DNA from: SAR202 cluster bacterium
GTDB taxonomy: Bacteria; Chloroflexota; Dehalococcoidia; Lucifugimonadales; GCA-2712585
NCBI GenBank assembly: GCA_016872285.1
Contig: VGZZ01000024.1
Span: forward strand, 1-40,892
DNA length: 40,892 nt
Reading direction: 5' to 3'
Both the position numbers and the translations under genes were made by a program. This document shows positions 1-40,892 of the stretch, piece by piece; the stretch's first letter is position 1; every line of letters starts with the position of its first letter. The notes below the pieces were generated by a model, which worked only from the letters and a program-made list of their open reading frames with translations, did not search any database and had not been told where the DNA came from.

Positions 1-1743
1 CTCCCCCCCGGCTCCGAGTACAAAGGCCCCCTCCTAAACGCCATCAAGGACTTCGAGCGCGCCGCCGCTGCCGCCGATCCCCTCAAAGAGGTCGACATGG
101 GCAGCAACAACTGGGCCGTCTCCGGCGACCGCACCGCTACCGGCAAGCCCCTCCTGGCCGGCGACCCCCATCGCGGCCTCGATACCCCCAACGTCTACTA
201 CCAGAACCACCTTGCCTGCCCCGACTTTGACGCCGTCGGCTGCTCCTTCCCCGGCGTCCCGGGCCTCCAGCACTTCGGCCACAACGCCTACGTCTGCTGG
301 GGCGTCACCCACGCCGGCGCCGACTACCAGGACTTATTCATCGAACGCTTCGACAAAGCCAACCCCTCCTACTACGAGTTCAAGGGCCAGCTGCAACGCG
401 CCCAGGTCTTTCACGAGGTCGTCAAGGTCAAAGGCGGCAAACCCGTACCAATCGATGTTACCGTCACCCACCACGGCCCCATTATCGCCGGCGACCCGGC
501 CAAAGGCGTCGCCATCGCCTTCCGCTACACCCAGACCGCCGGCCCTAACCGCCAGGCCGAGGCCCTGCTATCGATGCTCAAGGCCCGCTCCACCCACGAG
601 CTGGACCAGGCTATGCGTCACTGGGTCGACCCCGGCAACAACTTCCTCATGGCTGATGTCCACGGCAACATCGCCTACCTCACCCGCGGCAAAGTCCCCG
701 TCCGCAACCTCGCCAACGCCTGGCTCCCCGTCCCGGGCTGGACCGGCGAGCACGAGTGGAAGGGCTACATCCCCTTCGAGGAGATGCCTCGTTCTCACAA
801 TCCTAAAGAGGGCTACATCGTCACCGCCAACCAGAAAATCGTCAGCGACGACTACCCCTACTACATCGCCCTTGACCACTCCCCGGACTTCCGCGCCCGC
901 CGCATCACCATCCGCCTCACCGCCCTCAAAAAGGCTACCCTCGACCAGGTCGCCGCCATCCACGCCGAGCGCACCTCCATCCCCGCCCAGGCCCACCTGA
1001 AGGCCCTCAAAAAGGTCAAGCCCAAGGACGCCCTGTCGAAACAAGCCCTGGACATCCTCCTGGCCTGGAACGCCTCCATGGAGCGCGACGCCCCGGCCCC
1101 CCTAATCTACTCCGCCTACCGACTCCGCCTGGACAAGGCCATCCTCCTCCACCTCCTGGGCCCCATGCTCGACGATGCCCTGGCCGAAAGCGGCCGAGGC
1201 GGCCCTGTCCACGTCGGTCGCCTCCGCGCCCACTTCATCAAGCTCCTGGACTCCCGCGACACGTCCATGCTCCCCCCTCAGGCCACCTGGCCCGGCCTCA
1301 TGTCGCAAGCCCTTGCCGAAGCCCTCCAGGACCTCAAGTCCCAACTCGGCCCCGACATGAAAAAGTGGACCTGGGGCAAAGTCCACCACACCGTCCCCAA
1401 GCACCCCCTCACCGCCGCCCACCCTGACCTGGCGGCCCTCCTGAATCCTCCTCAAATGCGCATGAGCGGCGACGGCGACGTGCCCCAGAACACCACCTGG
1501 TCCACCGGCCAGCCCTACACCATCTCCTCCACCGCCGTCCACCGCTACGCCTACGACCTGTCCGACTGGAACAACAGCAAATGGATTGTCCCCCTGGGCG
1601 CCTCCGGCCACCCCGGCTCCCCCCACTTCGCCGACCAGGCCCCCTTCTGGTCCGAAATCGACTACATCCCCATGCTCTATGACTGGAAGCGCATCTCCAA
1701 ATCCCCCGCATCTCACCAGTCCCTGAATCCCAAGAAGTCTTGA
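1..1743 (+). CDS. Penicillin acylase family protein (S45 Ntn-hydrolase), 5'-truncated by window edge
   Basis: The reading frame is open from base 1, so the signal peptide and most of the alpha chain lie outside the window; the ATG at 97 is internal. The motif GSNNWAVSG follows a short linker. In the S45 family the Ser of this GSNNW motif becomes the N-terminal nucleophile of the beta chain after autocleavage; here that Ser is codon 103-105. Downstream, GKPLLAGDPH, the GVPGLQHFGHNAYVCWGVTH segment and VDPGNNFLMADVHGNIAYLTRG match the conserved beta-chain core, including the oxyanion/Asn region. The frame ends at TGA 1741-1743 after about 580 visible codons, consistent with a roughly 750-850 residue precursor. 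It hydrolyses amide bonds such as acyl-homoserine lactones or beta-lactam side chains, but the substrate cannot be read from sequence. Export is usual for the family but not visible here. Confidence 0.9.
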   Translation, partial: LPPGSEYKGPLLNAIKDFERAAAAADPLKEVDMGSNNWAVSGDRTATGKPLLAGDPHRGLDTPNVYYQNHLACPDFDAVGCSFPGVPGLQHFGHNAYVCWGVTHAGADYQDLFIERFDKANPSYYEFKGQLQRAQVFHEVVKVKGGKPVPIDVTVTHHGPIIAGDPAKGVAIAFRYTQTAGPNRQAEALLSMLKARSTHELDQAMRHWVDPGNNFLMADVHGNIAYLTRGKVPVRNLANAWLPVPGWTGEHEWKGYIPFEEMPRSHNPKEGYIVTANQKIVSDDYPYYIALDHSPDFRARRITIRLTALKKATLDQVAAIHAERTSIPAQAHLKALKKVKPKDALSKQALDILLAWNASMERDAPAPLIYSAYRLRLDKAILLHLLGPMLDDALAESGRGGPVHVGRLRAHFIKLLDSRDTSMLPPQATWPGLMSQALAEALQDLKSQLGPDMKKWTWGKVHHTVPKHPLTAAHPDLAALLNPPQMRMSGDGDVPQNTTWSTGQPYTISSTAVHRYAYDLSDWNNSKWIVPLGASGHPGSPHFADQAPFWSEIDYIPMLYDWKRISKSPASHQSLNPKKS

Positions 1744-1790
1744 ACACTCACGCTGGATTAGAATGAGTCACAACACCACAACCGACCCCA

Positions 1791-1903
1791 GTCATACTGA
1801 GCTGTGCGAAGGATCTATGTCCACCACCAGTCTTATGTACGGCTCTTCCCCAATACTTTCCTCTCCCTTGATGGGAGAGGATTAAGGTGAGGGTGAAACA
1901 CTA
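1791..1903. repeat. R-A and R-C intergenic repeat copies
   Basis: The gap 1744-1977 holds a degenerate R-A copy at 1791-1820 (GTCATACTGAG...CGAAGGATCT) and an intact R-C copy at about 1857-1903. In R-C the arms CTCTCCC and GGGAGAG flank TTGAT and are followed by the conserved tail AAGGTGAGGGTGAAAC. No gene is visible in the gap; the Shine-Dalgarno of the next gene (AAAGGAGA) lies near 1963. Confidence 0.8.
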
Positions 1904-1977
1904 GCGCTACATCACGAGCAACAAGGCTACACTCCGTCACTTCCTCCACCAATCAACTCCCCAAAGGAGACCTCCCC

Positions 1978-2823
1978 ATGTCCATCGGAATAATAATCCC
2001 CCTCCCGGCTTACCACCTTGACCCCGCCTTCCTGGCGGAAAAAGCCGAAAACCTCGGCTTCGACTCCATCTGGTGCGGCGAGCACCCCATCCTCCCCGTC
2101 CACTCCACCAGCCGCTTCCCCGGCTCCCCCGACGGCGTCATCCCCTGGACCTACGCCCACTTCGTCGACCCCTTCATGGCCCTCGCCCGCGCCTCAGGCG
2201 CCACCAAACGAATCAAACTCGGCACCGCCATAACCCTCATCACCGAGCGAAACCCCCTCATCCTCGCCAAAGAGTCCGCTACCCTGGACCACTTCTCCGG
2301 CGGCCGGCTCATCCTCGGCATCGGCACCGGCTGGCACAAAGAAGAGACCGAAATCATGGGCGGCGACTTCGACCATCGATGGACCCAGGCCAAAGAAGCC
2401 GTCGATGTCCTCAAAAAGCTCTGGACCAACGACGCCGTCGAGCACCACGGCAAGTACTACGACTTCCCGCCCATCAAGTCCTACCCCAAGCCAAAACAGC
2501 AGCCTCACCCACCCATCCTCCTGGGCGGCATGGCCCCTAACGTCCTCAAGCGCGTCGTCGCCTACGCCGACGGCTGGCTCCCCAACCGCCTCACCATCGA
2601 CGAAGTCAAGCAAAAGCGCCACGAGCTTGACGTCCTCGCTGAAGGCGCCGGCCGCGACCCCTCCACCCTCACCATCACCGTCCACGCCCCCGGCTTCGAC
2701 CCAAGCCTCGTTAAGTCCTACCTCAAAAACGGCGCCTCCCGCGTCACCCTTCGCGCCCCCTCCGTCACCAGCGAAAAAGCCGCCGGCCAGGAGCTAGAAA
2801 AATTCGCAAAAGCCCTCCTTTAG
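1978..2823 (+). CDS. LLM-class (luciferase-like, probably F420-dependent) oxidoreductase, copy 1
   Basis: 281-residue protein of the bacterial luciferase-like fold, as in F420-dependent N5,N10-methylene-H4MPT-reductase-like or glucose-6-phosphate dehydrogenase-like enzymes. Family features are the N-terminal strand SIGIIIPLPAY, the motif AEKAENLGFDSIWCGEHP, the central TLDHFSGGRLILGIGTGWHKEE and the late PPILLGGMAPNVLKRV segment that lines the cofactor pocket. ATG 1978 has an AAAGGAGA ribosome-binding site about 8 nt upstream. The next gene downstream is a same-length paralogue with near-identical motifs (EIMGGDFDHRW, VEHHGKYYDFPP), indicating tandem duplication. Cofactor (F420 or FMN) and substrate are not determinable. 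It shares no operon-like spacing with its paralogue, being separated by about 395 nt of repeats. Confidence 0.88.
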   Translation: MSIGIIIPLPAYHLDPAFLAEKAENLGFDSIWCGEHPILPVHSTSRFPGSPDGVIPWTYAHFVDPFMALARASGATKRIKLGTAITLITERNPLILAKESATLDHFSGGRLILGIGTGWHKEETEIMGGDFDHRWTQAKEAVDVLKKLWTNDAVEHHGKYYDFPPIKSYPKPKQQPHPPILLGGMAPNVLKRVVAYADGWLPNRLTIDEVKQKRHELDVLAEGAGRDPSTLTITVHAPGFDPSLVKSYLKNGASRVTLRAPSVTSEKAAGQELEKFAKALL

Positions 2824-2830
2824 GTGTCCC

Positions 2831-3140
2831 GTCATTCCGACCGAAGTGGAGGAATCTCAACATTACGCTCAATGCTACGTCTCCTTTATCGCCGCCGAGC
2901 CACGTTTTGTCATTCTGAGCAAAGTCCGTACCCGGACGTAGTCGAAGCCTGTCCTGAGCCTGGTCGAAGGGAATCTGTTATGACTATTCCTTGGCTCCGC
3001 ATAAACATCGCCACATTTCGATACGAAGGCTTTAAAAAAATTTCCTCTCCCCTTGTGGGAGAGGACTATGGAACACCTTAATTCCCATATAATCGTGACA
3101 TCCCGATGCTAATCGGGAAGGTGAGGGGTAAACCCTAGAG
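2831..3140. repeat. R-A (two copies) and interrupted R-C
   Basis: The 395-nt gap 2824-3218 has no gene. It contains R-A at 2831-2865, an expanded R-A at 2909-2984 in which two extra hairpin units sit between the two half-sites, and an R-C copy at about 3043-3139. The R-C copy is split by a 53-nt insertion (3066-3118) ending in the palindrome ATCCCGAT...ATCGGGA. The insert resembles the one at 26519-26566. Confidence 0.8.
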
Positions 3141-3218
3141 GCACAATCCTTTATCACTGCCACCTCCCACGCTGCGAATCATCCCTTCTCCTCAGGTTAG
3201 CACCAGAAAGAGGCCCAC

Positions 3219-4064
3219 TTGCACATCGGCATCAACATTCCCGTCCCCACCTACTGGGTCGACCCTGCCTTCATCGCCGAAAAGGCTGAAAGCCTCGGCC
3301 TCGAGTCCCTCTGGGCCGCCGAACACCCCATCATGCCCGTCCACATCGCCACCCGCTTCTACGGCTCCGCCGACGGCGCCGTCCCGCCCACCATGCCCCA
3401 CTACGCCGACCCCTTCATCCTCTTCGCCCGCGCCTCCGCTGTCACCAAACGGATAAAACTCGGCACCAGCATCTGCCTCGTCCCAGAACGCAACCCCCTC
3501 GTCCTCGCCAAGGAAGTCGCCACCCTCGACTACTTCTCGCGAGGCCGCTTCATCTTCGGCGTCGGCGCGGGATGGCTGCGCGAGGAGACGGAAATCATGG
3601 GCGGCGACTTCGACCATCGATGGTCCCAGGTCCGCGAGGCCATCGCGGTCATGAAGAAGCTCTGGACCAGCGACGCCGCCGAGCACCACGGCAAGTACTA
3701 TAACTTTCCGCCCGTCAAGTCCTATCCGAAACCCTTCCAGAAGCCCCACCCGCCCATCCTCCTGGGCGGCATGGCCCCTAACGTCCTCCACCGCGCTGTC
3801 GCCTACGCCGACGGCTGGCTCCCCGACAAACTCACCCCCGACCAGCTAAAGCAAAGGCGCTACGAACTCGATAAGCTCGCCGAAGCCGCTGGCCGAGACC
3901 CCCGCTCCCTCACCATCACCATCTACGGCCAGCCCCCTGACCGCGACCTCATCAACGCCTGGCGCGCCGCCGGCGCCGACCGCGTCATGGTCCGCAACCA
4001 GCCCCTCAAGTCCGAAAAGGAAATGGGGGAGCAGATGGAACGCTTCGCCAAAGCCGTCCTCTAG
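3219..4064 (+). CDS. LLM-class oxidoreductase, copy 2 (tandem paralogue)
   Basis: 281 residues, same length as the gene at 1978 and clearly paralogous by eye: AEKAESLGLESLWAAEHPIM, RFIFGVGAGWLREETEIMGG, AEHHGKYYNFPPVKSYPKP and PPILLGGMAPNVLHRAVAYA match copy 1 almost position for position. The start is TTG at 3219 (LHIGINIPVP read as M), supported by an AGAAAGAGG ribosome-binding site at 3205-3213 and by alignment with the N-terminus of copy 1. Divergence is greatest in the last 60 residues and around residues 45-60, plausibly the substrate-contact region, so the copies may have different substrates. Function beyond an LLM-family flavin/F420 oxidoreductase is unknown. Confidence 0.87.
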   Translation: MHIGINIPVPTYWVDPAFIAEKAESLGLESLWAAEHPIMPVHIATRFYGSADGAVPPTMPHYADPFILFARASAVTKRIKLGTSICLVPERNPLVLAKEVATLDYFSRGRFIFGVGAGWLREETEIMGGDFDHRWSQVREAIAVMKKLWTSDAAEHHGKYYNFPPVKSYPKPFQKPHPPILLGGMAPNVLHRAVAYADGWLPDKLTPDQLKQRRYELDKLAEAAGRDPRSLTITIYGQPPDRDLINAWRAAGADRVMVRNQPLKSEKEMGEQMERFAKAVL

Positions 4065-4081
4065 CCCACACCTTCCCTCTC

Positions 4082-4346
4082 GTCATTCCGGCCTCTGCCG
4101 GAATCCAGTGCCTCCCCAGAGCGGTGAGTAGAGTAGGGCGGCCTCGTCATTCCGAGTCTTTTAGCCGAAGAATCGAGGAATCTCAACGCCCCGTCGGCCA
4201 CCATCACGCAATATTTGACCTCCCAGACCCTCCCCTTTGTCATCCTGAGCGTCAGCGAAGGACCTAATGGCCGTGCCTGTTACCACATTCTTTTCTTACC
4301 TACAACGCCCACATCCTTTTGTAGGGGCGCGGTCGCCGCGCCCTTC
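4082..4346. repeat. R-B, R-A (two copies) and R-G repeats
   Basis: The gap between two convergent genes (4065-4355) has no gene. R-B is at 4082-4110 with arms CATTCCGG/CCGGAAT. R-A-type copies are at 4146-4183 and 4239-4267. R-G is at 4321-4346 (GTAGGGGCGCGGTCGCCGCG). No T-tailed terminator is seen, so these hairpins may end transcription of both flanking genes. Confidence 0.7.
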
Positions 4347-4355
4347 CCTTTCTCC

Positions 4356-5108
4356 CTACACCATCCCCCAGACCTCCCTCCCTAGCACCCCCGCGCTCGT
4401 CGCCAGCAGCGTCGCCATCACCAGCCGGCGGAACATCTCCTCATCAATCCGCCCGATAAACCGCTGCGCCGTAAACGTCCCCACCAGCAGCGACGGCATG
4501 AACACCGCCGCGCTCTTCACCTCCTCCGCCCCCAGCAGCCCAAAGGCCGCGTGCGCAGCCAGCGTCGTCGACGCCGTCACCAGGAAAAAGCTCGCCAGCA
4601 TCGCGCGAGTCTTGTCCCTGCCCCATCGCTGGTTCAGCGCGAAAAGCGCCATCACCGGCCCTCCCAGCGACAGCCCGGCGTTCAAAAAGTTGAACACCGC
4701 CCCCACCGGCACCGCCGCCACCCGCTCCCGACGAAACGTCGGAAACGTCCGAGTCACCGCCATCACCGCCGTCACGATGACCACACTCGCCAGTACCAAA
4801 CTCAGCGCCCGACCCTCCACATTCGACACCAGCGCCACACCTGCGGGCAATCCTATGGCCCCTCCCACCACCAGCGCCCCCAGCATCCCCTTGTCCACGT
4901 GCCCCCATGACCTCGCCGACATCACCAGGAATAACAGCCCCGTCAACATCAGGTTCATCTCCACCACCAGCCGAGGCTCCAGGAAAATCAAAAAGAACGG
5001 CGTCATCGCCATCGCGAACCCAAACGCCACAATCCCCACCGCCGTGCTGACCGCCAGCACCAGCGCCTGAAGAAGAATAAACTCGGCGACGCTGAATTCC
5101 AAAATCAT
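4356..5108 (-). CDS. TauE/SafE-family anion permease
   Basis: 250-residue polytopic membrane protein with about seven to eight hydrophobic segments. The N-terminus (EFILLQALVLAVSTAVGIVA) and GAVFNFLNAGLSLGGPVMALF fit the TauE/SafE (DUF81) repeat architecture, in which two homologous halves form an exporter of small sulfur-containing or organic anions. ATG is at 5108 with an AGGGCGAG-like ribosome-binding site. The gene is alone on the minus strand, convergent with the LLM genes and divergent from the quinone oxidoreductase. A siroheme sulfite/nitrite reductase is encoded much further on (37391), so a sulfite-related role is possible, but nothing in the local context supports a particular substrate. 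Confidence 0.8.
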   Translation of the reverse strand: MILEFSVAEFILLQALVLAVSTAVGIVAFGFAMAMTPFFLIFLEPRLVVEMNLMLTGLLFLVMSARSWGHVDKGMLGALVVGGAIGLPAGVALVSNVEGRALSLVLASVVIVTAVMAVTRTFPTFRRERVAAVPVGAVFNFLNAGLSLGGPVMALFALNQRWGRDKTRAMLASFFLVTASTTLAAHAAFGLLGAEEVKSAAVFMPSLLVGTFTAQRFIGRIDEEMFRRLVMATLLATSAGVLGREVWGMV

Positions 5109-5234
5109 GGCAAACTCGCCCTAGAGTACCAGTTTTATCCCTTCGAGCGCAGTGCACCACTGGTGGAAATAGTCCGCGATTCCGGTTTGTGCGGGACTTA
5201 GGTTCGTTCAGAATAATCGAGCTTCTCTTTTTAA

Positions 5235-5280
5235 CCTTCTCCCCCTTGATGGGGGAGAACAGAAGAGAGGGTGAAACCCT
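5235..5280. repeat. R-C repeat
   Basis: Arms CTTCTCCCCC and GGGGGAGAA flank TTGAT, followed by CAGAAGAGAGGGTGAAACCC. It lies between the divergent TauE/SafE and quinone oxidoreductase genes; nothing else is recognisable in 5109-5350. Confidence 0.75.
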
Positions 5281-5352
5281 GCCACCAAGAACTCGCTCAA
5301 TAAAACCTCATACCTCAGCGGGACGTTTTCCGACCCAATGCCCACCTCGGAA

Positions 5353-5381
5353 TTGACACCCCTGCCTCCTTCCCCCAAAAT
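5353..5381 (+). promoter_or_regulatory. Probable promoter giving a leaderless transcript
   Basis: TTGACA at 5353-5358, 17-nt spacer, CAAAAT at 5376-5381. The -10 box ends 6 nt before ATG 5388 and no Shine-Dalgarno is present, so transcription would start at or next to the initiation codon. Confidence 0.5.
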
Positions 5382-5387
5382 CCCCCC

Positions 5388-6374
5388 ATGCGCGCCGCCG
5401 TCATCGTTAAACCTACCGGCCCCGACGGCCTCCGACTCCAGGACGAGCCCGACCCCCTCCTCGGCCCCGAAGACCTCCTCGTCGACGTCAAAGCCACCGC
5501 CCTCAATCGCGCCGACCTCTCGCAAGTCCAGGGCAACTATCCCGCCCCCGCCGGCGTCCGTAACGACATCCCCGGCCTCGAAATGTCCGGCGTCGTCCTC
5601 AAAGTCGGCCCTCGCGCCTTCGGCTTCAAGGAAGGCGACCGCGTTTTCGCCCTCCTCAGCGGCGGCGGCTACGCCTCCCGCGTCGCCCTTCACCACCGCA
5701 TGGCCCTTCCCATCTCCCCCAACCTCGACTTCCGCCAGGCCGCCGCCGTCCCCGAGGTCTTCTTCACCGCCTTCGACGCACTCTTTAACCACTGCAACCT
5801 CAAAATGGGCGAGTCCGCCCTTATCCACGCTGGCGGCAGCGGCGTCGGCACCGCCGCCATCCAGCTCGCCAAACGCGCCGGCGCCTTCACCTTCGCTACC
5901 CTCGGCTCCGACGATAAGCTAGCCAAGGCCAAGGCCCTCGGCCTCGACGTCGGCATCAACTACAACACCCACGATTTCGCCCAGGTCATCAAAGAGCGCA
6001 CCCAGGGCCGAGGTGTCGACGTCATTCTCGACGTCATCGGCGCCCCCTACTGGACTCGAAACCTAACCTCCCTCGCCGTCCAGGGCCGAATGGTCATCGT
6101 CGGCACCCTCGGCGGCGGCGACCTCCCCAACGCCGACCTGCGGCAGCTTATGCCCAAGCGACTTCAGGTCAAAGGCACCGTCCTCCGCGCCCGGCCCCTG
6201 GAAGAAAAAATCGCCCTAACCCGCCAGTTCGACAAACACGTCCTCCCCCACCTGGCCTCCGGCGCCATCAAGCCCGTCATCGACCGCGTCTTCCCCCTCT
6301 CCCACGCCCCCGACGCCCTAAAATACATGTCCACCAACGCCAACTTCGGCAAAATCGTCCTCTCCATTGACTAG
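5388..6374 (+). CDS. Zinc-independent NADPH:quinone oxidoreductase (MDR/zeta-crystallin type)
   Basis: 328-residue medium-chain dehydrogenase/reductase. The N-terminal GroES-like domain (LNRADLSQVQGNYPAPAG, IPGLEMSGVV) is followed by a Rossmann domain with the nucleotide-binding motif AGGSGVGTAAIQLAK at about residues 148-162. The zinc-binding Cys and His of alcohol dehydrogenases are absent, as in the quinone oxidoreductase/PIG3-like branch, which reduces quinones or enones with NADPH. ATG 5388 is chosen because MRAAVIVKPTGPDGLRLQD is the typical start. There is no ribosome-binding site, but a promoter ends 6 nt upstream, suggesting a leaderless mRNA. Followed by a repeat-filled gap and the ilv leader. 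Confidence 0.9.
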   Translation: MRAAVIVKPTGPDGLRLQDEPDPLLGPEDLLVDVKATALNRADLSQVQGNYPAPAGVRNDIPGLEMSGVVLKVGPRAFGFKEGDRVFALLSGGGYASRVALHHRMALPISPNLDFRQAAAVPEVFFTAFDALFNHCNLKMGESALIHAGGSGVGTAAIQLAKRAGAFTFATLGSDDKLAKAKALGLDVGINYNTHDFAQVIKERTQGRGVDVILDVIGAPYWTRNLTSLAVQGRMVIVGTLGGGDLPNADLRQLMPKRLQVKGTVLRARPLEEKIALTRQFDKHVLPHLASGAIKPVIDRVFPLSHAPDALKYMSTNANFGKIVLSID

Positions 6375-6411
6375 ATAGACAACTATTATCTCGTCAAACG
6401 AAACGTGAAAT

Positions 6412-6540
6412 GTCATTATGAGTGTAGTCCTTCTGTACTCGGAAGGACGCAGTCGAAGAATCTGTTCCCACTGTGGCCAAGGCTACGCCATCCACCTAGA
6501 CGATGCGAACACTCACGTAGGGGCTAGGTCACCTCGCCCA
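6412..6540. repeat. Expanded R-A and R-G repeats
   Basis: R-A copy at 6412-6468. Between GTCATTATGAGTGTAGT and TCGAAGAATCTG an extra 24-nt hairpin (CCTTCTGTACTCGGAAGGA plus CGCAG) is present. R-G lies at 6518-6540. Both are upstream of the ilv promoter. Confidence 0.7.
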
Positions 6541-6584
6541 CTTCCCCCTTTGAATTTTTCAGATTCTCCTTTACGAAACCCGTC

Positions 6585-6613
6585 TTGACGATTTCCCTTT
6601 TCTGCCCTATACT
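6585..6613 (+). promoter_or_regulatory. Sigma70-type promoter of the ilv operon
   Basis: TTGACG (6585-6590), 17-nt spacer, TATACT (6608-6613). Transcription would begin about 6620, just upstream of the T-box stem I, which places the whole leader in the transcript. Confidence 0.75.
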
Positions 6614-6632
6614 CCCTCTTTGTTGAATTTTG

Positions 6633-6884
6633 AACGCGATGAAGGGGCATGTAGCGGTTTCCTCAGCCATAGGGAGTCGGGGGTAAAGTGGAAACCCCGG
6701 CGCACAGAGAAACCGTGAAGGTCACCCCGGAGCGGCCGGCCTGAAAGCCGATTTATCGGCTCTAGGGTCGGACGGGTCGCCCGTTAAAGCAGTCTTAAAG
6801 CCCTGGCCGCTTGTAGGCCCGGGAAATAAGGGTGGTACCACGGATAAAGCCCGTCCCTTCCAGGAGACGGGCTTTATTATTTTG
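6633..6884 (+). promoter_or_regulatory. T-box riboswitch leader of ilvBNC (probable tRNA-Val sensor)
   Basis: Stem I begins with the typical AACGCGATGAAGG. The long stem arms GCGGTTTC (from 6653) and GAAACCG (about 6709-6715) enclose the distal loops. The T-box core AGGGTGGTACCACG at 6829-6842 gives a UGGU bulge that pairs with a tRNA ending ACCA. A 12-bp terminator follows (6844-6877). After GAAG at 6717-6720 the candidate specifier codon is GTC (6721-6723) followed by A, the conserved purine position, implying tRNA-Val. Register +/-1 would read GGT (Gly), which fits the genes less well. Uncharged tRNA stabilises the antiterminator and turns on ilvBNC. T-box identity is certain; the codon is an inference. 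Confidence 0.95.
6844..6883 (+). terminator. Regulated intrinsic terminator of the T-box
   Basis: Perfect 12-bp stem (6844-6855 with 6866-6877), 10-nt loop, then TATTATTTTG. The stem directly abuts the T-box sequence and is mutually exclusive with the antiterminator. Confidence 0.92.
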
Positions 6885-6966
6885 TTAACCAATCCCTTGT
6901 CTCAGTCGTATAAGTTTAATAGGCGGAAAGTCTAAAAATAGAAAGGCAGCAGCCCGGGAGGCCCTT

Positions 6967-8664
6967 ATGAAAATGACAGGCGCGCAGATAGTCTTCGAGT
7001 CCCTCACCCGCGAGGGCGTCAACGTCATTTTCGGCATTCCAGGCGGCGCCATTCTCCCCCTCTACCAGACCCTCCCCGAATATCCCAACCTCCGACACAT
7101 CCTCACCCGCCACGAGCAGGGCGCCGCCCACGCCGCCGACGGCTACGCACGAGTCACCGGCAAGGTCGGCGTCGCCTTCGGCACCTCCGGCCCCGGCGCC
7201 ACCAACCTGGTCACCGGCATCGCCTGCGCCCAGATGGACTCCATCCCCACCGTCTTCATCACCGGCCAGGTGGGCCGCGCCGCCATCGGCAAGGACGCCT
7301 TCCAGGAGACGGACATCGCCGGCATCACCCTCCCCATCACCAAGCACAACTACCTGGTCATGAACGCCTCCGAAATCGCCTACACCATCAAAGAGGCCTT
7401 CTACCTCGCCCGCACCGGCCGCCCCGGCCCTGTCCTGGTGGACATCCCCAAGGACGTCTTCGTCGAGCAGGCTGAGTTCGAATACCCCGAGACCGTCGAC
7501 CTGCCCCACTACAACGTCCAGCCCGCCATCAAGACCGAAGCCTTGAAGCAGGCCGCGGCGCTTATCAAGGACGCCAAGCGGCCCCTCATCCTGGCAGGCC
7601 ACGGCGTCATTATCTCCCACGCCTACAACGAGCTTCGCGAGCTGGCCGAAAAGACCGGCATCCCCGTTATCACCACCCTCCTGGGCATCTCCTCCTTCCC
7701 CAGCAATCACCCCCTCTGCGTCGGCATGCCCGGTATGCACGGCATGGCCTACGCCAGCCTCGCTATCGACGAGGCCGACTTGCTTCTAGGCCTCGGTATG
7801 CGCTTCGACGACCGCGTCACCGGCGACCTCAAGACCTTCGCCCCCAACGCCAAAATCATCCACGTGGAAGTCGACCCCTCGGAAATCAACAAGAATAAGC
7901 ACGCCACCGTCCCCCTGGTCGGCGACCTCAAGACCGTCCTGCAAAAGCTCCTGCCCCACGTCCAGCCCAAAACTCACCCCGACTGGGTCAAGCGCATCGA
8001 TGTGCTGAAGAAGGAGCATCCCCCTGTTCGCTCCATCGCCGCCAACGGCATGAGGCCACAAGCCATTCTCCAAACGCTGTCTAAGGAGACCAAAGGCCAG
8101 CACGTCATTGTCACCGGCGTCGGCCAGCACCAGATGTGGGCCGCCCAGCACTCCACCTTCGTCAACCCCAACAGCTTCATCACCTCCGGCGGCCTCGGGG
8201 CCATGGGCTTCGAAGTCCCCGCCGCCATGGGCGCCCAGGTGGGCCGCCCCGACGCCACCGTCTGGTCCATCTGCGGCGACGGCGGCTTCCAGATGACCAT
8301 GTCGGAGCTGGCCACCATCGTGGAAAACAATATCCCGGTCAAGTTCGCCATCTTCAACAACGGCTTCCTGGGCATGGTGAGACAGTGGCAGGACATCTTC
8401 TACAAAAAGAGCTACGTCGCCACCAACTATACCCGCAACCCGGACTTCGTGAAGCTGGCCGAGGCCTTCGGCATGCCCGGACGCCGCGTCGCCCGACAGG
8501 AGGACGTCCTCCCCGCCATCCGGGAGGCCATGGCTCACAACGGCCCCATGCTCCTCGACTTCATGATCCCCCAGGAAGAGAACGTCTTCCCCTTCATACC
8601 CGCCGGGCAGAGCACCGCCCAGTTGATGGAAGAACCCGTGGAGGACCTGGCCCATGGCGGCTGA
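6967..8664 (+). CDS. ilvB: Acetolactate synthase, large (catalytic) subunit
   Basis: 565-residue TPP enzyme that condenses two pyruvates to acetolactate (Val/Leu) or pyruvate with 2-ketobutyrate (Ile). The N-terminal PYR domain has FGIPGGAILPLY and the catalytic Glu50 in RHEQGAAHAADGYAR. The central domain resembles the FAD-binding domain of AHAS (GMRFDDRVTGDL). The C-terminal PP domain has the metal/TPP signature beginning GDGGFQMTMSEL at about residue 437 and ending in the FNN motif. ATG 6967 follows a weak ribosome-binding site. Its 3' end overlaps ilvN by 11 nt, so the subunits are translationally coupled. Transcription is controlled by the upstream T-box. Length and motifs are complete. 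Confidence 0.98.
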   Translation: MKMTGAQIVFESLTREGVNVIFGIPGGAILPLYQTLPEYPNLRHILTRHEQGAAHAADGYARVTGKVGVAFGTSGPGATNLVTGIACAQMDSIPTVFITGQVGRAAIGKDAFQETDIAGITLPITKHNYLVMNASEIAYTIKEAFYLARTGRPGPVLVDIPKDVFVEQAEFEYPETVDLPHYNVQPAIKTEALKQAAALIKDAKRPLILAGHGVIISHAYNELRELAEKTGIPVITTLLGISSFPSNHPLCVGMPGMHGMAYASLAIDEADLLLGLGMRFDDRVTGDLKTFAPNAKIIHVEVDPSEINKNKHATVPLVGDLKTVLQKLLPHVQPKTHPDWVKRIDVLKKEHPPVRSIAANGMRPQAILQTLSKETKGQHVIVTGVGQHQMWAAQHSTFVNPNSFITSGGLGAMGFEVPAAMGAQVGRPDATVWSICGDGGFQMTMSELATIVENNIPVKFAIFNNGFLGMVRQWQDIFYKKSYVATNYTRNPDFVKLAEAFGMPGRRVARQEDVLPAIREAMAHNGPMLLDFMIPQEENVFPFIPAGQSTAQLMEEPVEDLAHGG

Positions 8665-9184
8665 ATATAAGACCATCGTTTCCCTCGTCCGAGACCGGCC
8701 CGGCGTCCTCACCCGCATCGCCAGCATGTTCCGACGGCGCAACTTCAACATCATCAGCCTCGCCGTCGGCCAGTCCGAGACCAAGGGCCTATCCCGAATG
8801 ACCTTCGTCGTTGACGGCGACGACGCTACCATCGACCAGGTCATCAAGCAGCTCCGCAAGCTCATCGACGTGGTCTCTGTGGAGCCTATAGGCGATAGGA
8901 CTATGGTCGCCCGCGAGCTGGCCCTCATCCGGGTCACCGCCACCTCGGCCACCCGCTCGGAAATCACCCAGATCGCCGAAATCTTCCGCGCCAACGTCAT
9001 CGACGTCGCCCCCGACTCCCTCATCATCGAAGTCACCGGTGACGAGGACAAGGTCCAGTCCCTCAAAAGCCTCCTGGAGTCCTTCGGCGTCCGCGAAATG
9101 ATCCGCACCGGCCGAGTCGCCATGGAGCGCGGCCTCGCCCTGGACTCCCGCCGCAACGGCAAGACCACAATTCCTCAAGCCTAA
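8654..9184 (+). CDS. ilvN: Acetolactate synthase, small (regulatory) subunit
   Basis: 176 residues, the usual length of the long-form IlvN/IlvH. An N-terminal ACT domain (YKTIVSLVRDRPGVLTRIAS, then RRNFNIISLAVGQSETKGLS) binds valine for feedback inhibition and activates the catalytic subunit. The C-terminal ALS_ss_C domain has LALIRVTATSATRSEITQIA and DSLIIEVTGDEDKVQSL. ATG 8654 lies inside the last codons of ilvB (11-nt overlap), typical of coupled subunits. A 290-nt repeat-filled gap separates it from ilvC, which is read in the same direction. Confidence 0.97.
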   Translation: MAAEYKTIVSLVRDRPGVLTRIASMFRRRNFNIISLAVGQSETKGLSRMTFVVDGDDATIDQVIKQLRKLIDVVSVEPIGDRTMVARELALIRVTATSATRSEITQIAEIFRANVIDVAPDSLIIEVTGDEDKVQSLKSLLESFGVREMIRTGRVAMERGLALDSRRNGKTTIPQA

Positions 9185-9304
9185 GTTTTGTACTAAAATG
9201 TCCCTCGGCATATTAATCTCATCCCAATACGCCAACATATCTAGAACTCGAACCACTCGGGGCAGACCCCACCTCTCAAACGGGGGGTGTGAAATGTCTC
9301 CTCA

Positions 9305-9415
9305 GGTACCCCTTCTTCTCCTATTGCAAAGGAGAAGAAGGGGTTAGGGGATGATGAGGTGATCCTATTTTTCTCTTCCCCTTCCAGCAGGAAGGGGCCA
9401 GGGGATGGTATCCCG
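9305..9415. repeat. Tandem R-D + R-E repeats inside the ilv operon
   Basis: R-D at about 9310-9360 (arms CCCTTCTTCTCC and GGAGAAGAAGGG around TATTGCAAA, then GGATGATGAGGT). R-E at about 9374-9415 (arms CCCCTTCC/GGAAGGGG, then CAGGGGATGG). They lie between ilvN and ilvC and could attenuate readthrough into ilvC or stabilise mRNA ends. The rest of the gap 9185-9474 shows no gene. Confidence 0.75.
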
Positions 9416-9420
9416 ACTAA

Positions 9421-10473
<1,053 letters not shown>

Positions 10474-10599
10474 CCGCCTAAGCTAGCTCGATTACTTGGC
10501 TGAGCACCGAGTAACGGCCTAGGATGCTGGTCAAGACGTCTTCATCTCCCGGGAGTGATATTCTTACCTCTGCTCGGCGGGGTGAACAGGCGAGGGTGT

Positions 10600-10710
10600 G
10601 GTTCTCCCCCTTAGGCCTGGAAGGCGAAGGGGGAGTTAGAGGGGGTTGTGGTGTATCATTTTCCTTGCCCTTCCTGAAAGGAAGGGGACACAGGGGATGG
10701 TGGCCCCGCT
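10600..10710. repeat. Tandem R-F + R-E repeats
   Basis: R-F at about 10601-10656 (CTCCCCCTTAGGCCTGGAAG, then GCGAAGGGGGAG and the GGGGGTTGTGGTGTAT tail) and an R-E variant at 10665-10705. The 268-nt gap 10474-10741 otherwise contains only a -10-like TAAAAT at 10729-10734, 7 nt before the next ATG. Confidence 0.75.
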
Positions 10711-10741
10711 TAAATTAACGCCACATGCTAAAATAACGCCC

Positions 10742-11362
10742 ATGAACACCACCCCCATACCCGTCATCGTCTGGTACGATTACATCTGACCCTGGTGCTA
10801 CGTCGGCCTGGAACGGCTCGACAAGCTAGCCCTAGAATACAACATCTCCATCACCGGCCGCGCCTTCTTTCTCCGACCCGACATCCCCGAAGAAGGCCGC
10901 GTCCGCGACCCGCGACCCGGTGAGGAGGACGGCCAGCTCGCCGAGCCCCTCCGCACCTACGCCCAGCAAGCTGGCCTCGTCATGCGGCGGCCCAGCCTCA
11001 CCCCCTACACCATGTACTCCCAGGAAGCCACCCAGTACGCCCAGGAACACGGCAAGTTCAACGAATTCCATCACGCCGCCTACAAGGCCCTCTGGACCGA
11101 CGGCAAAAATCTCGCCGATTTCCAGATCCTTAAGGAAATCACCGAATCCTGCGGCCTCGACTGGCCTGAGCTAGAGCAACGCCTTAAGTCCGGCCACTAC
11201 CGAGGCATCATCCAGGCCCAACACCAGGAAGCCCTGGACCTCGGCGTCCACGCCATCCCCAGCTTCCTCATCGGCAAGTACGTCTTCTCCGGCGCCCACC
11301 CCTACGACTTCTTCAAACGCGTCACAGAAAAAGTCCTGGCGGAGCAGCAGGTCAGTCAGTAA
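10742..11362 (+). CDS. DsbA/FrnE-family thiol oxidoreductase, probable selenoprotein (UPWC active site)
   Basis: ATG 10742 opens a 207-codon frame to TAA 11360-11362, broken only by TGA at 10787-10789 (codon 16). Translation reads VIVWYDYI-U-PWCYVGLERL. In DsbA-like FrnE/2-hydroxychromene-2-carboxylate isomerase-type proteins this position is the first Cys of C-P-W-C, so TGA as selenocysteine gives a U-P-W-C redox centre. The rest is an uninterrupted thioredoxin fold with helical insert: GRAFFLRPDIPEEGR, MYSQEATQYAQEHGKFNEF, and the C-terminal GVHAIPSFLIGKYVFSGAHP with the conserved cis-Pro (IPS). A SECIS-like hairpin lies 12-33 nt after the TGA. There is no signal peptide, so it is cytoplasmic. 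No Shine-Dalgarno; a TAAAAT box ends 7 nt upstream, so it may be leaderless. The alternative is a pseudogene from one Cys-to-stop change. The conventional start at 10982 would lack the active site. Sec machinery is not in the window. Confidence 0.8.
10802..10822 (+). other. Candidate bacterial SECIS hairpin
   Basis: GUCG(10802-10805)-GCC(10806-10808) pairs with GGC(10815-10817)-[bulged U 10818]-CGAC(10819-10822). The apical loop UGGAAC (10809-10814) starts 20 nt after the UGA. Spacing, a G in the first two loop bases and a bulged U fit general bacterial SECIS rules (the bulge is on the 3' side here). It is embedded in coding sequence, as in bacteria. Confidence 0.55.
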
Positions 11363-11470
11363 AGAGTACGCCCAACCCTTTTCACATGGGCCCAGGGGCT
11401 ATCATCGGTGAGGTCAACCCCCCCTTGTCGCTCGTAAGCCACTTTTCGACGCCGAGGGGCCGCCTCTTAT

Positions 11471-11665
11471 CTCCTCTGGTACTCCCCCTTCGGCCTGGAA
11501 GAGCCTGTCCCGAGTATCCCTCGAGGGACGAAGGGGGAGCTAGACGCTGTCCTGAGTATGTCGAAGGAGGGGGTTCTGGTGTCTTTTTTCTCTTCCCCTT
11601 CCAGCAGGCTGTACTCAGTCCCGATGCAGTCGGGAAAGGGGCCAGGGGATGGTATTCTGATTAAA
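11471..11665. repeat. Composite R-F + R-E array carrying three separate hairpin insertions
   Basis: R-F begins near 11471. Compared with the intact copy at 16063-16125 it has extra units at 11502-11528 and 11545-11568. The following R-E (about 11594-11660) has an extra unit at 11609-11635 placed exactly between CCAGCAGG and AAGGGGCC. Each insert has a related frame (CTGTCC.GAGTA...TCGA.GGA type). The gap 11363-11728 has no gene. Confidence 0.75.
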
Positions 11666-11728
11666 GACATGGATCGAGTCAATCAGCCGCGCTTGGATTG
11701 ATTAGGGCGCCCGTCCCACGGCGACCCC

Positions 11729-12655
11729 CTAAGAAAACATCCGCCTCATCCACCGGCTCGCCGCCAGCTCCACCCTCGTCCTCGGCGACATGTGGCTGGT
11801 CACAAATTCCGCCATCCCTTCGCCCCCAAAAAACCAGCTGGTCCGCCACTTCTTCAACTCCGACAGCCCCAGCGGCCTGCCCTCCCCATCAACAAACCCC
11901 TCGAAGGGCCTCCACCCTCGCCCATCCCTCCCCGACCTGAACCGCACCACACCTCCCGCCTCCCGCACCAGCACAATCCCGCCCGACACATCCCACACCC
12001 ACGGACTGCTGTATACCGCGTACTGCACCACGCCGCTGGCCGTCATCGCCACCTCGTACGCCACGCTTCCCGGGCTTCGCAGTTCCCCCACCTTCCCCTT
12101 GTACCCCTTCTTCATCCTGAAGTGCTGCGCGAAGGCGCGAGGGAACACCGTTATCCGACCCTTCTCTGGGCTCGACGACGTCACCACGCTAATCGGCTCC
12201 TCGTCCCTGAAGGCGCCGCCGCCCGTCCGTGCGTGGTACACGCACCCCTGCGCGCTGGTGGCCGACGGCAGGAAAATGCACCCCACCGCAGGCCGCCCCC
12301 GGTACAGCACCCCCACTGACACCGCGAAAATCGGCAGCCCGTTCAGAAAATTCACCGTGCCGTCCAGCGGGTCGATGACCCACACATAGTCGGACTGCTT
12401 CGCCTCCACCTGCGACCCTTCTTCCGCCAGTATCGCGTGGTCCGGGTACGCCTTGAGGATCGCCTCTTTTAAGAACGACTCGCTGTGCTTGTCGGCGTCG
12501 GTGACCGGGTTGGTGCCGTCCTTGGACTTGTACTGAATATCCAGCGGCTTCTGAAAATGCTCTAAAAGGATCGCCCCCGCCTTCCGCGTTATCCCCATAG
12601 CGAAGGACTCGATGTCCTTCAATTGCTGGTCGTTGGTCTGCAAAATCAGTGTCAT
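11729..12655 (-). CDS. Inositol monophosphatase family protein
   Basis: 308-residue Mg-dependent phosphomonoesterase (IMPase/FIG superfamily). First metal site: EEGS after KAYPDHAILA. Core motif WVIDPLDGTVNFLNGLPIFA carries the DxxDGT metal-binding aspartates. The C-terminal motif VWDVSGGIVLVREAGGVV matches WDxxxG...EAGG. ATG 12655 starts MTLILQTNDQQLKDIE; the 24 residues upstream in the same frame are hydrophobic and unlike the family, and AGGACTTTT provides a weak ribosome-binding site for 12655. Substrate may be inositol-1-phosphate, a related sugar phosphate or PAP; sequence does not decide. It lies convergent to the selenoprotein gene, separated by a repeat array. The last 35 residues (SHMSPRTRVELAASRWMRRM) look family-atypical. 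Confidence 0.88.
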   Translation of the reverse strand: MTLILQTNDQQLKDIESFAMGITRKAGAILLEHFQKPLDIQYKSKDGTNPVTDADKHSESFLKEAILKAYPDHAILAEEGSQVEAKQSDYVWVIDPLDGTVNFLNGLPIFAVSVGVLYRGRPAVGCIFLPSATSAQGCVYHARTGGGAFRDEEPISVVTSSSPEKGRITVFPRAFAQHFRMKKGYKGKVGELRSPGSVAYEVAMTASGVVQYAVYSSPWVWDVSGGIVLVREAGGVVRFRSGRDGRGWRPFEGFVDGEGRPLGLSELKKWRTSWFFGGEGMAEFVTSHMSPRTRVELAASRWMRRMFS

Positions 12656-12763
12656 AAAAGTCCTAAACCAAATGTAGCACCCACACACTAATGTGAGCAA
12701 CCAATCCAAATACCTACTCAAACACAATCAAAGGATCGTGGTATATAAAAACGAAAACAAATT

Positions 12764-12985
12764 GTCATTCTGAGACGCAGTCGAAGAATCTAATCGCCGT
12801 GTCCGCTGCCACACTTTATTTTGGTAGCCGCAAGTCCAATCCACTCCTCCCTTCCCTGCTTCCTGCGGTCTAACGCCTTAATCCATATGGAATGAGACCC
12901 CGATAGGATCGGGAGGGAAGGATAAAGGTGGATAAAGGTATGGAGTGCCATCCAATCTAGTCCTCTCCCCTTGAAGGGGAGAGTT
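12764..12985. repeat. R-A, split hairpin unit and R-C-like repeat
   Basis: R-A at 12764-12815 (GTCATTCTGAGACGCAGTCG, then AAGAATCT). At 12845-12920 a CTCCCTTCC...GGGAGGGAAGG hairpin holds a unit CGCCTTAATCC...CCCGATAGGATCGGGA, like the inserts at 3066 and 26519. A simple CTCTCCCCTT/AAGGGGAGAG hairpin is at 12961-12980. No gene in 12656-13030; no promoter is obvious. Confidence 0.65.
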
Positions 12986-13030
12986 AGGGGGTCGGGGAAG
13001 GGCTGGGTGGGCGTTCTAGTCACTGCCCTC

Positions 13031-13885
13031 CTATCCCACCTTCGGCCACCCCAAGTTCGTCAGTATCTTCGTAATCGAATAGCTCCGATTCAGCGCGTAA
13101 AAATGTATCCCCTCCACCCCCTGGGACACCAGGTCCTCCACCTGCCGCGTCGCATACTCAATCCCAAACTCCCGCGCCGCGTTATCGTCGTCGACGTACT
13201 TCTCCAACCGCGCGTTCAACCCCTCCGGTATGCTCGTCCCGCACAGCGCCGTGAACCGCCGTATCTGCGACGTGCTTAGAATCGGCAGCACTCCCGCCAG
13301 CACCGGCGCCCCTATCCCCTTCTTCCTAAACCTCTCCACCATGTTGTAAAAATAGCTGTTGTCATAGAAAAGCTGCGTTATCAAAAAGTCCGCGCCAAGG
13401 TCCACCTTTCGCTTGATATGCTCCAGGTCCCTGTCCCAACTCTCCGACTCCAAATGCGCCTCCGGATAGCACGCCGCCGCGATGCCAAACGGAAAGTTGC
13501 TCTTGATATGCTCAATCAGCTCGCTAGCGTGGCTGTAACCCCCCTCCACTGGCACAAACGTCGCCTGCCCGCGAGGCGGGTCCCCCCGCAGCGCGATGAC
13601 GTTCTTTATCCCCGCCTCCTCGTAGCGCACCAGGACGTTGTGCACCTCCTCCCGCGTCTGCCCCACGCACGTCAGGTGCGCCATGGCCACCAGCTTCATC
13701 TCCCGCGCCACCTTCACCACTATCTCCTCTGTGAGAGCGCGGGTGGTCCCTCCAGCCCCATAAGTAACAGATACAAAGTCCGGCCCAAACGACTTCAACC
13801 CATCGACAGCCTTGAATACCGACGGCACGCCTTCCACCGCCTTCGGCGGATAAAACTCAAAAGACAGCGTCCGTTTCTTTCTCAG
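13031..13885 (-). CDS. metF: 5,10-methylenetetrahydrofolate reductase
   Basis: FAD-dependent TIM-barrel enzyme reducing methylene-THF to methyl-THF for methionine synthesis. Motifs: SFEFYPPKA (catalytic Glu of the FEFFPP motif), DFVSVTYGAGGTTR, ALRGDPPRG, and AACYPEAHLES, with LGADFLITQLFYDN in the middle. The first conventional start, GTG 13837, would remove SFEFYPPK with its catalytic Glu. The frame continues upstream to TAA at 13916-13918 without ATG, GTG or TTG. CTG 13885 is chosen because AGGGAG lies just upstream; GTA 13903 (then KIRETLRKK, aligning with the usual MKIRE) is the position where homologues start. So either a rare start codon or a damaged/misread ATG. No metE/metH nearby. 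Confidence 0.85.
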   Translation of the reverse strand: MRKKRTLSFEFYPPKAVEGVPSVFKAVDGLKSFGPDFVSVTYGAGGTTRALTEEIVVKVAREMKLVAMAHLTCVGQTREEVHNVLVRYEEAGIKNVIALRGDPPRGQATFVPVEGGYSHASELIEHIKSNFPFGIAAACYPEAHLESESWDRDLEHIKRKVDLGADFLITQLFYDNSYFYNMVERFRKKGIGAPVLAGVLPILSTSQIRRFTALCGTSIPEGLNARLEKYVDDDNAAREFGIEYATRQVEDLVSQGVEGIHFYALNRSYSITKILTNLGWPKVG

Positions 13886-13980
13886 CGTCTCCCTAATTTT
13901 TACCTGCGGTACGATTTAAGGCCTCCAAAATCACCCTGGATATGCCACACGCAACCGAGGATTCCTCCCATTTCCTTTTA

Positions 13981-14035
13981 TTTCCTCTCCCTTGATGGGA
14001 GAGGATTAAGGTGAGGGTGAAACCCTAGCTCAACG
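13981..14035. repeat. R-C repeat
   Basis: Intact copy: CTCTCCCTTGATGGGAGAGG then ATTAAGGTGAGGGTGAAACC. It lies upstream of metF and ggt, which are divergent. The remaining part of 13919-14369 holds a 9-bp inverted repeat at 14260-14279 (CCGCACCGT/ACGGTGCGG, 2-nt loop) and a C-run tract at 14294-14328. Confidence 0.8.
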
Positions 14036-14293
14036 TTCCGTCCGTCAGGCGAGACTACTTACCACTAGCCTCCCTTTCCTCTCCTTGCTTCTTACGAGAA
14101 AGAGTCGGAAAGAAAGCCTAGCCTTCCCAGTCTGTTCGACCCTGTGCGTATTGTAACATCCGTCTCACACCAATCCTGGCATCTCAACATCCGTTGCTTA
14201 ATAATTCTCCATTTCCCAGCTACCTAACTCTGCGCCACAAGGCCACCAACAAGCCTATGCCGCACCGTTCACGGTGCGGTAGGGAAACCACAA

Positions 14294-14340
14294 CCCCCTC
14301 CCTCCCTCCCTTTCCCCCGCTCCCACCCCTGTGGCATAAT
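14294..14340. other. C-run tract (minus-strand G-quadruplex potential) and -10-like box before ggt
   Basis: Runs of three to five C separated by one to five bases (14294-14328) give more than four G-runs on the minus strand. CATAAT at 14335-14340 may be the -10 element of the ggt promoter, 29 nt before its ATG; no good -35 is visible because the tract occupies that place. Confidence 0.45.
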
Positions 14341-14369
14341 CGCCCCACCAACCACCACAGAGGTCAGCC

Positions 14370-15965
14370 ATGCAATTCAACTCCCGCCGTTCCCCCGTCC
14401 TGGCCAGAAACGGCATCGTCTCCACCAGCCAGCCCCTGGCCGCCATGGCCGGCCTCCGCATCCTCATGAACGGCGGCAACGCTGTCGACGCCGCCGTGGC
14501 CGCCGCCGCCGCCCTCAACGTCGTCGAGCCCATGTCCACCGGCATCGGCGGCGACCTCTTCGCCCTCCTCTGGAGCGCCAAAGACAAAAAGGTCACCGCC
14601 CTCAACGCCTCCGGCCGCGCCCCCGCCGCCGCCAATATAGACGAGCTCCGCAAGAAGGGCTGGACCTCCATTCCCGCTACCTCCCCCTACGGCGTCACCG
14701 TTCCCGGCGCCGTCGACGGCTGGCACACCCTCGTCACCCAGAAAGGCTCCATGCCCCTCGCCGATGTCCTCGCTCCCGCTATCGAGTACGCCGAAAAGGG
14801 CTACCCCGTCTCCCCTATCATCGCCCAGGGCTGGGCCGACGGCTTCCCCAAGCTGGCCGCCCACGCCTCCGGCTCCGAGCTTATGTACAAGGGCCAGCCC
14901 CCCCGCACCGGCCAGGTCATGAAATTGCCCGAGCTGGCAAAATCCCTCCGCCTCATCGCCGAGGGTGGCCGCGACGCTTTCTACAAAGGCCCCATCGCCC
15001 AGAAAATCTCTTCCTACATCCAGGAAAAGGGCGGCTGGCTCACCCCCAAAGATTTCGCCGACAACCGCCCAGACTGGGACCAGCCTATCACCGCCGACTA
15101 CCGAGGCGTCACCGTCTGGGAGTGCCCTCCCAACGGCCAGGGCCTCAACGCCCTCATGGCCCTCAACATAGCTGAGGGTTTCGACATCGCGTCCATGGGC
15201 CACCAGTCCGCCGCGACCTACCATCACCTCATCGAGTCCATGCGCGTCGCCTACTCCAACGGTCTCCGCTACATCGCCGACCCCCGCAAGACCAAAGTCC
15301 CCCTCAAGACCCTCCTCTCCAGGGAGTACGCGACCACCCGACGCGCCTTCATCTCCCCCCACAAGGCCATCGACCGCATCGCCTACGACCCCAACATCCG
15401 CGACTCCGACACCATCTACTGCACCGCCGTCGACGGCCACGGCAACGCCTGCTCCCTCATCAACAGCCTCTACCAGGGCTTCGGCACCGGCCTCGTCGCC
15501 CCCACCACCGGCATCGCCCTTCAGAATCGGGGCATCTCCTTCGCCCTCGACGCCTCCCATCCCAATTCCCTGGCCCCCGGCAAACGCCCCTTCCACACCA
15601 TCATCCCCGGCATGGCCACCCGCGGCGGCGACCTCTGGCTATCCTTCGGCGTCATGGGCGGCTTCCAGCAGGCCCAGGGCCACCTCCAGGTCATAGTCAA
15701 TATGGTCGACTTCGGCCTCGACCCCCAATCCGCCCTGGACTCCCGCCGCTTCAACGTCAACAACGACGGCTCCACCTCCCTGGAGCAGGACGTGTCGTCC
15801 GATGTCATCGACGCCCTCCGCCGCATGGGCCACCGCATCACCGACTACAGCGGCGCCGACGACGTCTTCTACGGCGGCGGCCAGATCATCGCCCGCGACC
15901 CCAACACCGGCGTCCTCACCGCCGGCTCCGACCCCCGCAAAGACGGCTGCGCCCTCGGCTGGTAA
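14370..15965 (+). CDS. ggt: Gamma-glutamyltranspeptidase family Ntn hydrolase
   Basis: 531 residues. The family autocleaves before a Thr and transfers or hydrolyses gamma-glutamyl groups (glutathione, or polyglutamate/acylated peptides in relatives). N-terminal signature: LAMAGLRILMNGGNAVDAAV type segment followed by VVEPMSTGIGGDLFALLW. The predicted nucleophile is Thr348 in SDTIYCTAVDGHGNA, aligned with the TTHxSVVD motif. FHTIIPGMATRGGDLWLSFG and GGFQQAQGHLQVIVNMVDFG follow in the small subunit. No signal peptide is seen (MQFNSRRSPVLARNG), unlike periplasmic enterobacterial GGT, so it is probably cytoplasmic, as in many environmental GGT-like proteins. ATG 14370 with AGAGG upstream. Confidence 0.92.
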   Translation: MQFNSRRSPVLARNGIVSTSQPLAAMAGLRILMNGGNAVDAAVAAAAALNVVEPMSTGIGGDLFALLWSAKDKKVTALNASGRAPAAANIDELRKKGWTSIPATSPYGVTVPGAVDGWHTLVTQKGSMPLADVLAPAIEYAEKGYPVSPIIAQGWADGFPKLAAHASGSELMYKGQPPRTGQVMKLPELAKSLRLIAEGGRDAFYKGPIAQKISSYIQEKGGWLTPKDFADNRPDWDQPITADYRGVTVWECPPNGQGLNALMALNIAEGFDIASMGHQSAATYHHLIESMRVAYSNGLRYIADPRKTKVPLKTLLSREYATTRRAFISPHKAIDRIAYDPNIRDSDTIYCTAVDGHGNACSLINSLYQGFGTGLVAPTTGIALQNRGISFALDASHPNSLAPGKRPFHTIIPGMATRGGDLWLSFGVMGGFQQAQGHLQVIVNMVDFGLDPQSALDSRRFNVNNDGSTSLEQDVSSDVIDALRRMGHRITDYSGADDVFYGGGQIIARDPNTGVLTAGSDPRKDGCALGW

Positions 15966-15973
15966 TGCCTACA

Positions 15974-16190
15974 CGTCATTTCGAGCGAAGTCGAGAAATC
16001 TCAACATGCCGTCCGCCACCATTACGCCACATCACACCAACCACGCCTCCCCTAACCCCTTCCCATCTGGTCCTCCCCCTTCGGCCTGGAAGGCGAAGGG
16101 GGAGTTAGAGGGGGTTGTGGTGTATTTTTATTCTTTCCCTCTTCTAAGAAAGGAGAAGAGGGACTAAGGGTGATGAGGTCGCCCCGAATA
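15974..16190. repeat. R-A, then tandem R-F + R-D
   Basis: R-A at 15974-16030 (GTCATTTCGAGCGAAGTCGAG, in two pieces, then AAATCTCAAC). An intact R-F at 16063-16125 can be used as the reference for interrupted copies. An R-D variant with a shortened loop (AAGAA) is at about 16134-16180. No gene in 15966-16235. Confidence 0.75.
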
Positions 16191-16235
16191 AAGCCGACAC
16201 CCCGTTATTAACACCACCCAAAGGAGAAAAACCCC

Positions 16236-16916
16236 ATGCCCCTCACAGGCAAAATAGTCCTCGTCACCGGCGCCAGCGACACCCCCGGCGCCCAAATCGC
16301 CATCGCCCTCGCCAGAGCCGGCGCTAAAGTCGCCGTCGAAGGCCTCGCCACCGTCCAGGAAAAAGTCCTCCGCACCGTCGAAAAGTTCGGCGGCGACGCC
16401 CTCCCCGTCCGAGGCAACGTCGTCAACGAGTCCGACGTCAACCACGTCCTCTCCAACGTCGAGGCCATCTTCGGGCCTGTCGACATCCTCGTCAACGCCT
16501 CTGGCGTCCGCCTCTCCAAGCCCGTCGCCGACATGACCCCCGCCGACTGGGACAAAGTCGTCGGCAGCAAGGCCCGCGCCGCCTTCATGTGCTCCCGCGC
16601 CGTCCTCCCGGCCATGAAGAAAAAGGGTAGCGGCCACATCATCTCCTACGCCGCCTCCCAGTCCCTCCACGGCGAGCCTGGCCGCGCCGCCCTCTGCGCC
16701 TCCGAAAACGCCCTCGTCGGCTTCAACAACGCCCTCATCCGCGAGTTATCGGGCAGCGGCATCAAAGTCTCCCTGGTCACCGCCGCCGGCGCCCTCCAGG
16801 GCGAAGACGCCCCCGACTCCAAAGGCATGGACCCCGAAGAAATCGCCCGCGCCGTCGTCACCCTCGCCTCCCAGGACGGCAAAGCCTCCAGCTCCCACCT
16901 CATAGTCCGCCCCTGA
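16236..16916 (+). CDS. SDR-fold protein with all catalytic triad residues replaced (pseudo-enzyme)
   Basis: 226 residues of short-chain dehydrogenase/reductase fold: KIVLVTGASDTPGAQIAIAL, VDILVNASGVRLSKPVADMT, and GHIISYAASQ preceding the active-site helix. The cofactor motif TGxxxGxG reads TGASDTPG (first loop Gly replaced by Thr16). Alignment of LCASENALVGF with the usual YxASKAALVGF puts Leu153 at the catalytic Tyr and Glu157 at the catalytic Lys; 13 residues earlier the catalytic Ser is Ala140 (Ser141 adjacent). Typical SDRs are about 250 residues; this one is shortened near the C-terminus. It begins with an AAAGGAG ribosome-binding site and the frame is intact, so it is not an obvious pseudogene. 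It may be a binding or structural paralogue; no partner is evident. Confidence 0.85.
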   Translation: MPLTGKIVLVTGASDTPGAQIAIALARAGAKVAVEGLATVQEKVLRTVEKFGGDALPVRGNVVNESDVNHVLSNVEAIFGPVDILVNASGVRLSKPVADMTPADWDKVVGSKARAAFMCSRAVLPAMKKKGSGHIISYAASQSLHGEPGRAALCASENALVGFNNALIRELSGSGIKVSLVTAAGALQGEDAPDSKGMDPEEIARAVVTLASQDGKASSSHLIVRP

Positions 16917-16959
16917 GCAACTAGCCTTTCCCACCGTAAAGGCTCAGGGAGAGATTTGG

Positions 16960-16965
16960 TATAAT
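16960..16965 (+). promoter_or_regulatory. -10 box (TATAAT) upstream of the AT-rich gene pair
   Basis: GGTATAATCGCC has a perfect -10 hexamer 84 nt before GTG 17050. No convincing -35 is seen at the proper distance. Confidence 0.4.
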
Positions 16966-17049
16966 CGCCGGGTTGTACTCCAAAGGTTTTTGTTTTTGAT
17001 TGAATCATTGAGAGAAGCATACCTACTTTCATAATTCTAGGAGTAAGTA

Positions 17050-17370
17050 GTGAAAGACAAGAATTTCTCAGAAATAAGGGGCCTGACATATCGCTATATC
17101 AAGGATAGAGCATGCCTATGTTTTCGGTGTGAGCAGTGTAAAGATGTCATATCTAAAGCCTCTGAGGCCCTAATTATAGAATACGAAGGGGATTCAGCCG
17201 CGTCTGTTGTTCATAAGGTATGCAACCAAGTTTTACAGGCCAATAGAGTAGGCTCTCAACTGTCCGAGGAACTGGACACAGCTTTGGCCTACTTACTAGA
17301 AAATTCAGGTGTGGACAATATGGAATTAAAAAATGCTAGATTGAGGGCCAGAAGCTTGCTTGAGGTCTAA
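17050..17370 (+). CDS. Small hypothetical protein, AT-rich gene
   Basis: 106 residues from GTG 17050, with AGGAGTAAG about 9 nt upstream. I do not recognise the family. Visible features: a Cys cluster CLCFRCEQC at residues 22-30 suggestive of a small metal site, followed by a mixed helical region and an acidic, helix-forming C-terminal half (ELDTALAYLLENSG). Base composition and codon use (many A/T-ending codons) differ sharply from the flanking GC-rich, C-ending genes, suggesting recent acquisition. It is followed at 26 nt by a small membrane protein of similar composition, probably co-transcribed. Confidence 0.65.
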   Translation: MKDKNFSEIRGLTYRYIKDRACLCFRCEQCKDVISKASEALIIEYEGDSAASVVHKVCNQVLQANRVGSQLSEELDTALAYLLENSGVDNMELKNARLRARSLLEV

Positions 17371-17396
17371 GGACTATAACGTTGGGAGGTTCCTAA

Positions 17397-17585
17397 ATGC
17401 CCATATGGATTCCATTTCGAATCATCCCTATAACGATTATGGCTATAGCCTTATTGTTCACTATTTTGCTTATTCCAATAATATTTATTGTAGGGCTTAT
17501 TGACCCAATCCTTCACCCCAAACGTTTTATGAGAGACTTGCAAAAAAGTGTCAGAGGAGAAAGTCCTACATCTGACGGCAAATAA
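17397..17585 (+). CDS. Small single-pass membrane protein, AT-rich gene
   Basis: 62 residues from ATG 17397, preceded by GGGAGG. Residues 8-40 are strongly hydrophobic (IIPITIMAIALLFTILLIPI then IFIVGLI), giving one long or two short membrane segments, with a basic cytoplasmic tail (HPKRFMRDLQKS). Function unknown. AT-rich like the preceding gene and in the same orientation; likely a two-gene unit of foreign origin. Confidence 0.6.
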   Translation: MPIWIPFRIIPITIMAIALLFTILLIPIIFIVGLIDPILHPKRFMRDLQKSVRGESPTSDGK

Positions 17586-17672
17586 ACAATCTATAGTTGT
17601 GCCCGCTTAGCGCATCCTACCGCTGCTTGTTCGTGACACGAGTCCAAATCTCTACATTTCGCTATCATTCCC

Positions 17673-17719
17673 ACTTCTCCCTCTTGATGGGGGAGAAAAG
17701 AAGAGAGGGTGAAACATTG
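17673..17719. repeat. R-C repeat
   Basis: CTTCTCCCTCTTGATGGGGG followed by AGAAAAGAAGAGAGGGTGAAAC; lies between the AT-rich pair and the aldolase. Nothing else is visible in 17586-17812 except the AAAGGAG ribosome-binding site near 17798. Confidence 0.75.
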
Positions 17720-17812
17720 GCTCCACGCCCCGTCCGTCAGGCTAAACCTACCTTCCTCAGCCTTCCCTCTCGTTCTCCCACCATCCCAAAACTCCATAAA
17801 GGAGCCCCACCC

Positions 17813-18736
17813 ATGAAAGACACCTTCGCCGGCATGCACTGGATGCTCGCCACCCCCTTCAACGACGACGAGTCCCTTGACCTCCCCTCCGTCAAAAAAC
17901 TCGTGGACAAGGCCGCCGAAAGCGGCTGCGTCGGCGTCGTCGCCCTCGGCGAGATGGGCGAATGGCGCCGCCTCTCGGACTATGAACGAAACCAGGTCCT
18001 TGACGCCGTCATGGCCGCCGCGGGCAAACGGCTCCTCGTCACCGTCGGCACTACTGCCACCGGCACCCTCGTCGGCGTCCAGCGCGCCAAAGAAGCGGCA
18101 AAAGCCGGCGCCGCTGCTGTCATGGTCTCGCCGCCGCCCTTCGCCAAGCCCAACCCCGCCGCCGTCCAGGCCTTCTACCAGCGCGTCGCCGGCGCCATCA
18201 CCATCCCCCTCGTCGTCCAGGACTTCCCCCAGACCTCCGGAGTCCACATGTCCCCCCAGTTCATCGCCGACCTCGCCAAAGCCATCCCAGGCTTCAAATA
18301 TCTCAAGCTCGAAGACCCTCCCACACCTCCCAAAATCAGCCGCATCAAGGAGCTCACCGGCGACCGCCTTGGCATCTTCGGCGGCCTCGGTGGTGTCTTT
18401 TTGCTCGACGAGCTCCGGCGAGGCGGCATCGGCGCCATGACCGGCTTCGCCTACCCCGAGGCCCTCGTCGAAATCATCCGCCTCTCCTTCGCCGGCGATG
18501 ACAAAAAGGCTGCTGAACTCTTCAACAAATATCTGCCCCTCATCCTCTACGAAGGCCAGGACGGCATCGGCCTCAGCATCCGCAAGGAAGCCATTAAAGG
18601 TCGAGGCCTCATGGCCTCCGCCCGCGCCCGGCACCCCGCCCCCGCCATCGACGACGCCTCCCGCCGTGAGCTAACCCACCTCATCCAGTCCCTCCGCCCG
18701 GACCTCATCAAACCCGCCGCCGCCACAAAACCCTGA
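17813..18736 (+). CDS. DapA-superfamily (NAL) aldolase, not a typical dihydrodipicolinate synthase
   Basis: 307-residue TIM barrel of the class I, Schiff-base lyase family (DHDPS, N-acetylneuraminate lyase, KDG aldolase). ATG 17813 is chosen for the AAAGGAG ribosome-binding site; the frame is open 72 codons upstream but encodes repeat sequence. The Schiff-base lysine is probably Lys165 in FKYLKLED. The DHDPS substrate motif GTTGE is replaced by GEMGE (residues 46-50) and the catalytic Tyr position (LYNVP motif) reads VQDFP, with Gln136. Lysine biosynthesis is therefore unlikely; a decarboxylating or retro-aldol activity on another 2-oxo acid is more plausible. No dapB or sugar-acid genes adjoin. 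Confidence 0.85.
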   Translation: MKDTFAGMHWMLATPFNDDESLDLPSVKKLVDKAAESGCVGVVALGEMGEWRRLSDYERNQVLDAVMAAAGKRLLVTVGTTATGTLVGVQRAKEAAKAGAAAVMVSPPPFAKPNPAAVQAFYQRVAGAITIPLVVQDFPQTSGVHMSPQFIADLAKAIPGFKYLKLEDPPTPPKISRIKELTGDRLGIFGGLGGVFLLDELRRGGIGAMTGFAYPEALVEIIRLSFAGDDKKAAELFNKYLPLILYEGQDGIGLSIRKEAIKGRGLMASARARHPAPAIDDASRRELTHLIQSLRPDLIKPAAATKP

Positions 18737-18757
18737 CCTGGGCCTCTAAGTCTAACC

Positions 18758-18842
18758 GTCATTCCAGCGGAAGCTGGAATCCAGTCTAGGTGCGGCTATA
18801 TTGTCATCCTTCGTCCTTCGGGTGAAGCACGAAGGGTCTATC
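18758..18842. repeat. R-B and expanded R-A repeats
   Basis: R-B at 18758-18786 (ATTCCAGC/GCTGGAAT arms). An R-A-like copy at 18802-18842 has the inner hairpin TCGTCCTTCGGGTGAAGCACGA (22 nt, arms interrupted) in the loop position. The gap 18737-19073 otherwise has no gene; a TTGACC near 18930 lacks a well-spaced -10. Confidence 0.6.
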
Positions 18843-19073
18843 CCCAAAGCCAACCCCTAAGTTCGCCACCTTGCGGGCTTTGCAGAAGCCCCCACCCACC
18901 CCAAAAGACTAGTCCCCTTTTTACCCCATTTGACCAATGATTCCACAGGCCCCTGTTATACCCTGGAACTAAGCCTCTTAATTTCGCCATATCGCACCCT
19001 CCATCTCACACTTCCATCGCCCATCAGCGGCGACTGAACATCATCGGCCCACATCCAGAAAGGCAGGAATACA

Positions 19074-19685
19074 ATGCAAAACAACACCATAAAAGTCCTC
19101 GGCATCTCCGGCAGCCTCCGGCGCAACTCCTACAACAAGGCCCTCCTGCGAGCCGCCCAGCACCTCGCCCCCAACGGCATGGGCATAGACATCTACGATA
19201 ACCTTGGCTCCATCCCGCCCTACAACGAGGACGTGCAAAACGACTCCTTCCCCGACGTTGTCAACGAGTTTAAAGACCGTATCCGCGCCGCCGATGGCAT
19301 CCTCATCGTCACCCCTGAATACAACTACGGCATCCCTGGCGTCCTCAAAAACGCCATTGACTGGGCCAGCCGCCCCTACGGCGACTCTGCCTGGGAAGGT
19401 AAAACCCTGGCCATCATGGGCGCGTCCACGGGCCAGGGCGGCTCTGTCCGCGCCCAGATTCAGCTTCGGCACGCCGCCGTGTTTCTCAACATGTTCCCCC
19501 TCAACCGGCCCGAGGTTCTGGTCGCCAACGCCAAGGATAAGTTTGACGACAACCTCAACCTCACCGACGCCGCCGCACGCCAGTTTATCCGCCAGGAGCT
19601 CGAAGCCTTCGTCCAGTGGATCGAGCGCTTGCGCCTGGGCCAGAATGAGGTCGAACGCGTCATGGAGCGGCCTCGCGCTGTTTAA
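19074..19685 (+). CDS. NADPH-dependent FMN reductase (flavodoxin-like)
   Basis: 203 residues. Flavodoxin-like fold of the FMN_red/azoreductase family: KVLGISGSLRRNSYNKALLR (phosphate-binding loop GSLRxxSxN), then TPEYNYGIPGVLKNAIDWAS (the PEYN flavin loop) and GASTGQGGSVRAQIQLR. It would reduce FMN, quinones or similar acceptors with NAD(P)H. ATG 19074 with AGGCAGGA upstream. It converges on the ABC-binding lipoprotein, with a strong hairpin between them serving both. Confidence 0.93.
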   Translation: MQNNTIKVLGISGSLRRNSYNKALLRAAQHLAPNGMGIDIYDNLGSIPPYNEDVQNDSFPDVVNEFKDRIRAADGILIVTPEYNYGIPGVLKNAIDWASRPYGDSAWEGKTLAIMGASTGQGGSVRAQIQLRHAAVFLNMFPLNRPEVLVANAKDKFDDNLNLTDAAARQFIRQELEAFVQWIERLRLGQNEVERVMERPRAV

Positions 19686-19710
19686 CCGTCTCTACTACTT
19701 CGGTAATACA

Positions 19711-19741
19711 GAGCGGGCTGCGCGTCGTGCGCAGCCCGCTC
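19711..19741. terminator. Strong inverted repeat between convergent genes
   Basis: 13-bp perfect stem (19711-19723 with 19729-19741; GAGCGGGCTGCGC arm) and 5-nt loop. It lacks a long T-run on either strand but is positioned as a bidirectional terminator 26 nt after the FMN reductase stop and 23 nt after that of the minus-strand gene. Confidence 0.65.
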
Positions 19742-19764
19742 CAAACCATCAACTCTTGCTCCCC

Positions 19765-21534
19765 TTACTTCGCCGCTAACTCAATAAACTCCAGGTGCGA
19801 GTAAATCCCCGTTACCGTCCCGGTGAACGAATAGTTTCCTATGACCTTGGGATTCACCGCCACCTCCGTGAATAGCCAGTACATAGGTATCTCCGCGAAC
19901 TGCGCAAACTTGTGCTCGCCTATCTCCTTTAGCAGCTTGGACCTCTCGGACTTGTCTATCACCGAGTCCAGCCTGGTCAGCCGCTCGTCGATATAGGCGT
20001 CCTCATACACGTGCGCCACTGAGTTCGCGGTCTTGTTGTAAATCTTCAGGTAGTCGATGACGAGTATCCGCCCTCCCGACTGCGCCCACGCCGCCCCCTT
20101 CATCTCGCGCTTCCTGTATTTGTCCCGCACTTCCGCGAACTCCACCTCTTTTATGGTTGGCTTCAACCCTATGGCCTTCCACTGGTTTGAAATCGACTCG
20201 CTTATGTCCTTAAGCTCCGGCAGTTGCACGTTCCTGTAGATGTACTGCGTGAACTCAAACCCGTTGGGATAGCCTGCCTGGGTCAGCAGCTCCTTGGCCT
20301 TGGTGGGATTATAGCCGTAGCTCCCCTCAAACTTTCCATCCCATTCCGAGTTGTACACTCCCGGCCAGACCACCCCGTCAAGCTGCGTGTGGTAGCCCAC
20401 CACGCGCAGCGGGTCCGTCCTCCCCTGCAGAAGGTTGTCGCTGATCTCCTTCCTGTTTATAGCCATGCTCATGGCCTGCCGCACCTCTTTTTTCACAAAG
20501 GGCGCGTTGGCGTCAAACAGCTCCGGCGAGGTGTAGTACTGGCCTCCCAGGTTTATCCACAGCTGCACCGACGGCAGTTTGCTCCTCACCACCGACATCC
20601 CCTTGTCCTGCACGTCCTTCTGCAAGCTCCTGGGCACGCCCGCGATTTGCGCCTCCCCCGACAGTATGGCCGCCATCCTGGTCAGGTCCTCCGGCATCCA
20701 CCTGAACTGCAGCTCTTTGTACTCCGGCGTCTTCCGCCAGTGGTTATCCACCCTTTTGTACAGGACGTGCTGGTTCACTACCCGCTCCACAAACTGGAAC
20801 GGCTCCGTCCCTACCACCGCCTTGGAATACAGGTCCTTCCCGCCCGAGTCCCACCTGGCCTTGCTCTCCATCACCAGGTCTTGCGTTATCGAAATCGTGT
20901 CGAAGAATTCCGGCGCCACCACTCCCAGGTGTATCGCCACCTGGTTGTCGTTGACAATCTCAATCTTCTGCGACACCTTGCTGCCCGCCGACTCTATAGT
21001 TTCCTGCGCCCCAATCCCCATCCAGCCCCGCCACGTCCCCGCGCTGCTCTGTATCGACTCCGGCTGCGTCAGCAGGAAGACAGCATTCCGCACGTCCTTG
21101 GCCCCAAAGGTCCCCCACGCCGGCTCGTGGAACTTTATCCCCTGCCGGAGGTTTATCGTCCAGCTCTTCCCGTCCGGGGACGTCTCCCACTTCTCCGCCA
21201 GCTCCGGTATGTACTCCCCTGTATTCCTGTTGCTGCCGACTAGAAACTCCAGCGCCGGCATCTTATCGATTTGGCTGGTGCGCCCTTGCATCCAGGTTAA
21301 ATTCGTGTCGTAACCCGTCGGCGCAGCCGCTATCACCAGTCTGTTTAGTTCCACCTTCGCCGCCTGGGTAGGCGTGCGTGTCGCCGTGGCTTGCGCCGTC
21401 GCTGTCACGCCGGGCGCCGACGTGCCCGTCGGCGTCTCATCCTCCCCGCACGCCAGGATAAACGCGACTGCGGCAACAATCATGACAAGCAGTAAATGGG
21501 CTTTGAAAACCTTGGACGCTGCGCGATAAGCCAT
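19765..21534 (-). CDS. ABC transporter substrate-binding lipoprotein, family 5 (peptide/nickel type)
   Basis: 589-residue exported solute-binding protein (SBP_bac_5). A hydrophobic signal (HLLLVMIVAAVAFILAC) ends in a lipobox, lipidated at Cys29. A Thr/Ala/Pro-rich stalk (TATAQATATRTPTQA) follows, then the binding domain with LAEKWETSPDGKSWTINLRQ, the PFQFVERVVNQHVLYKRV region and RQAMSMAINRKEISDNLLQG. ATG 21534 is preferred over GTG 21543: it sits 9 nt after AGAGAG. No permease or ATPase genes adjoin, so it is an orphan component. Ligand is probably an oligopeptide or other polar organic compound. Confidence 0.9.
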   Translation of the reverse strand: MAYRAASKVFKAHLLLVMIVAAVAFILACGEDETPTGTSAPGVTATAQATATRTPTQAAKVELNRLVIAAAPTGYDTNLTWMQGRTSQIDKMPALEFLVGSNRNTGEYIPELAEKWETSPDGKSWTINLRQGIKFHEPAWGTFGAKDVRNAVFLLTQPESIQSSAGTWRGWMGIGAQETIESAGSKVSQKIEIVNDNQVAIHLGVVAPEFFDTISITQDLVMESKARWDSGGKDLYSKAVVGTEPFQFVERVVNQHVLYKRVDNHWRKTPEYKELQFRWMPEDLTRMAAILSGEAQIAGVPRSLQKDVQDKGMSVVRSKLPSVQLWINLGGQYYTSPELFDANAPFVKKEVRQAMSMAINRKEISDNLLQGRTDPLRVVGYHTQLDGVVWPGVYNSEWDGKFEGSYGYNPTKAKELLTQAGYPNGFEFTQYIYRNVQLPELKDISESISNQWKAIGLKPTIKEVEFAEVRDKYRKREMKGAAWAQSGGRILVIDYLKIYNKTANSVAHVYEDAYIDERLTRLDSVIDKSERSKLLKEIGEHKFAQFAEIPMYWLFTEVAVNPKVIGNYSFTGTVTGIYSHLEFIELAAK

Positions 21535-21833
21535 GGATAACACTCTCTGTTAATCTTTGCGACCACTGAAGCTGTGCTTTCGAGGCCATACCTTAGCCAT
21601 TAACTATCCATGCGTGCAAGTCCTCACAAGTCCTGACAAAAGCCGAAAAGCCACCGTCTTTGCCAACAAATTTATCCACTGCGGCTGCTGGTGCCAGTAA
21701 ATCATCTTGTCGCGCGACGGTAAATCTGTATTTTTGCTGAAGTTTCGCTCCCGCTCTAAATAGCCCTCAAACACAATCCAGTGCGTTTTTCAATGCCGAT
21801 CGAGGATTGTGACTCATGAAAAGAGGCGCAAAT

Positions 21834-21897
21834 GTCATTCCGAGCGGAGTGCCGATGTACTCCTCGGGACGCAGCCGAGGAATCTGTTATGACTGCC
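21834..21897. repeat. Expanded R-A repeat in a 450-nt gene-free gap
   Basis: GTCATTCCGAGCGGAGT is followed by an inner hairpin (GCCGATGTACTCCTCGGGAC, GCAG) and CCGAGGAATCTGTTATGAC. The rest of 21535-21987 shows no ORF, repeat or clear promoter; AT-richer than the genes around it. Confidence 0.7.
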
Positions 21898-21987
21898 GCC
21901 TACCTTGGCGTCTCACTGACACACCTCGCGATTCTCCCCCATCACTCCCGATAAACGTACAAAGCCCTCAATATCAGTCGTATCCCC

Positions 21988-22497
21988 CTACAACACCACC
22001 ACCTCCGCCCTCACCTCCCCGCCCACAACCTCCAGCACCCCCACCGACGGCACCGTGTTAAACCTTCGCTTGCCCGCCGCCCCGGGGTTAAAAAACAAAA
22101 TCCCATCCCGGTACTGCACTAGCGCGTAGTGGCTGTGCCCGAACACCACCACGTCCAGCCCTCGACCCCTAAACTCCGCCGGCGCCTCCTCCCCCTTCTT
22201 CGATAGCGACACCTCGTGCCGCACCAGCACGCGTTTGCCGCCCAGCGCCACCTCCACCTCCTCCGCCAGTCGCGACGTCGGCCCCACCCTGTCGTTATTC
22301 CCCCGCACCGCCGTCACCGGCGCTATCCCCTCCAACCCCTTCATCACCTCGGCGCTGCAAATATCCCCCGCCACCAAAATATGCGAAACCCCTCGCAGAA
22401 CCCCCACAACCCGAGGGTTCAAATACCCATGCGTATCTGCTACAACTCCTATTCGCATAAAGGACATCTTAACACCGCCTGCCGTCATTGGCCCCAT
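21988..22497 (-). CDS. YfcE/MJ0936-type metallophosphoesterase
   Basis: 169 residues of calcineurin-like phosphoesterase fold with the di-metal motifs in order: VVADTHG (D-x-H), VAGDICS (GD), RGNND (GNxD) and FGHSHY (GHxH), plus FFNPGAAGKRRF near the end, typical of the YfcE group. It would hydrolyse phosphodiesters or phosphomonoesters with Mn or similar metal. ATG 22497 is supported by GGGAGG 6 nt upstream, although later ATGs (22467, 22458) align better with usual short N-termini. It is divergent from the Fe-ADH gene, starts 57 nt apart. Confidence 0.9.
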   Translation of the reverse strand: MGPMTAGGVKMSFMRIGVVADTHGYLNPRVVGVLRGVSHILVAGDICSAEVMKGLEGIAPVTAVRGNNDRVGPTSRLAEEVEVALGGKRVLVRHEVSLSKKGEEAPAEFRGRGLDVVVFGHSHYALVQYRDGILFFNPGAAGKRRFNTVPSVGVLEVVGGEVRAEVVVL

Positions 22498-22554
22498 CCT
22501 TGACCTCCCTCCCTCCCCATGCTACCGTCCCCTCATCCCTCCCCTGGAGGCCCC

Positions 22555-23682
22555 ATGCCGCCCCTCCCCTCCGACCCCTTCTTAGTCAGCATCCCCGGCG
22601 TCCGCATCCGATTCGCCCCCGGCGCCCTCGCCCACGCCGGCGACGAAGTCGCGCGACTCGGTAAATCCCGCGCCCTCGTCGTCTGCGGCAACTCCATCGC
22701 CTCCAAGACCCCCGCCCTCACCACCCTCAAACGCGCCCTCGGCTCCAAATACGCCGGCGACTTCACCGGCGTCACCTACAACCTCGACCACCGCGCCTCC
22801 GCCCGCGACGCCCTAGCCCAGCTCATCACCGACACCCGCGCCGACCTCCTTATCAGCGTCGGCGGCGGCATCGCCATCGGCGCCGCCCGCGCCGGCCGCA
22901 CCAAATACCTCTCCTCCCATCCCGGCCACGACCTCCCCATGATCACCGTCCCCACCACCCTCTCCGCCGCCGAGGCCAACGCCGCCTATGTCTCCCTTCC
23001 GGGTCATGAGCGTCGAGTGCCTGAACCAGGTTCAAGACCCGCTGTCGCCATCCTCGACCCCGAGCTCGCCGCCCACACCCCCTGGGAACTTTTCTGCTCC
23101 TCCGGCTTCAACGCCATCAACCATTGCATCGAAGGCCTCTCCACCACCGCCCGGCACCCCGTCGCCGACGCCTTCTACCTCCACGCCCTCCACCTCGTCG
23201 CCTCTAACCTAGAAGACAGCAAAGACCAGGACAACATCCACGCCCGAGGCCAGGCCCTCATCGGCGGCTACCTCTCCGGCCTCATGATAGAAAGCACCTG
23301 GCTCGGCATCGCCCACGCCCTCTGCCACGGCCTCCAGGCCACCTTCGGCTCCCCCCACGGCCTCAACAACACCGTCATGGTCACCCAGGGCATGAAATAC
23401 AACATGCAGCACGCCGTCCAGTATATTGCGATGGCCGCCCAGCCCCTCGGTGTCGTCGCCGGCGATGACGATTACGTCACCACCCAGCGATGCATCAAAG
23501 CCGTCGAAGACCTCCGCGCATCCCTCGGCCTCCCCTCCCGCCTCCGCGACATCCCCGGCATCACGCCCGACGGCTTCCCCAAAGCCGCCGGCATCGCCTT
23601 CCACGACTTCTTCACCCCCTACAACCGCCGCCAGCCCGAGTCCCCGGAAGAACTCGTCGCCCTCTACCACCAGGCCTGGTAG
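22555..23682 (+). CDS. Iron-containing alcohol dehydrogenase, maleylacetate-reductase-like
   Basis: 375 residues from ATG 22555, which has TGGAGG 4 nt upstream; an earlier ATG at 22519 gives a Pro-rich leader unlike the family. N-terminal NAD-binding domain: GKSRALVVCGNSIA, ISVGGGIAIGAARAGR and ITVPTTLSAAEANA (the T-T-L-S-A-A/G motif of maleylacetate reductases). C-terminal metal domain: FNAINHCIEGL and IAHALCHGLQATFGSPHGLN with the metal-binding histidines. It could reduce maleylacetate from aromatic degradation or another 2-ene/keto acid. No aromatic ring-cleavage genes adjoin. Starts divergently from the phosphoesterase. Confidence 0.9.
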   Translation: MPPLPSDPFLVSIPGVRIRFAPGALAHAGDEVARLGKSRALVVCGNSIASKTPALTTLKRALGSKYAGDFTGVTYNLDHRASARDALAQLITDTRADLLISVGGGIAIGAARAGRTKYLSSHPGHDLPMITVPTTLSAAEANAAYVSLPGHERRVPEPGSRPAVAILDPELAAHTPWELFCSSGFNAINHCIEGLSTTARHPVADAFYLHALHLVASNLEDSKDQDNIHARGQALIGGYLSGLMIESTWLGIAHALCHGLQATFGSPHGLNNTVMVTQGMKYNMQHAVQYIAMAAQPLGVVAGDDDYVTTQRCIKAVEDLRASLGLPSRLRDIPGITPDGFPKAAGIAFHDFFTPYNRRQPESPEELVALYHQAW

Positions 23683-23721
23683 CCCCTTTTCTAGTGGGGT
23701 GTCGTTGGGAAGGGTTTATAC

Positions 23722-23752
23722 GTCATTTCAAGCGTAGTCGAGAAACCTCAAC
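23722..23752. repeat. R-A repeat
   Basis: GTCATTTCAAGCGTAGTCGAG followed by AAACCTCAAC, within the short gap between the Fe-ADH and the convergent UPF0175 gene. Confidence 0.65.
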
Positions 23753-23819
23753 AACACGCCCGCCGCTATCACACCCCGTCTCCACCAACTATGCCTCCCC
23801 ATCCCATCCCGACCGCCCC

Positions 23820-24119
23820 CTACACCAACCTCTCCACCACCGCCCTTGACCGCCGACGCTGCTCCTCTATAGCCCCCAGCTCAACTCCCTGCGTCTCCGC
23901 CATCCGATGAATGTCGTACACCGTCAGATCCAGCAGCTCCGCGGCCCGTCCCACGCTTATCCTCCCTTCCGACACCAGCTTCAAAACATACTGCGCCGCC
24001 CCACGATGCAGCCACTGACGAAGCGCCGTCGCCTTATCAGTGTGTTCCTCCTGCGCGCTCAGCGACGCCAGCTCATCCAAATTCTCCGGTATGCGCAAAG
24101 GTACTACCTTACTCTTCAT
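23820..24119 (-). CDS. UPF0175-family small DNA-binding-like protein (putative antitoxin)
   Basis: 99 residues: VVPLRIPENLDELASLSAQE (RHH-like strand/helix start), then TALRQWLHRGAAQYVLKLVS, and an HTH-like GRISVGRAAELLDLTVYDIHRM, the typical UPF0175 arrangement. ATG 24119 lies inside the 3' end of the upstream PIN-domain gene (11-nt overlap), so the two are co-translated. UPF0175 proteins are frequently encoded next to PIN domains and are thought to be the antitoxin/regulator. Here the PIN gene comes first, the reverse of many antitoxin-first TA modules. Confidence 0.8.
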   Translation of the reverse strand: MKSKVVPLRIPENLDELASLSAQEEHTDKATALRQWLHRGAAQYVLKLVSEGRISVGRAAELLDLTVYDIHRMAETQGVELGAIEEQRRRSRAVVERLV

Positions 24120-24615
24120 CTCTCTCCCCTTCTTTTCTAAGCTCCTCTCGAGTCTCCCAATACGCCGCCGTTCGAATTAATGGCCTGAGGAGTTCTAACG
24201 CCTCTTCTGCCTCGGCTTCTGTCAAAATACTACGCTTAGCCAAAACCAGTACCATATTGGCAGGCGTCAGGTAAGGAATATTTCGAGCTGACAACACCGA
24301 TAAAAACCGCCGGTCGTCACTCACCACTAAAACATCCTGCTCGCGATCCAAGAGGTCCAGGATACTGCTTTCTCCCGCGCCTAGACCCAACTCCAACTCT
24401 TGATATTCCTTTGTCGCGACCAACTCGACAGAATCGCTAATTATCGTTCCGATGGCTTCTGCGTCCTGGTGAAGCCGAGCCTTTCCTTTGGTGACAACCT
24501 CGTCAAGCACCGTGCTCGTAATAACGCACGAGAACACTTGGGTCACTTCGGCCAATATTCCGCTTCTATAAAGCTTGATCATCCCATCAGCATCAAAGAT
24601 TAAACGCACAAGCAC
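24109..24615 (-). CDS. PIN-domain protein (putative toxin ribonuclease, DUF3368-like)
   Basis: 168 residues. Predicted metal-binding acids of the PIN nuclease fold are in place: Asp8 (LIFDADGM), Glu39 (VLDEVV), Glu82 (GAGESSILDL) and Asp100/101 (VVSDDRRF). A C-terminal acidic/basic helix (EAEEALELLRPLIRTAAYWE) may contact the partner. Start GTG 24615 gives the canonical N-terminal strand; there is no Shine-Dalgarno, and weak promoter-like hexamers directly precede it. AT-richer than neighbours. It overlaps UPF0175 by 11 nt. Role is probably a type II-like toxin or an RNA-processing nuclease. Confidence 0.8.
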   Translation of the reverse strand: MLVRLIFDADGMIKLYRSGILAEVTQVFSCVITSTVLDEVVTKGKARLHQDAEAIGTIISDSVELVATKEYQELELGLGAGESSILDLLDREQDVLVVSDDRRFLSVLSARNIPYLTPANMVLVLAKRSILTEAEAEEALELLRPLIRTAAYWETREELRKEGERDEE

Positions 24616-25091
24616 ATACTAATACAATCTTATACAAGTTACAACTTTACAAGTACTGTCCTTCATAGCCGCTTAATGTGTAGACATCCCAATTTCCATT
24701 GTAGGGGCTAGGTCGCCTCGCCCTTCCAAGCCGTTCCGACTGTGACACCTTTTTGTTGCCCCAACCCCTCCCATCCCTTACCCTACCCCCATGCCCCCAA
24801 CCCACCCGGACTCCACCACCCATCCTGCCCCACCCCAGGGGAGGCCCCCACACGTCCTGCCCAACCACCCGCTCCACACCCCCACCCGCATGTCTGCGCA
24901 ACGCTACTCCCCTCGATTCTCCCATTACGATGTTCGGATTCGATTGTACATTCGTTTGTCAAATAAAAAAGATTGTTTACTTCTTGTCAGGCGTCAATCC
25001 AAAACAAGCCCCATCGAAAACATCTGAAACTCCTCAATTCTTTATCGAAAGTCGTATTCCTTTCCACTCAAGCGTTCCCTTCAAACCCCTC
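24616..25091. other. Gene-free region with R-G repeat and long C-run tract
   Basis: No convincing ORF. R-G copy at 24701-24726. From about 24759 to 24806 there are seven consecutive C-runs of three or more separated by short spacers, and further C-rich, G-poor sequence to about 24890: strong minus-strand G-quadruplex or plus-strand i-motif potential. 24940-25090 is AT-richer with no feature seen. Confidence 0.55.
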
Positions 25092-25121
25092 TTGAAATCC
25101 TCCCTCTCCATGCCCTAAAAT
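25092..25121 (+). promoter_or_regulatory. Probable promoter of the amidohydrolase
   Basis: TTGAAA (25092-25097), 18-nt spacer, TAAAAT (25116-25121), 72 nt before ATG 25194. Confidence 0.45.
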
Positions 25122-25193
25122 CGTGCCAGGCCATAAGGTCCGCCACAGCCTGATACGATCAGCGGAGTCCGATGTAATCTGACGGGAGGCTAT

Positions 25194-26327
25194 ATGCCCA
25201 AGTCCAAGGTCAAGGTCATCTCTTCCGACTCCCATATCGTCGAGCCCCCAGACCTCTGGCTCGAACGCATGGATAAGAAAAAGTTCGGCGACCGCGTCCC
25301 CCACATGGAACGCGAAAAGGGCGCGGACTGGTGGTACGCCGACCACCGCAAGGTCAATACTGTCGGCTCCATCACCCAGGCCGGCCTCCGCTTTGAGCGT
25401 CCCCAGGACATCACTAACGAAGGCAAGTTTCAGGACGTTTTCAAAGGCGGCTACGACCCCCACGCCCACGTCAAGGACATGGACATAGACGGCGTCTACG
25501 GCGGCGTCGTCTACCCCTCCATCGGCCTCGCCCTCTACCGCGAAGTGGTGGACCCCGCCTTTACACGCGAAATCTTCGCCGCCTATAACGACTGGCTCGC
25601 CGATTTTTGCTCACCCCATCCCGACCGCCTCAAAGGCGTCGCCATGATCAACATCGATGACGATGTCGAGGCCGCCATCTCCGAGCTTAAGCGATGCGCC
25701 GACATCGGCCTCGCCGGCGCCATGATCTCCTCCCACCCTCGTGCCGCCGAGCGCTACGAAATGCCCCTCTACGAGCCCTTCTGGGCCGCCGCCCAGGACC
25801 TGAACATGCCCCTGGCCCTCCACGTCACCACCAACCGCCCTGAACTCAATAAGCCGCCCCTGGAGATCAAAGTCAAGCGCACCGGCGCGGAAGTCGCCAA
25901 CAACGACTACTGGGTCCGAGTCTCCCTAGCCCACATCATCCTCTCCGGCGTCCCTGAGCGATTCCCCAACCTCAAATTCGCCAACGTGGAACACGAGCTT
26001 GGCTGGATCCCCTTCTTCATGAACCGCCTTGACTTCGTCTACACCGAGCGCCGCCAGTCCAACCCCTACCGATTCAAGGGCGACACCCTCCCCAGCGACT
26101 TCATGAAGCGCCAGGTCTACCACTCCTTCCAGGAAGACGCCCTGGGCGTCCAGATGCGGCACCTCATCGGTGTCGACAACCTCATGTGGGGCAGCGACTA
26201 CCCCCACGCCGAGTCCACCTTCCCCCAGTCCCAGCGCATCCTCAACGAAATCCTCGAAGGCGTCCCCCCAACAGAACGCGCCAAAATCGTCGGCCACAAC
26301 TCCGCCAAAGTCTACAACTTCGCCTAA
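25194..26327 (+). CDS. Amidohydrolase family 2 (metal-dependent TIM-barrel) protein
   Basis: 377 residues of the ACMSD-like amidohydrolase-2 family (decarboxylases/hydrolases acting on aromatic or cyclic acids). The N-terminal metal motif is SSDSHIVEPPDLW (D12-x-H14; many members have HxH). The barrel contains PLALHVTTN with the metal His, ANVEHELGWIPFFMNRLD and the late MWGSDYPHAESTFPQS with the catalytic Asp, ending in GHNSAKVYNFA. ATG 25194 with GGGAGG 5 nt upstream. Isolated gene; specific substrate unknown. Confidence 0.9.
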   Translation: MPKSKVKVISSDSHIVEPPDLWLERMDKKKFGDRVPHMEREKGADWWYADHRKVNTVGSITQAGLRFERPQDITNEGKFQDVFKGGYDPHAHVKDMDIDGVYGGVVYPSIGLALYREVVDPAFTREIFAAYNDWLADFCSPHPDRLKGVAMINIDDDVEAAISELKRCADIGLAGAMISSHPRAAERYEMPLYEPFWAAAQDLNMPLALHVTTNRPELNKPPLEIKVKRTGAEVANNDYWVRVSLAHIILSGVPERFPNLKFANVEHELGWIPFFMNRLDFVYTERRQSNPYRFKGDTLPSDFMKRQVYHSFQEDALGVQMRHLIGVDNLMWGSDYPHAESTFPQSQRILNEILEGVPPTERAKIVGHNSAKVYNFA

Positions 26328-26365
26328 AATCGCCCCTTATTCGGCTGACGGACATTGGGTACAAA

Positions 26366-26395
26366 AAGGCCCTCCCCCTTAAAGGGGAGGGCCTT
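26366..26395 (+). terminator. Hairpin after the amidohydrolase
   Basis: 12-bp stem (26366-26377 with 26384-26395, arm AAGGCCCTCCCC), 6-nt loop. No T-tract, so termination is a positional inference; it might be another repeat hairpin. Confidence 0.5.
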
Positions 26396-26409
26396 AACGA
26401 GGGGTTCTT

Positions 26410-26594
26410 GTCATTCTGAGTCCGCCGTAGGCGGATCGAAGAATCTGTTCTGTCTGTAGACTTGAGTAGCCGCCAGTAGTCAACGGAAGTCCATTTCCCC
26501 ACCTTCTCCCCCTTGATGTTGAGCACCTTAATCTCATTCAATAACGAAATCCCGATAGCATCGGGAGGGGAGAACAGAAGAGAGGGTGAAACCC
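26410..26594. repeat. Expanded R-A and interrupted R-C
   Basis: R-A at 26410-26450 with the perfect inner palindrome TCCGCC-GTA-GGCGGA between GTCATTCTGAG and TCGAAGAATCTG. R-C at 26502-26594 is cut by a 48-nt insert (26519-26566). Removing it restores CCCCCTTGATGGGGGAGAAC exactly as at 5235-5280. The gap 26328-26656 has no gene. Confidence 0.8.
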
Positions 26595-26656
26595 TAGCAT
26601 CAACTCGCCTTCATCAATACCACCTCCCACTAGTGTGGGAAGGGGAGACCCCTCCC

Positions 26657-27634
26657 CTACTGCGCCCTGTGCTCCATATGATGCGCCTCCTGCCGGCACC
26701 CATTCGCCTCAGACGCCCCCTCCACCTGAATCGTCACATGCCGAATCCCAAACTCTTTGCTCGCTATCTCCTGCATCTCCGACAGCACCCGCCCACGAGT
26801 CTCCACGTCCGCGCAGTCCGTCGTCACATGCGCGCTCAGCACCTCATACCCGGACGTAATCGACCACACGTGAATGTCATGCACCCCCGTCACACCCCGC
26901 ACACGCTCCAAGCGGCTGCACAGCGCGCCGGCGTTCACATGCGTAGGCGAATGCTCCATCAGCACGTGCGCCGACGCCCACGCCACCCGCGCCCCGCTCC
27001 AGAAGATAAACACGGAGATGCCTATGCTCACAATCGGGTCCGCCAGGTACCACCCAGTCGACAGCATCACCACACCCGCCCCCACCACCGCCACCGACTG
27101 TATCGCGTCCGTGAACAAATGCACATACGCGCCCCTGGCGTTCAGGCTTTCCGACGCCGCCCGGTGCATGCTCCACGCGGCCACCGACTGTCCCACCAGA
27201 CCCAGCGTCGCCGCCGCCACCATCGGGAGGCTCTTCACCTCCGGCGCCGCGTCCAGCCGGCCTACCGCCTCGTAAATCACATACCCCGCCGCCAGCCATA
27301 GCGTCAGACCGTTGGCCAGCGCCGCGAACACCTCCGCGCGATAGTACCCGTAGCTCTTACCCATCGTCGCTGGCCTCCGAGCGAACCACAGCGCCACCAG
27401 CGCCAGCGCCAAAGCTCCTACGTCTGTCAGCAAATGGCCAGCGTCCGCCAGCAGCGCCAGGCTGCCCGTCCAGTACCCCGCCGCCGCCTCCATCGCAAAC
27501 ACCACCGACACCAGTCCCAGCGCCATCAGCAGTCGGCGTTGGCTCTTCCCGCGTTCCGGCCCCATGACGGTAGCGTGGTCATGCTTCGGTCCTTGGCCGT
27601 GCTTGTGCATCCTGTTTTGTATAACTTCCGCCAC
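26657..27634 (-). CDS. Cation diffusion facilitator, CzcD/ZnT-like zinc efflux
   Basis: 325 residues, six predicted membrane segments and a C-terminal cytoplasmic ACT-like/ferredoxin-like domain. The N-terminus is His-rich (MHKHGQGPKHDH). Metal site A: LLADAGHLLTDVGALALALV with H67-xxx-D71; second pair H172 and D176 in AYVHLFTDAIQSVAVVG. The C-terminal domain includes GVTGVHDIHVWSITSGYEVL and SKEFGIRHVTIQVE. Proton-driven Zn/Cd/Co export is expected. GTG 27634 is chosen: it lies 1 nt beyond the stop of the upstream ArsR gene (TAGGGTG), so translation is coupled; ATG 27610 is the alternative. Confidence 0.93.
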   Translation of the reverse strand: MAEVIQNRMHKHGQGPKHDHATVMGPERGKSQRRLLMALGLVSVVFAMEAAAGYWTGSLALLADAGHLLTDVGALALALVALWFARRPATMGKSYGYYRAEVFAALANGLTLWLAAGYVIYEAVGRLDAAPEVKSLPMVAAATLGLVGQSVAAWSMHRAASESLNARGAYVHLFTDAIQSVAVVGAGVVMLSTGWYLADPIVSIGISVFIFWSGARVAWASAHVLMEHSPTHVNAGALCSRLERVRGVTGVHDIHVWSITSGYEVLSAHVTTDCADVETRGRVLSEMQEIASKEFGIRHVTIQVEGASEANGCRQEAHHMEHRAQ

Positions 27635-27635
27635 C

Positions 27636-28004
27636 CTACCGCCCCCTCAAATGTTCCAGCTCCGTATTCAGCAAATCGCGAACGTGCTCGTCGTCCAGCG
27701 AGTAATACACCATCTTCCCCTCCCGACGCCCCTTCACCCATCGAAGGCTCCGCAGAACCCTTAAGTGCTGTGACACCGCCGACTTAGTCACCCCCAGCAC
27801 CACCGCCAGGTCGGCGACGCACAGGTCCGTCCCGCACAAAGCGATGAGTATCTTCACCCGGCTCGCGTCCGCCAGCGCGGCAAACGTCTCCGCCAGGTCC
27901 TCCAGCGTCCCATCGGACACCATCGCCTTTCGCGCCTGACGCACCTCCTCAGGGTGCAGCGCCCTGGCCTGCTTGTGGTTTACTTGCTCTGTAACTGTAG
28001 GCAC
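27636..28004 (-). CDS. ArsR/SmtB-family zinc-type repressor
   Basis: 122 residues, winged helix with TFAALADASRVKILIALCGT, recognition helix GVTKSAVSQHLRVLRSLRWV and wing KGRREGKMVYYSLDDEHV. The alpha5 zinc site of SmtB/CzrA (D-x-H-x10-H-x2-H/E) is seen as D105, H107 and H118; the fourth position is Gly121. The alpha3 arsenic-type motif is only partial (DLCVAD, one Cys). It is therefore probably a Zn/Co sensor repressing the adjoining CDF exporter, consistent with a palindrome 6 nt upstream of its GTG start (28004). Transcribed with the exporter on the minus strand. Confidence 0.92.
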   Translation of the reverse strand: MPTVTEQVNHKQARALHPEEVRQARKAMVSDGTLEDLAETFAALADASRVKILIALCGTDLCVADLAVVLGVTKSAVSQHLRVLRSLRWVKGRREGKMVYYSLDDEHVRDLLNTELEHLRGR

Positions 28005-28010
28005 CCAAAT

Positions 28011-28030
28011 AGTTTAGCAGTTACTAAACT
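28011..28030. promoter_or_regulatory. ArsR-type operator palindrome
   Basis: AGTTTAGCAGTTACTAAACT: perfect 7-bp arms around a 6-nt centre, directly 5' of the arsR-like gene on the minus strand. Position and symmetry fit autoregulation. Confidence 0.65.
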
Positions 28031-28061
28031 GATAAATCAAATAGGCACGCCTCCAACACCG

Positions 28062-28090
28062 TTGTCCCATCCTGTCGCCAATGCTATCCT
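28062..28090 (+). promoter_or_regulatory. Possible promoter of the polysaccharide deacetylase
   Basis: TTGTCC (28062-28067), 17-nt spacer, TATCCT (28085-28090), 32 nt before ATG 28123. Confidence 0.45.
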
Positions 28091-28122
28091 TTCCCCACCT
28101 CTGACATCCCAAGGAGGGCTCC

Positions 28123-29028
28123 ATGGCGGAAAAACACATCCTCTGCGCCTACGGCGTCCACGTTGACGCCGTCGCAGGCTGGATCGGCTCCTACGGCGGC
28201 CAGGACTCCCCCAGCGACATCTCCCGCGGCGTCTTTGCCGGCGAGGTCGGCACCCCTCGACTCGTCAAGCTCTTCGACCGCCTCGGCATCAAGACCACCT
28301 GGTTCATCCCCGGCCACTCCATCGAGTCCTTCCCTAAAGAGACCAAAATGGTCGCCGACGCAGGCCATGAAATCGGCCTCCACGGCTACTGCCACGAGAA
28401 CCCCATCGCCATGACGCCCCAGCAGGAAGAGGCCGTCCTTACCCGCTCCATCCGCCTCATCGAAAAGGTCTGGGGCAAGAAGCCCACCGGCTACGTCGCC
28501 CCCTGGTGGGAGTTCAGCCACGCCACCGCTGACCTTCTCCTCAAGCACGACATCAAGTACGACAACAGCCTCATGCACCGCGACTACGAGTGCTACTACG
28601 TCCGCGTCGGCGACCGCTGGACCAAAATCGATTTCACCAAGCCCGCCGACTCCTGGATGCAAAAATTAGAGCGCGGCCAGGAGACCGACCTTATCGAAAT
28701 CCCCGCTAGCTGGTATCTGGACGACCTGCCGCCCATGATGTTCATCAAAAAGTCGCCCAACAGCCACGGCTTCGTCAACCCCAACGACATCGAGGAACTA
28801 TGGCGCGACCAGTTCGACTGGGTCTATCGCGAGTATGACGAGGCCGTCTTCCCCATCACCATCCACCCGGACGTTGCCGGACGGCCCCAGGTGCTTCTTA
28901 TGCTGGAACGCCTCACCAACCACATCCTCCGCCACCCAGGCGTCCGCTTCGTCACCTTCGACGAAATGGCCCGCGACTTCGCCAAACGCCACCCCCGCAA
29001 AAAACCCGCTCCCAAACCCCGCCACTAG
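28123..29028 (+). CDS. Polysaccharide deacetylase (NodB/PuuE-like)
   Basis: 301 residues, carbohydrate esterase 4 fold. Metal and catalytic signatures: [12 protein letters not shown] with Asp15, [15 protein letters not shown], and [14 protein letters not shown] with H87-xxx-H91. Then [17 protein letters not shown] and the C-terminal [20 protein letters not shown] segment with the conserved His, which resembles the PuuE/allantoinase-like cytoplasmic branch rather than exported chitin or peptidoglycan deacetylases. No signal peptide. ATG 28123 has AAGGAGGG ideally spaced. Substrate is an N-acyl sugar or a ureide-type C-N bond; not decidable. Confidence 0.9.
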
Positions 29029-29035
29029 CGTATTT

Positions 29036-29330
29036 GTCATCCTGAGCGAAGTCGGTACTCCGACATAGCCGAAGGGTCATTCCGGCGGAAGCCGAAATCC
29101 AGTCCCTTCACTTGGTGGGGGGTGGCAGGGTAATAATACGTCGTTTCGAGCGAAGTCGAGAAACCTCAACGTGCCGTACGCTGCCAACCCCGCAGATGGC
29201 TAACCGCGCTTTCCTCTAGCGTGGGCTAAGCACATCAAAGGCGTGTAACAAAAAGAGTGTGTCATCCTGAGCGAAGTCGGTACTCCGATGTAGCCGAAGC
29301 CCGTCCTGAGCCTGGTCGAAGGGGATCTAT
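29036..29330. repeat. Three R-A copies (two expanded) and one R-B
   Basis: The gap 29029-29367 has no gene. R-A at 29036-29076 carries the unit CGGTACTCCGACATAG before CCGAAGG. R-B at 29077-29103. A plain R-A is at 29139-29175. R-A at 29261-29330 carries both CGGTACTCCGATGTAG and a CCGTCCTGAGCCTGG unit in the same place, as at 2909-2984. Confidence 0.75.
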
Positions 29331-29367
29331 GCCCACCAGCAACCCCCCATCTGGCCCCCTCTCCTGC

Positions 29368-30219
29368 CTATCCCTCTATATCCAAGCTTATATCCAGCGC
29401 CTTGGCCGAATGCGTAATCGCCCCCACCGATATTATGTCCACCCCCGTCTCCGCCACCCGCCGCACCGTCTCCAGCGTCACCCCTCCCGACGCCTCCACC
29501 AGCGCCCGCCCGTTAATCGCCTTCACCGCCCCGGCCATCTCCTCCAGGGACATGTTGTCCAGCATTATGATATGCGCCCCCGCCTTCAGCGCCTCCTCCA
29601 CCTCCACCATGCTCGTCACCTCCACCTCAACCTTCAGCGTGTGCGGCGCCTTCGACAGCGCCGTTGCCAGCAGCTTGGGCAAGCCTACCCCTCGCTTCCG
29701 CAGTATCTCGATATGGTTGTCCTTAATCAGCACCCCATCCGCCAGGTGCATACGATGGTTCCGACCGCCGCCCGCCCTCACCGCGTACTTGTCCAGATAG
29801 CGATACCCCGGTGCTGTCTTCCGAGTATCCACAATCTGGGCCTTGCACCCTTTCACCGCCGCTACATACTTGGCCGTCTCCGTCGCGATGCCGCTCAGCC
29901 GCTGCGCGAAGTTCAACGCTGTCCTCTCTCCCCGAAGCAGCACCCCCACCCTTCCCGTAGCCCTGCCCAGCAAATCCCCGGCCTTTATCGCCCTTCCATC
30001 CTCCATCAAAGCCTGCGTTTGCACTGTGGAGTCGATGTGCTTGAACACCTCCAGCGCCAGTCCCATCCCCGCCAGCACCCCCGATGCCTTGGCGCGGAAC
30101 ACCGCCACGCCCTGCGCATCCGGTGGAATCAGGAGGTTTGTCGTCACATCGTTATAGACCTGGTCCTCCGTGAGGGCCAGGTCTATAAGTCGCCGAATAT
30201 CAGGCGTGATTTCCAGCAC
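29368..30219 (-). CDS. nadC: Nicotinate-nucleotide pyrophosphorylase (quinolinate phosphoribosyltransferase)
   Basis: 283 residues. Converts quinolinate plus PRPP to nicotinate mononucleotide, the last step of de novo NAD ring assembly. Signatures: TALNFAQRLSGIATETAKYV, DTRKTAPGYRYLDKYAVRAG then GGRNHRMHLADGVLIKDNH, VEVEVTSMVEVEEALKAGA and ALVEASGGVTLETVRRVA. The start is GTG 30219, 11 nt after the VOC-protein stop, so it belongs to the miaB-nadA-VOC-nadC unit. Complete length. Confidence 0.97.
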   Translation of the reverse strand: MLEITPDIRRLIDLALTEDQVYNDVTTNLLIPPDAQGVAVFRAKASGVLAGMGLALEVFKHIDSTVQTQALMEDGRAIKAGDLLGRATGRVGVLLRGERTALNFAQRLSGIATETAKYVAAVKGCKAQIVDTRKTAPGYRYLDKYAVRAGGGRNHRMHLADGVLIKDNHIEILRKRGVGLPKLLATALSKAPHTLKVEVEVTSMVEVEEALKAGAHIIMLDNMSLEEMAGAVKAINGRALVEASGGVTLETVRRVAETGVDIISVGAITHSAKALDISLDIEG

Positions 30220-30230
30220 AGCGCTGGCTT

Positions 30231-30707
30231 CTAGGCGTCGCTGGCTGCGAGCGCCTCTTCCTCTAACGGCAGCGGGAACTTGGCCCCGCCCGTAACATTA
30301 GCCCCCTGCGGCCATTTGTCCCTCGTCAGCTCGTAAAAGCACTCAATCTGATTGCCGTCGGGGTCGTGGAAGTAAACGCCCAGCGATATGCCGTGGTCGC
30401 CGATGCTGAACTGCCGCTTCTCACGCTTCAGCCGCCCGTGCAGCGACCGCAAGTCGTCCATCGTATCCAACTGCCACGCCATATGCGCCAGCCCCACGCG
30501 ATTCTTCTCCGGCCCGGGCGTGTCGTCGCCCATCGCTATCATCGCCAGCTCGTGCGACGAGTCCGCATGCGCCGAGAGAAACACCATCTTCTCGCCTATG
30601 CGTCCTGTCTCCGATAGCCCTAGCCAGTCCTTATAGAACTCCTCGGAGCGCTTCAAATCACGAACTTTTATAACCAGATGTCCCAACTGTCGCGGTGTCT
30701 TTCCCAT
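30231..30707 (-). CDS. VOC-family metalloprotein (glyoxalase/extradiol dioxygenase superfamily)
   Basis: 158 residues with two beta-alpha-beta-beta-beta modules. Likely metal ligands His10 (QLGHLVIKV), His75 (GLAHMAWQL) and Glu122 (DGNQIECFYE) fit the type I extradiol dioxygenase pattern. ATG 30707 has GGAGG 6-7 nt upstream. It sits between nadA and nadC with 11-13 nt gaps, so it is co-transcribed with NAD synthesis genes. A dioxygenase or lyase role linked to quinolinate metabolism would be interesting but is not shown. Confidence 0.85.
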   Translation of the reverse strand: MGKTPRQLGHLVIKVRDLKRSEEFYKDWLGLSETGRIGEKMVFLSAHADSSHELAMIAMGDDTPGPEKNRVGLAHMAWQLDTMDDLRSLHGRLKREKRQFSIGDHGISLGVYFHDPDGNQIECFYELTRDKWPQGANVTGGAKFPLPLEEEALAASDA

Positions 30708-30720
30708 AAGAATCCTCCCT

Positions 30721-31941
30721 TTACCTCACCTGAAGCATTCGCTCCAGGGCCACCTGCGCGTGCTTCTTTGTCTCCTCGTCCACCTTTATCTCGTTCACCA
30801 CCTGCCCCTCCAGCAGCCCGTCCAGCACCCACGCCACGTACGCCGGATGGATTCGGTACATCGTCGAGCACGGGCAAACTATCGGGTCCAGGCAGAACAC
30901 CACCTTGTCCGGGTTCTGCTTGGCCAGTCGATTGACCAGGCTTATCTCTGTCCCCACCGCCCACACACTCCCCGACGGCGCGTTGTTGATCGCCTTCCGA
31001 ATAAACTCCGTCGACCCGTGCATGTCGGCGGCCTGCACCGTCTCCATGGTGCACTCCGGGTGCACGACGACCTTCACATCAGGGTATCGCTGCCGCGCCG
31101 ATTCAATCTGTTTCACTGTGAACCGGGTGTGCACTGAGCAGTGGCCCCGCCACAGGATAAGTTTCGACTTCTTCAGCTGCTCCGGCGTGTTCCCCCCCAG
31201 GGGCTTGAATGGGTTCCACACCGCCATCTCGTCCAATTTAACGCCCGACTTCAACCCCGTGTTTCGTCCCAAATGTTGGTCCGGCAGGAACAGTATCCGT
31301 CCCGCCCGCTTGTACGCCCACTCGAACACCCCCGGCGCGTTGGACGATGTGCAAACTATGCCGCCGTTCCGTCCGCACAGCGCTTTGATCGCCGCCGTCG
31401 AGTTCATATAGGTCACCGGCAGCACTTCACCCTTCCCCAATACCTCCTCTAGGTCGTCCCACGCGTCCGCGACGTCATCGCTGGGCGCCATATCCGCCAT
31501 CGAGCATCCCGCCGTCATATTGGGAAGTATTACTCGCTGCTGCGGCGCGCATAGAATCCGCGCCGTCTCCGCCATGAAGTGGACGCCGCAGAAGATAATA
31601 AAGTCCGCCTCGGGTCGCGACGCCGCCTCCTTGGAAAGCAGATACGAGTCGCCCTGAATGTCGGCGTACTCAATGACCTCTTCGCGCTGGTAGTGGTGGC
31701 CCAGGATGATGACCTTCTTACCCAGCTTCTTGCGCGCCGCGCCGATTCGGCGGTCTAGTTCCTCCGCCGACAGGTGTAAATACTCGACGGGAATCTTCTG
31801 CCAGCGCACGTTTACCTTCAGCTCTTCCATCAAAGGCTTGGCCGGCAGTTCGTCCGACGACTTACAGAAGCCCGAATGCTCTATCTCGGTAATCGGGAGC
31901 GTCGGCTTCTTGGTTGTCAGTTCTAGTTTTGCTGCGTTCAT
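30721..31941 (-). CDS. nadA: Quinolinate synthase
   Basis: 406 residues. Condenses iminoaspartate with dihydroxyacetone phosphate using a [4Fe-4S] cluster. Cluster cysteines appear in TAGCSMADMAP, VHPECTMETV and DPIVCPCSTMYRI. Substrate motifs LGHHYQREEVIEYADIQGDS and FIIFCGVHFMAETARIL are intact. ATG 31941 is preferred over TTG 31950 because AAGGAGG lies 9 nt upstream. An N-terminal extension of about 35 residues precedes the core. nadC follows in the same unit, but nadB (or aspartate dehydrogenase) is not in the window. Confidence 0.97.
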   Translation of the reverse strand: MNAAKLELTTKKPTLPITEIEHSGFCKSSDELPAKPLMEELKVNVRWQKIPVEYLHLSAEELDRRIGAARKKLGKKVIILGHHYQREEVIEYADIQGDSYLLSKEAASRPEADFIIFCGVHFMAETARILCAPQQRVILPNMTAGCSMADMAPSDDVADAWDDLEEVLGKGEVLPVTYMNSTAAIKALCGRNGGIVCTSSNAPGVFEWAYKRAGRILFLPDQHLGRNTGLKSGVKLDEMAVWNPFKPLGGNTPEQLKKSKLILWRGHCSVHTRFTVKQIESARQRYPDVKVVVHPECTMETVQAADMHGSTEFIRKAINNAPSGSVWAVGTEISLVNRLAKQNPDKVVFCLDPIVCPCSTMYRIHPAYVAWVLDGLLEGQVVNEIKVDEETKKHAQVALERMLQVR

Positions 31942-31966
31942 TGGACACAACCTCCTTTCGGGGGCT

Positions 31967-33244
31967 CTAGTCCTTCACCGCGCCCTGCAGCGACCAGGGG
32001 CTGGTCGACTCGATCTTGACCTTCACTAACCTTCCGAGCATGTCCCTATCGTCTTTGAAGAATACCAGCTTGTCCGTCCGTGTGCGACCCTGCCACTTCC
32101 CGCCCTTCTGCCCATCCACCAGCACCTCCACTACCGAATCCTGCAATCGCTGGTTCTTCCTCGTCTGTATCTGCTCCTGCAGCGAGTCCAAGGCCTTCAG
32201 TCGATATTCCTTCTCTTCAGGCGTCACATTATCCGCCAGCTTCCGCTCCGCGTAAGTGCCCGGTCGCGTCGAATAAGCGGCGGCATGTACCTTATCGAAC
32301 TCCATCTCCTCCACCAGCCGCAGCGTCCGCTCGAACTGCTGCCCTGTCTCCCCCGGGAACCCCACAATTATATCGGTGCTTATTGCCACATCAGGAATGG
32401 CGCCACGTATCTTGTCTATCAACCGTCTGTACTCATCCTCGGAATAGCGGCGCCGCATATTCGCCAGCACGTCGTCGTCCGCCGCTTGTATCGGCAGGTT
32501 GATATGCTCGCACACCTTGTCGATGTCTTTCACGGCATTGATAATACGGTCGCTCATAAAAATAGGGTGAGATGTTAGAAATCGGACTCGCTCTAATTCC
32601 GGCGTCTCGCTCACGGCGTGGAGCAAGTCCGCCAGGTCTGGCTTTTCGCTCAAATCGTGCCCGTAGGCGTCCACCGTCTGCCCCAGCAGCGTCACCTCTC
32701 GCATGCCGCGCTGCGACATTAATCCCACCTCATGCACAACCTCCTGAACAGGCCTGCTCACCTGCCGCCCCCGACGAAACGGGATTATGCAGAAGGTACA
32801 CATCAAGTCGCAGCCGTGAATTACCGGCACATAGCTGGACACTGACGGCTGCACCGGGGCCAGGTTCGCCAGGCATCCCTGTACGTCCACCTCCATCCGA
32901 CGCCCCAGCAACTCTAGCAGCGGCTCGTACTGCTGGGGACGTATAAACACGTCCACGTGGCCGAACCTGGACTGCAGATCTTGCGTCTTGGGCCCTACCA
33001 TGCACCCCATCAGCGCCAGCACCTGCTCTGGCCGACGTCGTTTGGACGATTTCATCAGCCCCAGCGTCCCCACCACCTTGTCTTCCGCGCTTTGCCGCAC
33101 CACGCAGGAGTTCAGCACCACCACGTCCGCCTCCCTGGCCGACTCCGTCGCTAACAGGCCCAAATGCTCCAGCGCCGACGCCAGCCTCTCGGAGTCGGCC
33201 TTGTTCATCTGACAGCCTATAGTCCAGATATGGTAGCTTTTCAT
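31967..33244 (-). CDS. miaB: tRNA-2-methylthio-N6-dimethylallyladenosine synthase (MiaB)
   Basis: 425 residues. Radical-SAM methylthiotransferase modifying i6A37 in tRNAs that read UNN codons. Domains in order: UPF0004 N-terminal domain with auxiliary-cluster cysteines C11, C47 and C81; radical-SAM core with C145-xxx-C149-xx-C152 (GCDLMCTFCIIPFRRGR); C-terminal TRAM domain (residues about 365-425). ATG 33244 has no Shine-Dalgarno and lies 13 nt after the end of tRNA-Ser, suggesting a tRNA-mRNA cotranscript. The 25-nt gap to nadA suggests continued transcription into the NAD genes. Confidence 0.95.
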   Translation of the reverse strand: MKSYHIWTIGCQMNKADSERLASALEHLGLLATESAREADVVVLNSCVVRQSAEDKVVGTLGLMKSSKRRRPEQVLALMGCMVGPKTQDLQSRFGHVDVFIRPQQYEPLLELLGRRMEVDVQGCLANLAPVQPSVSSYVPVIHGCDLMCTFCIIPFRRGRQVSRPVQEVVHEVGLMSQRGMREVTLLGQTVDAYGHDLSEKPDLADLLHAVSETPELERVRFLTSHPIFMSDRIINAVKDIDKVCEHINLPIQAADDDVLANMRRRYSEDEYRRLIDKIRGAIPDVAISTDIIVGFPGETGQQFERTLRLVEEMEFDKVHAAAYSTRPGTYAERKLADNVTPEEKEYRLKALDSLQEQIQTRKNQRLQDSVVEVLVDGQKGGKWQGRTRTDKLVFFKDDRDMLGRLVKVKIESTSPWSLQGAVKD

Positions 33245-33257
33245 GGGGGTTGGATGG

Positions 33258-33349
33258 CGGAGGGAGCGAGATTCGAACTCGCGAGGCCAGCTTTAGACCA
33301 GCCCAAGCGCTTAGCAGGCGCCCGCACTAGACCACTATGCGATCCCTCC
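33258..33349 (-). tRNA. tRNA-Ser(GCU)
   Basis: 92-nt class II tRNA including the discriminator G. The acceptor arms GGAGGGA and TCCCTCC pair, the T arm contains GTTCGAATC, and the anticodon loop CTGCTAA gives GCU, decoding AGC/AGU. A long variable arm (about 18 nt) confirms serine. CCA is not encoded. A promoter lies 11 nt upstream. It ends 13 nt before miaB on the same strand. Confidence 0.95.
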
Positions 33350-33360
33350 AAGCCCCTTCT

Positions 33361-33389
33361 ACTATATCAGGACGCCTATGCTGCGGCAA
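33361..33389 (-). promoter_or_regulatory. Promoter of tRNA-Ser/miaB unit
   Basis: On the minus strand: TTGCCG (33389-33384), 17-nt spacer, TATAGT (33366-33361), 11 nt before the tRNA 5' end. Confidence 0.65.
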
Positions 33390-33485
33390 TTGAATTTGCG
33401 CCCTTTCCGCCATGTCTTCCCATCTGTAAGAATCGGCCAAGGAGACACAAAATCGTGGTCGCTATCAGCAGTCCCCAGTACCCCG

Positions 33486-33514
33486 TTGACAGTATTCGTC
33501 TACCCTCTTATCAT
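33486..33514 (+). promoter_or_regulatory. Promoter of the Lrp-like regulator
   Basis: TTGACA (33486-33491), 17-nt spacer, TATCAT (33509-33514); a second -10-like TATACT lies at 33533-33538. Divergent from the tRNA promoter about 100 nt away. Confidence 0.65.
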
Positions 33515-33549
33515 GATTTTGCTAAATTTCTCTATACTACGAGGAAATA

Positions 33550-33990
33550 ATGGATGAGCTAGACCGCAAGATTATCGAAATTCTTCAAACTGACGGCCGC
33601 GCCTCCAATGCCAAAATCGCTAGGGAGGTAGGCGTCAGCGAAGGCACCGTCCGCCGCCGCCTGCGCCGCCTTGTTACGGATAACGTCGTCAAAATCATCG
33701 CCGTCCCCAACCTGGACAAAATGGGCTACTCTACTGCCGCCCTCATCGGCCTCCAGACCGCCCCCGGCTACCTCGACACCGTCGCCGACTCGGTAGCAGC
33801 CATGAAAGAGGTCCACTACGTCGCCATCACCACCGGCGCTTTCGACGTCTTCGCTTGGGTCGGCATGACTTCCACCGAAGACCTTGGGATATTCCTTCGG
33901 ACAAAAATCGGCACCATACCCGGCGTCACCAGGACCGAAACCTTCGTCAACCTGGCCATTAAAAAGCGCACCTACGGGCTGGTCCTCTAG
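33550..33990 (+). CDS. Lrp/AsnC-family transcriptional regulator
   Basis: 146 residues. N-terminal HTH: LDRKIIEILQTDGRASNAKI, then GVSEGTVRRRLRRLVTDNVV. C-terminal RAM/ACT-like ligand domain with the GAFDVFAWVGMTSTEDLGIF segment and IGTIPGVTRTETFVNLAIKK. It acts as a multimeric feast/famine regulator binding an amino acid; ligand unknown. ATG 33550 has a GAGG ribosome-binding site 6 nt upstream. Possible targets are nearby genes, including the ferredoxin downstream. Confidence 0.95.
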   Translation: MDELDRKIIEILQTDGRASNAKIAREVGVSEGTVRRRLRRLVTDNVVKIIAVPNLDKMGYSTAALIGLQTAPGYLDTVADSVAAMKEVHYVAITTGAFDVFAWVGMTSTEDLGIFLRTKIGTIPGVTRTETFVNLAIKKRTYGLVL

Positions 33991-34046
33991 GCCGCCCCTT
34001 GCGACGCTGGTTTTCGACGAAATTTTGCCATTTCGGGGATTCTCCC

Positions 34047-34074
34047 TTGCATAGACCTATGGCTATGCTATAAT
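34047..34074 (+). promoter_or_regulatory. Promoter of the ferredoxin gene
   Basis: TTGCAT (34047-34052), 16-nt spacer, perfect TATAAT (34069-34074), about 70 nt before ATG 34144. Confidence 0.7.
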
Positions 34075-34143
34075 CTGCCACTTGGAAAAAAGTCCCTTGG
34101 CCTTAGCGTGAGGGCGCACAATTAGAGAAGGAGTTTCAGTTTC

Positions 34144-34413
34144 ATGACCTATATCATCGCCGAGCCTTGCGTTGATGTGAAAGACAGCGCGTGCGTGGAT
34201 GTCTGCCCGGTGGACTGCATCTACACCACCGACGCCGACAACATGTACTTCATCAACCCCGATGAGTGTATCGACTGCGCCGCCTGTGAGCCTGTCTGTC
34301 CCGTAGTCGCCATCTTCCCTGAGGACACCGTCCCCCAGCAGTGGAAGAACTACACTAAGTTGAACTACGACTACTTCAAAAACCGGGACCTCTCCACCCT
34401 CAAGCGCAAGTAA
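34144..34413 (+). CDS. fdxA: Seven-iron ferredoxin ([3Fe-4S][4Fe-4S])
   Basis: 89 residues. Cys pattern C9-x7-C17-xxx-C21-P and C42-xx-C45-xx-C48-xxx-C52-P matches FdxA-type 7Fe ferredoxins: C9/C17/C52 for the 3Fe cluster, C21/C42/C45/C48 for the 4Fe cluster; C25 is the usual free Cys. The short C-terminal tail (VPQQWKNYTKLNYDYFKNRD) is typical. ATG 34144 with GAAGGAG upstream. Its own promoter and terminator make it monocistronic. It could donate electrons to the siroheme reductase at 37391 or to P450/other reductases. Confidence 0.95.
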   Translation: MTYIIAEPCVDVKDSACVDVCPVDCIYTTDADNMYFINPDECIDCAACEPVCPVVAIFPEDTVPQQWKNYTKLNYDYFKNRDLSTLKRK

Positions 34414-34436
34414 CCCCCGATTAACCCTACCCAACC

Positions 34437-34467
34437 AAGAGGCTGCCGTTAGGCAGCCTCTTTCTTT
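34437..34467 (+). terminator. Intrinsic terminator of the ferredoxin gene
   Basis: 11-bp stem (34437-34447 with 34452-34462, arm AAGAGGCTGCC), GTTA loop, then TTTCTTTG. Confidence 0.9.
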
Positions 34468-34649
34468 GTGTCCCCACCGACCCCGAAGCCAATATACTCT
34501 CATTTGTAGCGATTCGAGGCGAGCATTTACCAATTCAAGCTAGCAGGTATTAGCCATGCCTTTTCGACCATCCCCTTCCTCACGCAGTAAACTTGCGTCC
34601 ATCCGGTTGTCGATGCCTCGGAGCAACTCTTGTGCGTGTCTCATCTGGT

Positions 34650-34760
34650 TCTCCCTCTTCTCCTATTGCAAAGGAGAAGAGGGAGTTAGAGGGTGATGAG
34701 GTGATTCAATTATTCTTCCCCTTCCAGCAGGAAGGGGCAGGGGATGGTATCCCAATTTTG
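34650..34760. repeat. Tandem R-D + R-E repeats
   Basis: R-D at about 34650-34703 (arms CCCTCTTCTCC/GGAGAAGAGGG around TATTGCAAA, then GGGTGATGAGGTGATT) directly followed by R-E at about 34713-34755. Same order and spacing as at 9305-9415. The rest of 34468-34849 has no gene. Confidence 0.75.
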
Positions 34761-34849
34761 AACAAGATTGGTAACTACTGTACGATACTGTGCGCCCTCA
34801 CCCGCATAATGCTAAAATCATTGTCAAAACCACGCCAGCCTTAAAGGAA

Positions 34850-35590
34850 ATGCCCAAAACCCTCTCTGAAAGAAAGGAAAACAACATAGACCCTAGAGAC
34901 CGCCACTCCTCCGTCATGGAGAATTACCTCCTCTCCCTCTACATCCTCAAAGAGGAGCAGGAGCGGCCCACCCTAACCTCCCTGGCCGCCTACCTCCGAC
35001 GCCTCCCCGTGGCCGAAGGCCTCGGCACCTCCCTCCCCACCGTCCTAGGCATGCTGCGCCGCATGACCCGCGACGGTCTTATCCAGATGTCCCCTCAGAA
35101 AGAAATCGAGTTCACCGACAAAGGGCACAAGACCGCCGCCGCCATCGCCCGCCGGCATCGCCTGGCCGAAAGGCTGGTCGTCGATATCCTGGGTGTCGAC
35201 CTCCCCCGCGCCGACCAGGAGGCCCACATCCTCGAGCACGGCATCACCCCCTACCTCGAAAGCCGCATCCGCAAGGCCGTCGGCGACCCCGTCACCTGTC
35301 CCTTCGGCAAGCCCATCCCCGGCAGCCGCTACACACCCCCTAAGGGAAAAGTCTTCCCCATGAACCAGGCCAGGCCGGGTCAAGCCTACCGAATCAGCAG
35401 CCTCCCCGACGAAGACCCTCGACTTCTGGAGTTCCTCTGCCGGCACAACCTCCTGCCCGGCCAAAAGGTCACAATCCTGGAAATCGGCGATTATCGAGAC
35501 GTCATCACCTTCCGCACCGACCACGGCGAGGCCGCCCTGGGCTTCGCCACCGCCGCCCGCATCTACATCACCGAACCCAACGGCGACTGA
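34850..35590 (+). CDS. DtxR/MntR-family metalloregulator with FeoA-like C-terminal domain
   Basis: 246 residues from ATG 34850 (AAAGGAA upstream); the frame is open earlier but encodes repeat-derived sequence. N-terminal wHTH (SSVMENYLLSLYILKEEQER, SLPTVLGMLRRMTRDGLIQM). Dimerisation/metal domain: RRHRLAERLVVDILGVDLPR, ADQEAHILEHGITPYLESRI and CPFGKPIPGS. The usual CPHGxPIP motif has Phe at the His position. C-terminal SH3-like FeoA domain: GQAYRISSLPDEDPRLLEFL then LPGQKVTILEIGDY. Fe(II)- or Mn(II)-dependent repressor is expected; no target palindrome was identified. Confidence 0.93.
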   Translation: MPKTLSERKENNIDPRDRHSSVMENYLLSLYILKEEQERPTLTSLAAYLRRLPVAEGLGTSLPTVLGMLRRMTRDGLIQMSPQKEIEFTDKGHKTAAAIARRHRLAERLVVDILGVDLPRADQEAHILEHGITPYLESRIRKAVGDPVTCPFGKPIPGSRYTPPKGKVFPMNQARPGQAYRISSLPDEDPRLLEFLCRHNLLPGQKVTILEIGDYRDVITFRTDHGEAALGFATAARIYITEPNGD

Positions 35591-35747
35591 GACGCCAAGC
35601 GCTCCTCTTACCCGTTTCGATTGATGCTTTCTCAGTACGAAGAAGTGAGACGAAGCCGAGGAGATACCCGCCTGGTCTCTCCCCCTTGAGACGCTTGATG
35701 CACATTAAGCCACGAGCCTTTTGTTCAGACGGGACTGGGGGATTCCC

Positions 35748-35880
35748 ATCTGGTACTCCCCCTTCGGCCTGAAAGGCGAAGGGGGAGCTAGAGGGGGTTG
35801 TGGTATATCTTTTTTTATTGTCCCTCTTCTCCCGACTACGGGAGAAGAGGGACAAAGGGTGATGAGGGCGCCCCGATTAA
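35748..35880. repeat. Tandem R-F + R-D repeats
   Basis: R-F at about 35748-35812 (CTCCCCCTTCGGCCTGAAAG, GCGAAGGGGGAG, GGGGGTTGTGGTATAT). R-D variant at 35820-35870, where the loop is CGACTAC instead of TATTGCAAA. The gap 35591-35908 separates convergent genes and contains nothing else. Confidence 0.75.
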
Positions 35881-35908
35881 GACCAAGGATAGATTTTTGG
35901 ACCCACCC

Positions 35909-36601
35909 CTACCCCAGCGCCTGCAAACACTCCCTCAGCGGCGTCTTAACGCACGTAAACACCGGCGTGTCCCTCAGGGTATACGGCCTCGCCGTCGATT
36001 CCCTCAATTCCATCACCAGCCTCACGAAGTCCTCCGGACTGGCCGACTCGAAACCCAGCACAAACTCCGGATCGTCAAGCCCAAAGGCGTACGTCGTATG
36101 TATCTTCACCGATGGGTAACGATGCCCCACCGTAAAGTGCTGGTTCATTATCTCCTGGCGCTTTTCCGAAGCAAGCTGATACCAGTCGTGGGTCTTCCAA
36201 AACGGATATATAAAAAGATATGGGTCGCCCTTGGGTTTAATCGAGCCGGTGTGATGCGTCTGCCCCTGATGGCTGTGCCCCCCCACATACTGCGAAGGCC
36301 GGGTCATCGCTAGAAACGAGTGCGGGGTCGTCAAATAAGCCCCTAGCCCCGTTCCCGCCGCCCTCACCCACAACTCCTGCAGCATCTCCAACGATGGCGA
36401 TATCTGCCACAGCATGAAGTCCACGTCGCCCCGGGTCCCCATCAGGCTGTAGCTGTGCATCTCCATTCGAGGCGCAAACTCCTCCACCACCGCCTCAAAC
36501 TCCGCCCGGCCCCGCTCCCTCTCCAATGCCGGCAGCCGCCGCCACTCCGGCTCTGCCTTCAAAAAACTGTATCTGACAAACGACGGCGTATTTTGCGCCA
36601 T
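35909..36601 (-). CDS. hemQ: Coproheme decarboxylase (HemQ/ChdC, chlorite dismutase family)
   Basis: 230 residues. Final step of the coproporphyrin-dependent heme pathway, decarboxylating Fe-coproporphyrin III to heme b. Actinobacterial-type motifs: FIYPFWKTHDWYQL with the catalytic Tyr132, IMNQHFTVGHRYP with proximal His155, and HTTYAFGLDDPEFVLGFES. It lacks the distal Arg context typical of true chlorite dismutases as far as I can judge. ATG 36601 has GGAG 6 nt upstream; TTG 36613 is an alternative. Neighbouring metalloregulator and ferredoxin genes agree with iron/heme physiology. Confidence 0.9.
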   Translation of the reverse strand: MAQNTPSFVRYSFLKAEPEWRRLPALERERGRAEFEAVVEEFAPRMEMHSYSLMGTRGDVDFMLWQISPSLEMLQELWVRAAGTGLGAYLTTPHSFLAMTRPSQYVGGHSHQGQTHHTGSIKPKGDPYLFIYPFWKTHDWYQLASEKRQEIMNQHFTVGHRYPSVKIHTTYAFGLDDPEFVLGFESASPEDFVRLVMELRESTARPYTLRDTPVFTCVKTPLRECLQALG

Positions 36602-36784
36602 GCTCCGCTCCAATATTCAAATCCACCCTATGTTAACAGGACATACCCCTTTTGCTAACCCGTCCATCTATTGAGTGCGTGTTCTTTAGGCTTAAGGGCC
36701 AGCGTTCCCTAAACAGGATTACGACTAGAAGATTGAGGAAGGTTACGGTGCATTGCTACCTGGCGCTGATTGCGCTCCAAGCAT

Positions 36785-37153
36785 CTACATACCAATCGTC
36801 GTAACATTGCCATCGTCGTCTTCTACAAATAGCTGACCATCCTTCTTCTGTATCTGTGGACGGCCAAATCTATTTTGAGGGATTTGATTTGCTTCTAGCT
36901 CCCTAATTTGGCTTTCCATCTTCTCGTAAAGTTGTGTATTGCGGGACATAGAACGTATGAGCAATAGGAGTATCAAAATAGAAATTGGTCCTGTGCCGGC
37001 GGTTATCCAAACAAGGAATTCTTCCATACTAGGTGCTCCTAATCGCTCTGCAATAGTCCACCAGCTTAAAACGACCCCTGGTAGCTGTAGCAAGACGAAA
37101 GCTATCGCTGTTTTCCAAGGATAGCGGTGTACCAAGTTTGCCAATCGGTTCAT
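36785..37153 (-). CDS. Hypothetical membrane protein with coiled-coil tail
   Basis: 122 residues; family not recognised. Two hydrophobic segments: TAIAFVLLQLPGVVLSWW (about residues 15-32) and GTGPISILILLLLIRS (about 53-68). A coiled-coil-prone stretch follows (NTQLYEKMESQIRELEANQI), then a polar C-terminus (KKDGQLFVEDDDGNVTTIGM). ATG 37153 has a strong AGGAGG ribosome-binding site. The gene is AT-richer than its neighbours. It is divergent from the sulfite/nitrite reductase, sharing a regulatory region. Confidence 0.7.
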   Translation of the reverse strand: MNRLANLVHRYPWKTAIAFVLLQLPGVVLSWWTIAERLGAPSMEEFLVWITAGTGPISILILLLLIRSMSRNTQLYEKMESQIRELEANQIPQNRFGRPQIQKKDGQLFVEDDDGNVTTIGM

Positions 37154-37229
37154 ACCGAACCTCCTGAGAGCGTGCGGCGATTGTACTCCGCCTGGCAGGA
37201 AGCGTGCGAGAAATATGCAACACGCTCTG

Positions 37230-37259
37230 TTGACAGATTATCTAGTGTCACACTAGACT
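37230..37259 (+). promoter_or_regulatory. Promoter with operator palindrome for the siroheme reductase
   Basis: TTGACA (37230-37235), 18-nt spacer, TAGACT (37254-37259). A perfect palindrome TCTAGTG-TCA-CACTAGA occupies 37241-37257, spanning the spacer and overlapping the -10, as expected for a repressor site. A second inverted repeat, TGCCTGC/GCAGGCA (37297-37303 with 37314-37320), lies in the leader. Confidence 0.6.
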
Positions 37260-37390
37260 ATCCGAGATGAAACTTACCGCTCGCTGCTCCTGTACCTGCC
37301 TGCTATAGAGGCGGCAGGCACGGCTTAAAACCAGGGACTGCGCCTCACGCCATCGAGGATTGCAGTCCTATTTCTTTTATGAGGTGACCC

Positions 37391-39223
37391 TTGACACAGA
37401 CCGCCAAGCAGACCCAGTGGGAACGCCACCTGGAAAGCATGAAAATTGCTCCCGCTTCCAATGGAATGATTCCCTATCTTCCCCAGGAAGTGGAAGACTA
37501 CAAAAAAGAGGTCAAGGCCTATCGCGAAGGCCAGCGCCCCGAGGCCGCCTTTATGAGCTTCCGCCTCCATCAGGGCGTCTACGGCCAGCGTCAGCCCGAC
37601 TCCCAGATGTTCCGAATCAAAGCCCCCGGCGGCGTCCTCACGCCCGACGCTCTTGTCGCCGTCGGCCAGGTGGTCGAAAAGTTCGCCCCCCTCAAGAAGG
37701 GCCACATTACCACCCGCGAAAACATCCAGATTCATCACATGAAGCTGGAGACCGCCGCCCAAGCCATGGAGATCATCGGCAAGGCCGGCCTCAGCACCCG
37801 CGAGGCCTGCGCCAACACCGTCCGAAACGTTGTTGCCCCGGCCACCGCCGGCGTCTGCCACGACGAGCTTTTCGATATCATGCCCTACCTTGCCGCCTAC
37901 GTCCGATACGCCGTCCGAAACCCCCTTACCCAGGACTTCCCCCGCAAGTTCAAGACCTCCTTCAGCGGCTGTTCTGCCCACGACTCCATTATCTCCCCCC
38001 TCCACGACTACTCCCTCATCGCCCAGGTCCGCCGCGAAAACGGCGTCGAAAAGTGCGGCTTCAAAATCCTCGTCGGCGGCGGCACCTCTATCATGCCCAG
38101 GCTTGGCAAGGTCCTCTACGACTTCGTCCCCGTCGAGGACTATCTCCGCGTCACCCAGGCCGTCTGGATTGTGTTCAATAAGGCCGAAATGCTTCGCAAA
38201 AACCGCATGATGGCCCGCATCAAGGTCCTTATCGACCGCATCGGCTTCGACGCCTTCAAGGCCCAGGTGGAGGAAGAACTGAAGAACCTCGCCCCCATCG
38301 ACCCAACCCCCCTTATGGCCCTCGACCCTGTCCTCAAGGAAACGCCCCCCGCCCTTCCCAAGTCTGCCCCTGCCCATCAGTCCTTTCCTCAAGAATTCCT
38401 CCAGTGGAAAGAATCCAACGTCGTGGCCCAGAAGCAGAAGGGCTACTTCCTCGCCTACGTGACCATCATCCAGGGCGACCTCAGCCCCCAGCAGTTTTAC
38501 GGCCTGGCTGACATCGTCAAGAAATACACCGGCGGCACAGCCCGGACTACCCCCGAGCAGAGTCTCGCCCTTCGATGGATCCCTGAGGCCCGTCTCTTCG
38601 ATGTCTGGAAGGCCCTCGGCGCCATCGGCCTGAACGAGGCCGGCGTCCACACCATCACCGACGTCGTCTCCTGCCCCGGCACCGATAGCTGCAAGCTCGG
38701 CATCACCTCCTCCATGGGCCTGGGCCGCGCCGTCCGCAGCGAGCTGCTGGCCCAGTCGGACCTCCTGGAAGACCCCCTGGTCAAGCAGATGCACGTCAAG
38801 ATAAGCGGCTGCCCCAACGGCTGCGGCCAGCACCACGTCGCCGATATCGGCTTCCACGGCGCAGCCATGAAGGGCGCCAACGGGCAGCAGGTCCCCTCTT
38901 ATGAGCTTTTCCTAGGCGGTTTCTACGGCGGCCGCTCCATCGACGACACCACCTACGGCCAGCGCGTCCCCCGCCTCAAGGTCCCCGCCAAACGCGTGCC
39001 GGAGCTGGTCACCAAAATCACGCGGCAATACCATCAGGACCGCCAGCCCGACGAGACCTTTAACCAGTACCTCAAGAGGGTCGGCGTAGCCCCCATAACC
39101 AAACTGGTGGAAGAGTTCTCCCAAATCCCCGACCTCAACGGCCACACCCAGGAATTGTACATGGACTGGGAAAAGACCATCGCCTACAAAGTGGAGCGTG
39201 GCGAAGGCGAGTGCTCCGTCTAG
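37391..39223 (+). CDS. Siroheme/[4Fe-4S] sulfite or nitrite reductase (ferredoxin-type)
   Basis: 610 residues with the duplicated NiR/SiR ferredoxin-like half-domains. N-terminal half: KGHITTRENIQIHHMKLE and FKTSFSGCSAHDS. Siroheme/cluster motif: C428-PGTDS-C434 and C474-PNG-C478 in HVKISGCPNGCGQHHVADIG. Six-electron reduction of sulfite to sulfide or nitrite to ammonia; the sequence does not let me choose. Start TTG 37391 with GAGGTGA just upstream. The protein is somewhat longer than the usual 520-580. No nitrate reductase or sulfate-assimilation genes adjoin, but a 7Fe ferredoxin at 34144 could be the donor. Preceded by a promoter with a repressor-like palindrome. Confidence 0.92.
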   Translation: MTQTAKQTQWERHLESMKIAPASNGMIPYLPQEVEDYKKEVKAYREGQRPEAAFMSFRLHQGVYGQRQPDSQMFRIKAPGGVLTPDALVAVGQVVEKFAPLKKGHITTRENIQIHHMKLETAAQAMEIIGKAGLSTREACANTVRNVVAPATAGVCHDELFDIMPYLAAYVRYAVRNPLTQDFPRKFKTSFSGCSAHDSIISPLHDYSLIAQVRRENGVEKCGFKILVGGGTSIMPRLGKVLYDFVPVEDYLRVTQAVWIVFNKAEMLRKNRMMARIKVLIDRIGFDAFKAQVEEELKNLAPIDPTPLMALDPVLKETPPALPKSAPAHQSFPQEFLQWKESNVVAQKQKGYFLAYVTIIQGDLSPQQFYGLADIVKKYTGGTARTTPEQSLALRWIPEARLFDVWKALGAIGLNEAGVHTITDVVSCPGTDSCKLGITSSMGLGRAVRSELLAQSDLLEDPLVKQMHVKISGCPNGCGQHHVADIGFHGAAMKGANGQQVPSYELFLGGFYGGRSIDDTTYGQRVPRLKVPAKRVPELVTKITRQYHQDRQPDETFNQYLKRVGVAPITKLVEEFSQIPDLNGHTQELYMDWEKTIAYKVERGEGECSV

Positions 39224-39254
39224 CGTCAGCCTAGGAGGTCTGCTAAGAGATTAA

Positions 39255-39290
39255 GAGGCGCTGGCTTATCTGCCCCGGATCCAGCGCCTC
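39255..39290. terminator. Convergent terminator hairpin overlapping the 3' end of the next gene
   Basis: 10-bp stem GAGGCGCTGG/CCAGCGCCTC (39255-39264 with 39281-39290), extendable by AGATT/AATCT with a 2-nt bulge. It lies after the reductase stop and includes the last codons of the minus-strand gene. Confidence 0.7.
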
Positions 39291-39673
39291 AATCTTTCTC
39301 GGATAGAACGCCTCTCCTCCATCGGCTGGCCGCGCCACCGTTTCTCATACTTGAACGTAGAGGAAGGCATAAAGAAGAGCAGGTAGGCTAAGAACAGAAA
39401 GACCACCCCGACGCCGAAAAGAAGATTAATTGTGCCGGACACCAGCAGGAACTGGTTAATCAGCACTATCGCTATAAGGAGCGATAGGCAGGCCAGGACG
39501 ATCTTGCCCGCCGATACACGAAAGTTAGGTTTGAACCGGCTGATTCCGGACAACCGGCTGTTTTGGACGTCAGGCGCTCTGTACCTCTTCGCCTGTTTTC
39601 GAGAGGCCTTAGGGTTATCCTTCTCGGCCTTCTCCAGAATCTCTTCGATTTCCCTTATGAATTTGTCTGCCAT
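39266..39673 (-). CDS. Hypothetical membrane protein (two TM, basic tail)
   Basis: 135 residues. An acidic/basic N-terminal helix (MADKFIREIEEILEKAEKDN) precedes a basic region, then two hydrophobic segments: IVLACLSLLIAIVLINQFLL (about 57-76) and LLFGVGVVFLFLAYLLFFM (about 83-101). The C-terminus is Arg-rich (ERRSIRERLRRWIRGR). Such proteins recur in Chloroflexota and Actinobacteria next to unrelated genes; function unknown. ATG 39673 with AGGGGAT-like ribosome-binding site. Its 3' end forms part of the terminator stem. Confidence 0.8.
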   Translation of the reverse strand: MADKFIREIEEILEKAEKDNPKASRKQAKRYRAPDVQNSRLSGISRFKPNFRVSAGKIVLACLSLLIAIVLINQFLLVSGTINLLFGVGVVFLFLAYLLFFMPSSTFKYEKRWRGQPMEERRSIRERLRRWIRGR

Positions 39674-39749
39674 GGCCCATCCCCTTTTACAATCCAGAAG
39701 GTAACATTGGCCCTAAAACCTGTCAACGGCCAGTCCGACTATGCAGGCC

Positions 39750-40484
39750 TCAGGCTTTGGCCAGCAGCAAAGCCCCCGCCAGCAGCGTCACGAAAACGCT
39801 CAATCCCATCAGCGCCCGCTCCACCGGCCTCAACATCCCCTCCTTCGTCAGCCGCGCCTGGACGCCTCGCCCCTCCTCCACCGCTCCCCGCACCGCCACA
39901 ACCCGCCGCCTTAAGTATCGCGACGGCGTGCTGAGCATTCGCTGCGCCGCGCTTAAAGCAAACGCCGCGCCCGCCGCTGTTGCCGCCGCCAAGTCCAACG
40001 ACTCGGCGTTCACAAAATACCCCGTCAGCGTCGGGAAAGCCCCCCAGGCCAGGCTGAACCAGAAAATATTATGAAACTTCCCACCAGCTAATTCTAGGTT
40101 ATACGACACCACAAAGAATCCGCCAGTGGCTATGAACGCCAATAGCCAGGGAGTCGTCACCATTACTCCATACACCCCCAAAGCCGCCGCCCCCGCCAGT
40201 GACGCCATGGCAAGGAACACCAGGACCGGGGCCGGTATCCCGCTCTTCAGCGGCCGTCCCTTAAGCTCGTCCAGAGCGTGGGCGGATATCCCCACCGCCA
40301 GGAAGAACCCCAGGCAGGCGAGGCCTAGCCGGCTCCAGTGCGCCTCAGGCGCCAGCGACCATCCAATCGCGACATAGCTTACGTTCCACAATGTGTAGGG
40401 GAGATGCAGCAGGTTCAAATAGCTGCGCCACGAGCCGGGCCTTAAAGCGTAAAAGGACCCCTGGTCCTTTATATCAGGCCCCAT
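39750..40484 (-). CDS. UbiA-like prenyltransferase-family membrane protein, atypical motif
   Basis: 244 residues, about seven hydrophobic segments, UbiA-like organisation starting SYLNLLHLPYTLWNVSYVAI. The first Asp-rich motif of UbiA enzymes (NxxxDxxxD) appears here as HALDELKGRPL: one Asp, with Gly at the second Asp position. The second motif is not evident (AQRMLSTPSRYLRRR region). Catalysis is therefore uncertain. The start at 40484 overlaps by 11 nt the upstream methyltransferase gene, so the two are coupled, as expected for quinone- or lipid-ring modifying pathways. Confidence 0.75.
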   Translation of the reverse strand: MGPDIKDQGSFYALRPGSWRSYLNLLHLPYTLWNVSYVAIGWSLAPEAHWSRLGLACLGFFLAVGISAHALDELKGRPLKSGIPAPVLVFLAMASLAGAAALGVYGVMVTTPWLLAFIATGGFFVVSYNLELAGGKFHNIFWFSLAWGAFPTLTGYFVNAESLDLAAATAAGAAFALSAAQRMLSTPSRYLRRRVVAVRGAVEEGRGVQARLTKEGMLRPVERALMGLSVFVTLLAGALLLAKA

Positions 40485-40892
40485 CAGCCTTCCTGCCCTT
40501 GATAATCACGGCGCCCCCAAACGACAATCGTGTTACCTTCACATCCCTTATCCCTGCCTCTTCCCACAACCTCTTCTGCTGTTCCATCGGATACTCGCGA
40601 TACAGCCCGCTAATGCTCCCGCCCAAAAACGCCCCTGCCGGCATCACTACCCTCGTGTATAACATCCACAACTGCTTTGCCCCAAGACCCTGCGGCACGC
40701 CAAACTCCAGCGACGCCATCATACCCCCTGGCCTCACCAGCCGCGCCAGTCCCTTGATAGTCGATGGCACATCCTCCACATACCGCAGCAGATAAGTGAA
40801 CACCACCACCTCGAACGACTCCTCCGCGAACGGCGGCTTCTGGGCGTCCGCCAGCGCCAGCGTCACCTGCCCTTTAGCTATCTCGAATGCCA
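40474..40892 (-). CDS. Class I SAM methyltransferase, MenG/UbiE-like, 5'-truncated by window edge
   Basis: C-terminal 138 residues of a SAM methyltransferase; the frame is open to the window end (preceding residues AFEIAKGQ), so GTG 40866 is internal. Motifs: LALADAQKPPFAEESFEVVV (motifs II/III), LLRYVEDVPSTIKGLARLVR then PGG, and FGVPQGLGAKQLWMLYTRVV, typical of the menaquinone/ubiquinone C-methylase family, ending SFGGAVIIKGRKADGA. With the UbiA-like gene overlapping its 3' end, a role in isoprenoid quinone synthesis is likely. Confidence 0.87.
   Translation of the reverse strand, partial: AFEIAKGQVTLALADAQKPPFAEESFEVVVFTYLLRYVEDVPSTIKGLARLVRPGGMMASLEFGVPQGLGAKQLWMLYTRVVMPAGAFLGGSISGLYREYPMEQQKRLWEEAGIRDVKVTRLSFGGAVIIKGRKADGA

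Follow-up and report, generated by a model that had tools for sequence, protein, structure and literature searches.

A predicted selenocysteine-containing FrnE-type oxidoreductase in a SAR202 cluster bacterium and its relatives in the Chloroflexota

A gene in a 40,892-nt stretch of DNA from a SAR202 cluster bacterium (the window; contig C24 of a 2.61-Mb assembly that is 95.6% complete) very probably specifies a FrnE-branch member of the DsbA family, a cytoplasmic selenol-disulfide oxidoreductase in which an in-frame UGA would be translated as selenocysteine (Sec) by SelB with the help of a hairpin. The UGA is interpreted as Sec because TGA and Cys codons alternate at this position among homologs, the genome holds the Sec machinery, codon form and machinery co-occur across genomes, the frame is under purifying selection and a SECIS-like hairpin lies past the codon. 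A preliminary description had proposed a selenoprotein form of an otherwise Cys-containing family, and the machinery, the TGA in relatives, a dN/dS of ~0.13 and the covarying hairpin all agree with that proposal.

The frame runs on the plus strand from ATG 10742-10744 to TAA 11360-11362 and specifies 206 residues including U16 (Table 1). When it was re-read, the TGA of codon 16 proved to be the sole stop inside it before the TAA, as the preliminary description had claimed. The translation runs MNTTPIPVIVWYDYI-U-PWCYVGLERLDK... with an active-site motif of VWYDYI-U-PWCYVG, and the TGA was found where it had been placed, at the first Cys of a DYICPWC motif (DYI-U-PWC). U16, C19 and C137 are the only Sec or Cys residues of the protein. 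Residues invariant in 29 homologs include D13, Y14, I15, position 16, P17, C19 and P173, and the downstream frame is intact up to and including the expected cis-Pro loop (HAIPSF, with the invariant Pro173). This loop packs on the active site in thioredoxin folds. The first table-11 start past the TGA is ATG 10982, which yields only 126 residues, so that standard gene calling would, as had been anticipated, begin there and drop the active site.

Table 1. Coordinates in the window of the predicted selenoprotein gene and associated features.
Feature	Position	Strand	Basis
Selenoprotein CDS	10742..11362	+	206 aa, Sec codon 16; Pfam DSBA match; frame conserved in relatives
UGA (TGA) codon for predicted Sec, position 1 of U-P-W-C	10787..10789	+	Codon 16 across 115 homologous loci
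Cys19 codon (TGC), putative resolving Cys of U-P-W-C	10796..10798	+	Invariant in 29 aligned homologs
SECIS-like hairpin	10802..10822	+	Fold of window; present in Sec loci, mostly absent in Cys loci
Truncated 126-aa ORF, false gene start	10982..11362	+	Table-11 call from ATG
Pro173 codon, cis-Pro loop HAIPSF	11258..11260	+	Invariant in 29 homologs

A match to Pfam DSBA (PF01323) covers residues 8-193 (105.4 bits against a gathering cut-off of 25.6, E 4.2e-30), and homology therefore spans both sides of the TGA. The closest PDB sequences in a sequence search were those of Deinococcus radiodurans FrnE (5cp1/5cnw, E ~2e-15). An AlphaFold model of the protein (pLDDT 94) was also compared by Foldseek, in which the best five matches were all FrnE with TM values of 0.83-0.85, followed by SCO1869, HCCA isomerase and YjbH. 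With FrnE nearest both by sequence (PDB) and by fold (Foldseek), the earlier DsbA/FrnE-like assignment holds, and the protein is predicted to be a DsbA/FrnE-type thioredoxin-fold oxidoreductase. Its likeness to D. radiodurans FrnE (DR_0659; 5cnw, 5cp1) lies in the fold, at ~24% identity, in the CPWC-type active site and in the lack of a signal peptide, none being visible in the first 15 residues (MNTTPIPVIVWYDYI), which suggests a cytoplasmic location. The two differ in that Sec replaces the first Cys in the SAR202 protein, and in that the 206-aa protein lacks the C-terminal extension of FrnE and its CX4C motif. This CX4C helps to recycle Deinococcus FrnE, and some other FrnE proteins are also without the tail (PMC8945050). 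In vitro the Deinococcus protein acts as a disulfide isomerase and reduces insulin, and its mutant is sensitive to cadmium and diamide (PMC8945050). Another seleno-thioredoxin-fold family, NCBIfam NF041057 (Rcas_1661 family thioredoxin-like (seleno)lipoprotein), gave a weak and partial match confined to the C-terminal half (42 bits against a cut-off of 190), but unlike that family the SAR202 protein shows no lipoprotein signal.

Attempts to read codon 16 in relatives, which had been put forward as a check on the selenoprotein claim, showed that close relatives carry TGA and not TGC or TGT. Within the same family a homolog occurs in three of the six other genomes, each time with a single internal TGA. 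A sample of the class contained a homolog (E 1e-20 or better) in 134 of 393 genomes, and the codon could be read in 115 loci, a count that takes in the window and one duplicate contig: 82 had TGA, 23 TGC, 10 TGT and none any other codon. Taken with the Pfam match on either side of the TGA, this puts the frame well outside what chance would give. The homologs with a readable codon 16 span 25-64% identity; every locus above 39% is TGA, the Cys forms being more distant, and TGA is shared by relatives down to ~25%. Beyond the class, a phylum sample had TGA in frame in 54 of 58 genomes with strong matches, where the position of the TGA was left unread and the count for a few of the matches includes a second stop. 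A further scan of genome contigs added only two true homologs, from a Chloroflexota and a Dehalococcoidia MAG, which agrees with the phylum suggested in the preliminary description. Three genomes (G096, G076 and G364) hold both Sec and Cys copies of the family. The median dN/dS past the TGA was ~0.13 in 41 pairs of Sec loci, and the eight codons just before the TGA showed few or no amino-acid changes in such pairs; to judge from these alignments the frame is maintained as one putative protein on both sides of the TGA by purifying selection. The presence of TGA in close relatives together with this dN/dS argues against both an error of sequencing and decay of the gene.

The Sec machinery is present in the genome itself. 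Of the components by which the preliminary description would have its claim judged, all four were found: a tRNA-Sec (76 bits against a cut-off of 47, with anticodon TCA according to ARAGORN) and, in a family search of the genome, selA, selB and selD, each above its curated cut-off. The selD gene (L019 1501-2424, G000 contig C33) has its own single in-frame TGA in a GUASK motif, and the genome thus has at least one further selenoprotein gene. Codon form and machinery are also linked across genomes, where machinery was counted from tRNA-Sec at E 1e-10 or better or, if that was missing, from SelA. Among genomes with the Sec form (for ~27 of which TGA was inferred from the stop count with its position unread) 102 of 105 had tRNA-Sec or selA, the three without either being drafts of 72-90% completeness, whereas 18 of the 29 Cys-only genomes lacked both. 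The association gave a Fisher p of 4e-12 for the 105 and 29 genomes, a value that ignores kinship and, like the covariation test on the hairpin, overstates significance because relatives are not independent.

The hairpin past the UGA in the window has a 7-bp stem (GUCGGCC / GGC-U-CGAC, with one bulged U) and an apical loop of UGGAAC that begins at the 20th base past the UGA (19 nt between) and has G in second place. A 48-nt segment of the window folds at -15.6 kcal/mol. The window hairpin is only moderately stable relative to shuffles (z -1.0 to -1.4; codon-preserving p 0.04). A comparison of the segment after the UGA with versions of synonymous codons revealed a mean z of -1.23 for Sec loci, 94% of them below zero, against -0.32 for Cys loci and means from -0.34 to 0.20 over Cys loci and the other segments examined. 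Of the 82 Sec loci, 66 have a stem of at least seven pairs near +21/+22 and 78 have a G at +22; the corresponding numbers among the 33 Cys loci are 1 and 17. Across 73 different Sec sequences, 88% of the possible instances of the eight stem pairs are formed; the figure is 67% for Cys loci and 42-60% when the register is shifted. Compensatory changes were seen among Sec loci, with kinship ignored, at pair 18-28 (C-G, G-C, U-A and A-U) and pair 21-25 (G-C and C-G). Bacterial SECIS elements have been modelled as a loop of 3-9 nt with G in the first two positions, on a stem of 4-16 bp, 16-37 nt from the UGA (PMC13188914). The hairpin past the UGA fits this published model and is classed here as a predicted bacterial SECIS element.

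Other explanations can be weighed against this body of evidence. That the TGA is a true stop in an ordinary Cys-type FrnE gene, one that has decayed to a pseudogene, acquired a point mutation or been misread in sequencing, is suggested by a lone TGA in a Cys-type motif one base removed from TGC or TGT, but is extremely improbable: the same TGA in relatives down to ~25% identity largely refutes it, and strong purifying selection on the frame, the lack of further frame damage and the Sec machinery in the genome also count against it. Readthrough of the UGA by a near-cognate tRNA, which would place Trp or Cys at position 16, has very little probability when set beside a complete Sec machinery, a TGA form that tracks the machinery across genomes and a hairpin that accompanies the TGA, even though UGA can be misread and Cys-form relatives exist. 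It is also unlikely that the protein is a selenoprotein but no disulfide oxidoreductase, that is a kappa-class GST/HCCA isomerase-like protein or a YjbH-like regulator. These share a fold family with it, and HCCA isomerase (2imd) and YjbH (6ghb) are among the matches, but U-P-W-C is kept, Cys19 is invariant and the closest protein in both sequence and fold is FrnE. Redox catalysis is also favoured by the replacement of a redox Cys with Sec.

The reading as a cytoplasmic selenol-disulfide oxidoreductase is drawn from FrnE as nearest relative, the invariant residues, the absence of a signal peptide and the activities of the Deinococcus protein. On this reading a ribosome would arrive at the UGA of codon 16, where SelB carrying selenocysteyl-tRNA would recognise the hairpin starting ~12 nt past the UGA and insert Sec, after which translation would run on to the TAA. 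Incorporation of Sec at codon 16 is thus a prediction from sequence comparison. The attacking nucleophile in the folded protein would be Sec16, located at the N-terminal end of helix 1 in the thioredoxin fold, and the mixed selenide-sulfide would then be resolved by Cys19. Reductase or isomerase chemistry may be expected of the Sec protein by analogy with FrnE, and the protein probably contributes to thiol redox homeostasis. The thioredoxin system as a recycling partner is a guess, since the protein is without the C-terminal CX4C.

The ilvB-ilvN-ilvC genes lie directly upstream (window 6967-10741), and ilvC is the gene before the Sec gene here and also in L025, the nearest relative. In L025 (1300-1465) the Sec gene begins 1 nt past the stop codon of ilvC; in the window there is a 268-nt spacer, including a copy of the repeat described below, between the two genes. 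A conserved operon was considered and rejected: flanking ORFs of 35 loci were clustered and no real common neighbour was found in more than six, so that gene order names no partner. On the plus strand neither a sigma-70 promoter nor a terminator for the Sec gene was found, and no clear Shine-Dalgarno sequence was seen 5' of ATG 10742. The sequence TAAAAT at 10729-10734, seven bases 5' of the ATG, may serve as the -10 box for a leaderless transcript. Interspersed palindromic REP-like elements starting with CTCCCCCTTCGGCCTGGAAG occur in the window at 10599-10674, 11477-11602, 16073-16092 and 35756-35775, with copies on both sides of the selenoprotein gene; the 2.6-Mb genome has 94 matches with at most two mismatches, against none for a reversed control.

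A tree of 114 class members, read without a fixed root, requires 14 or more switches between Sec and Cys in either direction, eight of them forced by well-supported branches. The 28 rows of the well-supported clade to which the window belongs are without exception Sec, more members are Sec than Cys, and Sec is the form in most of the sampled Chloroflexota genomes that have a homolog. There is an even chance that Sec FrnE is the old and usual form in the Chloroflexota, across many families and beyond the class, and that Cys forms have evolved repeatedly, in many cases together with a loss of the Sec machinery.

DsbA-like selenoproteins with a UxxC motif were reported from the Sargasso Sea in 2005 (PMC1088965), as 'DsbA 1' selenoproteins from the GOS data in 2008 (PMC2398784), from 41 organisms in a genome survey (PMC5029168) and, most recently, as 'DsbA-like protein form 1' (UxxC) in the table of a 2026 review (PMC13188914). 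DsbA-like form 1 (PF01323 / COG2761) resembles the present protein in Pfam family, in the UxxC position of Sec and in a predicted bacterial SECIS, a likeness of description rather than of alignment (PMC1088965, PMC2398784, PMC13188914). As DsbA-like UxxC Sec proteins have been reported since 2005, the protein joins an already known selenoprotein family. However, no literature placing the DsbA-like Sec family in the Chloroflexota or in SAR202 was found in the openly accessible main texts searched, nor anything relevant pairing FrnE with selenoprotein, and the spread of Sec FrnE through the Chloroflexota is apparently a large undescribed branch. No NCBIfam 20.0 model scores above its cut-off on the Sec protein, and automatic annotation therefore likely truncates Sec FrnE genes, with loss of the active site. 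With the present analysis a known selenoprotein family gains a strongly supported member and a large Chloroflexota branch, and the mixture of Sec and Cys members, together with a hairpin linked to the Sec form, is a good natural system in which to study the switch between Sec and Cys in bacteria.
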